Positions 1 to 64,000 of a stretch of DNA of 64,000 nucleotides are shown piece after piece. How positions within the stretch are numbered: position 1 is the stretch's first letter; each line of letters begins with the position of its first letter. The translations under genes were made by a program, and so were the position numbers. The DNA lies in contig JAHLLG010000003.1 in assembly GCA_020444275.1 (NCBI GenBank), positions 310,001 to 374,000 on the forward strand. Reading direction: 5' to 3'. The notes beneath the pieces are model-generated. The model was not told the origin of the DNA. It worked only from the letters and a program-made list of their open reading frames with translations, and made no database searches. The stretch comes from Bacteroidota bacterium. Lineage in GTDB: Bacteria; Bacteroidota; Bacteroidia; Bacteroidales; UBA12077.

Positions 1-1
1 G

Positions 2-3000
2 GTGATTAGCTTGGATGGTTCCCAATCTGGAGTTACTTACCAATTGTTGCTAAACGGTTCTAGTATTCGTGGCTCGGAACCAGGAACAGGATCAGAAATT
101 AGTTTTGAAAGGCAATTTATTGAAGGTAGATATACAGTAGTTGCAACAAACACGTCGGGATGTACGACTCAAATGTTTAAATATGCTAGATTAACTGCAG
201 TTTCACCACCATCTGCTTATTCAGTTACCGGCGGTGGTTCATATTGTGAAGGGGGTCAGGGTGCAGAGATTGGTTTAGACGGTTCACAGTCAGGAGTTAC
301 ATATAACCTGATATTAAATGGTTCGTCGGTAAAAAGTAGCGAAATAGGAACAGGAGCAGCCATAAGTTTTGGAAATCAGACTACTGCCGGAACTTATACT
401 GTTGAGACTTCAAATTCGGAATGTACAACAGTGATGAACGGATCCGCGAATATTACCGTTTCTTCTTTACCTGTATCTTATTCAGTAACAGGGGGCGGTT
501 CATATTGTAGCGATGGTTCAGGAGTTTCGATTGGATTAAGTAACTCTCAGAAAGGAGTTAGCTATCAACTTAAACTTGATGCAGATGGTAACTCGGGTAG
601 CCCGGTAGTAGGAGTAAAAGATGGGTTTTCCATAGGTTTTGGTAAACGAACAGTACCAGGCAATTATACGGTTGTTGCCACAAACTCAAATGGCTGTTCA
701 ACAACAATGAGCGGTTCGAAAACTATTACAGTATTATCATTACCAACTGTTTATGCAGTGACAGGAGGAGGTGCATATTGCAATGGTGGTTCTGGGGTTG
801 AAATAGGTTTAAGCGATACGCAGACAGGAGTTACTTACCAGCTTAAACGTGATGGATCCAATACAGGAAATCCAATTGCAGGAACAGGCGCATCTATTAG
901 TTTTGGAAATCAAACTGCAGCTGGCACTTATACGGTTGTTGCCACTAATTCTCAGGGTTGTTCTAAAACAATGAGTGGCAGTGCTTCCATAACCATAAAA
1001 TCCCTCCCAATACCACCTTCTCCAATAAATGATGAAAGATGTGGAAAAGGTATTGTTAACCTGAAGGCAAACCCGGAATTGTCTGAAGGACAAACAGTGT
1101 GGTTTAATTCAGGTGGAACTGAACAAATTAATACAGGTACAGCGTATTCTCCATACATTCTTGAAACTACCAATTACATAGTAAAAACGTATAATATTAA
1201 TTCAAAATGTTATAGTACTCCCGTAACAGTAACCGGGGCTGTTAATCCTAAACCAACTAAATTTGATGTAACAGGAGGTGGAGTAAATTGTGATGGCAGT
1301 CAGGGAGTATCCATAAACTTAAGTGGCTCTGAATTAAATATGTCATATCAATTAAAACGGGATGGAACGATTGTTGACAATAAAACAGGGACTGGAGGTT
1401 CAATTACATATGAAGATATTACAACTCCTGGTGATTATAAAATTTACACAGATAATAGTGCAAGCGGTTGTTCAATAGCTATGAATGGAACTGCTTCGAT
1501 AACTGAAGGAACATCACCAACTGTTTTTTATGTTTCCGGAGGTGGATCTATTTGCAGTGGAGGCGAAGGAGCAGTTGTAAATTTAAGTAATACTCAGGAC
1601 GAAGTTACATATCATTTGTTGCGAGATGGAATTAATACTGGTATATCGATATCTGGAGGTGGACTTCCTATTAGTTTTGAAAATATTACCGATGCTGGAA
1701 CTTATACCATTAGAGCAATAAACAATATAAGTGGGTGTTCAAAATTAATGAAGCTCAAAGCAATAGTTTGGGTGAATACACCACCTGATGTTCCTGTTTC
1801 AGTAGAGGGTGATACTCGCAGTGGTTATGGTCCTGTAACCTTATCTGCAGAACCTGGTACCGAAGGATGTGTAGTAAATTGGTATACATCCGATGGAGAA
1901 TTTATTCAATCAGGTGAAACCTACACTCCAAATCTTTTCAGGAGTACAGATTATAAAGTTACAACCTATAACACCGAAACAGGTTGTGAGAGTGATGAGG
2001 TAATCGTAACAGCTACGGTAAACGACATGTATCTTCACGATGCACCCAAAACAGAAAATAAAAATTATTCAAGAAAGGTTATGCCCAAAGTAGCTGTAAA
2101 ATCAATCAGTGGGTTAGATTATCTAACCAGAGATCAGGTGGTTGAGCAAATCTCTTATTTTGACGGATTAGGTCGTACAGAACAATCTCAAGTTACAGGT
2201 ACAGGAGATATGGACGACTATATGATACAGGTGTATAGCTACGATAAGTTTGGTCGTGCAGACACCTCATTCCTTCCATTTACTAATCAAACAGAAGGCC
2301 AATATTTAGCAGATGCCAGACAAAAACAAGAAACATATTATGAAACTGATGATAGCAAAAATATTGCTATCAGTCACTCTCCATGGGCAACTGTAACATA
2401 TGATTCTAAAAGTCGTGTCGAGGAGTCTTCTTCTTTTGGTGATCAGTGGCAGATTACTACCGGAACAAATTATACGAAAAAAGCAATCTATGAAACCAAT
2501 TTAGCTACTGATAGTGTTATAAAGTGGATTCCTTCGGAAGATGTTTATCTTGGAGATGTGTATTATACTGATGGTAAGTTATACAAGAAGGTAGTAACCG
2601 ACGAAAATGGGATAACCGCTATATCATTTACAGATAAAGACGGTAAACTTATTATGAAAGAGCAGGAAGGACTACAGACCTACTATCTTTACGATATTTA
2701 CGGGCGGGTAAAACATGTATTACCACCAGAATATGTCGAAAATTTGGCTAATACTACTGTACCTTATACGGTAGATATAACCGATCCACTTGTAATGCAG
2801 TATTGCTATACATATGTATATGGCGAACGAAGCTTACTAGTAGAAAAACACTTGCCGGGAATAGAAAAAATCGAATATGTGTATGATAAGCTGAACCGCC
2901 CGGTATTATCACGGAACGGAAACCTGAGAAACAGTAACCAGTGGAGTTTTGTTAAATATGACAATTTCGGAAGGACTGCGTATTCAGGTATCTGGACTGA

Positions 3001-5605
3001 TGATGATGCTTTGAGCCGTAATCAGTTACAAGATATGTTATTTGACAGTGATGTATACGAAACAATTGACTTTACAACTGGAGAATATTCAAATAATGCA
3101 TTCCCGCAGCAAAATACAGATATTCATGTGTTGAATGTGTACGATGCGTATCCCCTTAATACAAAACCATATATTAATAGCAAGGGAAATGAAGCACCTA
3201 CATACAGTATTAATGCCAAAGGGAACCTTACCTATTCAAAAGTTAAAGTTTTAGACGGCAGTAATACATATCTTGAAACGGTATTGTACTACGACACATA
3301 CAACCGGGTAATACAAAAACACTCCGATAACATTTATGGTATGATCGATATTGTGAATATGAAGTACAACTTTATGGGGCAGGTTACCGAGCAGGTTGTC
3401 GATCATCAAATGCCTGATGCGAATTCGGAGGTAGTAAGTAAATATTACTCCTACGACCAGGCAGGGCGTTTAAAATCCATAGAGCAGGAAATTGAAGCCG
3501 ATGCAAACGGCCGGGTAAAAATGGTTGAACTCGAATACAACAAGCTGGGGCAGGTTACGGCAAAAAAACTGCACGAAACAGCATCGAACCAGTTCTTGCA
3601 AACGGTAGATTACAATTACAATATACGTGGTTGGTTAACCGGAATTAACGACCCCGATGAGCAGGGAACCGATAACGACCTGTTTGCCATGAGATTGCAT
3701 TATAACGATGAAATAAAAGCAGAAACTGCACTGAATAACGGAATGATTTCAGGAATAGAGTGGAAGATATTTGATAGCAAATCAACCAGCGGAACTAAGA
3801 AACGCTCGTATGCATTTACCTACGACGATCACTACCGCTTAACAGAGGCCGATTATTTCGACGATGATGCAACAACGCAGGAAAATTTTGATGTGTCGTA
3901 CAATTACACAACCAATGGTAAAATAAGCTCGTTGGAGCGTTATGGTAAAACAGGTACAGATCTGTATGGTAAAATTGATGATTTGACGTATACCTATACC
4001 GGTAATCAATTAACGAAAGTTGACGATGCCGGGCTTAGAGGAGAATCTTCAGTTTTACCTAACAATTTCCCTGATTTGGAAACAACAGAACAAACTGAAT
4101 ATTTGTATGATGAAAATGGTAATATGTATGTAGATAAGAACAAAGGATTAACTAATATTACCTATAATCATTTAAACTTGCCAACAAGAGTTGATTTCGA
4201 AGATGGTAGCTATATTAACTTTTTATACGATGCACAAGGTAATAAGCTCGAAAAAGAGGTAAAACAAGCTGGATCAACTTCAGATTTTTATACATTTGTA
4301 GGTGGTTTTATTTACGAAAACGATAATTTAGCACAAATAGTAACCGAACAAGGAAGAGTGACAGTATCTGGCACCACATATAAATACGAATATTACCTCA
4401 AAGACCATTTAGGTAGTACACGAGTAATGTTTGCCGACGATGGTAACGGTAATGCCGAAATTCTGCAGGAAACACACTATTATCCGTTTGGTTTAACCAT
4501 TGACGGATTAAGTTATGGTAGTGCAGAAAATAACACGTTATTCTCAGGCAAGGAATACAATTCTGAGATTAACCTAAACTGGTATGATTTTGGGGCTAGG
4601 AATTATGACCCTTCACTCGGTATGTGGTTTAACGTGGATCCAATGGCCGAGAAATATATATCTTCTTCTCCATACCATTTTACAGCCAATAATCCTGTAA
4701 ATTTCAGGGAAACTAACGGAATGGAATTTGAATGGAGAGACCCTGATGATACACCTGAAGGAGGAGGTAATTTTGGTAATGGCAGTGGAGCTGCTGCACC
4801 AAATTCTATTTTATATGCTTTGCTGGGAGGTTATGGAAATATGTTTAGTAGTGATTTCTTTCGAAATAGTATGGATGAAGGTTCGTTTTACTCTAGTCTT
4901 ACTACTGAACAATATGATAATCTTCAAACATTTAAGCGAGCTCAAACCTTTGGTATCTCAAGTGTTTCGGAAGGGTATTATTCAAGTAATGGAACTTACT
5001 ACTCTGTAGAAAGCTATGGTGGAGATCGAAATGGCAATGGATTTGTGAATTTTACAGGCGGCACAATGATGTTTGGTAATGGTAATGCTACTGAATATGG
5101 TGGAATAGGTACTTGGTTTGCAGGAGAAGGTGGAACAGCTTATGCAGAACCTGGTGATAATTTTCTTGGTTGGGTCAATCCACAAGAACCAGATAAGGTT
5201 GATTTAGATAATCCAGGTTTTTCAAAACAAATTCGATTATGGAATTGGTATTTGAAGAGTGTAAATTTCGAGAAAACAAATGGACGTCAATATCACTTGA
5301 CAGAGATATTTATGACTCCAAAGGAAGCTAAGAAATTGGATTGGAACTTTTTTAAATCAACAAACGAAATTGTAAGGACAGGAAAGTTTGGTTGGAAAGG
5401 TACAGACGTAAATTTTATCTATCAAATTAAGGATGGGAATTTTAGTGACTATGGTGGACATAATTATAGATTTAATTTTGTAGGTAGTACACATGAAGAT
5501 ATTGTAGGAGATTGGCATAGAGTTTCTTGGCTTAATGGAACTAAGGTTGTAGCAGACTTTTGGTTTAACAGTTATGATTACAAACAATTTTTTATGAATT
5601 ATTAA
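2..5605 (+). CDS. RHS-repeat giant exported protein with uncharacterised C-terminal tip (5' partial)
   Basis: The reading frame is open from the first bases, so the gene begins upstream; the GTG at base 2 lies inside a repeat and is not a real start. The visible part opens with five complete modules of about 85 residues beginning with a VTGGG/VSGGG-type motif and containing conserved Cys residues, interrupted and followed by Ig-like segments. From about residue 690 comes a DUF6443-like segment (YFDGLGR), then YD/RHS repeats, and the RHS core near residues 1460-1570 (KDHLGSTR, YYPFG, WYDFGARNYD, DPMAEKY). The last roughly 300 residues differ from the other RHS protein here and match no family I recognise. 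Such tips are usually the effector part of polymorphic toxins; that this one is toxic is inference. A small lipoprotein gene follows 10 bases downstream. Confidence 0.9.
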   Translation: MISLDGSQSGVTYQLLLNGSSIRGSEPGTGSEISFERQFIEGRYTVVATNTSGCTTQMFKYARLTAVSPPSAYSVTGGGSYCEGGQGAEIGLDGSQSGVTYNLILNGSSVKSSEIGTGAAISFGNQTTAGTYTVETSNSECTTVMNGSANITVSSLPVSYSVTGGGSYCSDGSGVSIGLSNSQKGVSYQLKLDADGNSGSPVVGVKDGFSIGFGKRTVPGNYTVVATNSNGCSTTMSGSKTITVLSLPTVYAVTGGGAYCNGGSGVEIGLSDTQTGVTYQLKRDGSNTGNPIAGTGASISFGNQTAAGTYTVVATNSQGCSKTMSGSASITIKSLPIPPSPINDERCGKGIVNLKANPELSEGQTVWFNSGGTEQINTGTAYSPYILETTNYIVKTYNINSKCYSTPVTVTGAVNPKPTKFDVTGGGVNCDGSQGVSINLSGSELNMSYQLKRDGTIVDNKTGTGGSITYEDITTPGDYKIYTDNSASGCSIAMNGTASITEGTSPTVFYVSGGGSICSGGEGAVVNLSNTQDEVTYHLLRDGINTGISISGGGLPISFENITDAGTYTIRAINNISGCSKLMKLKAIVWVNTPPDVPVSVEGDTRSGYGPVTLSAEPGTEGCVVNWYTSDGEFIQSGETYTPNLFRSTDYKVTTYNTETGCESDEVIVTATVNDMYLHDAPKTENKNYSRKVMPKVAVKSISGLDYLTRDQVVEQISYFDGLGRTEQSQVTGTGDMDDYMIQVYSYDKFGRADTSFLPFTNQTEGQYLADARQKQETYYETDDSKNIAISHSPWATVTYDSKSRVEESSSFGDQWQITTGTNYTKKAIYETNLATDSVIKWIPSEDVYLGDVYYTDGKLYKKVVTDENGITAISFTDKDGKLIMKEQEGLQTYYLYDIYGRVKHVLPPEYVENLANTTVPYTVDITDPLVMQYCYTYVYGERSLLVEKHLPGIEKIEYVYDKLNRPVLSRNGNLRNSNQWSFVKYDNFGRTAYSGIWTDDDALSRNQLQDMLFDSDVYETIDFTTGEYSNNAFPQQNTDIHVLNVYDAYPLNTKPYINSKGNEAPTYSINAKGNLTYSKVKVLDGSNTYLETVLYYDTYNRVIQKHSDNIYGMIDIVNMKYNFMGQVTEQVVDHQMPDANSEVVSKYYSYDQAGRLKSIEQEIEADANGRVKMVELEYNKLGQVTAKKLHETASNQFLQTVDYNYNIRGWLTGINDPDEQGTDNDLFAMRLHYNDEIKAETALNNGMISGIEWKIFDSKSTSGTKKRSYAFTYDDHYRLTEADYFDDDATTQENFDVSYNYTTNGKISSLERYGKTGTDLYGKIDDLTYTYTGNQLTKVDDAGLRGESSVLPNNFPDLETTEQTEYLYDENGNMYVDKNKGLTNITYNHLNLPTRVDFEDGSYINFLYDAQGNKLEKEVKQAGSTSDFYTFVGGFIYENDNLAQIVTEQGRVTVSGTTYKYEYYLKDHLGSTRVMFADDGNGNAEILQETHYYPFGLTIDGLSYGSAENNTLFSGKEYNSEINLNWYDFGARNYDPSLGMWFNVDPMAEKYISSSPYHFTANNPVNFRETNGMEFEWRDPDDTPEGGGNFGNGSGAAAPNSILYALLGGYGNMFSSDFFRNSMDEGSFYSSLTTEQYDNLQTFKRAQTFGISSVSEGYYSSNGTYYSVESYGGDRNGNGFVNFTGGTMMFGNGNATEYGGIGTWFAGEGGTAYAEPGDNFLGWVNPQEPDKVDLDNPGFSKQIRLWNWYLKSVNFEKTNGRQYHLTEIFMTPKEAKKLDWNFFKSTNEIVRTGKFGWKGTDVNFIYQIKDGNFSDYGGHNYRFNFVGSTHEDIVGDWHRVSWLNGTKVVADFWFNSYDYKQFFMNY

Positions 5606-5615
5606 AAATAGAACT

Positions 5616-6149
5616 ATGAGATTTTTTATAGTATTATTCATGGTAATAATTTCTTTTTCCACGTGTAAACAAGAGAAACTAGTAAATGAATTAAAAAGTA
5701 AATCAGATTTCATTGAGGGTAAATGGAAATTTAAAGAAGTGTTTCCTGGAAATTATGAAATAACACAAACAAAGGGCTCTGAATATTCAAAAGTAGCTTT
5801 TACAAAAAACGATATATTAGGAGTTGCTCTAACTTACCATTTTAAGAAAACAAGGATAAGTGATGAAAAATATAGAGTTAAATATTTCTCATTTAGCGAT
5901 ACTTTATGTGTATTTGATGAAATGAAAAACGGTGAGAGGACGTTTTTTAAAGGTAAATATTACTATTATTATGTGATATTAAGATTAAATAAAGAGTTTA
6001 CGCCTACAAGGGGACAAATAGATTATTATTATAATTTTCAAGATTCACTAATTAATATACGTGGGAATGATCTGCCCGATTTACCTGAATTAAAAAAGTC
6101 CGAGACAAGGGTTGAATATGAGGAAGAAGAAATTGTTGAGAATGAATAG
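5616..6149 (+). CDS. Small lipoprotein downstream of RHS tip, candidate immunity protein
   Basis: This 177-residue protein has a short hydrophobic signal segment ending in a lipobox-like FSTC at about residue 17, so it is probably lipidated and faces the periplasm or cell surface. The mature part starts with a GKWKF-type stretch reminiscent of lipocalin-like beta barrels, contains several Tyr-rich strands, and ends in a strongly acidic tail (EEEEIVENE). I do not recognise a family. Its start lies 10 bases after the stop of the upstream RHS gene, the place where polymorphic toxin loci carry their immunity gene. An immunity role is inferred from position only. Envelope location would suit a toxin acting outside the cytoplasm. 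Confidence 0.75.
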   Translation: MRFFIVLFMVIISFSTCKQEKLVNELKSKSDFIEGKWKFKEVFPGNYEITQTKGSEYSKVAFTKNDILGVALTYHFKKTRISDEKYRVKYFSFSDTLCVFDEMKNGERTFFKGKYYYYYVILRLNKEFTPTRGQIDYYYNFQDSLINIRGNDLPDLPELKKSETRVEYEEEEIVENE

Positions 6150-6207
6150 TAATAGAAGATCTTAATACAAATAAAAACGAAATAAACAAAAAGGTTCGAG
6201 CAATTTG

Positions 6208-6340
6208 CCCAGTTCGACTGAGGCTAAATAAAAGCACATAACAGTTCGGCGGTGGTTGGAACCACCGTCGTTCTATTTTAAGGAAATTGGATTTAGAAAT
6301 GGAATAAAGTAAACCCAACTTTTAAGGTTGGGTTTGTTTT
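6208..6340. repeat. Dispersed palindromic repeat, copy 1
   Basis: The segment starts with CCCAGTTCGACTGAGGCT, contains a hairpin built on GGTGGTT/AACCACC with central GG, continues through a conserved stretch (TTCTATTTTAAGGAAATT), and ends in a perfect 9-bp terminator-like hairpin AAACCCAAC/GTTGGGTTT (6311-6319 with 6327-6335). A second near-identical copy lies at 6662-6800. The 88-residue minus-strand frame across this copy is repeat sequence and is probably not a gene. Confidence 0.8.
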
Positions 6341-6403
6341 ACCTAAAAAGGTATAAATATTACTTATAAGTACAATTTTACATATTCTTAATTTAGAATT
6401 GTT

Positions 6404-6664
6404 CTATAGAGCAAAACCGTTTTGAGTATCTTGTATTTTAGAGTAAAAGCTAAAAGCTTTAATTATTTTTTTAATTGTTAATTTTTCTTCGTCTTTCAGT
6501 TTATCATATCCTTTTAGAAGTTTAGTCATCTCCTGGTCATCAATATAAAGCGAATAATCTAGTTCGGTTAAATAATCCAGGGATACTTCCAAAGCATTAG
6601 CAATTTTCTTGGCTACATCAATAGAAGGAATTGTTTTATCGGTCTCGTACCTTGAAATAATCCC
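6404..6664 (-). pseudogene. XRE-family transcriptional regulator, 5' part lost to repeat insertion
   Basis: The minus strand encodes the second half of a Cro/C1-type helix-turn-helix domain (ISRYETDK, then IPSIDVAKKIANALEVSLDYL) followed by a helical C-terminal segment of about 50 residues. The first helices and the normal start are missing: immediately upstream of IISRYE the sequence becomes the dispersed repeat at 6662-6800. The frame stays open through the repeat to an ATG at 6775, giving a chimeric 123-residue reading frame. The first 38 residues of that frame are repeat-derived and near-identical to a frame in the other repeat copy. I call it a disrupted regulator. Expression of the chimera cannot be excluded, but with half of the HTH gone it should not bind DNA normally. 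Confidence 0.75.
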
Positions 6665-6800
6665 AGTTCGACTGAGGCTACTAAATAAAATTACAAAACA
6701 GTTCGGCGGTGGTTCCAACCACCGTCGTTCTATTTTAAGGAAATTGTATTTAGAAATGGAATAAATTAAACCCAACTTTAGAAAGTTGGGTTTGGTTTAT
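6662..6800. repeat. Dispersed palindromic repeat, copy 2 (disrupts the XRE gene)
   Basis: This copy matches 6208-6340 over its whole length with few differences. Its central hairpin reads GGTGGTT-CC-AACCACC, where copy 1 has GG in the loop. It ends in a terminator-like hairpin with 12-bp arms (6768-6779 and 6782-6793). Its left edge lies exactly where the XRE homology stops, so it looks like an insertion into or replacement of that gene's 5' end. Confidence 0.8.
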
Positions 6801-6820
6801 TTTTTAATTGAGGTAAAGTA

Positions 6821-7216
6821 TTATAATTGGTTTTTCTTACGAAATTGGTTTTTCAAATCTTCATCATCCACTTCCTGTTTTAGTTTTTTAAGTCTTGTGC
6901 TTTCGGTGTTTGAATTATGTATTTTGAGAGCCGAGAAACAGAATAATCCAAGAATTAATATGCTAAGAATAGATTCCAGGCTTAACATGTTATCAATATA
7001 AAAGCCAGGAGAAATACCTCTAACCCATTTTAAAGGAGGAATAAACTTATATATATAGTCGTAAAGTTCAATAATGGTGTGCTGAGAAGCGGCTTTATAA
7101 CCAGCTTTAAGAAAAGAGTTTATAAGCATAAATAATGTTAGAAACAAAACAGGGTAATAGATTAAGCGTGTTTTTCTTATCTTTCTTTTTCTTGCTTCAA
7201 TATCCATACTAAGCAT
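6821..7216 (-). CDS. Small two-span membrane protein, possibly YniB-like
   Basis: This is a 131-residue protein with a basic N-terminus (EARKRKIRKTR), a hydrophobic segment at about residues 18-38, a loop of about 45 residues, a second hydrophobic segment around residues 78-97, and a charged C-terminal helix (KLKQEVDDEDLKNQFRKK). The layout, a membrane span, a loop, a second span, then a charged helix, recalls the YniB family, but the resemblance is weak and I would not transfer the name. Met4 at 7207 is an alternative start. The gene is transcribed towards the repeat hairpin at 6768-6793, which could terminate it. Function is unknown. Confidence 0.6.
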   Translation of the reverse strand: MLSMDIEARKRKIRKTRLIYYPVLFLTLFMLINSFLKAGYKAASQHTIIELYDYIYKFIPPLKWVRGISPGFYIDNMLSLESILSILILGLFCFSALKIHNSNTESTRLKKLKQEVDDEDLKNQFRKKNQL

Positions 7217-7287
7217 TTTAAAAGGTTAATAATTTAATGAATGTTATATCCAATAAGCTGCAACAAGAATGCAATAAAAAGGATTAG

Positions 7288-7512
7288 AGCCCCCCTAATG
7301 GCGCAAGCGTCTCGCTTGTGCCTTTGTCTTAATGCAAGTTTTACTTGCATATTAGCTAAAAGCTAATAATAATTATAAGTCCAAGCTTGGAAGCTTGAAC
7401 TATAGTATTATTTATAGCTTGTACCTTTTCATTCTGTTAACTTTTAGTTAGTAGTAAACTGAAGGTCTATTTAATTAAAAAGTCCAAGCCAGTCCCGATA
7501 GCTGTCAGGATT
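7288..7512. repeat. Composite palindromic repeat, copy A
   Basis: The segment has a run of short hairpins: GGCGCAAGCG..CGCTTGTGCC, GCAAGTTTTACTTGC, TTAGCTAAAAGCTAA and CAAGCTTGGAAGCTTG. A conserved tail (AAGTCCAAGCCAGTCCCGATAGCT) follows. The same framework recurs at 28,559-28,772 in the same orientation. It is non-coding and resembles REP/BIME-like elements spread by RAYT or IS200-type transposases. That assignment is inference, as no transposase is nearby. Confidence 0.75.
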
Positions 7513-7577
7513 GATTACGTGTGACTTTATTTCGTTATTTTATCCGTTAAGGTAGAACAATATGAATTAATTATCGT

Positions 7578-7585
7578 TAAATTTG
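7578..7585 (+). promoter_or_regulatory. Possible promoter -7 box for the RelBE-like pair
   Basis: TAAATTTG matches the Bacteroidota -7 consensus TAnnTTTG and lies 24 bases before the antitoxin ATG. I see no clear -33 TTTG at the expected distance. Confidence 0.4.
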
Positions 7586-7609
7586 TAGAAATGAAAAACA
7601 TTTAAGACA

Positions 7610-7810
7610 ATGAAAGGAATAAACTTTGTAACCAATGCTAAAGGCGAAAAAGTTGGATTAATGATCGACTTAAAAAACCATGACAAAGTTATCAATGAAT
7701 ATCTTGAGGACTTATTTGATTTAATTGATATTAACTCACGTAAAGATGAAGAGACTTTATCTTGGGATGAAGTTAAGAAAGGACTTCAGGAAGACGGAAT
7801 CATTGATTAA
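7610..7810 (+). CDS. RelB/Phd-like antitoxin
   Basis: A 66-residue acidic protein that begins MKGINFVTNAKGEKVGLMID and ends with a SWDEVKKGLQEDGI segment, the pattern of small antitoxins paired with RelE/ParE-type toxins in Bacteroidota. The N-terminal strand-turn-strand stretch resembles the dimerising part of Phd/YefM- or RelB-type antitoxins, and the C-terminal helix would wrap the toxin. It starts 9 bases upstream of a RelE-like gene, in toxin-antitoxin order. The antitoxin is intact while the toxin carries a nonsense codon. Antitoxins of this type usually repress their own promoter; no operator is evident here. The exact family cannot be fixed by eye. Confidence 0.7.
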   Translation: MKGINFVTNAKGEKVGLMIDLKNHDKVINEYLEDLFDLIDINSRKDEETLSWDEVKKGLQEDGIID

Positions 7811-7819
7811 ATTTTGTTT

Positions 7820-8080
7820 ATGGAATATCAAATAAGAATCAAGAAATCTGCAATAAAGGAACTGTCCAAACTTCCAAAACCTATAGCAGTAAAAGCAAGT
7901 AAGGTAATCGACCAATTTAAGACAAATCCTTATCCGAAAGGTTTTAAGAAATTATAAGGGTCAGACAATGATTATCGAGTAAGAATCGGTGATTATAGAA
8001 TTTTATATTCTATTCATAATGATATATTAATCATCGAAGTAGTAAAGATTGCTCACCGTAAAGACGTTTATAAGAAATAG
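7820..8080 (+). pseudogene. RelE/ParE-family toxin with in-frame nonsense codon
   Basis: Translating from ATG at 7820 gives an 86-residue RelE-like protein (start MEYQIRIKKSAIKELSKLPK; end KIAHRKDVYKK) with one in-frame TAA at 7955-7957, codon 46. Both sides of the stop match the family in the same frame. The later half has the characteristic YRVRIGDYRILY and HRKDVY segments that hold the catalytic basic residues of RelE-type ribosome-dependent mRNA interferases. Family members often have Lys near this position, so a single AAA to TAA change would explain it. The truncated 45-residue product lacks the active-site half and should be inactive. A sequencing error is the main alternative. Confidence 0.8.
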
Positions 8081-8163
8081 TTGTTTTCTCTTCATGCCTT
8101 TTCTTTATTACACCAAATGGCACATCCCGGTATATAAATCTAATAATTATTGAGAAATTTGGT

Positions 8164-8195
8164 GTGCAAGCAAATATTGTTTGCACCATTTTTTA
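8164..8195 (+). terminator. Terminator-like hairpin after the toxin remnant
   Basis: GTGCAA (8164-8169) pairs with TTGCAC (8181-8186) and is followed by ATTTTTTAT. The stem is short and imperfect. The rest of 8081-8374 holds no gene that I can support. Confidence 0.45.
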
Positions 8196-8320
8196 TGCTA
8201 ACTTATGATAGAAATTCATAACGAAGGACTTTATGTGCGAACCACAATTTAGCATCAATCTAATTAGCTAATTTTTTAACAGTTAGCCCGAAAAACATTT
8301 TTCCGTTCAGATAAAATTTA

Positions 8321-8328
8321 TAATTTTG
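8321..8328 (+). promoter_or_regulatory. Possible promoter -7 box for the secretin operon
   Basis: TAATTTTG fits TAnnTTTG and lies 46 bases before the secretin start at 8375. Because the following genes overlap or abut, this may drive 8375-15,284 as one transcript. The -33 element is not convincing. Confidence 0.4.
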
Positions 8329-8374
8329 AATTCCTTTTTAATTGATTAGTTATTAACCGAAAATCAATAAAACA

Positions 8375-10270
8375 TTGAAACTAAAAGTATACTTTGCCGG
8401 TATCATTCTGTTATTTATTCAATGTGCAGTTACAGCGCAGGATTCAACCATAACATTCCAGCAAAAACTGGAACAAAAAATAACCGAAGTACCCAGGTTA
8501 AACGAGAAGGTAAATATTTCTGTGGGTAATGTTTCTATCCAGGAATTTTTACGTGGTGTAGCCAATAATTCAGGCGTAAATATCGATGTCGATCCCAATT
8601 TGCAAATAAAAGTGACCAATAACTTTTCAGATGTTCGGGTAGCAGATATTCTACTTTTTTTGCATAATCAGTTTAACCTGGAAATAGGTTTTATTGGCAA
8701 TATTGTAACCATAAAAGGAACCGGTGAGATTGTTCAAACCAAAACCAATCGGGTAATTTACGATGCAGAAAACAACCTGATCACAATTGATTATACCAAT
8801 GAGCCGATTAACAGTGCCATACGCGAAATTATTCGCGAAACTGGGTATAATATTATTCTTTCTCCCGGATTAGATAATCAACGTATAAAAGGATATATTC
8901 AGAATATGCCTTTTGATAATGCAATAGAGAAATTAGCATACACAAATGGTCTGCTGGCCGAAAAATCAGACGATGGAATTTTTGTAATAAAACCAGCAAA
9001 AACAGAAGATGGACAAGAACAAGTTGCCATTAGCAATTACAACAGAGGTAAGCAGGTTAATTTGGCATCATTCAGGCGTAAAGGAATACAAATCTCAACC
9101 GAACGAATAGATAGTATTTGTATTTATGCTAATAATGCGCAAAAGTTGGATTTAATTGAGGTCATTGCCGGACAATTAGGAATCAACTATTTTATTGCAT
9201 CGGAGCTAAAAGGTGAAATTTCGTTAAATGTAGCAGGAATAACCTTCGAGCAGTTTCTCGATTATGTTCTAAGCGGCTCTGATTATACCTATAAAAACAT
9301 TAATGATGTATATATTATTGGAGGAAAAAGCATTAATGAGTTGAACGATTACCGGGTAGTTCAGTTACGGCACCGAACAGTTGATTCGTTGCTCCATATT
9401 TTACCTAAAGAAATGGTCGAAAATATTGAGATCAAAGAGTTTGTTGAGCTCAATAGTGTTTTTATTGCGGGAGCATCCAATAAAATTCGCGAGGTGGAAC
9501 GTTTTATTCAACTAATTGACAAACCGGTTCCGGTTATCTTAATAGAGATTATTATTGTTGATGTTACCAAAACGCATACTGTTTCAACAGGCATACAAGC
9601 CGGGTTAGGTGATGCGCCTCAAACCTCGCAGCAAATTCTTCCGGGTGTTGATTACACCATGAGCTCGCAGGCAATTAATAGTTTAATTAATAAGTTCGAT
9701 GGTTTTGGTTGGGTTAATCTGGGAAATGTTTCCGAAGATTTTTATATCACTTTAAAAGCATTAGAAGATAACGGATTTTTAGATATCAAGAGTACCCCAA
9801 AGCTATCTACCTTGAACGGTCATAAAGCAAACTTGAAAATTGGGGAGACCAAATTTTACAAAGAGGAACGAAGTCAGTTGTATGGTACACAAAATCCAAC
9901 ATCAACACAAACTTACGAGTACAAATCGGTTGATGCGAACCTCGAGATTGGCATACGACCGGTAGTTTCAGGTGATAATCAGATTACGTTGGATATTCAG
10001 GTTTTACAATCCGATTTTGATTTAACCCAATCGCTAGGCGAAGGTGCACCACCCAATAAACGCAATAAGGAGTTTAAATCAACCATTCGTATCGAAAACG
10101 AAGAGGTGATTATCCTGGGTGGATTAGAACAGGAGCAAATTAACGATTCTGGTTCAGGAATTCCTCTGTTGGCAAGGATTCCGATAATAAAATGGTTTTT
10201 TAGCTCCAAAACAAAAAGCAATTCGAAGGCCAAACTTAACGTATTTATTAAACCTACAATTATAGGATAG
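8375..10270 (+). CDS. Type II/IV-pilus-type secretin (GspD/PilQ family)
   Basis: A 631-residue outer-membrane channel protein starting at TTG with a signal peptide (hydrophobic to about residue 21, then AQDS). Residues about 50-115 form an STN-like N-domain (VSIQEFLRGVANNSGVNIDV), followed by further N-type domains. From about residue 385 comes the secretin domain (PVPVILIEIIIVDV, later TPKLSTLNG, then EVIILGGLEQEQ). It ends with the family signature IPLLARIPIIKWFF near residues 595-608. Secretins form the outer-membrane gate for type II secretion substrates or type IV pili. The next five genes overlap or abut it and encode the inner-membrane platform, which supports the call. Whether the machine is a pilus or a secretion system cannot be told here. 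Confidence 0.9.
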   Translation: MKLKVYFAGIILLFIQCAVTAQDSTITFQQKLEQKITEVPRLNEKVNISVGNVSIQEFLRGVANNSGVNIDVDPNLQIKVTNNFSDVRVADILLFLHNQFNLEIGFIGNIVTIKGTGEIVQTKTNRVIYDAENNLITIDYTNEPINSAIREIIRETGYNIILSPGLDNQRIKGYIQNMPFDNAIEKLAYTNGLLAEKSDDGIFVIKPAKTEDGQEQVAISNYNRGKQVNLASFRRKGIQISTERIDSICIYANNAQKLDLIEVIAGQLGINYFIASELKGEISLNVAGITFEQFLDYVLSGSDYTYKNINDVYIIGGKSINELNDYRVVQLRHRTVDSLLHILPKEMVENIEIKEFVELNSVFIAGASNKIREVERFIQLIDKPVPVILIEIIIVDVTKTHTVSTGIQAGLGDAPQTSQQILPGVDYTMSSQAINSLINKFDGFGWVNLGNVSEDFYITLKALEDNGFLDIKSTPKLSTLNGHKANLKIGETKFYKEERSQLYGTQNPTSTQTYEYKSVDANLEIGIRPVVSGDNQITLDIQVLQSDFDLTQSLGEGAPPNKRNKEFKSTIRIENEEVIILGGLEQEQINDSGSGIPLLARIPIIKWFFSSKTKSNSKAKLNVFIKPTIIG

Positions 10271-10271
10271 C

Positions 10272-11474
10272 GTGTTTCAGAATTTCATACATAGCAATTT
10301 GGTAAAAGGTTCTAAAGTCCTGGGAGTTGATCTGTTCATCAATTCTGATGGAACTTTTGATATCAGTGCTATGATTCTGACCAAAGAAAAAGGTAAGTTG
10401 ATTATTGATAAAAAGTTTACCGGATTAAAACAGATTAAAGATCTTGAGGATAAATCCATTAAGGGATTGCCGGTTTGCTTAAGTATCGATGGTAAAGGGA
10501 TTTTATTTAAAAAGGTAGAGATAAAATCAAAACAAAAGCTCATTCATCAACTTTTACCCAATGCAAAAGAGAGTGATTTTGTAATACAGAAAACCGATAC
10601 CGGTAAAAATGAACAATTTATTGTAGCGGTAAGAACTGAAGTTCTAAATACTATTATCGATTCGATCAACGAATTGGGTATTTTTATTACAAATTGCTAT
10701 TTGGGTCCTTATGCCATAAAAAATATTCTATCACTGGTTCATTCCAATGTCGTTTATACAAGTCATCATGTTATAAATCTGGGCGAAGATACTGTCGATA
10801 AAGTAGAAAGACTTGCTGAAACTAAAATGGTAAGCTATAAACTGGGTGATGAAGAAGTGTATAGTGATGATCTTTTAATGTATGCAAGTGCACTGGCCTT
10901 TTTTATCGATTTTGAAAATGAAGATCGTTTTGAAAAAGTAGCTGAAACAAAGCAAGAGTTTCTTTTTAAACAGTTATTTACATTGACCGGTTGGTTTGCA
11001 TTGGCTTTCTTTTTTGTGTTATTGCTGGTTAACTATCTTTTCTTTAACCAATATAACAAGAAATTGAATAGTGCAAATTTCAGGTATAACCAAAACCTGG
11101 AAATGATTAAAAAGCTGGATACGCTCAAAAGTGAGTATGCTCTAAAAGAACAATACTTTGTAAGCAGTGGATTTTTAGATGCTTCCGAGCAATCTTTTTA
11201 TGCCGATCGTATTGCAAATTCTGTTCCTTCGGATATACAGTTAACATCGTTAAATATTAATCCGCTGGATGGTAAATTTAAAAATGATAAACCACTGAAT
11301 TTTATGATGGGTAAAATCAGAATTACTGGGAATGTTACGCAAAGTATTATTCTGAATAATTGGGTGAAAAAAGTAAAAAGCTTCGATTGGGTGGAGCGAG
11401 TTACTATTATTGATTATTTGCAAGAGAGCCAGGAAAATCCTGCAATTTTTGAACTTGAAATTGAGATGAAATAG
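10272..11474 (+). CDS. PilM/PilN- or GspL-like inner-membrane platform protein
   Basis: A 400-residue protein starting with GTG one base after the secretin stop. Residues 1-235 are cytoplasmic and resemble the actin-like fold of PilM/GspL (VLGVDLFINSDGTFDI at the start). A single membrane segment lies at about 239-258 (GWFALAFFFVLLLVNYLFF). A coiled-coil stretch follows (NQNLEMIKKLDTLKSEYALK), then a periplasmic ferredoxin-like domain as in PilN/GspL (ITGNVTQSIILNNWVKKV). Proteins of this kind link the secretion ATPase to the periplasmic platform. The assignment rests on domain layout and operon position more than on strong motifs. It corresponds either to fused PilM-PilN or to GspL. Confidence 0.7.
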   Translation: MFQNFIHSNLVKGSKVLGVDLFINSDGTFDISAMILTKEKGKLIIDKKFTGLKQIKDLEDKSIKGLPVCLSIDGKGILFKKVEIKSKQKLIHQLLPNAKESDFVIQKTDTGKNEQFIVAVRTEVLNTIIDSINELGIFITNCYLGPYAIKNILSLVHSNVVYTSHHVINLGEDTVDKVERLAETKMVSYKLGDEEVYSDDLLMYASALAFFIDFENEDRFEKVAETKQEFLFKQLFTLTGWFALAFFFVLLLVNYLFFNQYNKKLNSANFRYNQNLEMIKKLDTLKSEYALKEQYFVSSGFLDASEQSFYADRIANSVPSDIQLTSLNINPLDGKFKNDKPLNFMMGKIRITGNVTQSIILNNWVKKVKSFDWVERVTIIDYLQESQENPAIFELEIEMK

Positions 11475-12014
11475 ATGTTTGTAAATCTTACATATCGAAT
11501 TAAGTTTATCCTTTTAGGAGCAGGGATTGTATTGTTTTTAATCATCTCATATAATCTGGCGTTTAAGAAAACGTTCAGGTTGAAAAACGAATATAAAACC
11601 ATAGAGTCAAGATTAGAGCAATCGAAGAATGCACCCCAGCAAATTGCAATAATCAAATCAAAGTTAGATGAGATTGATAAAAAAGTAGGTGGAAAAAGCA
11701 TTGATCAAATCAACCTGGAAGAGTTGATTATTGAACATATTAGTAGTTATAGCAAACGGAATAATATTGTTTTAAAAGAATATCCTGGCATTCACTACTT
11801 TAGTCAGCAGGATTATACAACCGAAACATGTAAGCTAACTGTAGAAGGTGACTTTATTAAATTACTGAGACTGGCTTATGGAATAGAACAAAACTTCTCA
11901 TATGGAAAAGTATCTTCTTTAAACTTTTACACAGAAAAAAATTATAGAACGAAAGAGATAGAGTTATTGCTCGAGATTTATGTTCAAAACATAAAAATGA
12001 CAACGTATGAATAG
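11475..12014 (+). CDS. PilO/GspM-like platform protein
   Basis: A 179-residue bitopic protein whose ATG directly follows the upstream stop codon. It has a membrane segment at about residues 9-28, a coiled coil (LKNEYKTIESRLEQSK, then IIKSKLDEIDKKV), and a small periplasmic alpha/beta domain (CKLTVEGDFIKLLRLAYGIEQ). This matches PilO/GspM layout: one span, coiled coil, ferredoxin-like domain. The family partners with PilN/GspL in the inner membrane. The stop overlaps the next start by 8 bases, so translation is probably coupled. Sequence similarity in this family is always low, so context carries much of the call. Confidence 0.7.
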   Translation: MFVNLTYRIKFILLGAGIVLFLIISYNLAFKKTFRLKNEYKTIESRLEQSKNAPQQIAIIKSKLDEIDKKVGGKSIDQINLEELIIEHISSYSKRNNIVLKEYPGIHYFSQQDYTTETCKLTVEGDFIKLLRLAYGIEQNFSYGKVSSLNFYTEKNYRTKEIELLLEIYVQNIKMTTYE

Positions 12015-12957
12015 AATATTTTATATATTAATGGCCATGTTGCTTGTTTTTGCAGCATGTGATGATTTCTTCGACGAAGAACTGGAAGGAAAAACCGTTG
12101 AACTAGTTGGTCCCGTAGATAATTTAGAAACAAGTGGCACTTCATTTACATTTTGGTGGAATACAGTTGATGGTGCAACAAAATATAACCTCCAAATTGT
12201 AAGTCCAACGTTTGAGCAGATGGAAGAATTAGTATTAGATACTAACTTAATAGAAACACAATATGAATACCAGTTATATCCGGGTATCTTCCAGTGGAGA
12301 GTAAAAGCAATGAATGGTTCCAGTGAAACGGAATATACCACATATTCATTAACTGTGGATAGTACATTAGACCTAAGCACCAGCACAGTTATTCTTAATA
12401 ATCCAGAAGATAATTATGCAACAAGTGAAACATCGCTGGAATTTTCTTGGGAGACCATAAGTTTGGCTGACGATTATGAATTAAGGCTTATGTTAGGTGA
12501 TTGGGAAACTGGCAGTTTAAAAGCTAAAGAAGAAACGACAGAAAATTCTATTACAATTGATATAACTTCCGAAGGAACATATATTTGGGGAGTTAGGGCA
12601 TCTAATATCTATTCTGTTTCGAAATATGGAACAAACACCTTAATTGTTGATAGAACAGACCCACAAAGACCAACACTTGATTCACCTGCACAAGGAGAAG
12701 AAACGAGTACAAATGTTACCTTTAGTTGGACAAGACCAGATGAAAGTGGTTCAACAATTACAGATAGTTTGTATGTTTCAACAGATTCAACTTTTGTTGC
12801 CAACCATGAAGTTGCAATTAAACGAACAGAAACATCATATTCAAAAACATTTAATGTAACTAGTTCGCAAAAATATTATTGGCGTGTTCGATCTATCGAT
12901 GCTGCCGGAAACAAGAGTGATTATTCTGTAACAAGAAGATTTACCGTTATAAAATGA
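12007..12957 (+). CDS. FN3-type lipoprotein in the secretion operon
   Basis: A 316-residue lipoprotein with signal peptide and lipobox VFAAC (Cys at about residue 18), followed by DDFFDEELEGK. The mature part has three repeats of about 95 residues that look like fibronectin type III modules (SFTFWWNTVDGATKYNLQI; SLEFSWETISLADDYELRL; VTFSWTRPDESGSTITDSL). The third ends YYWRVRSIDAAGNKSDYS, a classic FN3 ending. It is not part of standard type II or type IV pilus sets, yet it overlaps both neighbours (8 bases before, 4 after), so it is probably made together with the machine. I infer a pilotin-like or surface-exposed accessory role; binding specificity is unknown. Confidence 0.75.
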   Translation: MNRIFYILMAMLLVFAACDDFFDEELEGKTVELVGPVDNLETSGTSFTFWWNTVDGATKYNLQIVSPTFEQMEELVLDTNLIETQYEYQLYPGIFQWRVKAMNGSSETEYTTYSLTVDSTLDLSTSTVILNNPEDNYATSETSLEFSWETISLADDYELRLMLGDWETGSLKAKEETTENSITIDITSEGTYIWGVRASNIYSVSKYGTNTLIVDRTDPQRPTLDSPAQGEETSTNVTFSWTRPDESGSTITDSLYVSTDSTFVANHEVAIKRTETSYSKTFNVTSSQKYYWRVRSIDAAGNKSDYSVTRRFTVIK

Positions 12958-13454
12958 AAAACAACAAGAAGATAACATATATTTTATTTCCCCTTGTAAT
13001 TATTATTTGGGGGTTAGTTATATATCGTATCTTTTTTGAAGGTAAAGTTACACCTGAAAATCTCGATGTGAAAGTTAAACCGGTAATTAATAAAGTAGAA
13101 AAAGAAAGTAAAAGAACATATCGTTTGATTGCAAATTATCGTGATCCTTTTTTAAGCAATCTTAATAGAACAGTTGCTAATCCTGAAATAGATAATCAAG
13201 AAACAGAAAATAACAGAACAACTAATTTAAGACGCAGAAGAACAACGGTTTCACGAGTAAGATGGCCACAAATTACCTATGGTGGATTTATTGAAGATAA
13301 TGAAAAACAAGAAATAACCATTTTATTGAATATCCAGGATAGAGATTATTTGGTAAAAGAAGGTGATACTATTGAACAGGTTTTTATCAAATCTTTTTAT
13401 AAAGATTCTCTTGTATTAGTTTATAACGAGGAAGAAAAAACATTAATTAAATGA
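12954..13454 (+). CDS. PilP/GspC-like coupling protein
   Basis: A 166-residue protein with a short cytoplasmic N-terminus, a membrane span at about residues 8-28, a linker containing the RDPF motif typical of PilP/GspC-type proteins (near residue 61), and a C-terminal beta-rich homology-region-like domain (ITYGGFIEDNEKQEITILL, then VKEGDTIEQVFIKSF). In known systems this domain contacts the N-domains of the secretin and couples inner to outer membrane. The start overlaps the FN3 gene and the end overlaps the MORN gene by 4 bases each. Confidence comes from layout, the RDPF motif and operon position. Confidence 0.7.
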   Translation: MKNNKKITYILFPLVIIIWGLVIYRIFFEGKVTPENLDVKVKPVINKVEKESKRTYRLIANYRDPFLSNLNRTVANPEIDNQETENNRTTNLRRRRTTVSRVRWPQITYGGFIEDNEKQEITILLNIQDRDYLVKEGDTIEQVFIKSFYKDSLVLVYNEEEKTLIK

Positions 13455-14023
13455 AAAAAATATATTTAGCTCTACTTTGTATCGTATATGTGAATGTTCT
13501 TTTTGCTCAGGATTACGATAGCAAATATAACACACGTACAGTGCTTATATCTGCACCAGATTCTATAATTAAAGCAAAAATTCGAAATACAAAAACAGAT
13601 TTTAAAATATATGATGAACTGAAGTACTATTGGTTTGCCAATGATAAAATTGGATATAACAGAGGTGGAGTAAATGGCAATGCTTTGCATGGAACATACA
13701 CTGTATATGATGCTGAAAACAGATTAATGACTCAAGGTGAATTTCGTAATGGTTTGAAATTTGGGAAATGGAAAACGTGGTATAAAAATGGGGAGTTAAA
13801 ATCAGTAGAAAATTATAAAGAAGGACTAAAACAAGATATTCAACGTTACTACAATACTAATGGCGAAATAGAGAAGGAAGTTGAATATAAAAAAGGAGTA
13901 AAAGTTGACAAAAATAATGACTCATTCTTAAAAAAGCTATTTAAAAATAAAGAACAAGAAAAAGCTGTTGATGATTCAACCAAAACAAATAAAGAAGTTG
14001 TTAAGAAAAATGATAATCCATAA
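13451..14023 (+). CDS. MORN-repeat (YwqK-like) exported protein
   Basis: A 190-residue protein with a cleavable signal peptide (to about residue 20, VLFAQ|DYD). The centre holds MORN-type repeats: GTYTVYDAENRLMTQGEF, RNGLKFGKWKTWYKNGEL and KEGLKQDIQRYYNTNGEI. It ends with a Lys-rich tail. Database records often call this group the YwqK-family antitoxin, but that name rests on weak evidence and no toxin partner is apparent. The gene overlaps its upstream neighbour by 4 bases and the next gene by 14, so it belongs to the envelope-machine operon. The role is unknown; a structural or binding function in the periplasm is plausible. Confidence 0.75.
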   Translation: MKKIYLALLCIVYVNVLFAQDYDSKYNTRTVLISAPDSIIKAKIRNTKTDFKIYDELKYYWFANDKIGYNRGGVNGNALHGTYTVYDAENRLMTQGEFRNGLKFGKWKTWYKNGELKSVENYKEGLKQDIQRYYNTNGEIEKEVEYKKGVKVDKNNDSFLKKLFKNKEQEKAVDDSTKTNKEVVKKNDNP

Positions 14024-15284
14024 AAGAGTACCTGCAGGTGCTTTATATTATGCCGTTTTTATTGCGTTATTAATTTCAGTGCTAAGTGGATTACTATTAG
14101 CGTATACCTATATACATAACTCCTATATTAATCGGCAAATACTTCAGGAACAGGCAATATCGAATGTGAAATCGGGTATAAATTTGGTGCTTAAGAATCC
14201 AGAGTTGCTTTCTTATGGAGATTATGAAGAAGTAAAGCTTTTTGGTAACGATTACGATTTGGTAAAGTTAAGAAAAGAGCACTGGGGAGCTTATGATCTG
14301 ATCTATTCCAATTCAAAACGGCAAAGTTATAAAGCATCAAAGATAGCGTTGATTGGAGATCATTTGGGTAAAAAGGAAGATATTGCTTTATACCTGACCG
14401 ATAAAAAAAAATACTTATCCATAAGTGGCAATACATTGCTTAAAGGAACTTGTTACTTGCCAAAATTAGGAATAAAAAGAGCATATATCGAAGGACAGGG
14501 ATACCAAAACCGTGAACTGGTTTATGGAAAGGTCTTGCAAAGTGAAGCTAAATTACCTGCATTAAATACCGAGAAAATCAAAAATATAGAATCACTGGTA
14601 ACTAAGCAGCTTACAAAAGAGGATAGTTTAGTCGAAATAACATCAAACGTAAGTTCAGAGTTAATTAATAACTCTTTTTACAATAAAACATTGATATTAT
14701 ATTCTGATCAGATAACCAATCTTTCAGGCATGAGATTAGAAGGTAATATCATTTTGAAGTTTGACCAGGATCTTACTATTCCCGAAAACTGCTCCCTTAA
14801 GGATGTTATTATCATTGCACCATCCGTTAGAATAACTGATGGTTTTAAAGGTAGCGTGCAAATCTTAGCCACTGATAAAGTTTTGGTTGGTAATTCGTGT
14901 CAGCTAAAATATCCCAGCTTTTTAGTTGTATTAAAGGATAAAGAAGATGAAGATTTTTCCATGGTTATAGGACAAAATACAACCGTTGCAGGAGGAATAT
15001 TATTGTATTCGGAATCTTCAAGTACAAAGAATCCTTATAAAATTAAGCTGGAAGAATTATCAAAAATTTATGGAACTGTATACTGTAATGGTTACGCAGA
15101 ACATAGGGGCAGTATCTACGGTTCGTTGTACTGCGAGGGGTTTACGTTGAAAACTGCTGCTTCCTTATATGAAAACCATTTGTTAAATGTTATCATAGAT
15201 CATTCAAAACTTCCGCAAGAGTTTGTTGGAATCAATTTAGTTGAAAAACCTGTTAATGAACAAATTATAAATTGGTTAAACTGA
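14010..15284 (+). CDS. Membrane-anchored beta-solenoid-like protein of the secretion operon
   Basis: I choose ATG 14010 (MIIHKRVPAGALYYA) instead of the in-frame ATG at 13968, because it leaves only a 14-base overlap and puts the membrane segment (about residues 14-35, IALLISVLSGLLLAYTYI) near the N-terminus, as in PilX- or minor-pilin-like proteins. The middle is beta-rich. The C-terminal 200 residues form short repeating strands (ILKFDQDLTIPENCSLKDVI, then YGTVYCNGYAEHRGSIYGSL) like those of bactofilins or other right-handed beta-solenoids. There is no obvious prepilin peptidase site. Function is unknown. Position suggests a structural part of the secretion machine. Confidence 0.7.
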   Translation: MIIHKRVPAGALYYAVFIALLISVLSGLLLAYTYIHNSYINRQILQEQAISNVKSGINLVLKNPELLSYGDYEEVKLFGNDYDLVKLRKEHWGAYDLIYSNSKRQSYKASKIALIGDHLGKKEDIALYLTDKKKYLSISGNTLLKGTCYLPKLGIKRAYIEGQGYQNRELVYGKVLQSEAKLPALNTEKIKNIESLVTKQLTKEDSLVEITSNVSSELINNSFYNKTLILYSDQITNLSGMRLEGNIILKFDQDLTIPENCSLKDVIIIAPSVRITDGFKGSVQILATDKVLVGNSCQLKYPSFLVVLKDKEDEDFSMVIGQNTTVAGGILLYSESSSTKNPYKIKLEELSKIYGTVYCNGYAEHRGSIYGSLYCEGFTLKTAASLYENHLLNVIIDHSKLPQEFVGINLVEKPVNEQIINWLN

Positions 15285-15560
15285 TAATTTAATACTATAA
15301 ATAAGACTTGAAAGAGTCATTGAAGATTATCCATAATAATTCTAAATTAAATTGTTAATTATATGTTTATAAGCTTTTAACGGTTTGTTGTAGTTTATTT
15401 GTAGCCTATTATATCTAAAAATATGTTATTTAACATATTTTTTGGGTAAAAAAGTAATAGTAATTTCACATATCAATTTCAAATTGATATAGTTGTTTAA
15501 CTTCAATTTGAGAAAATAGTTAACCTTGTTATTAATTCTAAATGCTCAAAATATTTTTAC
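15285..15560. promoter_or_regulatory. AT-rich intergenic region with two perfect palindromes
   Basis: Upstream of the giant RHS gene lie ATATGTTA-TT-TAACATAT (15,421-15,438) and TATCAATTT-C-AAATTGATA (15,471-15,489). Both are perfect inverted repeats of 8 and 9 bp arms and look like operator sites for dimeric regulators. I see no clear TAnnTTTG promoter box and no gene here. Confidence 0.5.
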
Positions 15561-18500
15561 ATGAGAACATATTATAAATTACTAATTCAAGTAGTTGTAA
15601 TAACTGCATTGCTTGGAGTAAACAAAATTTATGCTCAAAGGATTCCTCTTATAGATACAAAGATAGTTTCAGGGCCATGTTTAATGACTATCCCACCTGA
15701 TAACCTGAGTTATAGTTCATCAGCTCAAACGAAATATATTCCTGTTGAAACTGCAGGACGATGTGGTGTTCCTGTATCTGATAATAGAAGTTGGATTACA
15801 GCTTCTTTTAATAGTTCACAAAGCAGAATTGAAATAACGGTTACTGCAAATACAGGAAATGCAAGGACAGGAACGGTAACCATCGAAAACTTTACAACTC
15901 AGATAAATCAAGCTGAAGTATGCCCGACCGTTTATTCAGTTACCGGAGGAGGCTCCTATTGCAGTGGAGGTTCCGGAGTTTATGTCGGATTAAGTGACTC
16001 CCAGTCAGGAGTTACATATTATCTAAAACGAGGTTCTACGACAGTAAAAACATTAAGCGGTTCAGGATCCGCTTTAAATTTTGGTAGACAAACAACTGCA
16101 GGTACCTATACGGTAGTTGCCAATCATAATACTACCAACTGTACAAAAACTATGAGTGGTAGTGCCACGGTTATTGTAAACTCTTTACCCGCACGATATA
16201 GTGTAACAGGTGGTGGTCAGTATTGTGATGGAGATGCAGGTAAGGCTGTTGGATTAAGTGATTCTCAATCAGGTGTAGTTTACACATTAATCAAAAATGA
16301 TATTCCAACGATTATAAAAAGGACAGGTACAGGATCAGCCATAAGCTTTGGAAATCAAACCTCTGGCACTTATAAAGTAAGTGCAGAAAGAACATCGACA
16401 GGATGTACTCGAATAATGAGTGGTAGTGTTACTGTATCCAGAATAATTGTATCCAGATATAGCGTTACCGGAGGAGGTCAATATTGTGATGGCGATGATG
16501 GTGTTGTAGTTGGTATTAGTGATTCTCAGGTGGGAGCAAGTTACAATTTAATTGTCAATAATGAAATTGTCAATTCTGATCCACTCTTGGGTATGGGATA
16601 TCCAATTAATTTTGGTAAACAAACTATAGAAGGTAATTACACAGTTAGAGCTATTGTATCTGGATGTTCTGAAGTAATGAATGGTTCTGCTACAGTTTCC
16701 AGTTATCCGTTACCTATAAAATATAATGTAACAGGGGGCGGAGAAATTTGTGAGGATGATCCGGGATTAACAATTGGTCTTAGCGACTCGCAATCAGGGT
16801 ATACGTATATGTTATTAATTGGTAGTAGCATAAAGGACACCAAAACAGGTACAGGTGGTTCAATTAGTTTTGATCCTCAGAATATTGCAGGAACATATAC
16901 AGTGAAAGCCATTTCTCCAAATGGTTGCGAAGAAATGATGACAGGGAGTGCATCCATCACTGTTCTTTCAAAACCACAAAAATTTAATCTTAGCAATGGA
17001 GGTAGTTTCTGCAGTGGTGGATCAGGTATAAGAATTATCTTAGATGATTCAGAAAATGGAATTGATTATTTATTAAGAAGAGATGGTGTTTCTTTGGGTG
17101 ATCCGGTAAGTGGTTCCGGATTTACAATAAACTTTGGTTATCAGACTGAAGGAGGTAGTTATGACGTTGTCGCCACTACTTCTATACCCGGTTGTACATC
17201 TGTAATGAATGGCACTGCAGTTGTTGTAGAAAATCAAACACCACAAGTTTTTGAGGTTACCGGAGGAGGAACTGCTTGTAGTAGTTCCGGTGGAGTTATA
17301 GTTGGATTAGATGGGTCTGAAAGCAATGTCACCTATTATCTGAAAAATGCAGCAGGAGATCCGATAGATCAGCTACCTGGTAATGGTTCAGCAATAAGTT
17401 TTGGGAAACAAGATATAAGTGATACATATACTATATATGCCAAGGATGAATCTGGTAATTGTACCTCAAATATGACCGGACAAGCTGATGTGACCATTAA
17501 CCCTAGTCCTGAAATTTACGAAGTAACAGGCGGTGGACAGTATTGTCCAGGTGAAGATGGCGTTAAAGTTGGCATTAGCAATTCTCAGGTAGGTGTAAGT
17601 TATAATTTATTTGTCAATAATACCGTTGTTAATTCTGAGCCACTTTTGGGCGAGGGAAATCCTATTTATTTTGATAAGCAAACCATTTTGGGTAATTATA
17701 CCATAAAAGCCTCTACACCTGAGTGTACTGAGGAAATGAATGGTTTTGCTTCAGTTTCAACATATCCAATACCAACTAATTACAATATAACAGGGGGTGG
17801 AACAATTTGTGAAGATGAACCGGGACTGGTAATTGGACTGAATGGTTCACAATCAGGGTACACATATCAACTAATGAGAGGTGGTGACATTGCGGACACC
17901 AAGGTTGGTGATGGAAATGCAATTAATTTCGATCCCCAAAACACAGATGGAACATACACCGTTACTGTAATTACACCTAATAATTGTGAAAGGAATTTAT
18001 TAGGAAATGCTATTATTAATGTTATTCCAAAACCAGCAATTTTCACACTAAGTGATGGAGGTCGTTTTTGTAGTGGTGAAAATGGTATTCAATTGACATT
18101 GGATGGATCTGAAGATGGTCCTGTATATCATTTAAGAAAGGATGGCTCGACAGTAAAAACAGTTGACAGAACATTGGGAAATCCAATTAATTTTGGTTAC
18201 CAGACAGAACCGGGTAATTATACAGTTTTAGCAACTACATCCATACCGGGGTGCTCATCTTACATGAACGATACTGCCATAATTATTCGTGATCAAACAC
18301 CGCAAGAATTTAATGTTACTGGAGGAGGAACAGTTTGTAGTAACTCTGGTGGAGTTATAGTTGGATTAGATGGGTCTGAAAATAATGTTACCTATTATCT
18401 GAAAAATGCCGCAGGAGATCAGGTTGATCAATTACCTGGAGATGGTTCACCAATAAGTTTTGGAAAACAAGATGTTAGTGATACATATACTATATATGCC

Positions 18501-21500
18501 GAGGATGAAACAGGCAATTGTATCTCAAATATGACCGGACAGGCTGATGTAACTGTTAACCCTAGTCCTAATATGTATAATGTAACTGGAGAAAGAATAT
18601 ATTGTCCTGATGAAACCGGTGTAACCATTGGTTTGGATGGTTCGGATGCTGATGCAACTTATATTTTAATAAAGAATACTACAATTGTTGGTGAGGCTGC
18701 TGGTACTGGTTCTGCCGTGATATTTGGTATGAACGGACAAAATGTTCTTTTTGGAACCGGAAGCTATCGTATTGAAGCCGCCAGATCAGGTTGTAATTTG
18801 GTAATTGATAATGCATATAGCGTGCAAAACAGTTCTTTAATACCTAAGCCAACTATCACTGGAGAAAGCCAAATTTGTGTAGGTGATACCAAAACATATA
18901 CAGCAACTTCATATTGGGATGATGCATCCATTGAGTGGGTTATTCCTACGGGAGCAGTAATAGTATCTGGTGAAGGTACTGATACCATTGAAGTTTTATT
19001 TAATGACATAGTATCCGAAATAGGTGTTAATGAAATTACTCCTTGTGGAACAAGATATAGTGCATTAGCCTTAGATGTGAATACAGTTCCAATTGCCTTT
19101 GGAGAGATTAACGGACCGGAAAATGCCTGCCCCGGCTCAACAGAAAGCTATGCTGTACAGGAAGTAATGCTTAGTCATAACTATTCTTGGAATGTCTCAG
19201 GAGATGCAAATATCAATTCCGGACAGGGAACAAATCAGATTGAAGTAACCTTTGGATCACAGTCTGGCACAATATCGTTACGCAGAGGAAATGAATGCGG
19301 ATTTGGAGAACCTGTTTATCTGGATGTTACCATTGGTAATTTAATAGTTGAACTAAATAGTACCAATGATAATATAACGGCAGATGTTTGCGGCGGTCAG
19401 TCACCTTATACTTATTTATGGAGTAATGGAGAAACTACTCAAACTATAAGTACCGATGGAAAAGGAATTTATAGTGTAAGAGTAACTGATGCTTTAGGTG
19501 ATGAGTTAACCCAATCAATAACACTTGGATATGTTAATAATCATTACGATTATAATTTTATTCGAACAGAAGAAATACTTGTTGAAGGAGTAACATCTGA
19601 GTCACAAATAGTACCTTTAAGTTACGATCAAAAAAATGTTTCGTTCCAGTATTACGATGGATTAGGACGTGTGGTGCAAGAAATTGGAGTATCAGCAAGT
19701 CCTGCAGGAAATGATGTAGTTCAAATTTTTGAGTATGATGAGTTAGGGCGAAAAGCAAAAGAATATTTACCATATACTACGGCAACAGGTAATGGAACAT
19801 TTCGAGAGATTGCAAAATCGGAATTGAATAATTTCTACCTGATTAATGATGAGGCAAATGATCTTTATCCTTATGCAGAGAAAATTTTTGATTGTTCACC
19901 ATTAAGCAGATTAAAGCAACAAGGTGCTCCTGGTGAAGCCTGGCAAATAAATCAGGGACATAATCTGGAGTTTGAACTAACAACGAACAGTGCAGCTATT
20001 AAAAAATGGTCTGTAGATGCAGAGGGTAATTGCATAAGAGATGGTGATCATGCAATAAATACGCTGTATAAAAGTAGCACGAAAGATGAAAATGGAATAT
20101 GGTCTTACGAGTACAAGGATAAAGCAGGTAAATTAATAATGACCACTGCTCAACTGTACGAAACATATTATGTATACGATCAATTTGATCGGTTAGCTTA
20201 TGTTTTACCACCAAAATCTGTTGATGCTATCACTGGTACAACAATACCGGATGATGTGTATAATGAATTAGTTTATGCTTATAAATACGATGAAAAAGGA
20301 CGGGTAATTTCCAAAAAAATTCCAGGTGCTGGTTCCGTATTAATGGTTTACGATAACCTAAACCGGTTGGTATTGACCCAGGATAGCGTAAAGCGCGAAA
20401 CCAATCAGTGGAGTTTCATTAAATATGATAAATTGGGCAGAGCTGTATTATCAGGCATTTTAACAACTACACAATCTCATGAGGATTTACAAAATTACTT
20501 TAAGAATTATACTGGCGATTTATATGAGCTAAAGGATCTTTCAAAAACTTTTGGATATACGTTAAATAATAGTTTCGCAGAACTATCTGTAAACGATGCA
20601 GAAATTTATACGGCAACATATTACGATGATTACAATTACTTAAACGATTATAATCTAACAGTAGCTGCTCCTTCAGGATTTCCTGATATTGATCCAAACC
20701 TGAATGTTTCAGGATTGCAAACCGGTTCGCAGATTCGTATTCTTGAATCGGGCGACTTTCTGGTAACAATCAATTATTACGATGAAAAAGGCCGGGTGAT
20801 ACAATCGCATATGCAAAACCATATGAATGGAACTACGCATATATTTAATGATTATGATTTTGCGGGCAAATTGTTAAAATCGTTTTCGTTAACATCAGTA
20901 CATGAGGGTACTGATGAAGAATTGGAAAATATTCTGGTAACTGAATATGAATACGATCATTCTGGACGTTTAATAAACGAATACAGCAATACAACTACCA
21001 ACGAATCAAATAAAGTGCTATTGACTCATAATGAATATAACGAACAAGGTAACCTAAAATCGAAAAACCTGCATTCAACAGATAATGGAAATACATTTCT
21101 ACAGTCTGTTGATTATACTTATAATATTCGAGGATGGTTAACAGGTATTAATAATCCCGATAGCCCGGGCAATGATCTGTTTAGCCAGAGGCTCTTTTTT
21201 AATAATGTAAACGAAAATGGAGAAATGGTACTTCCATTGTATAATGGAAATATTACAGGAATAGAATGGAAAACTACTGGCAAAAAAATGGCCTACAACT
21301 TTTCATACGATGGTTTAAACCGCTTAACACACGCATATTATGGCGACGAAGATGACTGGAATAATGGTTTATACGATGTGAATGGCGGAATGTACAATCA
21401 CGATGGTAGCTTAAAAGGTATAACCTACGATAAAAACGGAAATATCTTAAAACTAGCCCGCAATGGTGGTACTGATAATGGTGAAATTGATGACCTGCAG

Positions 21501-23027
21501 TATGTTTATTCAGGTAATAAATTATTGGCAGTTGGCGACAATGCATTGGGAACAGCCGAGTTAGGATTTAACGATGGAACCATAGGTTATTCCGGAACGG
21601 AATATATATATGATGGTAACGGAAATATGATTTCCGATGCAAATAAACAGCACAGTATCTATTATAATATGCTAAACTTACCCGCAAGCGTTACCGATGA
21701 TGTAACCGGGCATAGCATGCTGTTTGGTTACGATGCTGCTGGTGTAAAATTATATGCTATACACGACCAATCCGGCAGTACAGATATTTTAGAAACCGGG
21801 AAATATTATAACGGCAATTTTGTTTACAATTACGACAGAGCTACCGATGCAGGAACCGGAGAGGTTAATGAATCTATTGAGTTAGCAACGATATTAACCA
21901 CACAGGGGCGCATAACGTTCGATACCCAAGGTAATCCGCGTTACGAGTATTTCTTACACGACCATTTAGGAAATGTACGGGCACTATTTGGCGATTATAA
22001 CAACGATGGTTTTGCAGAGCTGTTACAGCAAGACCACTACTATCCGTTCGGTTTGCAGCTGCCCGGTTTAAGTGCAAATTATGGAGCACCCAACAATAAC
22101 TATTTGTACAATGGTAAAGAACTTCATACTAAAGAAAATGTAAACTGGTACGATTACGGTGCGCGTATGTATGATATGACATTAGGTAGGTGGCATGTTT
22201 TAGATCCACAAGCAGAGAAATTTACCAGTTCATCACCCTATATCTATGCTTTAAATAATCCCTTACGGTTTATTGATCCAGATGGAAGGACTCCTGATGA
22301 TGTTATTTATGGAGCAACTAGTTATATTGGATATCCCTATGAATGGAACGGTAAAAATCCGCATGTTGCTTTTAATGGATATGCATTAAAGGGACATCCT
22401 GGGCATAATGTGTGGAATTATATGAAGAATGATCTTAGAATTCTTTATAATGCTTATAATAATGATTATGATCAAGCATATAGCTATGCAAAGGATATGG
22501 TATATAACAAATATAACGTCCAAAATTATTTAAATGTTAAAGAACCTAAATCTATTGGTATAGATTGCTCGGGTCTGACAAAAAAAGCATATGATAACGA
22601 TCCTGACTTATTAATGAGTCCATTAAGTGATGGATCAAGTTATTACGAGAATGAAATACATAAGGGTCAACTTGCTGATTTTGAGAAAGCGCATAAAGAA
22701 GGGACTGCCTATTTACATAATAACTTTAATTTGGTGAGTAAAGGTGACTGGGTATATTCACCTGGTCATGTGCGTATTGCAACTGGTAATGTTATGAAGA
22801 AAGATGGAAAAGTTGTTAAAATTGAAGTGATTGAAGCAGCTGGGGTTAAAGATGGAGTGATAAAAGATTACATATGGGTAGATAGTCAAGAAATGCAGAT
22901 TGGGCATCCTTTTAGAACATCAGATCAGTACCAATATGATTGGCATGATGGATCATTATATTTATACGATCAATTTGAAAGAACCATTTATAATATTGAA
23001 CAGAATGAAGTACCATTGCGATACTAA
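15561..23027 (+). CDS. Giant RHS polymorphic-toxin-like protein with NlpC/P60-type tip
   Basis: A 2488-residue protein with a Sec signal peptide (to about residue 25, IYAQ). Domain order: BACON-like domain (about 35-120); eleven VTGGG-type modules of about 88 residues (125-1095); PKD-like domains (about 1100-1255); a SprB-like segment (SPYTYLWSNGETTQTI, near 1270); DUF6443-like start (YDGLGRVVQE, near 1370); YD/RHS repeats; and an RHS core near 2129-2245 (HDHLGNVRALF, YYPFGLQL, WYDYGARMYD, DPQAEKF, DPDGR). The tip after the core carries DCSGL with Cys2336 and SPGHVRI with His2403, the Cys and His of NlpC/P60 peptidoglycan endopeptidases. I infer a secreted cell-wall-cleaving effector encased by the RHS shell. 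No type IX sorting domain is visible at the C-terminus. Confidence 0.9.
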   Translation: MRTYYKLLIQVVVITALLGVNKIYAQRIPLIDTKIVSGPCLMTIPPDNLSYSSSAQTKYIPVETAGRCGVPVSDNRSWITASFNSSQSRIEITVTANTGNARTGTVTIENFTTQINQAEVCPTVYSVTGGGSYCSGGSGVYVGLSDSQSGVTYYLKRGSTTVKTLSGSGSALNFGRQTTAGTYTVVANHNTTNCTKTMSGSATVIVNSLPARYSVTGGGQYCDGDAGKAVGLSDSQSGVVYTLIKNDIPTIIKRTGTGSAISFGNQTSGTYKVSAERTSTGCTRIMSGSVTVSRIIVSRYSVTGGGQYCDGDDGVVVGISDSQVGASYNLIVNNEIVNSDPLLGMGYPINFGKQTIEGNYTVRAIVSGCSEVMNGSATVSSYPLPIKYNVTGGGEICEDDPGLTIGLSDSQSGYTYMLLIGSSIKDTKTGTGGSISFDPQNIAGTYTVKAISPNGCEEMMTGSASITVLSKPQKFNLSNGGSFCSGGSGIRIILDDSENGIDYLLRRDGVSLGDPVSGSGFTINFGYQTEGGSYDVVATTSIPGCTSVMNGTAVVVENQTPQVFEVTGGGTACSSSGGVIVGLDGSESNVTYYLKNAAGDPIDQLPGNGSAISFGKQDISDTYTIYAKDESGNCTSNMTGQADVTINPSPEIYEVTGGGQYCPGEDGVKVGISNSQVGVSYNLFVNNTVVNSEPLLGEGNPIYFDKQTILGNYTIKASTPECTEEMNGFASVSTYPIPTNYNITGGGTICEDEPGLVIGLNGSQSGYTYQLMRGGDIADTKVGDGNAINFDPQNTDGTYTVTVITPNNCERNLLGNAIINVIPKPAIFTLSDGGRFCSGENGIQLTLDGSEDGPVYHLRKDGSTVKTVDRTLGNPINFGYQTEPGNYTVLATTSIPGCSSYMNDTAIIIRDQTPQEFNVTGGGTVCSNSGGVIVGLDGSENNVTYYLKNAAGDQVDQLPGDGSPISFGKQDVSDTYTIYAEDETGNCISNMTGQADVTVNPSPNMYNVTGERIYCPDETGVTIGLDGSDADATYILIKNTTIVGEAAGTGSAVIFGMNGQNVLFGTGSYRIEAARSGCNLVIDNAYSVQNSSLIPKPTITGESQICVGDTKTYTATSYWDDASIEWVIPTGAVIVSGEGTDTIEVLFNDIVSEIGVNEITPCGTRYSALALDVNTVPIAFGEINGPENACPGSTESYAVQEVMLSHNYSWNVSGDANINSGQGTNQIEVTFGSQSGTISLRRGNECGFGEPVYLDVTIGNLIVELNSTNDNITADVCGGQSPYTYLWSNGETTQTISTDGKGIYSVRVTDALGDELTQSITLGYVNNHYDYNFIRTEEILVEGVTSESQIVPLSYDQKNVSFQYYDGLGRVVQEIGVSASPAGNDVVQIFEYDELGRKAKEYLPYTTATGNGTFREIAKSELNNFYLINDEANDLYPYAEKIFDCSPLSRLKQQGAPGEAWQINQGHNLEFELTTNSAAIKKWSVDAEGNCIRDGDHAINTLYKSSTKDENGIWSYEYKDKAGKLIMTTAQLYETYYVYDQFDRLAYVLPPKSVDAITGTTIPDDVYNELVYAYKYDEKGRVISKKIPGAGSVLMVYDNLNRLVLTQDSVKRETNQWSFIKYDKLGRAVLSGILTTTQSHEDLQNYFKNYTGDLYELKDLSKTFGYTLNNSFAELSVNDAEIYTATYYDDYNYLNDYNLTVAAPSGFPDIDPNLNVSGLQTGSQIRILESGDFLVTINYYDEKGRVIQSHMQNHMNGTTHIFNDYDFAGKLLKSFSLTSVHEGTDEELENILVTEYEYDHSGRLINEYSNTTTNESNKVLLTHNEYNEQGNLKSKNLHSTDNGNTFLQSVDYTYNIRGWLTGINNPDSPGNDLFSQRLFFNNVNENGEMVLPLYNGNITGIEWKTTGKKMAYNFSYDGLNRLTHAYYGDEDDWNNGLYDVNGGMYNHDGSLKGITYDKNGNILKLARNGGTDNGEIDDLQYVYSGNKLLAVGDNALGTAELGFNDGTIGYSGTEYIYDGNGNMISDANKQHSIYYNMLNLPASVTDDVTGHSMLFGYDAAGVKLYAIHDQSGSTDILETGKYYNGNFVYNYDRATDAGTGEVNESIELATILTTQGRITFDTQGNPRYEYFLHDHLGNVRALFGDYNNDGFAELLQQDHYYPFGLQLPGLSANYGAPNNNYLYNGKELHTKENVNWYDYGARMYDMTLGRWHVLDPQAEKFTSSSPYIYALNNPLRFIDPDGRTPDDVIYGATSYIGYPYEWNGKNPHVAFNGYALKGHPGHNVWNYMKNDLRILYNAYNNDYDQAYSYAKDMVYNKYNVQNYLNVKEPKSIGIDCSGLTKKAYDNDPDLLMSPLSDGSSYYENEIHKGQLADFEKAHKEGTAYLHNNFNLVSKGDWVYSPGHVRIATGNVMKKDGKVVKIEVIEAAGVKDGVIKDYIWVDSQEMQIGHPFRTSDQYQYDWHDGSLYLYDQFERTIYNIEQNEVPLRY
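16458..18575 (+). repeat. Tandem duplication of a four-module block inside the RHS gene
   Basis: Residues 300-652 and 653-1005 of the RHS protein are two blocks of exactly 353 residues (1059 bp each). Modules 3, 4, 5 and 6 match modules 7, 8, 9 and 10 one to one, for example NSDPLLG with NSEPLLG, and LRRDGVSLGDPVSG with LRKDGSTVKTVDRT. Equal length and module order point to one in-frame duplication, followed by divergence. Confidence 0.85.
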
Positions 23028-24045
23028 ACGATTTAAATTTATAGGCATTTTATTGGTTTGTTTATTAGCAGTAGTAAATTGCGATAATAAAAAAGAACAT
23101 GTCAAACAAAAAACTGAGACTGTTGTAGAAGATTCTTTAAACAAAGTTACTGATCTTATTATTAGAGATTCGCTTGATCTTTTATTTTATAAGAAAATGG
23201 TAATTACTGATAGATTAATGAATTCAATTGATTCAAATACAAGAAGATCAGCTAAGTATATTAATAATATAAAAACAAAGATAGGTGAAAGATATGGTGG
23301 TCAGGAGTTTCCTAAAATAGTAGATATTAATGATACTGCAATTATTATAATTAATCCTTTTGATAGAGGTTTTCATTTGGATTTTTATGAAATTGATAAT
23401 AACAGTATTATAAATTCACTTCAATATAGCAAAGAATATAATAAAGATTTTTATCCTAGTTTGTATTTTTCGAATCTTTTAGATAGCTTATTTTCAGTTG
23501 AATTGGATTATAATGATTATGAGTTATATCAGTCTTATAGTTCAGGGAATTATGAGTATTGGATGGTTAAGAATAATAAAATTAATAAACAATATTTTTT
23601 CAAGTATAATAATCAAAACGAAAGTTGCAAAATTCTGGCTATTACAGATTGTAATTTATCTGAATATAATCACGACAATATATTTAATGTTAAATTTCAA
23701 ATTTTAGATAATTTAATCATATTTACAAATATAGCCACTTCTGATTTAGTCCTTTATGATTTGAGAAGTGGGAATGGTTATTGTGGGAAATATCCTTCTA
23801 ATGGTTTAGGATTTTTAAATTTTACCATAAATAAGAATATTCTTCTTTTTGATCGTTGGGATTATCAAATTAAATCATTTTCTACTGAAGGAAAAATGAA
23901 TAGAATAACGCAAATATTATCTCCTGTAGATTTTACAAATTATTCTAGTTATTTTTTTGATAGAAATACAAATAAAATTTACTTATCTGTTTTTGATTTT
24001 AAAGAATTTGCCTTGAATATTTATGTTGGAGACTATGTAGAGTAA
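23005..24045 (+). CDS. Lipoprotein overlapping the RHS toxin gene, candidate immunity protein
   Basis: ATG 23005 (MKYHCDTKRFKF) gives a 346-residue lipoprotein with a hydrophobic signal (IGILLVCLLAVV) and Cys in VVNCDNKK. It overlaps the RHS stop codon by 23 bases; the longer frame from 22,900 would add 35 residues before the signal peptide and is less likely. The mature part has a coiled stretch, then strands that could form a beta-propeller of the kind seen in BF3164-like Bacteroidota lipoproteins (ATSDLVLYDLRSG, FDRWDYQIKSFSTEG). That resemblance is weak. The overlap with a gene for a predicted peptidoglycan-cleaving tip, plus probable periplasmic location, fits an immunity protein. This is inference from context. 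Confidence 0.75.
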   Translation: MKYHCDTKRFKFIGILLVCLLAVVNCDNKKEHVKQKTETVVEDSLNKVTDLIIRDSLDLLFYKKMVITDRLMNSIDSNTRRSAKYINNIKTKIGERYGGQEFPKIVDINDTAIIIINPFDRGFHLDFYEIDNNSIINSLQYSKEYNKDFYPSLYFSNLLDSLFSVELDYNDYELYQSYSSGNYEYWMVKNNKINKQYFFKYNNQNESCKILAITDCNLSEYNHDNIFNVKFQILDNLIIFTNIATSDLVLYDLRSGNGYCGKYPSNGLGFLNFTINKNILLFDRWDYQIKSFSTEGKMNRITQILSPVDFTNYSSYFFDRNTNKIYLSVFDFKEFALNIYVGDYVE

Positions 24046-24155
24046 TACAGCTAATTAACTAGTTTTTGTTCGATATGAATCGATTAGAAAAGGAAAACCA
24101 ATTTTTAAGTGTGCAACAAGAATAATAGGAAATGTATATTAAAAGAAATATTAAT

Positions 24156-27100
24156 ATGAGAAAAAGTATTATAATCATTACAGTAATTATAAGCTTACTG
24201 TTTACTGTAAATAGCCTTTTTAGCCAGGAAAGCGATATTATAATTTTAGAGTATATAAACGACGGAAATAATAAGGCAATAGAGTTATATAATGCAGGTA
24301 GTATGAGCTTTTATTTGCATTACTATGGATTACTATATTATAATGAGCTCGACACGAATTTGGTTCACGTTGATACATTAAATTTAAACGGAGAGCTTGC
24401 ACCCGGACAAAAATACTATATTGCAAGCAATACAGCAGATCAAACGATTCAGGATAAAGCCGATACACTTGTTGGGGGCTGGTTTACTAACCTGGAAACA
24501 TCGTATAATCTTGTGTTATTAAAAAATGATGAACCAATTGATATGGTTACTTCTCCACAAAAAAGAGAGCTTCCTGCTCCGGCTAAATCCAATGAGTCTG
24601 AACAATTCTTTTACGATGACATTTTACCTGAACCGGTACAACCTGAACCGGCAAGTTTTGCTCCAGCCATGAGTGTAAAAGCAGATATCCCAACAGGTAA
24701 AATAAATGTTACTTATCCAATTTTTACGTTTAAATTAAATGATTACGAACTGCCAGTTACTTTAAATTATCGCAGCAAAGGTGTAAGAGTAATGGATGTT
24801 TCCGGTTGGGTTGGTTTAGGCTGGGATATCAATACCGGAGGTGTTATTGTGCGAAATATGAGAGGTTACCCCGACGATTACCATGATAAATACTATTCTT
24901 ATCATTGGAAAGGCAATTGGGATTACTGGGGGCATCACGAAAAAGAAATTGTTGGTTATTTATATGAAGGCAACCGATATACTGAAACTGCACTAAAAGA
25001 TAAAATAAGAACAAGTGGAAGTATAAGAGATGAATTGGATGATGCGTGTTTTTTCCATAATTCAAGTGCTGTATACGATGCGGAACCCGATGAGTTTGCC
25101 TTTAGTTGCGGGCCTTATTCCGGTAAGTTTTATTTTACACCTGAAGGGCAGGTTGTTGTTAATTCAAAATCGCACCTAAAAGTAACCTACACAAGGAAAG
25201 TTAGAGATGATGATTGGGAAGAAATTAGAAGTTTCACCATTACAGCTCCTGATGGTGTTCAGTATAAATTTGGAACCACAGAAGATAGTAGAGAAAGTAA
25301 GATTGACTATTCTATACAATCAAATTATTTATTTAAACCAGAAGATCAACTTGATTATAATGATCGTGTTAAGTTTAGAGACAGAGGATGGTATTATAAT
25401 ACAGCAGGTTGTGATAATGGTTGTTCGAGTTGTTGTTATCATTATTCAGTTCCTTTTGAAAATAATAAATGGTTTGAGGCAACTTTTTGGGGGTCTATGG
25501 AGAATTTCGAAAGATATAGAGAGCAGAAAAATAATGAACATGCATATATCTATAAATGGTATCTAAAGGAAATTATTACACCCAATAATAACACTATTAA
25601 TTTCGATTATTATGCAGGTGTTTTACCAATAGAATATATCCTTTCATTTGATGAATCATTCTATTCAGAAAATTGGGGAGTAGTTACAATTAACGTAGAC
25701 AACAATGATCAATCCTTTTTATTCAGCCCTTTCCCATTTATGCCATTTGCTTCAGTGGGTTTTAGTCATCAAAAACTTAGGTATTATCCCAAATATTTAT
25801 TGTCTATAACTTCATCCAATGGTTTTAGTTTGACCTTTAATGCAACATACGATAGGTTAGATATGCCGGGAGCAAAACGGTTAAACGATATTGAATTCTA
25901 TTATAATGCACAAAAATTTAAGGAATTAGAGTTTAACTATTTAACCTATAGCAGTAATCAGGAAAATGAGATGCCTGAATTGAGAATCGGTGGAACTCGA
26001 TATTCAAATTATCAATTTAGAGAAAATGGTGATACCCGGGAAGGATTTATGGATACTGAGGATATGCTCGAAGCTTCCGGACATCGTTTGTTTTTGCACT
26101 CTGTTACTGAATATGATGAGGCTGAAAATGCAATGCCAGCTTATGAATTTACATACTTTAATAGCGTGAAGTTACCAAGAAGAATTTCTCGTCATCAGAA
26201 TGCGGCAGGATATCTATTTAAAAATAGCTCTGCTTACAGAGCAAGGCAATACTCTCCAGGTATATATATAGGTAATGATATTGTAGGAAGTAGTACTGAA
26301 TTGGAATTTGTGGAAGATGTTAGTGGATCTCCATATCTTGGTGGTAACGAAACAGAAAGACTTAGATCAGGATTACTTAGTGAGGTTAAATTTCCAACAG
26401 GTATGAAGAAAACTGTTAATTATGTTTCAGATACAGAATTAGGCAATTATGTTCAAAGTATAATTACTTATGAAGATGATAAAATAATGAAAAAAGATTT
26501 ATATGATTTTAGTGATGCAAAAATGAAACCATATACTAATGAAGAAATAAATGATCTGGGGTATTATAATACAGAAGCCTACAATGTAGTTTTTGGAAGT
26601 TCATTTGCATGTTGTGATAATCCTATTGGAACACAATGGGACTTTCTTGAAAAAGATTATTTAGAGGATGTAAAATATAATATAAAAGGATTTCGATCCA
26701 GTTCGAGCAGATTAGTCAATTACCGTTTTGATTTTTTTAATAATACCGTATTTAAGAAAATAAAGATATACACTGAGAACGATGGTAGAAAAGAGTTGAC
26801 AGTTATTGCTAATGATGAAATAAAAGCTTCATGGAAAGATGAAACATTTGAAAATGCAAATTTAGACGTTTCGTCCGCTTCAATAGGAACAGATGTTAGT
26901 GCTAAAAGGTATTTATTAGATGTTAGTGAATTGTATAATGCAAACGGAGATCAAATTATGATTGAGGATTATACATCAGCTATCAAACTTGGAAGTAAAG
27001 TGTGTAATGGTATTTTTCCTCAACGTTTAATGAGATATGAAGGTAGTGATAGTCCTGAATCAAAATTCTATGGAGGCCTTTATTGGAATAGCAATGAATG

Positions 27101-28544
27101 GGCGAATTATTCCAATATTAAGGCAACTGAGAAGTTTGAAGGAGAGTTAGAACTCATAAAAAACAAAAGTTTTTTATATAATAATTTAAAGCTGAAATCA
27201 CAAGATTTTACAGAATACAGTATTGATAACACTGATAAAATTGTAATAAAGTATAGTGGAGATTATAATAACCCGGATGTTGCCGATTATAACAGAGATG
27301 ATGAAACAAAAGCTATATATTATCTTATAGATAAAAATATGGTTAATTATCCGGTTGAAAAGCTAATGTATAAGAACGACAAAATAGTTGGAGGTTCTGT
27401 TGTAACATACAATTGCTATGGAAGTGAGGCTGCTGGATATAAAGTATTTCCTTCTCAGGAGTTTAAATTAGTTGTGGAAGAACCTTTCATTGATAATGCC
27501 ACAAATTTTACGCATTCGTCAGTTAAATGGAGTTCAGCGCAGGATTACTATTATTTTGATAAAGATAACAGGTACGAATTAGTGCGGACATATGATCTGT
27601 TTGATGAAACGAATGGTAATATTTTACAGTATCATAATCAATTTGGCATCAATAATTCATTTATTTGGGGTTATGATGGAATGTTTCCTGTTGCCCAAAT
27701 AATCAATGCTAGTTATGAACAGGTAGCATACTCCGGATTTGAAGCTGGTTTTGGAGATTGGGAAAGCGAAAATGCAGTATTTCACGACGATGGAGCTATG
27801 GGTGAGAAAAGCATCGAGGATAAAGGCTCTAATATAAGTTCTATAAAAACCTTGCCTGCCGGTAAATACAAAATTTCATTATGGGCTAAAAATGTTGATG
27901 GATATAGTGGAGGAAATATTACTATTCTGAATCAGTCAGTAGATCCAATTTTACCAGGTAATACACAGTGGCTTTTCAGCGAACGAGAAATTACATTGGC
28001 TTCATCACAAAATGTTGTGTTGGATGTTGCCAGTGGAATTAAAGTGGATGAAATCAGATTATGTCCTATTGATGCTCAAATGACAACAAGTAGTTATGAT
28101 CCGGTGAAAGGGATTACAGCTAAGGCTGATATTACAGGCAGAATTTCGAGATATTTTTACGATAGTTTTGGACGATTGAAATTATTGAAAGACCATGATG
28201 GCAACATTGTTAAACGATATAAATATCATTATAAGGGAGAACCAACAACGAATGCAAACCCTACAGCAAAATTAGATATTAGCAGAGCGGATATGATTTT
28301 TGATATTAACGAAGAGGAAGAAGTAACTAAAACATTTTATATTACATCTAATGTAAGCTGGAATATAACAACTGATATGGGCATTTTAGAAATAACACCA
28401 CATTCAGGGAGTGGTTCTCAAACAATTTCTGTAACATGCACGCCGCATCATTATCCGGATGAAGGAGTAATCGTTATTACAAGTGGAGGAATTACAAGGA
28501 CCATTAATGTGAAATACGATGAACTTCCGGAAATTCCTGAATAA
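24156..28544 (+). CDS. RHS-related exported protein without core or toxin tip, ending in a BACON domain
   Basis: A protein of about 1462 residues; Met at 24,156 (MRKSIIIITVIISLLF) puts the signal peptide at the N-terminus, while an in-frame ATG at 24,132 adds eight residues. After the signal come a lamin-tail-like domain (IILEYINDGNNKAIELYN) and a Pro-rich linker, then the opening typical of Bacteroidota RHS/SpvB-like shells (YRSKGVRVMDVSGWVGLGWD). A long beta-rich body follows, with a Cys cluster (CDNGCSSCC) near residue 425, and YD repeats are clear only near the end (YFYDSFGRLKLLKDHDGN). The last 85 residues resemble a BACON domain (FYITSNVSWNITTD). There is no RHS core motif and no variable tip. 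It could be a shell, adhesin or partner for the neighbouring RHS proteins; its role is unknown. Confidence 0.8.
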   Translation: MRKSIIIITVIISLLFTVNSLFSQESDIIILEYINDGNNKAIELYNAGSMSFYLHYYGLLYYNELDTNLVHVDTLNLNGELAPGQKYYIASNTADQTIQDKADTLVGGWFTNLETSYNLVLLKNDEPIDMVTSPQKRELPAPAKSNESEQFFYDDILPEPVQPEPASFAPAMSVKADIPTGKINVTYPIFTFKLNDYELPVTLNYRSKGVRVMDVSGWVGLGWDINTGGVIVRNMRGYPDDYHDKYYSYHWKGNWDYWGHHEKEIVGYLYEGNRYTETALKDKIRTSGSIRDELDDACFFHNSSAVYDAEPDEFAFSCGPYSGKFYFTPEGQVVVNSKSHLKVTYTRKVRDDDWEEIRSFTITAPDGVQYKFGTTEDSRESKIDYSIQSNYLFKPEDQLDYNDRVKFRDRGWYYNTAGCDNGCSSCCYHYSVPFENNKWFEATFWGSMENFERYREQKNNEHAYIYKWYLKEIITPNNNTINFDYYAGVLPIEYILSFDESFYSENWGVVTINVDNNDQSFLFSPFPFMPFASVGFSHQKLRYYPKYLLSITSSNGFSLTFNATYDRLDMPGAKRLNDIEFYYNAQKFKELEFNYLTYSSNQENEMPELRIGGTRYSNYQFRENGDTREGFMDTEDMLEASGHRLFLHSVTEYDEAENAMPAYEFTYFNSVKLPRRISRHQNAAGYLFKNSSAYRARQYSPGIYIGNDIVGSSTELEFVEDVSGSPYLGGNETERLRSGLLSEVKFPTGMKKTVNYVSDTELGNYVQSIITYEDDKIMKKDLYDFSDAKMKPYTNEEINDLGYYNTEAYNVVFGSSFACCDNPIGTQWDFLEKDYLEDVKYNIKGFRSSSSRLVNYRFDFFNNTVFKKIKIYTENDGRKELTVIANDEIKASWKDETFENANLDVSSASIGTDVSAKRYLLDVSELYNANGDQIMIEDYTSAIKLGSKVCNGIFPQRLMRYEGSDSPESKFYGGLYWNSNEWANYSNIKATEKFEGELELIKNKSFLYNNLKLKSQDFTEYSIDNTDKIVIKYSGDYNNPDVADYNRDDETKAIYYLIDKNMVNYPVEKLMYKNDKIVGGSVVTYNCYGSEAAGYKVFPSQEFKLVVEEPFIDNATNFTHSSVKWSSAQDYYYFDKDNRYELVRTYDLFDETNGNILQYHNQFGINNSFIWGYDGMFPVAQIINASYEQVAYSGFEAGFGDWESENAVFHDDGAMGEKSIEDKGSNISSIKTLPAGKYKISLWAKNVDGYSGGNITILNQSVDPILPGNTQWLFSEREITLASSQNVVLDVASGIKVDEIRLCPIDAQMTTSSYDPVKGITAKADITGRISRYFYDSFGRLKLLKDHDGNIVKRYKYHYKGEPTTNANPTAKLDISRADMIFDINEEEEVTKTFYITSNVSWNITTDMGILEITPHSGSGSQTISVTCTPHHYPDEGVIVITSGGITRTINVKYDELPEIPE

Positions 28545-28558
28545 ATAGATATAAAAAT

Positions 28559-28772
28559 TCCCCTAATGGCGCAAGCTTGTAGCTTGTGCCTTTATTTTTA
28601 ATGCAAGTTTTACTTACATATTAGCTGAAAGTAAATAATAATTAAAAGTCCCCTCTAATGGTGCAAGGCTCTTAGCCTTGTGCTTTTTTTACTGCTAACT
28701 TTAAGTTAGCAATAAACCAAAGGTTTATTTAATAAAATAGTCTAAGCCAGTTCTAAAAGCTTTCGGGATAGT
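28559..28772. repeat. Composite palindromic repeat, copy B
   Basis: This has the same framework and orientation as 7288-7512: CCCCTAATGGCGCAAGC..GCTTGTGCCTTT, AATGCAAGTTTTACTTACAT, then an extra GGTGCAAGGCT..AGCCTTGTGC hairpin that copy A lacks, and the conserved AGTCTAAGCCAGTTCT tail. The extra hairpin suggests modular gain or loss of palindromes. No coding potential is seen. Confidence 0.75.
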
Positions 28773-28801
28773 GGAAGGATTCTTTTAAATAATTCTTATT
28801 T

Positions 28802-29185
28802 TTGAATAAAAGTCAGAAATTGCAATTAATTCATACAAAAATACAGAAGTTAAAAGCATCCACATTGGTAGAAACCATTGTGGCTATGCTTATTGTAACC
28901 ATAGCTTTTTCTTTGGCTTTACTATTAATGGTAAATATTGGTAAAAATTCAAATAACAGTTTAAAAACCAAAGCATACTTTTTAACCAACAATATTTTTG
29001 TGCAAACCAAAGCTGAAAACACATTTGTAGATCAGGAATATACTTATGGAAATATTTTTATTAAAAAGACAGTCAAAGCATATGAAAATAATGATGAACT
29101 GTTTCAACTAAATATTTCAGCGTACGATAAACAAAATCATAAACTGTTTGAGCAAAATGAGTTGGTTATTATTGAAAATGATTAG
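28802..29185 (+). CDS. Pseudopilin with type IV N-terminal methylation motif (GspI-like)
   Basis: A 127-residue protein starting at TTG. A basic leader of about 20 residues is followed by STLVETIVAMLIVTIAF, the prepilin pattern with Glu at position +5 and a hydrophobic helix of about 20 residues. The residue before the cleavage point appears to be Ala or Ser instead of the common Gly. The small beta-rich C-terminal part (FIKKTVKAYENNDELFQLNI) fits a minor pseudopilin such as GspI. Together with the second pseudopilin and GspF it completes a set with the secretin operon, from which it is separated by the RHS genes. A prepilin peptidase is not encoded in this window. Confidence 0.75.
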   Translation: MNKSQKLQLIHTKIQKLKASTLVETIVAMLIVTIAFSLALLLMVNIGKNSNNSLKTKAYFLTNNIFVQTKAENTFVDQEYTYGNIFIKKTVKAYENNDELFQLNISAYDKQNHKLFEQNELVIIEND

Positions 29186-29320
29186 AGTAATGTCCTCCCC
29201 TGTGTGCCGACAGGCAGGCTTGAGGGGGGCGACCTGCCTGACGGTAGGCAGGAGACCGGAGGGTGAAAATAGAATATAAACCTGACAGACCTGTCAGAGT
29301 TTAACATCTAAGCAAAGAGA
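29186..29320. repeat. Palindromic repeat cluster between pseudopilin genes
   Basis: The 135-bp gap contains CCTGCCTGACGGTAGGCAGG, a related GACAGGCAGGC stretch and ACCTGACAGACCTGTCAG, all inverted repeats and noticeably GC-richer than the flanks. They look like REP-like dispersed elements of Bacteroidota. No ORF is supported. Confidence 0.6.
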
Positions 29321-29791
29321 ATGAAAAAAGTATTGGCATATACATTCGTCGAAATTTTGGTAGCATTAACCATTACCAGCATGGTTATGGTGTTAGGTAT
29401 AAGTTTGTATATGCAATTAGCAAAATCAAATAGTCGTATTATTAAAGATTATACCAGGAACCAGGAAATCTTACAGCTAAAATCAGTTTTAAATACCGAT
29501 TTTGAGCGATATAACCATATAGAGTATGGAATTTATGAATTAGAGTTTAAGGATAAAAAAGGAGTGTGTAAATACGAATTTTCAAGTGATGGAATTATTC
29601 GAAGATATCAGGAAAATATAGATACTTTTAAAATTGAATATATAAATTTGGAGTACAAATTACAGCATGGGAATACAGGAATGGTAACACATTTATCATT
29701 CGATATAAAATGGCATCAACATGTTTTACCTTTTTCGTTTTATAAGGAATATCAAAGTGAAGAAACTGTAAATAAAAAGATCTTTAGATAA
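29321..29791 (+). CDS. Pseudopilin (GspJ/PilW-like)
   Basis: A 156-residue protein with a short leader (MKKVLAY) and the prepilin motif TFVEILVALTITSMVMVLG, with Glu at +5. The site precedes a hydrophobic helix of about 20 residues; the residue at the cleavage point looks like Tyr in place of Gly, which is unusual. The C-terminal domain is beta-rich (GVCKYEFSSDGIIRRYQEN). Length and layout suit a minor pseudopilin of the GspJ/PilW type. Its TAA shares a base with the ATG of gspF, so the two are translationally coupled. Confidence 0.8.
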   Translation: MKKVLAYTFVEILVALTITSMVMVLGISLYMQLAKSNSRIIKDYTRNQEILQLKSVLNTDFERYNHIEYGIYELEFKDKKGVCKYEFSSDGIIRRYQENIDTFKIEYINLEYKLQHGNTGMVTHLSFDIKWHQHVLPFSFYKEYQSEETVNKKIFR

Positions 29792-30936
29792 TGAGCCTTG
29801 ATTTAGCAGATATCAAAAAGAAACAACCAACATTAAAAGAAAAAAGTGTAGATGCAAAAAGCATTTTCGACTTTTTAAACAAGGATATTTCTTTTGGTAA
29901 AAAAGGTTTAAAAGATCAGAAAAAAGAACAATTTTATTCAGAATTAAATATACTCTTAACTTCAGGTACGGATGTTCGCACAGCTATGGACATTATTGTA
30001 GCAGAACAAACGAAGAAAAAGGAAAAAAAGGTATTTGAACAATTAACAAACCATGTGCTTGAAGGGGTTAGCTTATCCGAAGCCATGGAACAATCCGGTG
30101 AATTTACTGCGTATGAATATTACAGTATTCGAATTGGTGAAGAGAGCGGTAAAATGAATGATGTTTTAAAAGATTTGAGTATCTATTTCTCAAAGAAAAT
30201 AAAACAGAAGAAACAGTTTACAAGTGCATTAACTTATCCATTGTTGGTGCTGGTTACAGCCATCGGAGCAGTAATTTTCATGATGAATTTTATTGTACCT
30301 ATGTTTGTTGATATATTTAAACGCTTTAAAGGTGATTTACCTGCACTAACAAAAGCCGTAGTAAAACTTTCCAATATTTTTTCGGAGTATCTTGGCATGG
30401 TTGTGTTAATTATATTATCTATAGCTATTGTGTTATATCTTGTACGAAAGAAGAACTGGTACAGGAATTTTTCTTCGAAACTATTGTTGAGAATTCCTAT
30501 GATTGGTGTACTGGTTCAAAAAATTTATTTGGCAAGATTTTGTCAATCAATGGCTTTATTAATTGGTTCTAAAACTCCAATGCTTAGAGCTATTAAGTTG
30601 ATAAAAAACATGATTACTTTTTATCCATATCAAAAGGCATTATCAACTATTGAGAATGATATTTTATATGGAAAACCCTTATATGAGAGTATGGAGCAAT
30701 TCTCCATTTTTGATAAACGTACGGTTTCATTGACTAAAGTAGCTGAAGAAATCAATCAGCTTGATGTCGTTTTTTCAAAGTTAAACGATCAGTATTCAGA
30801 AGAACTTGAACATCGTATTGGAATGTTAAGCAGTGTTCTTGAACCAATTATGATAATCTTTGTTGGCCTGCTAGTTGGAATAATACTAATTGCTATGTAT
30901 ATGCCAATGTTTCAATTAGGTACTTCGATGTATTGA
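29791..30936 (+). CDS. Type II secretion/type IV pilus inner-membrane protein GspF/PilC
   Basis: A 381-residue polytopic inner-membrane protein with two tandem GspF domains. Domain one (about residues 50-170) has FYSELNILLTSGTDVRTAM and EGVSLSEAMEQSGEF; domain two (about 250-370) has RFCQSMALLIGSKTPMLRAI and GKPLYESMEQFSIF. Three membrane segments lie near 150-175, 200-220 and 350-372. GspF connects the cytoplasmic ATPase to pseudopilin polymerisation. Length is near the usual 400. The N-terminal extension is short, and the ATPase gene expected beside it (gspE/pilB) is absent from the window. Confidence 0.92.
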   Translation: MSLDLADIKKKQPTLKEKSVDAKSIFDFLNKDISFGKKGLKDQKKEQFYSELNILLTSGTDVRTAMDIIVAEQTKKKEKKVFEQLTNHVLEGVSLSEAMEQSGEFTAYEYYSIRIGEESGKMNDVLKDLSIYFSKKIKQKKQFTSALTYPLLVLVTAIGAVIFMMNFIVPMFVDIFKRFKGDLPALTKAVVKLSNIFSEYLGMVVLIILSIAIVLYLVRKKNWYRNFSSKLLLRIPMIGVLVQKIYLARFCQSMALLIGSKTPMLRAIKLIKNMITFYPYQKALSTIENDILYGKPLYESMEQFSIFDKRTVSLTKVAEEINQLDVVFSKLNDQYSEELEHRIGMLSSVLEPIMIIFVGLLVGIILIAMYMPMFQLGTSMY

Positions 30937-31011
30937 TATATTATTACTTAGATTTTTTATAAAGTCCATCATTTTTTTGTAAATTGTATCTATCATTTTA
31001 AGAAGGACTAA

Positions 31012-31188
31012 ATGAATACGAAAGGGAGAGTAAATCGTATTCAAATGGTTCAAAACTTCAAACAATTACGACTACAATTCTTGTACTTATATCAAGAATC
31101 ATTTCAGGAAGTATATCACTTCCCTTATGGACCTATAATCAATTTTTACAGTCAGTTAATTAATCATCAAAACATAATATTATGGTAG
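31012..31188 (+). CDS. Possible 58-residue small ORF upstream of the EEP nuclease
   Basis: ATG 31012 opens a 58-residue frame rich in Gln, Leu and aromatic residues (NFKQLRLQFLYLYQE). It ends at a TAG overlapping the next gene's start (31,182) by 7 bases. AGAAGGA stands 4 bases before the ATG, a Shine-Dalgarno-like sequence that is uncommon in this phylum. No family is recognised. It may be a leader peptide or a chance frame. Confidence 0.25.
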   Translation: MNTKGRVNRIQMVQNFKQLRLQFLYLYQESFQEVYHFPYGPIINFYSQLINHQNIILW

Positions 31189-32150
31189 GACATGAAAAAC
31201 CCAAAGACATTGGATTTAAGTTTAATCCAACAACAGAAAAACGCAGATTATCGTATCACTTTAAGAAAAGACATATACCAAAAAAATCGAAAGATAAAGT
31301 GATTATTGCAACCTGGAATCTCACCAATTTTGGTTTGCAGAAACGATCCAACGATCATCTAGAGATTATGGCTCATATCCTAAGTAAATTCGATGTGATT
31401 GCTGTTCAGGAAGTAGCGGATGATATTTCACAGTTTGATGTTTTACTGGAAATGATGGATGGTAATTATAGGGCCATATTCTCTGATATAGCAGGAAATT
31501 ACGAACGCTTGGGCTACATTTATGATGCTACGAAACTTCAAAAACGCGGCTTAGTAGCAGAACTGGCTATGCGAACCTCACAACAAAAAAGAATAACCAT
31601 TGAGGTTGGAGAAGAACGTGAAGAAATGGAATTCCAAGGCTTTAATCGTAATCCTTATATGGCCACATTTAAGGCAGGTAATTTTGAATTTACATTGGTA
31701 AATGTTCATTTATATTGGTCTAATAAACTACTTCGATTGCTAGAAGCCAAAGCTCTTTCTAACTGGGCACGAAAGCGGAGCAAGAAGCCCCAAACACATC
31801 TTCCTTCAAAAGACATTATGTTACTAGGGGATTTCAACATTCCTCAAATAAAAGATGGAGATCCTTACTTTGATGAAATCACTTCCAATGGATTAGTAGC
31901 CCCAATTCATGATACAGAATATATTGGAAGTAATTTGGCAGGAGATAAAAATTATGATCAAATCTTTTTCTTCCCTAAACATACTGATGAGGACTTTAGT
32001 AAAGGAAAAATTGGAGTAGTTGATTTTGATAATGCAGTTTTTCGTGATTTATGGAAATCTGACAAATCTTATAAAAAAGAATATTTCTTTAAATATATAA
32101 GATACTATATGGCAGATCATCGACCATTATGGGCACAGTTTAATATTTAA
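31182..32150 (+). CDS. Endonuclease/exonuclease/phosphatase (EEP) family protein
   Basis: A 322-residue protein with the EEP hydrolase motifs in order: TWNLTNFG (near residue 45), AVQEV with the metal-binding Glu (near 76), VNVHLYWS (near 183), LLGDFN (near 218) and a C-terminal MADHRPLWA with the catalytic Asp-His (near 312). No signal peptide is seen, and the first 40 residues are basic. The family includes DNA/RNA nucleases and phosphoesterases of the DNase I fold, and the substrate cannot be read from sequence. The gene stands alone, ending in the hairpin at 32,172-32,214. Confidence 0.85.
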   Translation: MVGHEKPKDIGFKFNPTTEKRRLSYHFKKRHIPKKSKDKVIIATWNLTNFGLQKRSNDHLEIMAHILSKFDVIAVQEVADDISQFDVLLEMMDGNYRAIFSDIAGNYERLGYIYDATKLQKRGLVAELAMRTSQQKRITIEVGEEREEMEFQGFNRNPYMATFKAGNFEFTLVNVHLYWSNKLLRLLEAKALSNWARKRSKKPQTHLPSKDIMLLGDFNIPQIKDGDPYFDEITSNGLVAPIHDTEYIGSNLAGDKNYDQIFFFPKHTDEDFSKGKIGVVDFDNAVFRDLWKSDKSYKKEYFFKYIRYYMADHRPLWAQFNI

Positions 32151-32171
32151 GATTTTTTTAATATAATTATT

Positions 32172-32215
32172 AAAAGCCCCATTCCGGTTAATTCCGAAAT
32201 GAGGCTTTTTCTTTT
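32172..32215 (+). terminator. Rho-independent terminator, probably shared by convergent genes
   Basis: AAAAGCC..CATT..CGG pairs with CCG..AATG..GGCTTTTT, with small bulges and an A tract upstream and T tract downstream. It lies between the EEP gene and the convergent gene ending at 32,295, so it could work both ways. Confidence 0.75.
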
Positions 32216-32294
32216 CCCACAAAAGGACATTCATTTTTTCGCACAATCTCAATCGCCGTCCTTAAAAAATGAAAGACCTTTTCTTCCTTACGCC

Positions 32295-32636
32295 TTACTC
32301 CACGAGTTCAGCTGCGATAAATTTAATATTACCTTTTCCATTTTCACCTACGTTTATTTTGTATAGTGCTTCAGTAGGACAAATTTCAAATTCAGTTTCA
32401 CAATTTCTAAGTTTATACTCCCTATCTTTTTTATCTCTGTAAACAGTTAGCTGAAATTTCTGATCATTTTCCTGGTTGGTGAAATAACAGGTTATTCCTG
32501 GAATTTTCTTCGACCAGATTTTAAAATCTAAACTTGCCAGATATTCTCCTTGCTGAATATCTTCTTTGTGATAGGAGTAGTCTCTCGGTTCATAACCTGC
32601 ATCTAGGGCCTGTCTCCATGATAATGTGTTTGACAT
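32295..32636 (-). CDS. Conserved-looking hypothetical protein, 113 residues
   Basis: A soluble protein of 113 residues with mixed charge (MSNTLSWRQALDAGYEPRDY at the start; ICPTEALYKINVGENGKGNI near the end) and no signal peptide or membrane segment. The alternating pattern in the middle (ASLDFKIWSKKIPGITCYFT, FQLTVYRDKKDREYKLRN) suggests a small beta-sandwich. I do not recognise the family. It sits alone between the EEP gene and the start of the mobile element and may mark the chromosome side of the boundary. Confidence 0.6.
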   Translation of the reverse strand: MSNTLSWRQALDAGYEPRDYSYHKEDIQQGEYLASLDFKIWSKKIPGITCYFTNQENDQKFQLTVYRDKKDREYKLRNCETEFEICPTEALYKINVGENGKGNIKFIAAELVE

Positions 32637-32813
32637 AATTAATTGTTTTTGTTTTTATTATATGAACGTACTGTAAAGTTACTTCTGTTATTTTCTCAAT
32701 ATTCTAATCAAATGAACTTTTTACAAAACGATCACTAAGCTTAAGATGTTGATAAAGAGAACTTAAAGATTTAGCGTACACTAACTTACACTGGTTAGGA
32801 AAATAATTGATTT

Positions 32814-32821
32814 TAGATTTG
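32814..32821 (+). promoter_or_regulatory. Possible promoter -7 box for the replication/mobilization genes
   Basis: TAGATTTG fits TAnnTTTG and lies 60 bases before the HTH gene start at 32,882. The rest of 32,637-32,881 is AT-rich and contains no gene I can support. Confidence 0.4.
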
Positions 32822-32881
32822 AATCACATGCTGCAGTTTGTGACTTATCAATAAATTAATTATGAACTAAAATGAATTATT

Positions 32882-33157
32882 ATGGCAGAAAAAATAATGA
32901 CAGTGTCTGATTTCATCGAATTTGAAAAAAGGTTATTCGGTCGAATCGATAATCTCATAATAATGGTTACAGGAAATGAGATAAGAAGAAAATATCTTAA
33001 ATCTAAAGACGTAAGAAAGCTTCTTGGTAATATAAGCGCAGGAAAGCTCCAAGAAATGAGAGTTAAGAAACAGATTAGCTTTATTAAAATAGGTGGAATG
33101 CTCTTATACGATTATGATGAAATAGTAAAAATATTAGAAAACAATAAAATTAAATAA
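32882..33157 (+). CDS. Excisionase/MerR-like helix-turn-helix protein
   Basis: A 91-residue protein with an N-terminal helical region (VSDFIEFEKRLFGRIDNLI) followed by the winged-helix pattern of excisionase-type HTH_17 proteins: LKSKDVRKLLGNISAGKLQEMR, then QISFIKIGGMLLYDYDEIVKIL. Such proteins are common in Bacteroidota integrative elements, where they help excision or control replication and mobilization genes. It is the first gene of a run that continues with 2-base gaps into the replication-type protein and the DnaC-like ATPase. Confidence 0.8.
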   Translation: MAEKIMTVSDFIEFEKRLFGRIDNLIIMVTGNEIRRKYLKSKDVRKLLGNISAGKLQEMRVKKQISFIKIGGMLLYDYDEIVKILENNKIK

Positions 33158-33159
33158 TT

Positions 33160-34110
33160 ATGACAGGATATGATTTAACTAAAAGTATATTCACTCTTGC
33201 TAGTTCAAGCTCTAAAGCTAGACCATATCATATAGTATTATTTTTATACATGGGTGAACTGTGCAATGAATGTAATTGGCCATCAAGATTTAAAATTTCC
33301 CGCATTAATGCATTGAATACAACCTGTATAGGTACTCAGGAAACATATAAAAAAGCATTAAAGGAATTGGAGGAATGGGATACGATAATAATTCACCAAT
33401 TATCAAAGAATCAATTTGAACCTTATGATGTTATCGAAATAAATGAGAGATTTCTGAAAAAACAGAAATCATTATTAAATCATAATGAAATCGAGGCTAA
33501 TTCATTCGAAAATCAAAATGATGATATATATTATAAAACAAGTAAACAAGATAACCCTTTAACTAAAAACGGGATTAAAGATTTTATTTACAGAAAGGAG
33601 ATTTTAAAATTTCTAAAACTAGATAAATATGATCAAAAATTATTTAGTAAGAATGTAAAACATCTTATTTCGAAAAATTTTGAGTTTCTATCACAAAAAG
33701 ATCTGTCAAAAGTTGCGTGTGAACTCAAATTCCATGAACCTTCAGTTCCAATAAATCTTGAAATAGAAACTGTAAAAGATATAATTTCTGATATTCTTAC
33801 ATATTTTGGCTTTGATGCAGAAAAGGATAAGGGAAAGAAGCAAAATGTTATTGATTTCTTGCAAATACTTTCTGAACTAAATAAGGTAGAAGACTTAAAA
33901 AAGCAATTTAGTGCATACAAGGAGTATAAATACAAATCAGGAGAAAATAAACATAGCTTTTTGAACTTCTTAGGGAAAAAGAAGGAGAACTTTTTAGATG
34001 GAGGATGGAATGCTGAAAACTGGGAATTTAAACTTGAAAATATTCGAATTAATGATGAACCAAAAGATAGATATCAAGCAGGAGAAAAAGATCATGGAAA
34101 AACATTATAA
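33160..34110 (+). CDS. Replication-initiation-like protein of the mobile element
   Basis: A 316-residue protein. The N-terminal 100 residues look like a winged-helix domain (RPYHIVLFLYMGELCNECNW, then SRINALNTTCIGTQETYKKA, and KELEEWDTIIIH), the pattern of phage or plasmid replisome-organiser proteins that read DNA through a helix in the middle of the domain. The rest is helical and Lys-rich and has no catalytic motif that I recognise. It sits between the HTH gene (2-base gap) and a DnaC-like helicase-loader ATPase (1-base gap), which supports a role in element replication. The family name cannot be fixed by eye. Confidence 0.6.
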   Translation: MTGYDLTKSIFTLASSSSKARPYHIVLFLYMGELCNECNWPSRFKISRINALNTTCIGTQETYKKALKELEEWDTIIIHQLSKNQFEPYDVIEINERFLKKQKSLLNHNEIEANSFENQNDDIYYKTSKQDNPLTKNGIKDFIYRKEILKFLKLDKYDQKLFSKNVKHLISKNFEFLSQKDLSKVACELKFHEPSVPINLEIETVKDIISDILTYFGFDAEKDKGKKQNVIDFLQILSELNKVEDLKKQFSAYKEYKYKSGENKHSFLNFLGKKKENFLDGGWNAENWEFKLENIRINDEPKDRYQAGEKDHGKTL

Positions 34111-34111
34111 T

Positions 34112-34735
34112 ATGAGTAAGGTCTTAGAAGAAATTTTGAGAATAGGAAAAAGTTCAATAGAGAATTTTCAATTAAATAATTTCGATTTAAAAGTCTATAA
34201 GACACTAATAAAATACTTTTATGGAGATGCTGACTTTGAAAAGCTGAATTCTCATTACAGCCTTAATAAAGGAATCTTTTTGCATGGAAATATTGGAACG
34301 GGTAAATCCAGAGTCTTTGAAATTTTTAGTGAGTTTACGAAGAAGTATTTGCCAGAGAAAAAGTTTCATGTTGTAAAAACAAGTGATATTGCTGATGCTT
34401 TTTATGCGAATGGTTTAGATGCAATTCATAAACATGGTTTGTTGAGCTTTAAGATGTATGATTCGACACCGGACATAACCAAACCAATAACCAAATGTTA
34501 CGATGATTTAGGTGTTGAACCGAAGTTGATCAAAAGCTATGGGAATGAAAGAAATGTCATGGCTGATATTCTTTTAAAGAGGTATGATCTGTTTACCAAA
34601 TATGAAATGAAAACATTCATTTCAACCAATTACAATGCAGATGATATTGAAGCAAACTATGGCGATAGGGTAAGAAGTCGATTAAGAGAAATGTGCAATG
34701 ACATTGTCTACGAGGGAACTGATCGAAGGCGATAA
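34112..34735 (+). CDS. DnaC/IstB-like AAA+ ATPase
   Basis: From ATG 34112 (MSKVLEEILRIG) the protein has 207 residues; an in-frame ATG at 34,094 would add six. The P-loop is GNIGTGKS near residue 62, preceded by the strand KGIFLHG as in DnaC-type helicase loaders. A sensor-like STNYNADDIEANYGDRVRSRL near residue 175 carries the Asn sensor and the Arg-rich finger region of this family. Walker B is weak (CYDDLGVE). The predicted role is loading the replicative helicase at the element origin. It follows the replication-type gene after one base. Confidence 0.8.
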   Translation: MSKVLEEILRIGKSSIENFQLNNFDLKVYKTLIKYFYGDADFEKLNSHYSLNKGIFLHGNIGTGKSRVFEIFSEFTKKYLPEKKFHVVKTSDIADAFYANGLDAIHKHGLLSFKMYDSTPDITKPITKCYDDLGVEPKLIKSYGNERNVMADILLKRYDLFTKYEMKTFISTNYNADDIEANYGDRVRSRLREMCNDIVYEGTDRRR

Positions 34736-34740
34736 TTTAG

Positions 34741-34794
34741 AGCAAGCGGAAACAGGACTAGTCCTGTTTTGCTTGCTTTCGCAAAAGCGAAAGG
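34741..34794 (+). terminator. Strong double hairpin after the replication genes
   Basis: AGCAAGC (34,741-34,747) pairs with GCTTGCT (34,771-34,777), and inside it ACAGGAC pairs with GTCCTGT. A second hairpin CTTTCGC-AAAA-GCGAAAG follows at 34,776-34,793. There is no long T tract, so it may be a terminator, a transcript-stability element or an origin-type structure. Confidence 0.5.
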
Positions 34795-34907
34795 ATCTAA
34801 AAATCAATAACTTAATTAGGTGATGGATATATTAAAAAAGAAAAATATTCTATTAATACATCTATAACACACTATAAATTAATGTTTAATCATAATAATT
34901 GAATAAT

Positions 34908-35501
34908 ATGTCAAAGGAATTAACAACCACAAATATTAGCCGATCTCACCAACAGGTTTTAAAGAAACTTGCACGAAAATTTGAATTATCGCAGGTGGAT
35001 TTTCTGAATGGTGCGGTGGAGTACTTTCGAAAGACCGGTATCAATCCAACGGATGAAATTACCAGCCCAAAAGAAGAGATGGCTGCATTAAACAAACGCC
35101 TCGATCAGGTGATTCGTTTTATTCGGGTGCATGAACGGGACAAATTATCGCCTTTACTGGATAGCCTGATCATTATTGATCGAAGATTGAAAGATAAACT
35201 GGAATTATTATTAACTCAGGAAGATCTGGATAGTATCGAAAGTAAGATCAAGAATTCTTTCCATGAGTTCAGAGGAGTTCTATCTGATAATAAAGAAAAC
35301 ATGGAGCAAATATCTAATTCTGTTTCTACAGCTAATGCAAATTATGTGAGGGGCTATAAGCATCATAATGAAAACCTGGGAAAAGTAATCCAATTGGTTG
35401 AGCTTTTATTTACCCTGCTTATGAATAAGCGTTTGGGTGGATACAACAAAGAGGATATTCAAAAATTTAAAGATGCCATATCTAAAATTCGACAAGCCTA
35501 A
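34908..35501 (+). CDS. BfmA/BtgA-family mobilization protein
   Basis: From ATG 34908 (MSKELTTTNISRSHQQVLKK) the protein has 197 residues; the TTG at 34,899 is less likely. The first 45 residues resemble a ribbon-helix-helix-type DNA-binding segment (RSHQQVLKKLARKFELSQVDF, then NGAVEYFRKTGINP). The rest is long helices suited to coiled-coil oligomerisation. This is the layout of BfmA/BtgA accessory proteins, which bind oriT and help the relaxase in Bacteroides mobilizable elements. Its 3' end overlaps the relaxase start by 29 bases, a typical btgA-btgB arrangement. Confidence 0.8.
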   Translation: MSKELTTTNISRSHQQVLKKLARKFELSQVDFLNGAVEYFRKTGINPTDEITSPKEEMAALNKRLDQVIRFIRVHERDKLSPLLDSLIIIDRRLKDKLELLLTQEDLDSIESKIKNSFHEFRGVLSDNKENMEQISNSVSTANANYVRGYKHHNENLGKVIQLVELLFTLLMNKRLGGYNKEDIQKFKDAISKIRQA

Positions 35502-36783
35502 GCATGTTGCTAACAATAAAGGTAGTTGTGGTAAGCTGGTGAATTACCTGGCAAAAGAAGATGAAAAGAAAGGGCTTGATAAAGAGTTTTTCTTCAATCA
35601 TCTGGATGACTGTATTCCTTCTCTTAAGGTTATTGAAACCATTGATAACAATAAGAAAGGATTGATGAAAACCGATGCTAAATTTTATTCGGGTTCGTTA
35701 AACTTTAGCCAAAAGGAATTGGCTTTTTTGAATAACGATACTAGTAAACTAAAGCAATATATAGTTGAAGTTATGAAAGAATATGCAGACAACTTTAAGA
35801 AAAACCTCACTATTGATGATATTAGCTGGTTTGCTAAAATTGAACATAAAAGATATTATCATGGAACAGATAAAGAAGTTTTACAAGGTAAAGCCAGGCA
35901 AGGAGAGGAGAAGCCGGGTTTAAACACGCATATACATTTCATCATTGGCAGGAAAAGTGCCGACGGGAAAAGAAAATTGAGCCCTCAGTCGAATCACAGA
36001 AATACTAATAAAGGGCCGGTAACCGGGGGGTTTGACCGCGATCGATTTAAAAATAATTGCGAATTGATATTCGATCGGCAATTTTTGTTTAACCGTAGTT
36101 TACAAGAATCATATCAGGCTCTGAAAATTAGAAAGAACGGAAGCCTTCAGGAAAAGCAGAAATATGCTGAGTTGGTTCAATCGAAAGATTTACAGGTCAC
36201 TCAATTTTTGAAATTAAACTATGAAGAAAGAATACATTCTATTGCACATTTTATAGATCAGATCAATGAGAAAACTTCAGGTGAAAAACTGAACAAAAAT
36301 GAAATTTTAAATGCTTCCGATAAACCTTATATGAGCAGTGCCATATACAAAAGCTTGCATAATTTAAACGATAGTATGGCTGCTGGGAAACAACTTGAGA
36401 AACCCACTAAAATTGTATTAAACTATGCGGGGTTTTTAAACAAAAGCATAAAGGATTTACCTGCCGGGTTAAGAGAAGATAAAATACGAAGGGCTTGTTA
36501 CGAATTGCAAACAGGGCAAAAGGGAAAGAAATGGAATATGAATATCCCCAAAGTAATGAATTATGAACGATCCAATAACTTTGCAGGGAAGCTTATCAAT
36601 GATATTATTGATGTAACCACGAAATTGAATTCCAAACAAGATATTCCAATCTCAGGTCCTTTTAAATACCTGTTTGCAAATAACTTTATAACTTACGGAG
36701 GAGAAAACCAGGAGGAAGAGCAAAAAAAGCGCAAAAAAAAGAAAAAGAAGTTGAGAAGAGACAATGATTATTCCAGGTCATAG
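35473..36783 (+). CDS. BtgB/DUF5712-type relaxase
   Basis: ATG 35473 (MPYLKFDKPKHVANNKGSC) is preferred over the longer in-frame start at 35,437, since the shorter form matches the usual N-terminus of the family. The protein has 436 residues. The start region contains GKLVNYLAKEDEKKGL. The centre contains NTHIHFIIGRKSADGK, whose His-Ile-His fits the metal-binding HUH-type motif of relaxases; a Tyr-rich stretch before it (WFAKIEHKRYYHG) may hold the nicking tyrosine. The C-terminus ends in a dense Lys tract. It would nick oriT and pilot the single strand during mobilization by a helper element. Confidence 0.8.
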   Translation: MPYLKFDKPKHVANNKGSCGKLVNYLAKEDEKKGLDKEFFFNHLDDCIPSLKVIETIDNNKKGLMKTDAKFYSGSLNFSQKELAFLNNDTSKLKQYIVEVMKEYADNFKKNLTIDDISWFAKIEHKRYYHGTDKEVLQGKARQGEEKPGLNTHIHFIIGRKSADGKRKLSPQSNHRNTNKGPVTGGFDRDRFKNNCELIFDRQFLFNRSLQESYQALKIRKNGSLQEKQKYAELVQSKDLQVTQFLKLNYEERIHSIAHFIDQINEKTSGEKLNKNEILNASDKPYMSSAIYKSLHNLNDSMAAGKQLEKPTKIVLNYAGFLNKSIKDLPAGLREDKIRRACYELQTGQKGKKWNMNIPKVMNYERSNNFAGKLINDIIDVTTKLNSKQDIPISGPFKYLFANNFITYGGENQEEEQKKRKKKKKKLRRDNDYSRS

Positions 36784-36884
36784 GTAAAATAAATCGAAAT
36801 TTTTCAAATACCTGTTCATATCCGAAAAGCTAGGTTTCATATTCTATATTGATCATTTCATTTGCTCAAAGCTTAATTTTGTAT

Positions 36885-36910
36885 AAAATAAGAGATTAAG
36901 CTCTTATTTT
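36885..36910 (+). terminator. Perfect 10-bp hairpin downstream of the relaxase
   Basis: AAAATAAGAG (36,885-36,894), loop ATTAAG, CTCTTATTTT (36,901-36,910). The T tract is inside the right arm. It separates the mobilization genes from the cargo block. A TAATTTTG box (36,874-36,881) lies directly before it, so the hairpin may instead sit at the start of a transcript. Confidence 0.6.
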
Positions 36911-36967
36911 ATTGACGATTAATTCCAATGATATTTAAAATATTATTTGTAATTTCACAAATACTTG

Positions 36968-37022
36968 TCCGCAGGAGCTGAGTGCGGAGGAGGATACTTT
37001 ACACCCGAATTCCTAAATCGGG
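36968..37022 (+). other. Structured leader upstream of the Cas2-like gene
   Basis: Two hairpins in a GC-richer island inside very AT-rich DNA: TCCGC (36,968-36,972) with GCGGA (36,984-36,988), and CCCGA (37,004-37,008) with TCGGG (37,018-37,022). They are joined by GGAGGATACTTTACA. It lies 66 bases before the gene start. I do not recognise a known riboswitch. A 5' regulatory leader or a small RNA is possible. The rest of 36,784-37,088 holds no gene. Confidence 0.35.
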
Positions 37023-37088
37023 CTTTGAACGTACATTTTGGACTTCGAAAAGGAGCATATTAACAATGTTTCATTAAAATTTTATGTT

Positions 37089-37337
37089 ATGGCTCTTTAT
37101 TTTATTACTTATGATCTGCGAAAAAGTAGAGATTATCAAAAACTTTATGATGAATTAAAAGATTTTAATGCAGTAAAGGTTCTAGAATCTACCTGGTGTT
37201 TTAATAGAGTTAATACTTCGGCAAAGAACTTAAGAGATTATTTTAAACAATTTATTGATTCTGATGACGGATTATTAATTGATGAATCAAAAGATTGGGC
37301 AACCTATAATACATTAGGAACACCTAATAATCTATAA
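37089..37337 (+). CDS. Cas2-fold-like small protein (SinR/VapD-like)
   Basis: ATG 37089 (MALYFITYDLRKSRDYQKL) gives an 82-residue protein; the longer frame from 37,038 reads through unrelated leader sequence. The first strand with Asp after YFITYD, the following helix DYQKLYDELKDF, then STWCF and NLRDYFKQFID match the ferredoxin-like fold of Cas2 and its relatives (SinR, VapD). In nuclease members the first-strand Asp binds metal. There is no cas1, no CRISPR array and no Cas interference gene, so I do not call it a CRISPR adaptation protein. It heads a tight group with a basic mini-protein, a HerA-type ATPase and an exonuclease. Confidence 0.65.
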   Translation: MALYFITYDLRKSRDYQKLYDELKDFNAVKVLESTWCFNRVNTSAKNLRDYFKQFIDSDDGLLIDESKDWATYNTLGTPNNL

Positions 37338-37352
37338 CTTAAAATTAGCTAT

Positions 37353-37493
37353 ATGGCAAAAAATAAGATTAGAAAAATAGGACGAGATGCTGAAACAGGC
37401 AAGTTTATTCCAGTAAAAGAAGCTCAAAAAAGAAAGAAAACGGCTGTTGTTGAAACTATAAAGATCAAAACAAAGAAGAAGAAAAAGAAATGA
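37353..37493 (+). CDS. 46-residue basic protein with RDAxTGKF motif
   Basis: The frame starts at ATG 37353 and codes MAKNKIRKIGRDAETGKFIP, then a charged stretch ending in a run of Lys. The RDAxTGKFVxxxxA followed by a Thr/Val-Val-Glu motif is shared by very short proteins found in many bacteria, often mislabelled as transporters and of unknown function. Its TGA overlaps the ATG of the HerA-type gene by 4 bases, and it starts 15 bases after the Cas2-like gene, so it is almost surely translated as part of this group. Nucleic-acid binding is a reasonable guess from charge. Confidence 0.7.
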   Translation: MAKNKIRKIGRDAETGKFIPVKEAQKRKKTAVVETIKIKTKKKKKK

Positions 37494-39754
37494 AAAGAAC
37501 ACAATCAAAAAGAGCATTAATCCTTTTAATATATATACTGATATTATTCGGATTTAATTACTTGGCCTTTAATAGTTGGCTACCAGCAAAAGATTTTAAA
37601 GGTTTGTGGTTTTATTCAGGTATTGCAAGTATTTTACTTGGCAATTTACTAGTTACACCATTTTATACGAAACCTGTTGATGCAATATCATATTCCGTTG
37701 TTGGGCTTATTACAATATTCTTAGTAAATGATTGGTTGAATTGGGTGCTAATTGATAAAGCAATTTATATTACAGCTCTTTCATTCCAAGGAATAGTTAT
37801 TCTAGTTTCTTTCATTGGAATAATTACTAAGGATAGTGATAAAACGATAGGGATTCAAATATCTAAGACTTGTATGATCTTTTCAGAGTTTTTAGGAAAC
37901 CAAAGAATTGTATTTAGTGTTGTAATTCTTTATGCAATTATTGTTTTTCATAGAACCGAAGTGTTAGAAATGTTTTTTATTACATTAGCTTGGGTGATAA
38001 CTGTGGTTATAGAACCAGATAAACATTTATTTAAAATAATAGAAAGAATTTCTAATGTTTGGAAAGTAAAACAAATTAGGGGTAATCTAGGTTTTATTTC
38101 GGCTTATCAATTGCCTAAAATGATTCTTATAAATCAACCTGAAGATTCTTTTACTGAATTTGGGACTACAATTATTTATAAAGATTCGCACGATTCAATT
38201 AAAACAGGAATTACATTAAATTACGTTGGCAGAAATGAGCAGCTTTTGCTTCGTGCAATTGAATTTGAGAGTACTACTGACGCAATTGAAGTTGCTAAAG
38301 AATCTGCTAAAATATTTAGTTCAAATTCTGTAGCTCAATTTGAGTATTATGATAAGAATCCAGATGAAAAAGATAAAGTATCAATACTTAAGAATATTGA
38401 TGATTTAATTGGAATTGTAGATGAACAAACAAGTGTAGAAAAGCTATGTTTTGAAGTAATTGATAATAATGATATTGAAGAAGGAAGGCTTGTTGAAGTA
38501 GAGATAAATGGTCAAACTGTGTTGTACCAGATTCTTGATGGTCTTACTAAAGAAGATATTGTAATACACAAAAATAAATATGGTTATGCTAGAGCAACAG
38601 CCACTAAAATTGGAATTTGGAATGCAAAAGAAAGAAAATTCTCTCCTGCGAAATGGTTACCTGAAATAAATACTCCAGTATTCTTAAAGAAAACTATTGA
38701 TTATACACCATCATTTGATACAATAGGTCATTTCCCAAAAACTAATTATACAGTAGGAATCGAAAATGTAAATGAGCTAGTGACTCATAATACTGCAATA
38801 TTAGGAATACTTGGAATAGGGAAATCTATGCTTTCTATAGAATTGGTTGAAAGAATGATTGCAGAGAAAATCAGAGTTATTTGTATCGACTTAACAGACC
38901 AGTATGCAGATAAACTTTCTGACTATTATGATGCAGAAACAGAGTCTGAAATAATAGAAGAAATAGCCAATTTAGGTAAAACAGGAAAAACAACGGTTAG
39001 AAAAAATGTAGAAGAAGGTGGTAGTATTAACGAATTAAGGAATGCAATAAAAAATGATTTAAAAGATTTCTTTAGTGATATTAATATGTCATACTTAAAG
39101 ATATATAATCCTGCAAAATTTGAAGCATGGAAACAAGATAGTAAACCTTATCAGGGTGATGCATCTATGATGTCTTTAACACCTACCGAAATTACTCAAA
39201 TAATATCGGAAAGTGCATTAGAGATATGCCAAGAACAAGGAATGACTGAAAATGCTCGTTGTTGTTTAGTATACGAAGAAGCTCATTCATTAATACCAGA
39301 GTGGAACTCAGTTGCATCTGAAGGAGATAAAGCTGCAACTAATGGTACTGCAAGAGCAATTTTACAAGGAAGAAAATACGGACTAGGATGTATGTTAATT
39401 ACTCAAAGAACAGCCAATGTAACCAAAACTATTCTCAATCAATGTAATTCAATTTTTGCAATGAGAACATTTGATGATACAGGTAAAAATTTTATATCAA
39501 ATTATATTGGAAGTGAATATTCTGATAAACTTTCATCTTTAAAAGAAAGACAGGCTGTATTTTATGGTAAAGCTTCTACTTGTGAAAACCCTGTTTTAAT
39601 AAGACTAAACGATAGAGATGATTTTACAAAAGTATTTAGAGAAAAATATCTACCACCAGAACTACCAACTAATGAAGTTGTAGAAAATGAAGAAATTAAA
39701 AACAAAAAAGATACGAAAAAGGAAACAGACGATTTTAACGATTTACCATTTTAA
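37490..39754 (+). CDS. Membrane-anchored HerA/FtsK-type ATPase
   Basis: A 754-residue protein. The N-terminal 190 residues hold several membrane segments (near 9-28, 40-58, 65-85, 92-112, 137-150 and 155-172). A middle domain follows, then a HerA-barrel-like region (near 335-400). The ATPase core has Walker A G-ILG-IGKS with Lys445 and a Walker B ending VYEEAH (Glu596, Glu597), then GRKYGLGCMLITQRTANVTK, the arginine/sensor region typical of HerA (DUF87) proteins. HerA ATPases form hexamers that pump DNA and normally pair with a nuclease; the next gene is an exonuclease 11 bases away. Membrane anchoring is unusual for HerA and closer to FtsK or VirD4. I infer a DNA-handling defence or transfer role. 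Confidence 0.8.
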   Translation: MKRTQSKRALILLIYILILFGFNYLAFNSWLPAKDFKGLWFYSGIASILLGNLLVTPFYTKPVDAISYSVVGLITIFLVNDWLNWVLIDKAIYITALSFQGIVILVSFIGIITKDSDKTIGIQISKTCMIFSEFLGNQRIVFSVVILYAIIVFHRTEVLEMFFITLAWVITVVIEPDKHLFKIIERISNVWKVKQIRGNLGFISAYQLPKMILINQPEDSFTEFGTTIIYKDSHDSIKTGITLNYVGRNEQLLLRAIEFESTTDAIEVAKESAKIFSSNSVAQFEYYDKNPDEKDKVSILKNIDDLIGIVDEQTSVEKLCFEVIDNNDIEEGRLVEVEINGQTVLYQILDGLTKEDIVIHKNKYGYARATATKIGIWNAKERKFSPAKWLPEINTPVFLKKTIDYTPSFDTIGHFPKTNYTVGIENVNELVTHNTAILGILGIGKSMLSIELVERMIAEKIRVICIDLTDQYADKLSDYYDAETESEIIEEIANLGKTGKTTVRKNVEEGGSINELRNAIKNDLKDFFSDINMSYLKIYNPAKFEAWKQDSKPYQGDASMMSLTPTEITQIISESALEICQEQGMTENARCCLVYEEAHSLIPEWNSVASEGDKAATNGTARAILQGRKYGLGCMLITQRTANVTKTILNQCNSIFAMRTFDDTGKNFISNYIGSEYSDKLSSLKERQAVFYGKASTCENPVLIRLNDRDDFTKVFREKYLPPELPTNEVVENEEIKNKKDTKKETDDFNDLPF

Positions 39755-39765
39755 GAATATGCAAT

Positions 39766-40623
39766 ATGAATTTTATAGCATTAGACGTTGAAACTGCAAA
39801 TGCTGATTATTCAAGTATTTGCCAAATAGGAGTAGCTGAGTTTTTTAATGATCAAATAGTGAATACATGGGAAACTCTTATAAATCCTAAAGATTATTTC
39901 GATTTATTAAACATTTCAATACATGGTATTAATGAAGAAAAGGTTAAAAATTCACCAACTTTTGTGCAAGTAGTAGATAAATTAAAAGAGCTAACAAAGG
40001 ATAAAATTATAATTCATCATATGCCATTTGATAGAATAGCAATAAATAGAGCATGTGAATATAATGATATTGACAAGCTTGAAATTAATTGGTTAGATTC
40101 TGCTAAGATAGTAAGGCGCACATGGAGTGAGTTTTCTTATTCAGGATATGGTTTGTTTAATGTGGCTAATTACCTAAAAATAAGTTTTAAACATCACAAT
40201 GCTTTGGAAGATGCAATTGCGGCTGGTAAAATTGTATTAAAAGCTTGTGAGTTAAAAAATATGGATATAAATGATTGGTTTGAAAGAGTTAGAAAACCAA
40301 TAAATATTTATTCCAAAGGTTCATCAGTTCCAAATCTGGAAGGGAATCCTGAAGGATCATTATTTGGTGAGAATGCAGTTTTTACAGGAAGTTTATTTAT
40401 AACGAGAGCAGAAGCCGCTAAACTGGCTTCAGATTTAGGTTGTAACGTTTCAAATTCAGTTAATAAAAAAACTACTATGCTTATAGTAGGGAAACAAGAA
40501 ACCTTTAAGCTTGCAGGTTATCAGAAAAGTTCTAAACATAGAAAAGCAGAGAAGTTAATAACAGAAGGATATGAAATCAGAATTCTTTCAGAGGATGATT
40601 TTAAGGAGTTATTGAAAAACTAG
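39766..40623 (+). CDS. DEDDh 3'-5' exonuclease with C-terminal BRCT domain
   Basis: A 285-residue protein. Residues 1-175 are a DnaQ-type DEDDh exonuclease: Exo I DVET (Asp7, Glu9), Exo II around IIHHMPFDR, and Exo III HNALED (His144, Asp149). Residues about 196-285 form a BRCT domain (GENAVFTGSLFITRAEAAKL, then TTMLIVGKQE, and the C-terminal RILSEDDF). The combination occurs in stand-alone DNA repair nucleases, where BRCT may bind DNA ends or phosphoproteins. It is the last gene of the four-gene group and follows the HerA-type ATPase after 11 bases, in the way NurA or other nucleases accompany HerA. Activity on DNA is expected from motifs; the target is unknown. Confidence 0.88.
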   Translation: MNFIALDVETANADYSSICQIGVAEFFNDQIVNTWETLINPKDYFDLLNISIHGINEEKVKNSPTFVQVVDKLKELTKDKIIIHHMPFDRIAINRACEYNDIDKLEINWLDSAKIVRRTWSEFSYSGYGLFNVANYLKISFKHHNALEDAIAAGKIVLKACELKNMDINDWFERVRKPINIYSKGSSVPNLEGNPEGSLFGENAVFTGSLFITRAEAAKLASDLGCNVSNSVNKKTTMLIVGKQETFKLAGYQKSSKHRKAEKLITEGYEIRILSEDDFKELLKN

Positions 40624-40714
40624 ATCTCAAGATTAGAAATATAGAGATATATTGACTACTCATGTTAATTAAAAGTCATGAACAATTAAATAAAGGTATC
40701 AAAATTATATAATT

Positions 40715-41170
40715 ATGAAAAAAGAAGAACAAAACGTAAATGACCCGATTATCTATTACGCAGAGGATGGTAAAATTTATGACAAATCTTATTCATTTAG
40801 TCCAGAATGTTATGTTGATGGTGAAAATTTTATTGTAAAGAAATATAAAATTGAAGTGCAGAACCACCCGAATCCATTTGGCGAAGGGCATGTGGCTTGT
40901 ATGGGCATAAGACTTTTTCCTGATATGAATGACACGAATGCCCGCTTTAAAGAAGTGCGAATTTTTGCATACCCTCCGGGAATAATCGGGTATCCGCATG
41001 AAGTAGATAATGTATTAAGAATATATTATGATAACCATGTTGTGAATAATATAGTTAGTATATTACTGGCAGGTAAGACCATTGGAATTGTTTACGGACC
41101 TTTAAAATCTGATGATCCTCATTTGAATGATAAACCGTATGCTGACATACATATTATAGAAGATGTTTAA
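40715..41170 (+). CDS. Hypothetical protein of the cargo region
   Basis: A 151-residue soluble protein without signal peptide (MKKEEQNVNDPIIYYAEDGK at the start). It contains a Pro/Gly-rich middle (NHPNPFGEGHVACMGIRLFP) and a C-terminal part with an alpha/beta feel (VNNIVSILLAGKTIGIVYGP). I recognise no family or catalytic motif. It lies 91 bases after the exonuclease gene on the same strand, and base composition is slightly less AT-rich than the ATPase gene, so it may be a separate cargo unit. No partner is apparent. Confidence 0.6.
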   Translation: MKKEEQNVNDPIIYYAEDGKIYDKSYSFSPECYVDGENFIVKKYKIEVQNHPNPFGEGHVACMGIRLFPDMNDTNARFKEVRIFAYPPGIIGYPHEVDNVLRIYYDNHVVNNIVSILLAGKTIGIVYGPLKSDDPHLNDKPYADIHIIEDV

Positions 41171-41229
41171 CAATTTTGTTTTATTAGTTATAAAACTGAA
41201 TTATTTTTAGGTAAGGATAAGTACTAAAT

Positions 41230-42465
41230 TTACTCATCCTGCTTAATTTTGATAGTGTTTTCAATTAATTTATCTAATTTCTTATGAACTTTTAATAAGA
41301 AAGGTATATTATATATGTTTTGATCAATTCTAAGTCTTTCTGTTTTTTCAATCTTGGTAAAAGAAACTTCAAGCATACACTGGAAATATTTTTCATCGTT
41401 CACTTCAAAACCGGATTCTTTTAGCTTTTTAATAACTGTGGTAACATCTTTTTTAACATCTAAAGGAATTTCAAATTCGATTTTCTCAATTTCTTTGGGT
41501 AAGGGGTTTATGCTATTTTGTATTCGGTATCGCGTTTTCTCGAGTAATTCCTTAGCTTCGCCATGAAACCTTGGAGATTGATAGTAACCATCTCCAAAAT
41601 AATTTCTTATGGTACTAGGCCTATACTTTTTAAAATCAAATATTGAAAATAGTGTATCACTAAGTTCCTTTGTTATATTTGAAGATTTAGTTATAATATT
41701 ATTTTTCCATAGCATATAAAAAAGCGAAGCTATTAAACGAGGGTCATGATAATCCATTTTTCCTGATTTATCAATTTCTCCTCTGCTTTCTGCATAAGCA
41801 ACAATTCTTTGTATATTTCGAACCTCTTTTTTTAGTATGTTATTTTCTTTACGAATGATTCTGTTTTGTGTCAAGATTATTTCCTGGGGTTTGTTTTTAA
41901 GCTTATGAAAGTATGATTGAATCCATTTTACAGTTTTATGGTTCATTTGTGATGTATTTATGGAAGTGATCATCCATAGAATAAAGATTAAATCGAGTAG
42001 GGCAGTTCCCAATAAGCAAATCATTTTTAATTCGATTCTTGGAAAAGTTAAATAAATTAGGCTTATGACCAATAAAACAGGAAATAGAATTCGAGTTAAG
42101 AGTAAGTATAATGATTTTGAAACTCTGTAAATCAAATCTCTAATTTTTTCTTGTTTGATACATTTCTCTAAAGCTATAGCAAAGTCGATGTGATCAATGT
42201 TTTTTCCTGTTTGAAAACTTATTTTTGTAATAATTTCATTGAGCTTTCTTTTGGTATTTGCATTCGAATCACCGGAAAAAACCCTTATGAAATGGTTAAG
42301 TCGGTATTTAAATTTATTCGGATACTTTTTATGTAAATAACCGGATTTCGCTTTTCTGTAAAGAAGTCTGAAAAACATTTCAGCATCTTGGAAACTCTTA
42401 TTTTCCTGATTCTCTTGTAGTCTATACTTTCTATAGTTGATAATTTTTTTAAATATTTTATTCAT
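41230..42465 (-). CDS. Two-span membrane protein coupled to the integrase
   Basis: A 411-residue protein with a basic N-terminal cytoplasmic part of about 125 residues, two membrane segments near 120-145 and 150-170 (LTRILFPVLLVISLIYLTF, MICLLGTALLDLIFILWMI), and a C-terminal part of about 240 residues that is helical and charged, with a possible coiled coil (KNKPQEIILTQNRIIRKENN). I recognise no family. Its ATG overlaps the integrase stop by 4 bases, so the two are translationally coupled. Membrane proteins in this position are not needed for recombination, so a link to element stability, conjugation surface exclusion or defence is possible but unproven. Confidence 0.65.
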   Translation of the reverse strand: MNKIFKKIINYRKYRLQENQENKSFQDAEMFFRLLYRKAKSGYLHKKYPNKFKYRLNHFIRVFSGDSNANTKRKLNEIITKISFQTGKNIDHIDFAIALEKCIKQEKIRDLIYRVSKSLYLLLTRILFPVLLVISLIYLTFPRIELKMICLLGTALLDLIFILWMITSINTSQMNHKTVKWIQSYFHKLKNKPQEIILTQNRIIRKENNILKKEVRNIQRIVAYAESRGEIDKSGKMDYHDPRLIASLFYMLWKNNIITKSSNITKELSDTLFSIFDFKKYRPSTIRNYFGDGYYQSPRFHGEAKELLEKTRYRIQNSINPLPKEIEKIEFEIPLDVKKDVTTVIKKLKESGFEVNDEKYFQCMLEVSFTKIEKTERLRIDQNIYNIPFLLKVHKKLDKLIENTIKIKQDE

Positions 42466-43706
42466 GATGCCTGGCTCTCTGGGTTAGTTTCTGATGAATT
42501 TATTTCCTTCCTTAATTTGGAAAAGTCTTTGCTTATTTTTGATTCTAAGATCCTTGCGTAGTATTTTGTTTCTTTGATGGTACTATGTCCTAGAATTTTA
42601 CTTACCGTTTCGATAGAAACACCTTTTGTTAACATCCATGTCGCGCAGGTGTGACGTGCAACATGAAAGGAAATTTCCTTTTTTATCCCGCATATATCTG
42701 CAATTTCTTTTAAATATGCATTGGTTTTTTGGTTACTGGATATCGGTAATAACTGATCTTTTATAGCTGTTTTCGGATGATCTTTATATTTGTCAATAAT
42801 TTTTAACGGTTGTTGAAGTAAAGGAATTCTTGTAAGCTCACCTGTTTTTTGTCGATGCGTAAAAATCCACTTTTCACCATCAATACCTGTAACCAGGTTA
42901 TCTGGTTTTAAGTTAGCAACATCAATGTAAGCTAATCCGGTATAACAACTAAAGATGAAGATGTCTCGTACCATTTCTAGTCTTGGTATTGAAATTTTTT
43001 TATGCTCTATTTTGAGTAATTCCTCTTCATCTAAGAATGTGCGTTCTGTTCTTTTTAGCTTGGGTTTAAATTTCAAGAAAGGATCTTTATCCAACCAATC
43101 GTTTAAAATGGCCAGATTAATAACTTTCTTAACATTCTTAATATATTTTATGGCTGTGTTATGATTGCAGTCTTTAACTACCTTAAAGTACTTTTCAAGA
43201 TTGGTAATAAATGAATATTCCAATTGTTTAAGGTACATATTATTGGTGCCATATTCGTGCTCGATGAAATCTTTTATATGATTCAGAGTAGTTTCGTATC
43301 TTTTTACCGTGGCAGAGGCATATGTTTTACCTTCAAGTTCTTTCATCTGTTTATTGTGATAGTTAAATACTTCAAGAATGGTTTTATGTCTTTTATCTAC
43401 TCCAACCAGCCTGTTTTTAATGGCTTTCGCGGTAACAAATTCCCCTCGGTCTTCCAAATCTCTCTTAATGGCATATATTTTACTTCTAATAGTATCAATA
43501 TGTGAGTTAATAGATAGTGCATCCTCCTTGGTCCCTTTAACATGTCCTTTACCATCCCACCTGGAAGGTAAAACCTTACTATTAATAGAACCTTCAACCT
43601 TTTTGCCATTAACCGTTATTCTATAATATATTGGAGACTTTCCTTTACTATCCTTTTTATCTGTCTTTATATAAAATAAAACGCTAAATGTTATTTTTTG
43701 AATCAT
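42462..43706 (-). CDS. Tyrosine recombinase/integrase (Bacteroidota mobile-element type)
   Basis: A 414-residue integrase with an N-terminal arm/Arm-DNA-binding-like domain (KSPIYYRITVNGKKVEGSIN), a SAM-like core-binding domain (near 105-200) and a catalytic domain. Visible catalytic motifs are HVARHTCATW near residue 347 (box II His-x-x-Arg), the following LGHSTIKETKYYARI with the His/Trp position, and nucleophile Tyr near 382. The box I Arg is replaced in CYTGLAYIDV, as in some Bacteroides conjugative-element integrases such as IntDOT. It is transcribed away from ssrA and into the coupled membrane-protein gene. It should catalyse integration and excision of this element. Confidence 0.92.
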   Translation of the reverse strand: MIQKITFSVLFYIKTDKKDSKGKSPIYYRITVNGKKVEGSINSKVLPSRWDGKGHVKGTKEDALSINSHIDTIRSKIYAIKRDLEDRGEFVTAKAIKNRLVGVDKRHKTILEVFNYHNKQMKELEGKTYASATVKRYETTLNHIKDFIEHEYGTNNMYLKQLEYSFITNLEKYFKVVKDCNHNTAIKYIKNVKKVINLAILNDWLDKDPFLKFKPKLKRTERTFLDEEELLKIEHKKISIPRLEMVRDIFIFSCYTGLAYIDVANLKPDNLVTGIDGEKWIFTHRQKTGELTRIPLLQQPLKIIDKYKDHPKTAIKDQLLPISSNQKTNAYLKEIADICGIKKEISFHVARHTCATWMLTKGVSIETVSKILGHSTIKETKYYARILESKISKDFSKLRKEINSSETNPESQAS

Positions 43707-43943
43707 TTTTGGTGTCCGAATTGGTTTATCTCATATCAAATTAAAGTAAAATTGATTAAAAAAGCAAATAATAATATAGAATATAAAATATTGATATCAA
43801 AAATGTTAACCTTAATATAACACTAGATCGAAAATGATATCAGGTATTATTACGTGATATCATTTTACGAATAGTTTAATACTCCATAATCCAATAATGA
43901 TATCACTTGCATAATTTTTAGATACCAAATCGGACACCATTTT
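43706..43943. promoter_or_regulatory. Inverted-repeat cluster upstream of the integrase (candidate operator/attachment region)
   Basis: Two inverted-repeat pairs are nested. GGTGTCCGAATTGG (43,711-43,724) faces CCAAATCGGACACC (43,925-43,938) with one mismatch. Between them AAAATGATATCA (43,831-43,842) faces TGATATCATTTT (43,855-43,866) perfectly, and a further AATGATATCA half-site lies at 43,895-43,904. Such arrays may be arm-type integrase sites or repressor operators. Confidence 0.55.
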
Positions 43944-44013
43944 GTAAAAAACGAATATGGTACATGATTAGGTGACGTTTATTATGTGAATTTATGAATA
44001 TTCTGTGAAGTGT

Positions 44014-44056
44014 AAAAAAAGAAAAACAGCATTAATTCTTTGATTTATGCTGTTTT
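44014..44056 (-). terminator. Terminator of the tmRNA gene
   Basis: On the minus strand, AACAGCAT (44,047-44,054) pairs with ATGCTGTT (44,025-44,032), followed by a T-rich tract complementary to the A run at 44,014-44,026. It sits 27 bases past the tmRNA 3' end. Confidence 0.75.
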
Positions 44057-44080
44057 GCGTTATTTTGTATTTTACTTTTG

Positions 44081-44474
44081 TGGAGCCGGCGGGAGTCGAA
44101 CCCGCGTCCGAATAAAGAACCCAAATGCTTTCTACATGCTTAGCTTTTCATTGGTTTTCGTGATTAACGTGGCGAAAAGCAGCCCAATTAATCCTTAGCT
44201 TCTTAAACTTCGCCGGGTTATCGAAGCGTTAACCCAACTATCTCAACTTTTACGATGCCTCTAAACCAAACGCCGTCGAGAAAGGCTTTTGAGAGACAAC
44301 TTGTCCTAAAGTCTTACTTCAGGATTAAACTTAATTTGCCTAGCAATATTAAGCTGCAAGTGCGTAATTGTTTTCGCCGTTTATAAAGTTGAATATTGAG
44401 ATTTACGAGCCAACATCCAAAGCTCGGCATGCTTACATTCCAGTTTACCTTACCGTCAAAACCAAGGCGGCCCC
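44081..44474 (-). ncRNA. ssrA: tmRNA (transfer-messenger RNA)
   Basis: Both ends carry the tRNA-like signature: the 5' end reads GGGGCCGCC followed by TTGGTTTTGACGG, and the 3' end reads GACTCCCGCCGGCTCCA with CCA encoded. The internal reading frame ends GGC GAA AAC AAT TAC GCA CTT GCA GCT TAA, giving the proteolysis tag ending GENNYALAA that is typical of Bacteroidota. Length of about 394 bases is normal. The RNA rescues stalled ribosomes together with SmpB. The 3' end lies next to the integrase side of the mobile element, a known type of insertion site. Confidence 0.95.
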
Positions 44475-44485
44475 GGAATGATTTG

Positions 44486-44493
44486 CAAAGTTA
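44486..44493 (-). promoter_or_regulatory. ssrA: Promoter -7 box of the tmRNA gene
   Basis: The minus strand reads TAACTTTG, a full match to TAnnTTTG, ending 12 bases before the tmRNA 5' end. A divergent start for the following dehydrogenase gene must lie in the same 80-base gap. Confidence 0.6.
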
Positions 44494-44557
44494 AGGCATC
44501 TTTTATGGAATATCATTTTTTTTTAGTTAAAAAAAATTAATTTTAAGCTTTTAAATT

Positions 44558-45799
44558 ATGCAAAAACAATATATAGATATGAGTCAAAAGTTAAGAATAG
44601 GTGTTTTACGAGAAACAAAAAACCCGCCTGATAAACGAGTGCCGGTAACTCCATCGCAAGTTGTAAAGTTAACTGAACGATTTCCCGATGTTGAAGTTTT
44701 TATACAACCAAGTGATATTCGATGTTATACAGATGAGGAGTATCAATACCTTGATTTAAATTTGAAAGAAGATTTAAACGATTGTGATATTCTTCTGGGA
44801 GTAAAGGAGGTTGATCCACAAACATTGATTCCGGAAAAAACCTATATGTTTTTTGCACATGTGGCTAAAAAACAACCTTATAATCGTGGCTTACTGCAAG
44901 AAATTATTAAGAAAAAAATACGTTTAGTTGATTATGAGTATTTAACTGATTATAACGAGAACAGAATTGTTGCTTTTGGTCACTGGGCAGGAATAGTTGG
45001 TGCATATAATGGTCTACGCGCACGAGGTATTCGAACAGATTCTTTCGAATTAAAACCTGCTCACCAATGTAGAGATATGGACGAAATGTTTGCAGGTTTA
45101 AAGCTGGTTGAATTAAAAAAGAAAAAGATATTAGTTACCGGAGGTGGAAGAGTAGCTATGGGAGCAATGGAAACATTGAGTCAGTTAAATATACGAGAGG
45201 TTACTCCCGAAGATTTTCTAAACAAAGAATTCGATGAGCCAGTCTTATGCAGAATTGATCCACAACACTATGTTAAGCACAAAGGTGGAATGGAATTCAA
45301 TTTACAACATTTCTTTAAACATCCGGAAGAGTATGAATCAACCTTTAAACCATTTACAAGAGTTACTGATATTTTTATTGCATGTCATTACTGGGATCCA
45401 AAATCACCTAAATTTATTACAAAAGAAGATTATTTAGATCCGGATTTCAATATCACTGTAATTGCTGATGTTAGTTGCGATGTTGATGGCCCCATTGCGT
45501 CTACTGTTCGAGCATCAACCATTGCTGATCCGTTTTATGGCTACAACCCTGAAACAGGTGAAGATGAACGTCCATTCATCAGCCCCAAAAATATTACGGT
45601 AATGGCTGTGGATAATTTACCTGGAGAACTACCTCGTAATGCATCATCTGATTTTGGTTTGAATCTTATCGATAAGGTTTATCCATCTTTATTCGGACAT
45701 GATGATACTGGAATGATTGAGCGGGCTACAATTGCTAAAGACGGTAAACTTACCGAGAGGTATGCTTACCTTCAAAATTATTTAGAAGGAAAGGAATAA
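44558..45799 (+). CDS. NAD(P)-dependent saccharopine/alanine dehydrogenase-like enzyme
   Basis: A 413-residue cytoplasmic protein; Met8 (MSQKLRIGVLRETKNPPDKR) is an equally likely start. The N-terminus GVLRETKNPPDKRVPVTP is the AlaDh/PNT signature. LLGVKEVDPQTL and FFAHVAKKQ carry the Lys and His that act in saccharopine dehydrogenases of the LYS1 type. The nucleotide-binding loop is VTGGGRVAMGAM near residue 197, a variant of GxGxxG. A Cys/Asp-rich segment IADVSCDVDGPIAST follows. It probably oxidises or forms an amino-acid-type substrate with NAD(P); lysine or saccharopine is likeliest by motif, but this cannot be fixed. The gene is monocistronic, divergent from ssrA. Confidence 0.8.
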   Translation: MQKQYIDMSQKLRIGVLRETKNPPDKRVPVTPSQVVKLTERFPDVEVFIQPSDIRCYTDEEYQYLDLNLKEDLNDCDILLGVKEVDPQTLIPEKTYMFFAHVAKKQPYNRGLLQEIIKKKIRLVDYEYLTDYNENRIVAFGHWAGIVGAYNGLRARGIRTDSFELKPAHQCRDMDEMFAGLKLVELKKKKILVTGGGRVAMGAMETLSQLNIREVTPEDFLNKEFDEPVLCRIDPQHYVKHKGGMEFNLQHFFKHPEEYESTFKPFTRVTDIFIACHYWDPKSPKFITKEDYLDPDFNITVIADVSCDVDGPIASTVRASTIADPFYGYNPETGEDERPFISPKNITVMAVDNLPGELPRNASSDFGLNLIDKVYPSLFGHDDTGMIERATIAKDGKLTERYAYLQNYLEGKE

Positions 45800-45802
45800 A
45801 GT

Positions 45803-46900
45803 TTATACAATTGCTTTATCAACATTTGTTGAGAGATTTATACGCAAAGCAATTTCAAAAAAAGTATTGTTATTATAAATATCAAGGTTAAAATTATTTT
45901 TCCCATAGAATAATTTTAACCTTTTTGTTGCATTATTAATACCTATTCCTTTGCTGTGATTGTAAAACTTAGTTGTATTGCTTTTTATGTAATTATCTTT
46001 TTTACTGTTTTTCACAGAAAAATGCAACCTGTTATTCTCAATGAATAAATTAATGCTAATCCACTTGTTTTTAGTAGTTTTACTTGTCCCATGTTTAAAT
46101 GCATTTTCAATGAACGGGAATAGAACCAGAGGAATAATATAAACATCATCAAGGTTGTTTGGAACACTATAATCAATCTTTATATTCGAATAGCGCAATT
46201 TCTCCAGATATATATAATCTTTTATTAAATTAATTTCTTTAGAAACCGGTATTAGCTGGGTATCACATTCATACAACGAAAATCGGAGTATGTCCGACAT
46301 TTTAGCTACTGATTCAGACAATAAATCATTATTGCAATCAAGCGACATCATGTAGATATTATTAAGCGTATTAAACAGGAAATGAGGATGAATCTGCCCT
46401 TTTAACATATTGAGTTCGTTTTCTACAATCTTATGTTTAAGGTTCTCTTTTTCAATGTAGTTGTGTACATATTGAATAAAAAAGCGAAATGCCAGAAAAA
46501 TAAATATTTGCGATTGTAGAATAAAAAATTGTTTGGCTATGTTCGGCACATTTAATGCATAACACCAGAACGAATCAATAAGTTCGGGGTTAAACCTGGG
46601 AGCATAGATATATCTGGTTACCCATAAATCAATACATAAAATTCCTATCGAGATAGTAAGATAGCTTGTAATAAATGCAATAACTTTATTATTTTTTATA
46701 AGAAATTGAGGAATAAGATAATAACCGATAAAGTATGATATAGGAATTAAATAAAAAATAGTTATAACCATTGTAATAATTTGTAGAGAATATAAATCTA
46801 GATTTCCAATAACAATGGCATTGTAAAATAGAGGATAGCAAAAAACAAATACTATCCAAAAGATGATATGAGCGAAAACTCTTTTTCTTGATAGTTGCAT
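45803..46900 (-). CDS. LytS-type sensor histidine kinase
   Basis: A 365-residue kinase with four membrane segments in the first 150 residues (near 10-30, 38-58, 75-95 and 128-145), no large extracytoplasmic domain, a coiled linker (YIEKENLKHKIVENELNMLK), and the His_kinase domain with GQIHPHFLFNTLNN, whose His is the predicted phosphorylation site near residue 172. The ATPase part has FIENAFKHG (N-box) and GIGINNATKRL (G-box). It pairs with the LytTR regulator encoded 7 bases upstream. The signal is unknown, and short loops suggest it senses a lipid or membrane state. Confidence 0.92.
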   Translation of the reverse strand: MQLSRKRVFAHIIFWIVFVFCYPLFYNAIVIGNLDLYSLQIITMVITIFYLIPISYFIGYYLIPQFLIKNNKVIAFITSYLTISIGILCIDLWVTRYIYAPRFNPELIDSFWCYALNVPNIAKQFFILQSQIFIFLAFRFFIQYVHNYIEKENLKHKIVENELNMLKGQIHPHFLFNTLNNIYMMSLDCNNDLLSESVAKMSDILRFSLYECDTQLIPVSKEINLIKDYIYLEKLRYSNIKIDYSVPNNLDDVYIIPLVLFPFIENAFKHGTSKTTKNKWISINLFIENNRLHFSVKNSKKDNYIKSNTTKFYNHSKGIGINNATKRLKLFYGKNNFNLDIYNNNTFFEIALRINLSTNVDKAIV

Positions 46901-46907
46901 AGGTTAA

Positions 46908-47621
46908 TTATTTATTTTGTAGTACCTCCATTGCTTTTAACTTATAGCTTCTTCCTATAGGTATCTTTTTATCTTGTATTTCCATCGAAGTAGCAGAAAA
47001 TGATCTCACTTGCTGGGTATTTACAATAAACGATTTATGTACACGCAAGAAAATATCATCAGGTAAATTTTTCAAAAAATTTGTTAAACTATCTTTTGTA
47101 ATTAATCTTTCATTTTGTGTATAAATCCTAATATATTCTCTCATACCTTCAATAAATCGTATTTCTGTCGGATTAATTCGAAATGTTTTTTTGTTATCCT
47201 TAACCAGCAGTTCATTGTAAGCTTTTTTTGATGACTTTACTTCGTTGTTTACGGCATATTTAGCTGGTTTTGATGCTAAATACTTATTGATTGCTTTGAA
47301 AAAGCGGTTAAAAGTAATTGGTTTTAAAAGGAAGTCAATAACATCAAGATCAAATCCATCTACAGCATATTCTTTATAGGCTGAGGTTATTATGATATCG
47401 GGTTTATTTTGTAATGATTTGATAAAATCAATACCTGAAATTTCAGGCATATGTATATCCAGAAATATAAGATTAATATCTGTACTCTGAAGTATTAAGG
47501 AAGCATCAATAGCATTTTCGCATTCTGCAATAACATCGAACTGATGGAAATGCTCCAGGTGTTTCTTTATTAGTTGAATAGCTAATGGCTCATCGTCAAC
47601 TATTAAACATTTTATACTCAT
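46908..47621 (-). CDS. LytTR-family response regulator
   Basis: A 237-residue regulator. The receiver domain (1-120) has the acidic pair DDEP at the start, the phosphoacceptor in LIFLDIHMPEISG (Asp near 54), a Thr/Ser in IITSAYKEYA and Lys in LLKPI. The LytTR DNA-binding domain (about 135-237) has RINPTEIRFIEGMREYIRIY, LKNLPDDIFLRVHKSFIVN and the C-terminal IPIGRSYKLK. It acts with the downstream kinase, 7 bases away. It is divergent from the SusC/SusD locus, so control of that locus is possible; the CTACA direct repeats at 47,737 and 47,756 are candidate sites. Confidence 0.93.
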   Translation of the reverse strand: MSIKCLIVDDEPLAIQLIKKHLEHFHQFDVIAECENAIDASLILQSTDINLIFLDIHMPEISGIDFIKSLQNKPDIIITSAYKEYAVDGFDLDVIDFLLKPITFNRFFKAINKYLASKPAKYAVNNEVKSSKKAYNELLVKDNKKTFRINPTEIRFIEGMREYIRIYTQNERLITKDSLTNFLKNLPDDIFLRVHKSFIVNTQQVRSFSATSMEIQDKKIPIGRSYKLKAMEVLQNK

Positions 47622-48019
47622 AATGTAACAAATTTAGGTTCATATACTTGATTCGTGTAGCATAAAATTTAATCATAAATAGCCTCCTTTAAGACTAATC
47701 TTTGGCAGTAGCGTTGAAGATGAATTTTTAAAAAATCTACAAACAACACAAAAAACTACACAAATGTTATTGGTGAGATTGAAAAAACGAAAAAAGGTTT
47801 AATTTATGGCAAATTTATATCAATAAAGGCCGCTTGCCATGCACATTGTGTTAAAGATATAATTAATCATTAGCATTCTTGATTTTATTTTCATCTCAGT
47901 TTCAGGCAAAATATTTTAGCTTCTTGAATAATAGGCGGGATAAAACTCCACATGATTGTTATGTGTAGATATGCCGGTTATTATATTCCTAAAATTAACC
48001 ATTTAAAAAATTATTTTGT
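47622..48019. promoter_or_regulatory. Divergent intergenic region between LytTR regulator and susC-like gene
   Basis: This 398-base AT-rich gap has no supported gene. CTACAAACA (47,737) and CTACACAAA (47,756) are direct half-repeats 19 bases apart, close to the two-site spacing of LytTR proteins. I see no clear TAnnTTTG box or terminator. A susC promoter must lie here. Confidence 0.4.
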
Positions 48020-51000
48020 ATGAAAAAAATTACATTTATTCTTGCATTTTTGGTCTTTGTTGCTTTTCAAGCGGCAGCCCAGGTGCAAATTACAGGTACA
48101 GTTACCGGGGAGGATGGATTGTCTATACCTGGCGCATCTGTAGTTGTAAAAGGTAATACCATTATTGGTACAACAACAGATATTGATGGTAAATATCAGC
48201 TGTCTGTTCCAGCGGAAACCGAAGCTTTGGTTTTTAGTTTCGTAGGAATGAAAACAAAAGAGGAAATGATCAATGGCAGAACTGTTATTGATGTTGTACT
48301 TGAAGAAGCGGTTTTAGAAATGGACGAAGTAGTAGTAACTGCTATTGGTATTAAAAGAGAAGCTAAAGCATTAGGATACTCTGCTTCGACTGTTGGAGGC
48401 GAAGATCTTACTAAAACACGTGAAAACAATTTAGTTCAAAGCCTTCAAGGTAAAATTGCAGGTGTTCAGGTTTCTGGTAGTTCCGGTGAACCAGGATCAT
48501 CTGTTTCAATTACGATTAGAGGACACTCCTCTATTAACGGAAACGAACCTTTATATGTAGTTGATGGTGTGCCGTTAACTAACAACAGAATTGGTTCTGA
48601 GGATGAGTTAAATGGTGGTTTCGACTTTGGTAATGGTATTAATACCATCAACCCTGATGATGTTGAGAATATGACTATTCTTAAAGGTGCAGCAGCAACG
48701 GCACTTTATGGTTCAAGAGCATCTAATGGTGTGGTACTTATTACTACAAAATCTGGTAAAAGCTCTGAAGGTCTTGGTATTAACTACAACGGTTCTTATG
48801 GAGTTTCTCAAGTGTTAAGAACACCAACTTTCCAAAATGAATTTGGTCAAGGTTGGGACGGTTATAATCTTTTAATCGAAAATGGTTCATGGGGACCCGA
48901 GTTTAATGGTGAGACAAGAATTTATGGAAACATTGTGGATGGAGAGAGGCTTGTAAAACCTTACGTTGCTCAAGAAGATAACTATAAGGATTTTTGGGAT
49001 TTAGGACGCTCTCAACAACACTCTTTATCTGTAAGCGGTGCTGATGAAAAAACTTCTTATTTCTTCTCGTATTCATATGCTGATCAGGATGGTATCTATC
49101 CTACCGATGCTGACTCGTATACAAGAAACACGTTTAGCTTAAGAGGCGATCGTGAAATTAAGAAGTTAAAAATTAGTAGTTCGATTAATTACACTACGGA
49201 AGACGCTACATCTGTGCCTACAGGACAGGGATTAACTGTTGTCAATAGTGCTATGCAAATTCCAAGGGATTATTCTATGGTTGACGCAGAAGATTATACC
49301 AATAAATTCTATAATGTAGATAACTGGTATACTCCATACGGTATTACAAATCCATATTATGTGCTAAATGAATATGGCAGAGAAGTTCAAAAGAATAAGG
49401 TTTTTGGTAAGTTACAACTTGATCTTGATTTAGCCGAATGGGCCGACTTTACATACCGATTTGGTGGTGATTTAGATGTGTATAAACTAAAATCATGGAA
49501 TGCCGTTACTTTACCATCTCCTGGTAGTCCAAATTATGGTTCAACAACCAGCGATCTAGGACAGGTAATGAATGAACAATTTCAATCCTATCAGCTAAAC
49601 CACGATTTATTATTAAACCTGAATAAGGATATTACTACAGATTTTAATGTTAACGGTATTGTTGGTTTAAATATAAATGAAAGAACAACAGATCGTGCTC
49701 AGATTCGTGTTGATGGATTAGATATTCCTGGTTTTTATCATATTAGTAACTCAGCTTCAACTCCGGTAGTTGAGCAGGAACTACGAAAGAGAAGATTGTA
49801 TGGTTTATTCGGCCAGGTTGAGGCGTCATATAAGAATATGATATATTTAACTTTAACTGCCAGAAACGATTGGTCTTCTACATTACCAAAAGACAATAAT
49901 AGCTATTTCTATCCAGGAGCAACAGTAAGTTTTCTTGTAAGTGAGCTTCTTTCTGATAATTTAAAACAGACGCTTTCTTTTGCAAAATTGAGAGCTTCGT
50001 ACGGAAAAACTGGTAATGATGCAGGACTTTATTTATTGGATCCAGTATTTGTTCAAAGTGAAATTGATAATCCTTTCAGAGACTTGAATTTCCCATTAAA
50101 TGGTACAAATGCATTTGAAGTTGCAAATAGACTTGGAAATCAAACACTACAACCAGAAATTACCACAGAATTTGAGGTAGGTGCTGATATTAGATTCTTC
50201 CAGAATAGAATCGGTTTAGATGTAGCTTACTTTAATAAGGATGTGGAAGATCAAATTCTTAACTTAAGAATTCCTGCTTCTACAGGATATACTTCTCAAA
50301 CCATGAACCTTGGTTTAATTAGTGCCAAAGGATACGAAATTGCTTTAAGTCTTGTTCCTGTTAAAACAAAAGATTTTAACTGGACAATGAACCTAAATTA
50401 CAATAAAATTGAAACAAAAGTAGAGGAGCTGGCAGAAAGCCTTGATAATGTAAAAATTGAAGGTTTTCTTGGTGGTGGTGGAATTTTTGCCAAAGTTGGT
50501 GAGCCAATGGGAGTATTCATGTTTAATCAGGTAGCTACTACCGAAGACGGACAAATAATCGTTGATAATGGAGGAATGCCTAAAAACGAAAGTGACTTAA
50601 GTGTTGTTGGCAAAGCAGAGTATGATTTTACGGCTGGTATTAGCAACTCGTTAACCTATAAGAACATCAACTTGTCGTTTACATTAGATATCCGTCAAGG
50701 TGGTATGTTCTATTCCAGAACTAAAGAAATACTTTATTTTACAGGTAATTCAATTGAAACAACTTACAATGACCGTCAACCATTTGTGGTTCCAAATTCA
50801 GTTGTTGAAGTATTAGATGGTGACGGTAATGTTATTGGGTACGAAGAGAATACTATTCCTGTATCAAAAGGTGACATGGATAATTTTTATAATGATGGTG
50901 GCTTTGGAGGAACAGCTTATTCTACAATAGACAAGTCGTTTGTTAAACTTCGTAATGTGACATTATCCTATAATTTACCAGAAAAGTTAATCGATAAGTT

Positions 51001-51184
51001 GCCAATTCAATCAGCTGCATTATCGTTAATTGGAACCAACCTTTTATTATGGACACCTGAAGGAAACTCATTTATTGATCCGGAAATTTCATCTTTCGGA
51101 ACAGATATCAATGGTATGTTTGGTGAATATTTGGGAACACCTTCATCAAGAACATACTCAGTTAGTTTAAGAATTAATTTATAA
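48020..51184 (+). CDS. SusC/RagA-family TonB-dependent outer-membrane transporter
   Basis: A 1054-residue outer-membrane receptor with signal peptide (to about residue 20, AAAQ). Next come a carboxypeptidase-regulatory-like domain (VQITGTVTGEDGLSIPGASV), a TonB-box-like stretch (LEMDEVVVTA, near 100) and the plug domain (NNLVQSLQGKIAGVQV, RGHSSINGNEPLYVVDGVPL). The 22-strand barrel ends in the C-terminal motif TYSVSLRINL with final Leu. It imports a nutrient together with the SusD partner encoded 11 bases downstream. The substrate cannot be told, because no glycoside hydrolase or peptidase is adjacent. Confidence 0.95.
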   Translation: MKKITFILAFLVFVAFQAAAQVQITGTVTGEDGLSIPGASVVVKGNTIIGTTTDIDGKYQLSVPAETEALVFSFVGMKTKEEMINGRTVIDVVLEEAVLEMDEVVVTAIGIKREAKALGYSASTVGGEDLTKTRENNLVQSLQGKIAGVQVSGSSGEPGSSVSITIRGHSSINGNEPLYVVDGVPLTNNRIGSEDELNGGFDFGNGINTINPDDVENMTILKGAAATALYGSRASNGVVLITTKSGKSSEGLGINYNGSYGVSQVLRTPTFQNEFGQGWDGYNLLIENGSWGPEFNGETRIYGNIVDGERLVKPYVAQEDNYKDFWDLGRSQQHSLSVSGADEKTSYFFSYSYADQDGIYPTDADSYTRNTFSLRGDREIKKLKISSSINYTTEDATSVPTGQGLTVVNSAMQIPRDYSMVDAEDYTNKFYNVDNWYTPYGITNPYYVLNEYGREVQKNKVFGKLQLDLDLAEWADFTYRFGGDLDVYKLKSWNAVTLPSPGSPNYGSTTSDLGQVMNEQFQSYQLNHDLLLNLNKDITTDFNVNGIVGLNINERTTDRAQIRVDGLDIPGFYHISNSASTPVVEQELRKRRLYGLFGQVEASYKNMIYLTLTARNDWSSTLPKDNNSYFYPGATVSFLVSELLSDNLKQTLSFAKLRASYGKTGNDAGLYLLDPVFVQSEIDNPFRDLNFPLNGTNAFEVANRLGNQTLQPEITTEFEVGADIRFFQNRIGLDVAYFNKDVEDQILNLRIPASTGYTSQTMNLGLISAKGYEIALSLVPVKTKDFNWTMNLNYNKIETKVEELAESLDNVKIEGFLGGGGIFAKVGEPMGVFMFNQVATTEDGQIIVDNGGMPKNESDLSVVGKAEYDFTAGISNSLTYKNINLSFTLDIRQGGMFYSRTKEILYFTGNSIETTYNDRQPFVVPNSVVEVLDGDGNVIGYEENTIPVSKGDMDNFYNDGGFGGTAYSTIDKSFVKLRNVTLSYNLPEKLIDKLPIQSAALSLIGTNLLLWTPEGNSFIDPEISSFGTDINGMFGEYLGTPSSRTYSVSLRINL

Positions 51185-51195
51185 AAGAACATATT

Positions 51196-52689
51196 ATGAA
51201 AAAGATATTAATATTAATCAATGCCTTTGTATTGTTACTGGCAACCACTTCATGTGAGGATTGGTTGGATGTGAATACAGACCCGAACAATGCTTCTGAG
51301 GCAACAGTCGATCTAGTATTGCCTGCGGCACAGGCATCTATAACCACAGTGGTTTCAGGAGACTTATTTAACCTTGGAGGTTTCTTAGCTCAGTACTGGG
51401 ATCAAAATCCAACAGCAAATCAATATAATACGATTTCAACATACGATTTTACAACAGTAATTGGAGATGAGTATTGGAGAGAGCTTTATTCAGGCGCTTT
51501 AAATGATCTACAATATGTAATTGACCAAACTGAGGAAAACGAAGACTGGGGAAACTATTTAGTGGCAAAAAGTTTAAGAGCATATACTTTTCAATTATTA
51601 GTGGATTTATTTGATAATGTGCCATACACTGAAGCTTTAGAAGGAACAGACTTTGTTAATCCAACTTTCGATAATGGTAGTGATGTTTATGAAGCTATCC
51701 TTGATGAGCTTGATGAAGCATTAGCTAAAGATTTATCAAAAGCAAGTGTTGTAACAACAGATATGTTCTTTGGTGGTAATTTAAATCAGTGGGTAGCATT
51801 TGCCAAAACTGTTAAGTTGAAAATCTTATTGCGTATGGCATATACTGATAATCCTCACACATCAGAATTAACAAGTTTACTTGCAGAAGGAGGATTCTTG
51901 GCACAAAGTGCTGGTTTAACAGCTTATAGTGCTGGTGCTCAGAATAAGAGAAATCCATGGTACGAAACAAATGTTAGCCGATTAAGCGGCGATGGTAAAT
52001 ATAGTATTAATCACGTAGGATGCTACAACTTTATTACCTACCTTCAAACTAATGGAGATCCTCGTTTAAATTCATTGTTTTATCCATCTGAAAATTCTGG
52101 TACGCATGAAGGAAACTATTTTGGTTCATCTAAAATAGCATCTGAAAGAAGATTTGATCTTCAGGAAGATTTTTCAACTGTTAGAATGTTTGGCGATCAT
52201 CCTTCATATATCATTTTAGCATCGGAATCGTTCTTATTGCAAGCCGAGGCTTATGCAAGAACAGGTGATTTTACCAATGCAAAAATAATGTATGATGCAG
52301 CAGTCGCAGCTTCTTTCGAAACACATGGCTTATCTGATAATCCAGCGAGTTATACTGGTGCAGGAGGAGTGTATGAATTTACAGCTACAACAGAACAAGA
52401 CGCTATTGAGCAAATTGGTATGCAAAAATGGATATGTTTAGCTCATTACAATAACATTGAGGCATGGATTGAGCAAAGCAGAACAGGATATCCTGAAATC
52501 AGTACTGTTTTGGCAAATGATCCATCGTATACTCCAGGTGAGTGGACAAGTCCGGTTGATAATTTATTAGGTGCTAATAGATTCCCTCACAGATTATATT
52601 ATCCAAGCACGGAAGTTACATCTAACAGTAATACACCTACGCAAATTACAGATATGGCTGTGAAAGTGTGGTGGGATTTAAATGATTAA
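51196..52689 (+). CDS. SusD/RagB-family nutrient-binding lipoprotein
   Basis: A 497-residue surface lipoprotein with lipobox ATTSC (Cys at about residue 20), then EDWLDVNTDPNNASEATVD, the opening typical of the SusD-like_2 branch. Further family landmarks are YWDQNPTANQYNT and the helical TPR-like scaffold (LVAKSLRAYTFQLLVDLFDNVP, FLLQAEAYARTGDFTNAKI). It acts as the lid of the SusC channel on the outer face. The branch is more often linked to peptides or mixed substrates than to starch, which fits the lack of glycoside hydrolases, but that is weak evidence. Confidence 0.94.
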   Translation: MKKILILINAFVLLLATTSCEDWLDVNTDPNNASEATVDLVLPAAQASITTVVSGDLFNLGGFLAQYWDQNPTANQYNTISTYDFTTVIGDEYWRELYSGALNDLQYVIDQTEENEDWGNYLVAKSLRAYTFQLLVDLFDNVPYTEALEGTDFVNPTFDNGSDVYEAILDELDEALAKDLSKASVVTTDMFFGGNLNQWVAFAKTVKLKILLRMAYTDNPHTSELTSLLAEGGFLAQSAGLTAYSAGAQNKRNPWYETNVSRLSGDGKYSINHVGCYNFITYLQTNGDPRLNSLFYPSENSGTHEGNYFGSSKIASERRFDLQEDFSTVRMFGDHPSYIILASESFLLQAEAYARTGDFTNAKIMYDAAVAASFETHGLSDNPASYTGAGGVYEFTATTEQDAIEQIGMQKWICLAHYNNIEAWIEQSRTGYPEISTVLANDPSYTPGEWTSPVDNLLGANRFPHRLYYPSTEVTSNSNTPTQITDMAVKVWWDLND

Positions 52690-52700
52690 AAATAAAGAAT

Positions 52701-53369
52701 ATGAAAAAAATAATTATAACATTAACATTGTTTGTTGCAATTATTACGTTTTTTAGTTGCGAAAAAGAAACACTAGACATCTCCACTGGAAAGGTTTATT
52801 ATCCTGTTTTTGTAAACTCGGGTAATCAACTAAATGTAGTTGCATTAGGAGAAAATTTTACCATTCCAGAGATAACAATATATGATGGAGAGCAAGATAT
52901 AACTTCAACTGCGATAGTGGAAGGAGAGATTGATCTTCAAACTCCTGGATATTACCCTGTTACTTATACAGCTACTACGGCCGATGGTTATACTGGTTCT
53001 TATGAATTAAAAGTTTATGTATATCATCCTGATTATAAGGAAGCTCCTATAGCAGGAGTATATGCTGGGAATGGTGCTGATATAACCATTGAGGAGTTTG
53101 AAAAGGGTGTATTTTTCATTGATGATGCTACAGCTAATGAGATGAATGCATGGTATGGACGAAATGATTTAGCCGTGTCAGGTACTCTTATATATATAGG
53201 AAACATGGAGTATTTAGTATTATGTGATATTCCATGGTATGGTTGGATTTTCGTAACAGATGGAAATGCAACTTATTCTCCAGCTGATGGTTCTCTATCT
53301 TATCATATTATGGATGCTACGGATCCTGATACAGGATGGGATATTAATTTAACTCCAATTGTTGAATAA
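52701..53369 (+). CDS. DUF5011/5012-like lipoprotein of the SusCD locus
   Basis: A 222-residue lipoprotein with lipobox TFFSC (Cys at about 20). Residues 40-110 look like an immunoglobulin-like bacterial surface domain of the DUF5011/DUF5012 kind (VALGENFTIPEITIYDGEQD, PGYYPVTYTATTADGYTGSY). The C-terminal 100 residues are Trp/Tyr-rich and beta-structured (LCDIPWYGWIFVTDG). Such proteins often follow susCD genes in Bacteroidota and bind substrate or protein partners on the surface. It begins 11 bases after the SusD stop. Confidence 0.8.
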   Translation: MKKIIITLTLFVAIITFFSCEKETLDISTGKVYYPVFVNSGNQLNVVALGENFTIPEITIYDGEQDITSTAIVEGEIDLQTPGYYPVTYTATTADGYTGSYELKVYVYHPDYKEAPIAGVYAGNGADITIEEFEKGVFFIDDATANEMNAWYGRNDLAVSGTLIYIGNMEYLVLCDIPWYGWIFVTDGNATYSPADGSLSYHIMDATDPDTGWDINLTPIVE

Positions 53370-53385
53370 TTTAAATTAAAAGATT

Positions 53386-53868
53386 ATGAAAAAAACATTA
53401 TATATTATTATAGGGCTTTTAATGATAAGCTTTTACGCTTGTCAGGAAGAAGTCGATGTAGATCCTGGACAAACTGCAGTTGTCGAAATGTCTGGTCAGT
53501 GGTGGCTAAGAATGTACGATGACGCAGGAAATGAGCTGGATAGTTGGTTAGAAACGTATACGTACAATACTGCATCAAATGTTAGCGATTCAATCTGGAT
53601 TGAAATACATGATTATGACATGCGTTTTAAAGTATCTTGCGATGTTATTTCAAAAACATTTAGTGCTACAGGTACAACAGATATTCTAAACGAAGAAGTG
53701 GTTGATATTGCTAATGGAATTATTCTTGAAGATGCTACTACAACTATGGGAGGCCATGTTGTTGATAGTATCTACTTTAATTATTCTGATGCAAGTGGCG
53801 ATTATGTATTCGCTGGTCAGCAATTCACTGGTTTTGCAGAAGATGATCCGTTTACTCCGGAACAGTAA
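53386..53868 (+). CDS. Lipid-binding-like (PF12888-type) lipoprotein of the SusCD locus
   Basis: A 160-residue lipoprotein with lipobox SFYAC (Cys at about 19). The mature part (VVEMSGQWWLRMYDDAGNEL, then NVSDSIWIEIHDYDMRFKVS) resembles the lipocalin-like lipid-binding putative hydrolase family that often ends SusCD operons. There is no catalytic motif I can point to. It is the last gene before the terminator at 53,889-53,917, which makes 48,020-53,868 a likely four-gene operon. Confidence 0.75.
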   Translation: MKKTLYIIIGLLMISFYACQEEVDVDPGQTAVVEMSGQWWLRMYDDAGNELDSWLETYTYNTASNVSDSIWIEIHDYDMRFKVSCDVISKTFSATGTTDILNEEVVDIANGIILEDATTTMGGHVVDSIYFNYSDASGDYVFAGQQFTGFAEDDPFTPEQ

Positions 53869-53888
53869 TTACATATGATAAAAATTAA

Positions 53889-53917
53889 AGGTGTCGATTT
53901 TTCGACACCTTTTTTTA
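53889..53917 (+). terminator. Terminator of the SusCD operon
   Basis: AGGTGTCGA pairs with TCGACACCT around a TTTT loop, followed by a T tract. It abuts the convergent rpe stop and could also serve rpe. Confidence 0.85.
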
Positions 53918-54568
53918 TACAATTTTTTTAAGATTCTTTATGGTTTTCGGTGGATCATCCGATCCGAAAATATAACTTCCGGCAACTAAAATATCAGAAC
54001 CAGCTTCAATTAGTTGTTTTGCATTGGTGTGGTCAACACCTCCATCAACCTCAATTAATGCATCTGATTTTGTATCTTTTATAAGTTGTTTAAGTTCTTT
54101 TACTTTATTTAATGCATTCGGAATGAATTTTTGTCCACCAAAACCGGGATTAACAGACATGATCAAAACTAAATCAATATCGGTAATTATATCTTGCAAT
54201 AAATGAACTGGTGTATGCGGATTTAAGCTAACACCTGCTTTCATTCCTTTCGATTTTATATTCTGAACCGTGCGGTGCAAATGTTTACATACTTCATAGT
54301 GAACTGTTAAAATATCAGCTCCGGCCTTTTGAAAATCATCGATATATCTGTCAGGATCAACAATCATTAAGTGCACATCAAGTGGTTTTTTAGCATGTTT
54401 TTTAACTGCCTTAATTACAGGTGTTCCGTAGGAAATATTCGGAACAAACATACCATCCATAATATCCAGATGAAACCAGTCTGCTTCACTGTTATTAATC
54501 ATCTCAATGTCGCGTTGCAAATTTCCAAAATCAGCTGAAAGGAGCGAAGGTGATATTAAATGAGCCAT
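53915..54568 (-). CDS. rpe: Ribulose-phosphate 3-epimerase
   Basis: A 217-residue TIM-barrel enzyme that interconverts ribulose 5-phosphate and xylulose 5-phosphate in the pentose phosphate pathway. Motifs: LISPSLLSADFGNL at the start, WFHLDIMDG (His and Asp of the metal site), PLDVHLMIVDPDRYI (second His), MSVNPGFGGQKFIP (phosphate loop) and IEVDGGV (catalytic Asp). Length is normal for the family (about 220). It is followed downstream by the terminator at 53,889. Confidence 0.97.
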   Translation of the reverse strand: MAHLISPSLLSADFGNLQRDIEMINNSEADWFHLDIMDGMFVPNISYGTPVIKAVKKHAKKPLDVHLMIVDPDRYIDDFQKAGADILTVHYEVCKHLHRTVQNIKSKGMKAGVSLNPHTPVHLLQDIITDIDLVLIMSVNPGFGGQKFIPNALNKVKELKQLIKDTKSDALIEVDGGVDHTNAKQLIEAGSDILVAGSYIFGSDDPPKTIKNLKKIV

Positions 54569-54595
54569 ATTTTTCTATTTGTTTTGATGCAAAAA

Positions 54596-54628
54596 TAATT
54601 AAAAAAAGGAAACCGTTTGGTTTCCTTT
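54596..54628 (-). terminator. Terminator of the rpoD gene
   Basis: On the minus strand, AAAGGAAACC pairs with GGTTTCCTTT around an AAAC loop and runs into a T tract (complement of the A run at 54,596-54,607), 5 bases after the rpoD stop. Confidence 0.85.
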
Positions 54629-54632
54629 GGTT

Positions 54633-55496
54633 TTATCCTAAATAGGTTTTAAGTATTTTACTTCGGGTAGTGTGTTTTAATCGTTTTATTGCCTTTTCTT
54701 TAATTTGTCGAACCCTTTCGCGCGTTAGATTAAACTCTTCACCAATTTCTTCCAGAGTATAAGGATGTTTTCCATTTAATCCAAAATATAAACGTATAAT
54801 ACTTGCTTCGCGCTCTGTTAACGATGATAATGCACGTTCAATTTCTTTTCTTAACGAATCATTAAGTAAGCTACCATCCGGACTCGGATTATCTTTGCTT
54901 AACAAAACTTCGTACATATCACCTTCTTCTCCATCAGTTAGCGGGGCATCCATTGAAACATGCCGACCGGCACTGCGCATGGCATCTTTAATGTCATTTG
55001 GAGCAATTTCGATAGCTTTGGCTATTTCATCAATTGAGGGTTCACGTTCAAATTTCTGTTCAAGTTCCGATAACGCTTTATTGATTTTGTTTATCGAGCC
55101 TATTTTATTTAAAGGTAATCGAACAATTCGCGCTTGTTCTGCCAAAGCCTGTAAAATAGATTGTCTGATCCACCAAACCGCATACGAGATAAACTTAAAT
55201 CCTCTTGTTTCATCAAAACGTTTGGCAGCCTTAATCAAACCTAAATTACCTTCATTTATTAAGTCGGGTAAACTTAATCCCTGGTTTTGATATTGTTTTG
55301 AGACAGATACCACAAAACGAAGATTAGCCTTAATGAGTTTTTCCAGAGCAAGATTATCTCCATTTCGCACTTTCCGGGCTAGCTCAACCTCTTCTTCAGC
55401 AGATAAAAGATCTACTTTCCCGATTTCATGCAAATATTTATCTAACGAGGCAGTTTCTCGATTAGTGACCTGTTTAATTATTTTTAACTGTCTCAT
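54633..55496 (-). CDS. rpoD: Primary RNA polymerase sigma factor (sigma-70)
   Basis: A 287-residue sigma factor, the short form typical of Bacteroidota primary sigma factors, which lack region 1.1. Region 1.2 is [20 protein letters not shown]; region 2 has [20 protein letters not shown], then [20 protein letters not shown] and the promoter-melting [15 protein letters not shown]; region 3 is [19 protein letters not shown]; region 4 has [15 protein letters not shown] and the [23 protein letters not shown]. It directs transcription from TAnnTTTG-type promoters. Monocistronic. Confidence 0.97.
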
Positions 55497-55820
55497 TCTT
55501 TTTGGTCCAGTGAGTGTTAGCGTATTTTTTACGTTGTTTTTTAACGTTTTGTTACAATAGTATCCAAATATGTAAATAAAAATCTTTAGAACGAAGTTTT
55601 TTCTATTTTTTTTAAATTAAATTCTTCTATAAATAGTTTTTTTAAAAAAAAGTTTGATTCTTATTTTGGTAATTGTCAGGAAATATTTATTATTGCAATG
55701 ATTTTCTAAGTTTTAGAAAATATTAATCTCTCGCAGTAAAAATCAATCAATTTACTTGCTTATCAAATGAAAGTTCAAACAATTATTATAATCAATTAAT
55801 TATCCTTTATTTATAACAAA
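55497..55820. other. Divergent intergenic region between rpoD and rho
   Basis: A gap of 324 bases, very AT-rich. It must hold the promoters of both rpoD and rho, but no box is clear enough to mark. There is a T-rich tract at 55,600-55,650. I see no gene, RNA or repeat. Confidence 0.4.
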
Positions 55821-57416
55821 ATGTACGATATTCTTGAATTGAATAAGAAGCTAGTTTCTGAATTAAGAGAAATAGCAAAAGGATTACAAATCAAAAAGGT
55901 AGAATCGTTAAAAAAGCAGGATCTGATTTACAAAATATTAGATCAACAGGCGATCAATGCCACTTCCGATGTTAAAACAGAGAAAAGATCTTCAGGCAGA
56001 AAACGTATTTCCGAAAAACCAAAAGCTGCATCAGGTTCTGATAAGAAAAAAGACACAAATCAGGTTAAGACAAAAAATAAACAGGAACATAGCCCAAAGG
56101 TTGAGAAAAGAAAAACTGATGAACCTAAAAAAGAGGTGAAAGTAGAAACCAAAGAGGTTAAAGCTGGTGAAAGAGTAGAAAGTAAATCTTCACAGAAAGA
56201 TAACGAAGAGTATAAGAAAAGAAGTAATCAACGACACTCAAAAGATAACTATCATAAACGACCGAATGATAAACGAAACGATAAATCATTTGAGTTTGAT
56301 GGAATAATAACCAATTCAGGTGTATTAGAAATTATGCCCGATGGTTATGGGTTTTTAAGATCATCAGAATATAATTACCTAAACTCACCAGATGATATTT
56401 ATGTATCGCAATCACAAATTAAATTATTTGGATTGAAAACCGGTGATACTGTCGAAGGATCCATTCGTCCGCCAAAGGAAGGTGAAAAGTATTTCCCTTT
56501 AATTAAGGTAGAAAAAATTAATGGCAGAAGTCCGGACTATATTCGTGATCGTGTACCGTTTGATTATTTAACACCATTATTCCCCGAAGAAAAATTTACA
56601 ATAAATAATAACAAAAACGATAAACTTTCAACACGTGTAGTTGATATGTTTGCTCCAATTGGTAAGGGGCAACGTGGTTTAATTGTTGCTCAGCCAAAAA
56701 CGGGTAAAACAGTATTACTAAAAGAAATAGCCAATGCTATTGCAGCTAATCATCCGGAAGTATACATGATCGTTCTTTTAATTGATGAACGACCAGAAGA
56801 GGTTACGGATATGGCACGAAGTGTTAATGCAGAAGTTATATCGTCAACATTCGATGAACCTGCAGAACGTCATGTTCGAGTTGCCAATATTGTTTTGGAA
56901 AAAGCAAAACGAATGGTAGAATGTGGGCACGATGTAGTAATTTTATTAGACTCAATTACACGTTTAGCACGTGCCTTTAATACAGTTTCACCAGCATCTG
57001 GTAAAGTACTTTCTGGTGGTGTTGATGCCAATGCATTGCATAAACCAAAACGTTTCTTTGGTGCAGCTAGAAATATTGAAGAAGGTGGTTCGTTAACAAT
57101 CATTTCAACAGCCTTAACAGAAACCGGATCCAAAATGGATGAAGTTATATTCGAAGAATTTAAAGGAACTGGTAACATGGAATTGCAGCTTGATCGTAAA
57201 TTGTCTAACAAACGAATTTATCCTGCTGTTGATATTACTGCATCTAGTACACGTAGAGAAGACTTATTGATTGACAAGGAGATGCTAAATAAAATATGGA
57301 TTCTACGTAATTACTTAACAGATATGAATTCAATTGAAGCAATGGAATTCCTTCGTGATAGATTAGTAAAGACGCAAACAAACGAGGAATTCATTATTTC
57401 TATGAATGCTGACTAA
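55821..57416 (+). CDS. rho: Transcription termination factor Rho with long charged insertion
   Basis: A 531-residue Rho. Residues 1-45 are the Rho_N SAP-like domain ([20 protein letters not shown]). About 46-158 is a low-complexity region rich in Lys, Glu, Arg and Ser, probably disordered. Then comes the RNA-binding cold-shock-like domain ([15 protein letters not shown]). The hexameric ATPase has [18 protein letters not shown] with the P-loop, [13 protein letters not shown], and the Q/R-loop region [13 protein letters not shown] and [12 protein letters not shown]. The insertion makes it longer than the 419-residue E. coli protein and resembles Bacteroides Rho, where a disordered insert has been reported to drive condensate formation. 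Confidence 0.96.
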
Positions 57417-57440
57417 ATGTTTCACAACACATTATAACTT

Positions 57441-57468
57441 AAATGCGGATGAAAATCCGCATTTTTTG
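57441..57468 (+). terminator. Terminator of the rho gene
   Basis: AAATGCGGAT-GAAA-ATCCGCATTT with TTTT following. It lies 24 bases after the rho stop. Confidence 0.88.
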
Positions 57469-57571
57469 TTTTGTAAATTAATAACATAGGAGCTTATTTG
57501 TAATGGGAATGAATAAGTTTACCATTGGGTTATTTTGCAGTGATTGAGTATAATAAATAAGATTTTTATTT

Positions 57572-57579
57572 TAATTTTG
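57572..57579 (+). promoter_or_regulatory. Possible promoter -7 box of the PFOR gene
   Basis: TAATTTTG matches TAnnTTTG and lies 55 bases before the start codon. GGAG at 57,624-57,627 (AAGGAGTTAG) is a rare Shine-Dalgarno-like sequence before the PFOR ATG, in keeping with a highly expressed gene. Confidence 0.45.
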
Positions 57580-57634
57580 TAGTTCCTAAAAATAAAGTTA
57601 ATTATCTTTTAATAAATAAATTAAGGAGTTAGAA

Positions 57635-60600
57635 ATGTCAAAAAACAAGAAATTTATAACCTGCGATGGTAACTATGCAGCATCTCACGTTGCGTACATG
57701 TTTAGTGAAGTTGCAGCGATTTATCCGATTACTCCTTCGTCAACTATGGCAGAATATGTTGATGAGTGGGCATCACACGGACGTAAAAATATTTTTGGAG
57801 ACCAGGTAAAAGTTGTTGAAATGCAATCAGAAGGTGGAGCAGCTGGTGCTGTTCACGGTTCATTGCAAGCTGGTGCATTAACTTCTACATTTACGGCATC
57901 TCAGGGATTATTATTAATGATTCCGAATATGTATAAAATTTCTGGTGAATTGTTGCCAGGTGTTTTCCATGTAAGTGCAAGAAGTTTAGCAGCACAGGCA
58001 CTATCAATCTTTGGCGATCATAGTGATGTGATGAGTACACGTCACACAGGCTTTGCTATGTTAGCAACTGGCAGTGTTCAGGAAATTATGGATATTGCAG
58101 GTATTGCTCACTTAGCTTCAATTAAATCAAGAATTCCTTTCTTGCATTTCTTCGATGGATTCAGAACTTCTCATGAAATTCAAAAAGTTGAATACTTCGA
58201 GAATGAAGATATGGCTAAACTACTTGATTTTGATGCATTACAAAAATTCAGAGATAATGCTTTAAATCCTGAACATCCTGTTACAAGAGGTACAGCTCAA
58301 AATCCTGATATATATTTCCAGGCTCGTGAAGCTGCGAATAAATTCTACGATCCAATTCCTGATATGGTAGAAGAATATATGCAGGAAATTACAAAAATGA
58401 CCGGTCGTGAGTATCATCCATTTACTTATTACGGTTCTGAAGATGCAGAAAATGTAATTGTTGCCATGGGATCAGTTACTTCTACAATTAAAGAAGTTAT
58501 CGATTATAAAATTGCTCAGGGAGAAAAAGTTGGTTTAATATCTGTTCATTTATACAGACCATTCTCAGAGAAATATTTTATGAAAGCTCTACCTAAATCA
58601 GTTAAACGATTAGCTGTATTAGATAGAACAAAAGAGCCAGGTGCTAATGGCGAACCATTATACTTAGACGTAAGAGATTTATTCTACGGTAAAGAAAATG
58701 CCCCAATGGTTGTTGGTGGTCGTTATGGTTTAAGTTCGAAAGATACTACGCCAGCTCAAATTATTTCAGTATATGATAATTTAGCTCTGGCAGAACCTAA
58801 GAATGGATTCACTTTAGGTATTGTTGATGATGTTAAATTTACTTCATTACCATTATTACCTGAAATTAGTGTTGTTCCAAAAGGAACTTTCGAAGGTAAG
58901 TTCTATGGCTTAGGATCAGATGGTACTGTAGGAGCTAACAAAAACTCAATTAAGATTATTGGTGATTCTACCGATAAATATGCACAAGCTTATTTTGCTT
59001 ATGATTCGAAGAAATCCGGCGGTATTACAACATCTCACTTACGTTTTGGTGATTCACCAATTCGTTCGCCATATTTAGTTGGTACTCCTGATTTCGTTGC
59101 GTGTCATGTTCCTGCATATCTTCAAAAATATGATATGTTAAAAGGAATTAAGCAAGGTGGAACTTTCTTATTAAATAGTATTTGGGATGCTGAAGAAACA
59201 AAAAATCATTTCCCTGATGAAATGAAAAAAACTTTAGCAGAAAAAGATATAAAAGTTTATATTATAAACGCTACTAAAATTGCTGAAGAAATAGGATTAG
59301 GAAACAGAACCAATACTATACTTCAATCAGCATTCTTTAAGATTTCAAATGTAATACCTTACGAAAAGGCAGTTGAAGAAATGAAGAAGGCTATCGTAAA
59401 ATCTTACGGTAGAAAAGGTGAAGATATTGTTAACATGAACAAAGCTGCTGTTGAACGTGGAGGTAACGTTGAGGAAATCGAAATTCCATCAGAATGGAAG
59501 AATATTGAAATAAAGGCAAAATCTGACGACAGAAATATTCCGGATTTCATTAAGAATGTTGTGGAGCCAATCAATGCTCAAAAAGGTGATGATTTACCAG
59601 TTAGTGCTTTTGTTGACAGAGAAGACGGAACATTCCCTGCTGGGACAACCGCATATGAAAAACGTGGTATCGCTGTTACCGTTCCTGAATGGATTTCAGA
59701 GAATTGTATTCAGTGTAACCAATGTGCATATGTTTGTCCTCACGCTGTTATACGACCATTCCTGTTAACTGAAGAAGAAGTTGCAAATGCTCCTGAAGGA
59801 ACAGTTACAATTAAAGGAACCGGAGGAACAAAAGAATATCAGTTTAGAATGCAGGTTAGCCCTCTTGATTGTACAGGTTGTGGTAACTGTGTTGATGTGT
59901 GTCCTGCTAAAACAAAAGCTTTAGAAATGAAGCCTTTGGAAACTCAATTAGTAGAAGACGAGCGTTGGGATTATATGCATAATAAAGTGGGATATAAAGA
60001 TACTGTTCTTGCAAAAGATAAGAGTGTTAAGAATAGCCAGTTTGCTCAACCACTGTTCGAATTTAGTGGTGCTTGTGCTGGTTGCGGTGAAACTCCATAT
60101 ATTAAGGCAATTACTCAGTTGTACGGTGATAGAATGATGATTGCTAATGCAACAGGTTGTTCATCAATTTATGGTGGTTCTGCTCCATCAACACCATATT
60201 GTGCAAATAGCGAAGGTAAAGGTCCTGCTTGGGCTAATTCATTATTCGAAGACAATGCAGAGTATGGTTTAGGTATGCATGTAGGTGTTGAAAAACTTCG
60301 TACAAGAATAGCAGAAAAGATGAATACTTCGATGAATGAAGTTAGCGGAGATACTCAAGCAGCATTTAAAGAGTGGATCGAAAATAAAGATATGGCTGAG
60401 GAATCAAAAGCTGCTTCTGCCAAAGTAGTGGAAGCTTGTAAGAAAGAGAAAGCTCAAATTGCAAAAGATATCTTAGCTCTTGAACAATACTTAATCAAGA
60501 AATCGGTATGGATTTTTGGTGGTGACGGTTGGGCTTATGATATCGGATATGGTGGATTAGACCACGTACTTGGATCAGGTGAGGATGTAAACGTACTTGT

Positions 60601-61150
60601 TATGGATACCGAGGTGTACTCAAATACAGGTGGACAAGCATCTAAATCAACTCCTGTTGGAGCTGTTGCAAAATTTGCAGCTGCAGGTATGAGAACAAGA
60701 AAGAAAGATCTAGGAATGATGGCGATGTCTTATGGTTATGTTTATGTTGCTCAGGTAGCAATGGGAGCAAGCCAAAGTCAGTATTTCAAAGCGATTAAGG
60801 AAGCAGAAGCTTATCCCGGACCATCTCTAATTATTGCTTATGCTCCATGTATTAACCATGGTTTACGATTAGGAATGGGTAAATCGCAGCAAGAAACTAA
60901 ATTAGCTGTTGAAGCTGGTTACTGGCATAATTACCGTTATAATCCATTATTGGAGAAAGAAGGTAAGAATCCATTTACGCTTGATTCAAAAGAACCAGAC
61001 TGGGACAAGTTCCAGGACTTCTTAAAGAGCGAAGTACGTTACACTTCATTAAAGAAATCATTCCCTGAACAAGCTGATGTTTTATTCAAGCAGGCTGAGG
61101 AAGATGCTAAATGGAGATATAACAACTATAAACGATTAACTACTTATTAA
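57635..61150 (+). CDS. nifJ: Pyruvate:ferredoxin (flavodoxin) oxidoreductase, single-chain
   Basis: An 1171-residue homodimeric-type PFOR that converts pyruvate and CoA to acetyl-CoA, CO2 and reduced ferredoxin, central to anaerobic fermentation. Domain order: N-terminal pyrimidine-binding domain (YPITPSSTMAEYVDEW), transketolase C-like domain (about 260-410), gamma domain (about 415-630), two [4Fe-4S] ferredoxin motifs (CIQCNQCAYVC near 690-700; CTGCGNCVDVC near 746-756), then the TPP domain with its own cluster cysteine motif CAGCGET near 813 and the metal/TPP loop GDGWAYDIGYGGLDHVLG with MDTEVYSNTGGQ. All key motifs are intact. Confidence 0.97.
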   Translation: MSKNKKFITCDGNYAASHVAYMFSEVAAIYPITPSSTMAEYVDEWASHGRKNIFGDQVKVVEMQSEGGAAGAVHGSLQAGALTSTFTASQGLLLMIPNMYKISGELLPGVFHVSARSLAAQALSIFGDHSDVMSTRHTGFAMLATGSVQEIMDIAGIAHLASIKSRIPFLHFFDGFRTSHEIQKVEYFENEDMAKLLDFDALQKFRDNALNPEHPVTRGTAQNPDIYFQAREAANKFYDPIPDMVEEYMQEITKMTGREYHPFTYYGSEDAENVIVAMGSVTSTIKEVIDYKIAQGEKVGLISVHLYRPFSEKYFMKALPKSVKRLAVLDRTKEPGANGEPLYLDVRDLFYGKENAPMVVGGRYGLSSKDTTPAQIISVYDNLALAEPKNGFTLGIVDDVKFTSLPLLPEISVVPKGTFEGKFYGLGSDGTVGANKNSIKIIGDSTDKYAQAYFAYDSKKSGGITTSHLRFGDSPIRSPYLVGTPDFVACHVPAYLQKYDMLKGIKQGGTFLLNSIWDAEETKNHFPDEMKKTLAEKDIKVYIINATKIAEEIGLGNRTNTILQSAFFKISNVIPYEKAVEEMKKAIVKSYGRKGEDIVNMNKAAVERGGNVEEIEIPSEWKNIEIKAKSDDRNIPDFIKNVVEPINAQKGDDLPVSAFVDREDGTFPAGTTAYEKRGIAVTVPEWISENCIQCNQCAYVCPHAVIRPFLLTEEEVANAPEGTVTIKGTGGTKEYQFRMQVSPLDCTGCGNCVDVCPAKTKALEMKPLETQLVEDERWDYMHNKVGYKDTVLAKDKSVKNSQFAQPLFEFSGACAGCGETPYIKAITQLYGDRMMIANATGCSSIYGGSAPSTPYCANSEGKGPAWANSLFEDNAEYGLGMHVGVEKLRTRIAEKMNTSMNEVSGDTQAAFKEWIENKDMAEESKAASAKVVEACKKEKAQIAKDILALEQYLIKKSVWIFGGDGWAYDIGYGGLDHVLGSGEDVNVLVMDTEVYSNTGGQASKSTPVGAVAKFAAAGMRTRKKDLGMMAMSYGYVYVAQVAMGASQSQYFKAIKEAEAYPGPSLIIAYAPCINHGLRLGMGKSQQETKLAVEAGYWHNYRYNPLLEKEGKNPFTLDSKEPDWDKFQDFLKSEVRYTSLKKSFPEQADVLFKQAEEDAKWRYNNYKRLTTY

Positions 61151-61172
61151 TAATTGATATAAGTTATATTTT

Positions 61173-61204
61173 AGAGGCAGGATTTAAATCCTGCCTCTTT
61201 TTTT
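61173..61204 (+). terminator. Terminator of the PFOR gene
   Basis: Perfect 13-bp stem: AGAGGCAGGATTT (61,173-61,185) with AAATCCTGCCTCT (61,186-61,198), then a run of T. Confidence 0.92.
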
Positions 61205-61318
61205 AACCTTATTTGTTTAAGTTTTATTTAACTTAAATTAAAAAATATTAAACATAATTTGAACTATATTTTTTAATAGTTGTTATACGATAAATGTTAA
61301 ATTAAAAAACCCAATCGT

Positions 61319-62335
61319 ATGGCAGACTTAAGTACAAATTATATGGGATTAAAACTTCGAAATCCTATTATTGCCGGTTCGTCTAATCTTTCAATGGATA
61401 TAAGAAACATTAAAGCAATGGAAGAAGCCGGAATCGGAGCAATAGTTTATAAATCTCTTTTCGAAGAACAAGTAAATTTTGAATCAGCCGACCTTGATGA
61501 AGAACTAGAAATGTATAATGAAAGGCATGCTGAGATGATTCGAATACATCCGGAAATGGAACATGCCGGACCGAAAGAATTTCTTGTTCAGCTTAAAAAA
61601 ATTAAGGAAAACACTTCGGTTCCGTTAATTGCCAGTATTAATGCTGTTTACGAGGAAACCTGGGTTGAATATGCTAAGTTAATTGAAGAAACCGGAGTGA
61701 ATGGTTTAGAAATTAATATATATAAGTCGCTAAAAAAACCGGAGGATTCTGGTGAAAGTGTAGAAAAGCACAAACTGGAAATAATTAAAGCAGTTAAGAA
61801 AGCAGTTAAAATTCCGGTAGCAGTTAAGTTAGGTTCTTTTTATAGTAACTTGTTGAACTTCATCACACAAGTAGACAAAACAGGAGTGGATGGTTTGGTA
61901 CTATTTAATAAATTATTTGAACCTGAAGTTGATATTGATGAAGAAAAACCAATCTTTCCATTCAATTTAAGTAATCCTGGTGATCACAGATTACCATTAC
62001 GTTATTCAGGATTACTGCACGGAAATGTTAAGGCAGATATTTGCGCCTCATCAGGTATTTTTGATGGAAATGATGTTGTAAAAATGATATTAGCAGGTGC
62101 AGATGCTGTTCAGGTTGTTAGTACGTTGTATAAAAATAAAATTGGCCATATATCTAATATGGTTAAAGACCTTGAGCAGTGGATGGATAAAAAAGGATAC
62201 AAATCGATTGATGATTTTAAAGGCAAGTTATCCAGAAAGAAATATAAGGATCCTTTTGTATATATGAGAGGACAATATGTTGACGCCCTATTGAATGATG
62301 CAGATAAATTACTCAAGAAGAATCCGGTAATTTAA
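61319..62335 (+). CDS. Dihydroorotate-dehydrogenase-like flavoprotein
   Basis: A 338-residue TIM-barrel protein with the class 1 dihydroorotate dehydrogenase layout: DLSTNYMGLKLRNPIIAGSS, then GAIVYKSLFEEQ, INAVYEETWVEYAK, LEINIYKSLKKPE, the FMN-binding KIPVAVKLGSF, GLVLFNKLF, and ADICASSGIFDGNDVVKMIL. Bacteroidota genomes often carry such a DHOD-like gene next to PFOR, apart from the true pyrD. I would not name it pyrD without the active-site cysteine or serine confirmed by alignment. Likely substrate: a pyrimidine or related oxidoreductase function. Confidence 0.82.
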   Translation: MADLSTNYMGLKLRNPIIAGSSNLSMDIRNIKAMEEAGIGAIVYKSLFEEQVNFESADLDEELEMYNERHAEMIRIHPEMEHAGPKEFLVQLKKIKENTSVPLIASINAVYEETWVEYAKLIEETGVNGLEINIYKSLKKPEDSGESVEKHKLEIIKAVKKAVKIPVAVKLGSFYSNLLNFITQVDKTGVDGLVLFNKLFEPEVDIDEEKPIFPFNLSNPGDHRLPLRYSGLLHGNVKADICASSGIFDGNDVVKMILAGADAVQVVSTLYKNKIGHISNMVKDLEQWMDKKGYKSIDDFKGKLSRKKYKDPFVYMRGQYVDALLNDADKLLKKNPVI

Positions 62336-62358
62336 AATAAAATAAAGCGAAACCGAAA

Positions 62359-62390
62359 GCTGCAGCAAACTACTTGCTGCAGCATTTTTT
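62359..62390 (+). terminator. Terminator after the DHOD-like gene, shared with the convergent gene
   Basis: GCTGCAGCAA (62,359-62,368) pairs with TTGCTGCAGC (62,374-62,383), followed by ATTTTTTATTTT. It sits between convergent genes. Confidence 0.9.
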
Positions 62391-64000
62391 ATTTTAAACG
62401 TACAATTACATCTCCCTTTTCCACTAAATCGCCGTGATTAAAGAAAATTTCATCTACTTCGCCATCAAATTCTGATAGTATTTCATCATAAGTGTATCCG
62501 CTTTCTATGTAGCAGATTCTTTGTCCTTTCTTGATGGTATTACCGAGTTCAATTGCTTGCTCTTCAATAAAATAGTTTAGGTTGTAATATATTTTTCCCA
62601 TATATGGAGAGGCGATATCTTTTTTGTCTGGAGCAGCCTTGGGATGTTCTGAACCAACAGCAGGTTTGCTTGCTTCTTCTTTAAGTTTCTTTAATTCTTC
62701 GTGGAATCTTTCTTTGGCTAATCCCGATTTATAGTCTCTGTATTGGCGTTCGTGCATGGCAAACTCGAAAAGCTCTTCATTGTCTTCACCCAAATCCCAA
62801 CCATTTTCTTCCATCTCTTTTTTATACTTATCCAGTTCATCAGGATAATTATCTTGCGGAACTCCGGTGTAAAATTCTTTATCCAATTTTTCTGCAATTT
62901 CAATAATTTCAGGAGCTAGTTTACCTGGAAGTTTACCGGCTTTTCCTAATATCATATCCCAGGCATTGTTATCAATAATGGTAAATCTATCTTTACCCTG
63001 TATCTCTTGCATCACATTTAACAAGGCAATATTTTTCACGTACTGGCTAAACGGGGTAACCAATGGAGGATTTCCCAGCATAGGCCAAATATCAATTACT
63101 TCGTCAAATAGCTTTACTAACAGATCATCTTCGGTTAGTTTTTCTTTTCCCTGGGCTTCTAAGGTTTGATTTAATCCCTGATGAACTCCTTTCAGGTCGG
63201 CCATCATGCTTCCCATCATACCTCCGGGCAATCCGGCTTGTACAAGTAACGACGACATGTATCTGTTTTTTGGATTGATGAAATATCCTAAGAAATCGTC
63301 CATAAATTCCTGATTTAATGCTCGTGCTTTCATGTAAGCTTTCATGTTAATTTCAGGAACTTTAAAGCCTGCATCTTTCAGCATGGCTTGTATTGTAATA
63401 ACATCCGGATGTACCATGCCCCAGGATAGCGGTTCCATGGCAACATCAACATAATCAACACCCGCTTTTGCTACTTCTAACATGGAAGCAACCGAAAAAC
63501 CCGGTCCTGAATGACCGTGATACTGAACAATAATGTGTGGATATTTCTTTTTAATTTCAGAAACCAGTTTACCTAAAGTAACGGGACGCCCAACTCCTGC
63601 CATGTCTTTTAAACAGATTTCATCGGTTCCGTATTCAACAGCTTTATCTACAATTCCCATGAAATATTCCACCGTATGAATTTCGGAGTGCGTAATACTT
63701 AATGTCGCCTGTGAAATCATACCGGCTTCTTTTGCATATTTAATGGATAATTCAAGGTTTCTATGATCATTTAATCCGCAGAAAGAACGCGCAATATCTA
63801 CACCCTGCGCTTTTTTAACTTTATACATTAACCTGCGAACATCAGCGGGTACGGGAAACATTCTTATACCGTTTAATGCTCTTTCTAACATATGGGTCTG
63901 AATGCCGGCTTCATTGAAAGGTTTGGTCCATTCACGGACCGCCTTGTTCGGATTCTCTCCGTATAAAAGATTTACCTGCTCAAAAGCTCCTCCATTAGTT
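62389..64000 (-). CDS. Pyruvate/oxaloacetate carboxyltransferase-like protein with degenerate biotinyl domain (5' partial)
   Basis: The frame continues past the ATG at 63,891 without a stop to the window edge (upstream codons read GGAFEQVNLLYGENPNKAV), so the gene starts outside. It resembles pyruvate carboxylase subunit B or oxaloacetate decarboxylase alpha: TIM-barrel HMGL-type domain (TDEICLKDMAGVGRPVTLGK, QYHGHSGPGFSVASML, VDYVDVAMEPLSWG) and a PYC/OADA domain (YMSSLLVQAGLPGGMMGSMM). The last 70 residues are a biotin/lipoyl-like domain. Where the family has an EAMKM motif, this protein reads ESGYTYDEI, so the biotin-accepting Lys is replaced by Tyr. It may therefore work with a separate carrier or have another carboxyl transfer role. 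Confidence 0.85.
   Translation of the reverse strand, partial: TNGGAFEQVNLLYGENPNKAVREWTKPFNEAGIQTHMLERALNGIRMFPVPADVRRLMYKVKKAQGVDIARSFCGLNDHRNLELSIKYAKEAGMISQATLSITHSEIHTVEYFMGIVDKAVEYGTDEICLKDMAGVGRPVTLGKLVSEIKKKYPHIIVQYHGHSGPGFSVASMLEVAKAGVDYVDVAMEPLSWGMVHPDVITIQAMLKDAGFKVPEINMKAYMKARALNQEFMDDFLGYFINPKNRYMSSLLVQAGLPGGMMGSMMADLKGVHQGLNQTLEAQGKEKLTEDDLLVKLFDEVIDIWPMLGNPPLVTPFSQYVKNIALLNVMQEIQGKDRFTIIDNNAWDMILGKAGKLPGKLAPEIIEIAEKLDKEFYTGVPQDNYPDELDKYKKEMEENGWDLGEDNEELFEFAMHERQYRDYKSGLAKERFHEELKKLKEEASKPAVGSEHPKAAPDKKDIASPYMGKIYYNLNYFIEEQAIELGNTIKKGQRICYIESGYTYDEILSEFDGEVDEIFFNHGDLVEKGDVIVRLK

Follow-up and report, generated by a model that had tools for sequence, protein, structure and literature searches.

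Here we report that four adjacent genes in a 64,000-nucleotide stretch of Bacteroidota DNA (the window) are the cargo of an A+T-rich mobilizable integrative element beside the tmRNA gene and that, judged by sequence comparison, they are probably independently mobile genes with a common strand and separate evolutionary histories. The third gene encodes what is best read as a stand-alone, membrane-anchored HerA-type ATPase, here called TM-HerA, with no fixed partner in the loci seen. This result corrects the initial annotation, in which the cargo region had been taken for a coherent four-gene module, possibly a membrane-associated, DNA-degrading defence system. The element and its surroundings carry the following features, with coordinates counted along the window:

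33160-34110, + strand: replication-like gene, by position only, 316 aa (ORF list)
33998-34735, + strand: DnaC-like ATPase of the element (phrog_50, DnaC-like helicase loader, 6.4e-16)
34899-35501, + strand: BfmA/BtgA-type mobilization protein (NF041200, 64.4 bits, cut-off 24)
35437-36783, + strand: MobB-family relaxase (PF18976, 267 bits, 3.3e-79; NF041495, 198.1 bits, slightly below the cut-off of 200)
37089-37337, + strand: Cas2-like small protein, 82 aa from the ATG at 37089, with an alternative TTG start possible at 37038 (PF09827, 26.1 bits, cut-off 23.8; phrog_1090, 5.5e-20)
37353-37493, + strand: 46-residue basic protein of the GRDAxTGxF family (ORF list; relatives by sequence search)
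37490-39754, + strand: putative membrane HerA (TM-HerA) ATPase (PF01935, 31.0 bits, cut-off 23.2), with membrane-like segments at residues ~9-174, a further region at ~200-305, a HAS-barrel-like part at ~306-424 and a HerA motor at ~425-718
39766-40623, + strand: DEDDh exonuclease with a C-terminal BRCT domain (PF00929, 54.5 bits, cut-off 24, 2.6e-14; PF00533, 29.5 bits, cut-off 21.3, 9.1e-7; phrog_192, 2e-40)
40715-41170, + strand: gene for a 151-aa protein with no match in the family scans (ORF list)
41230-42465, - strand: 411-aa gene with no family over cut-off (ORF list, family scans)
42462-43706, - strand: tyrosine integrase of the element (PF00589, 5e-18; PF13102, 8.5e-18; PF17293, 6.2e-17)
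44080-44474, - strand: tmRNA gene, probable attachment site

Together, the MobB relaxase, the BfmA-type protein and the tyrosine integrase identify a mobilizable integrative element, and the G+C content is 0.304 across 32650-44075 versus 0.340 and 0.344 in the two flanks. Since the integrase end of the element adjoins the tmRNA gene, the latter is its probable attachment site; a comparison of the tmRNA end with the left flank gave no convincing direct repeats. Conjugation genes were not seen by eye among the ORFs between 33160 and 43706, nor were any found among the ten proteins scanned with profiles. PADLOC searches of ten element proteins returned matches with E below 0.001 only for the Cas2-like, HerA and exonuclease proteins, and these completed no known defence system in the window.

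All four cargo ORFs are present on the + strand with the spacing of 15, -4 and 11 bases originally given, and their individual descriptions as a protein with a Cas2-like fold, a tiny RDAxTGKF protein, a HerA-type ATPase with an N-terminal membrane domain and a DEDDh-BRCT exonuclease were borne out. Their union was not. Each protein was searched against whole genomes and against plasmids, two against phages and three against viral contigs, and tblastn matrices were compiled over 84 loci, overlaps included. None of these loci held two of the four families, the one exception being a 21-residue RDAxTGKF match that lies inside a single ATPase gene, and the module was rejected for this reason: no neighbouring homologues were seen at other loci, which is the finding that the initial annotation had itself named as counting against a module. 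The term “DNA-degrading” is likewise unsupported, because the exonuclease does not stay with the ATPase. In this cargo region, tight same-strand spacing is no evidence of joint function.

The distributions of the four cargo genes differ gene by gene. A relative of the Cas2-like gene, 66% identical, lies in a cassette-like array in Vibrio, apart from the other three genes, and further relatives occur in two viral contigs. The 46-residue basic protein, for which profile scans gave no significant family match, has relatives in three plasmids and in four further genomes, the match in one of these genomes being weak. Two ideas concerning this protein were tried and discarded. A profile of seven RDAxTGKF proteins matched the ATPase of locus L034 at E 5e-4, the other eight of nine ATPases not being listed at E up to 10, and descent from a common ancestor with the ATPase barrel was set aside, the single match being taken as chance; a two-gene unit with the Cas2-like gene, of the toxin-antitoxin kind, was dropped after no such pair appeared in the loci examined. 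Relatives of the exonuclease were found in 37 plasmid records and 52 phage records, where it stands away from the other three genes, and its exonuclease part matches the PADLOC candidate model PDC-S48 (3.9e-24). It looks like an ordinary member of the DnaQ-BRCT exonucleases.

The window ATPase is, on the strength of its sequence, predicted to be a HerA-family motor and as such a putative hexameric dsDNA translocase. A hydropathy script places five membrane-like segments within residues 9-174, and G439, G442, G444 and K445 of the Walker A motif (GxxGxGKS), together with E596 and E597 of the acidic Walker B motif, do not vary among nine members of the family. Aligned as profiles, the ATPase and soluble HerA match over residues ~320-710 with a probability of 99.4%, and the nine PDB profile matches comprise eight proteins identified as HerA by their names or entry titles, together with a viral packaging ATPase, B204. 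A first structure model, made with three sequences, had a mean pLDDT of 41 and was left out of the fold searches; a second, made with nine, reached a mean of 57, with higher values across the greater part of barrel and motor and low confidence in the membrane part and residues 200-305. Residues 301-718 of the latter align with HerA 8xau (Z 28.1, 332 residues, 3.2 A) and less closely with TrwB (Z 17.7 over 249 residues), a ranking that leans towards HerA because the alignment behind the model contained soluble HerA rows. TcpA (Z 16.9) and FtsK (Z 16.8) have the motor fold in common with it. A HAS-barrel ahead of the motor is suggested by the start of the profile alignment at ~320 and by the same HerA-informed model, although no Pfam HAS-barrel family matched, even with E allowed to rise to 1. 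Scores against the curated models for anti-phage HerA stayed below their cut-offs (NF042944, 56.8 bits versus 850; NF042943, 51.6 versus 800).

In a tree of 43 HerA-type proteins the window ATPase and nine relatives form one clade (10/10, support 1.0). Nine of the ten members have four to six N-terminal membrane-like segments, the tenth (L037) having a late annotated start and none, and no such N-terminal cluster was found in the 33 other HerA-type proteins (27 + 6 examined). Mobile elements may have spread the clade, which has members in the phylum of the window, in Alphaproteobacteria, in Campylobacterota and in one prophage. No description of a membrane HerA defence family was found in the literature searched, a scope that excluded preprints and most subscription papers.

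Defence genes near the ATPase relatives were sought with PADLOC on chosen neighbours and by annotation. The relative in L083 lies near a type IIG restriction enzyme (2.1e-286), AbiE, a CBASS cyclase (1.5e-148) and a TIR effector (2.4e-113); that in L034 near DRT8 (1.8e-136), a retron-type RT-DUF3800 protein (2e-251) and, by annotation, AbiE; and that in L035 near type I restriction genes and a match to a 2TM effector model. Abortive-infection genes are annotated close to the relatives in L036 and L037, the one in L036 giving no PADLOC match. The prophage copy (L063) follows terminase, portal and DNA-methyltransferase genes, and the stretch from the portal to the replication gene in P2-like phages is a known defence hotspot according to passages of PMC9122126. 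In a rough control on the same three plasmids, which was small, annotation-based and drawn from incomplete PLSDB tables, restriction, Abi, RT or CBASS genes occurred in 0/6 other 18-kb stretches versus 3/3 at the ATPase, one stretch being a single giant gene and another coding for HipA toxins and for an exonuclease paired with an AAA ATPase. Elsewhere, the ATPase sits amid housekeeping genes in L039 and L040 (PADLOC matches for none of six neighbours scanned), on a 5.8-kb contig in L033 (none of two) and, in L041, near weak matches only, to an LmuA-resembling protease (5.5e-12) and a HigA-like regulator (6.1e-5). Defence genes likewise accompany some relatives of the remaining three cargo genes: three of seven annotated exonuclease loci have type ISP restriction/modification (L072), TIR-domain (L071) or ABC-three-component (L077) genes, a Pycsar pair lies beside a relative of the 46-residue basic protein, and a ThsB-type gene lies beside a relative of the Cas2-like protein. 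The defence neighbours may therefore simply mark mobile cargo in general. For a four-gene system the earlier guess of a membrane-associated defence function thus loses its support, but for the ATPase by itself some support is left, since some of its relatives, in several unrelated bacteria, lie close to genes of restriction, CBASS, DRT, retron or AbiE systems.

We tentatively favour, at somewhat below an even chance, a cargo of four independent genes in which TM-HerA would serve as a stand-alone membrane-anchored anti-invader factor. A HerA hexamer anchored at the inner membrane through its N-terminal helices would engage foreign double-stranded DNA, and ATP-driven translocation would then block, extrude or expose that DNA; we infer the hexamer, the DNA substrate, the defence function and the step of action. 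That TM-HerA constitutes an undescribed single-gene defence family, a membrane hexamer handling invading DNA without a dedicated nuclease and spread by mobile elements, we consider possible but doubtful. A single system of four genes, in which the Cas2-like and basic proteins would regulate or load, the ATPase would pump DNA and the exonuclease would degrade it, is very improbable and already largely refuted. It would account for the tight spacing on one strand and for the promoter-like TTG-n22-TAnnTTTG at 36849, 5' of the first gene (one of eight such sites in the whole window, both strands), and HerA-nuclease pairs are known. However, besides the result from the 84 loci, ATPase relative L033, 72% identical, has different neighbours, the 66% identical Vibrio Cas2-like gene lies in its array away from the other cargo genes, and nine exonuclease neighbourhoods (~6 kb on most sides) contain none of the other three genes.

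The position of the ATPase downstream of a relaxase, its membrane-like segments and its RecA-type motor, which shares a fold with TrwB, TcpA and FtsK, would also suit a coupling- or FtsK-type motor that moves the DNA of the element to a mating channel or aids its segregation. The initial annotation had raised membership of the VirD4/TraG-type family as an alternative, but the match to TrwB_AAD_bind (PF10412) is weak (16.9 bits, under the cut-off of 20.5), no coupling protein is among the PDB profile matches, and HerA is closer, barrel included, in the model, which leans towards HerA. Moreover, no mobilization gene was seen by eye beside the relatives in L039, L040 and L063, and the MobB loci in seven other genomes all lack the ATPase gene, although these loci reach only ~1.5 kb per side and, with relatives 38-47% identical, are uninformative on the cargo of sister elements. 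We regard such a motor as decidedly unlikely. It is rather less improbable, though still unlikely, that the ATPase works as an effector dependent on a partner from the host, for example a nuclease or a membrane protein, and causes arrest or death of the infected cell instead of handling invading DNA on its own. No partner is conserved across the loci, while characterised HerA proteins act with SIR2, DUF4297 or NurA according to structure entry titles and abstracts, and passages of PMC9122126 state a belief that membrane proteins encoded at defence loci act as effectors; against this, no partner was identified in the loci examined, and conservation of the motor motifs is what one would expect of an active pump.

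The reading of TM-HerA as a stand-alone anti-invader factor matters in that, by the titles of their entries, the structurally solved HerA defence proteins have a nuclease or a SIR2 enzyme as partner. A membrane HerA clade without a steady partner would, if defensive, provide a one-gene test case of how a lone DNA pump might stop invaders, and TM-HerA may be a simple one-gene defence.

Among known systems, the first cargo protein shares the PF09827 domain with CRISPR Cas2; in contrast to CRISPR Cas2, its gene has no cas1 noticed by eye among the element ORFs, and its relatives lie in a cassette-like array and viral contigs. The fourth has the domain order of DnaQ-type exonucleases with BRCT (phrog_192; PRK06195-like). 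In VirD4/TrwB coupling proteins, too, a RecA-type motor comes after membrane segments, whereas the window ATPase falls under their Pfam cut-off, has none of them among its PDB profile matches and possesses a HAS-barrel-like part. TdpA-TdpB is linked to phosphorothioate defence. The TdpA-TdpB and DndH motors have a related fold (8wfd, Z 22.6; DndH C-domain, Z 20.1), but no modification gene was recognised among the scanned window proteins and the N-terminus differs. The HerA-NurA repair motor also has the motor fold in common (4d2i, Z 25.3; 9x1m, Z 24.4), whereas the window ATPase has membrane-like segments, no recognised NurA neighbour and several relatives on mobile elements; NurA, DUF4297 and SIR2 genes were absent from the ten window proteins scanned, only chosen neighbours being scanned in the relatives. 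HerA-DUF4297 and SIR2-HerA (Nezha) provide the best fold matches (Z 18.9-28.1) and profile matches, with the same barrel and HerA motor, conserved Walker motifs and QGRKYG...QR region. In contrast to both, the window ATPase adds N-terminal membrane-like segments and an extra region at 200-305, and the TM-HerA clade stands separate from the 33 HerA-type proteins compared.

The four genes of the window are arranged on one strand as the initial annotation described, with its gaps of 15, -4 and 11 bases confirmed, and its proposal that they form one module, perhaps a membrane-associated DNA-degrading defence or plasmid-control system, is not borne out by their distribution. The end of the relaxase gene lies 305 bases before the first of the four, and 91 bases separate the end of the exonuclease gene from the next ORF.

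37089-37337, + strand, Cas2-like protein: Cas2 (PF09827), 26.1 bits against a cut-off of 23.8
37353-37493, + strand, 46-residue basic protein: no significant family match in Pfam, NCBIfam, PHROGs and PADLOC scans
37490-39754, + strand, membrane HerA-type ATPase: HerA central domain (PF01935), 31.0 against 23.2
39766-40623, + strand, exonuclease: RNase_T/DnaQ exonuclease (PF00929), 54.5 against 24; BRCT (PF00533), 29.5 against 21.3

Judged by gene content, their location is a mobilizable element, with a DnaC-like ATPase, a BfmA-type protein, a MobB relaxase (PF18976 above its cut-off; NF041495 at 198.1 bits against a cut-off of 200) and an integrase beside tmRNA. The G+C content of the element is 0.304, with flanks of 0.340 and 0.344. 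We infer integration at the tmRNA from adjacency, since a search there for an attachment repeat returned none that was convincing. A 411-aa gene (41230-42465) overlaps the integrase gene by 4 bases on the same strand; it has nothing above Pfam cut-off and nothing significant in NCBIfam, PHROGs or PADLOC.

When eleven proteins of the window were finally compared by tblastn with 84 loci (a count that includes overlapping fetches of one place and many stretches with 1.5 kb flank only, and excludes the six controls and seven loci of the own genome), no two of the four families shared any locus, bar a 21-residue RDAxTGKF match within the ATPase gene of an Aminobacter plasmid. By our count the informative distinct places were 11 for the membrane ATPase family (here TM-HerA), nine for the exonuclease, seven for the basic protein and six for the Cas2-like protein, of which a seventh place (L043) was found in the genome search and gave no match in the final tblastn. 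The Aminobacter stretch (positions 8979-9044 of locus L034) resembles the RDAxTGKF motif at E 5e-4 with a seven-sequence profile, which listed none of the eight other ATPases tested.

Across 395 genomes from the phylum, the own one among them, long ATPase matches came from the own genome, from G108, which has two copies, and from G211, and matches to the C-terminal motor part only from 32 further genomes; two candidates were scored per genome, so some of the family may have escaped. A further carrier, G416, emerged when 195 genomes from the class of G108 were searched. Beyond the own genome, the Cas2-like protein matched two genomes (32% and 24% identity), the basic protein four (one weakly) and the exonuclease two (E up to 1e-30), with G108 and G211 absent from all three sets. 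The closest ATPase relative, 72% identical on a short contig, has neighbours that differ from those in the window, and none of the other three genes was present in the nine exonuclease neighbourhoods examined.

The other families are themselves mobile. The basic protein belongs to a GRDAxTGxF family whose relatives occur in further genomes within the phylum and on plasmids of Alteromonas, Hymenobacter and Paracoccus. The exonuclease has relatives in 37 records of plasmids (E up to 1e-20) and 52 of phages (E up to 1e-10), with Staphylococcus and Streptococcus phages accounting for many of the latter. For the Cas2-like protein, matches came from 60 plasmid records and from two viral contigs (63% and 45% identity), and it crosses the phylum boundary to a Vibrio vulnificus plasmid (locus L050, 3001-3246, 66% identical). 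There the gene sits between two of ten surrounding copies of a 47-nt repeat, sharing that interval with nothing else than an annotated 40-residue DUF3265 frame on the opposite strand that overlaps the repeat, and with GFA and VOC genes nearby; the arrangement resembles the cassette array of an integron, for which DUF3265 is a mark. At L078 (3998-5600), a viral contig on which a Zot-like gene was recognised by eye, two genes come after the 63% identical one and may make a defence pair: a small membrane protein of PDC-M50A type (2.6e-55) and a TIR protein of ThsB type (8.4e-84).

The window ATPase, which carries motor motifs, groups with nine relatives at support 1.0 in a tree that also includes 33 further HerA-type proteins drawn from these searches (FastTree, midpoint root; the L069 fragment dropped for length, L036 left out). 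Nine of the ten members have four to six hydrophobic, membrane-like segments, one of them internal in the Aminobacter protein; the tenth (L037), with a late annotated start, has none. An N-terminal hydrophobic cluster was found in 0 of the 33 others. Profile alignment with soluble HerA spans residues about 320 to 710. The structural model (nine sequences, mean pLDDT 57.4) is fair over barrel and motor and poor elsewhere; its best fold match over residues 301-718 is HerA 8xau (Z 28.1, 332 residues, 3.2 A), above TdpAB (22.6), VirB4 (20.5), TrwB (17.7) and FtsK (16.8), among others, a result that leans towards HerA because the model alignment used soluble HerA rows.

Eleven TM-HerA loci outside the window were examined, and selected neighbours were scanned with PADLOC. 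Clear systems were found near three. On the Aminobacter plasmid, DRT8 and a retron-type RT-DUF3800 gene lie downstream of the ATPase and an annotated AbiE upstream; on an Arcobacter plasmid the ATPase stands amid type I restriction genes and adjoins an annotated SLATT gene matching a 2TM effector model. In G416 (52% identical) it has a type IIG restriction enzyme on one side; on the other comes a gene whose product starts with a hydrophobic stretch and drew no match from PADLOC, followed by AbiE and then by a CBASS cyclase with a TIR effector. The whole (locus L083, 1168-13739) is a dense defence island. Two Bradyrhizobium plasmids are added by annotation, the ATPase adjoining an abortive-infection gene (no PADLOC match for that of L036), and a viral contig (L063) by a DNA methyltransferase gene and a possible hotspot position. 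P2-like phages have a defence hotspot between portal gpQ and replication gpA (PMC9122126); on our contig, which we read as P2-like with gpA not identified, terminase, portal and methyltransferase genes precede the ATPase and a weak replication-initiation match lies further on. Defence context is slight or absent at five of the eleven. L041 has a protease weakly similar to LmuA, small genes (one weakly HigA-like) and an integrase; L039 and L040 have housekeeping surroundings (PADLOC matching 0 of 6 neighbours); the short contig gave 0 of 2; and L038 is a 120-residue fragment in a record without annotation.

Restriction, Abi, RT or CBASS genes were annotated at the ATPase in 3/3 plasmids versus 0/6 other 18-kb stretches of the same plasmids, although HipA toxins and a pair of exonuclease and AAA ATPase genes occur in one of the six, and a single giant gene fills another. 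We tentatively read the ATPase as a stand-alone, membrane-anchored HerA motor acting against invaders, a reading that falls somewhat short of probable: a hexamer at the inner membrane would engage invading DNA and turn translocation against it. No partner gene was seen with it in the TM-HerA loci examined. That TM-HerA is a single-gene defence family without a dedicated nuclease is rather doubtful. Exonuclease relatives at three loci also lie near defence genes, a Cas2-like relative stands beside a ThsB-type gene and a basic-protein relative beside a Pycsar pair, so defence company may mark mobile cargo in general; this weakens both readings and leaves a coupling-type transfer motor of the element slightly less unlikely. 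In the Pycsar case (L061, 3587-5329), some 250 bases separate an RDAxTGKF protein from a PycC cyclase (4.5e-91) and a PycTM-like effector (1.2e-12) downstream of it.

The transfer motor seems quite improbable. The initial annotation had held that membership of the coupling-protein family would point to chance adjacency or transfer; by sequence alone, among nine PDB profile matches eight were HerA, one packaging ATPase B204 and none a coupling protein, and the TrwB fold score comes from the model that leans to HerA. A partner-dependent effector is unlikely. We found no description of a membrane HerA family of this kind in the literature covered, which leaves out preprints and most subscription papers. 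Among known systems, the HerA models of PADLOC give matches that fall mainly in the C-terminal motor part, the best of them (1.7e-25) at residues 583-698, and the ATPase differs from the curated anti-phage HerA proteins in falling far below their models, at 56.8 bits versus 850.
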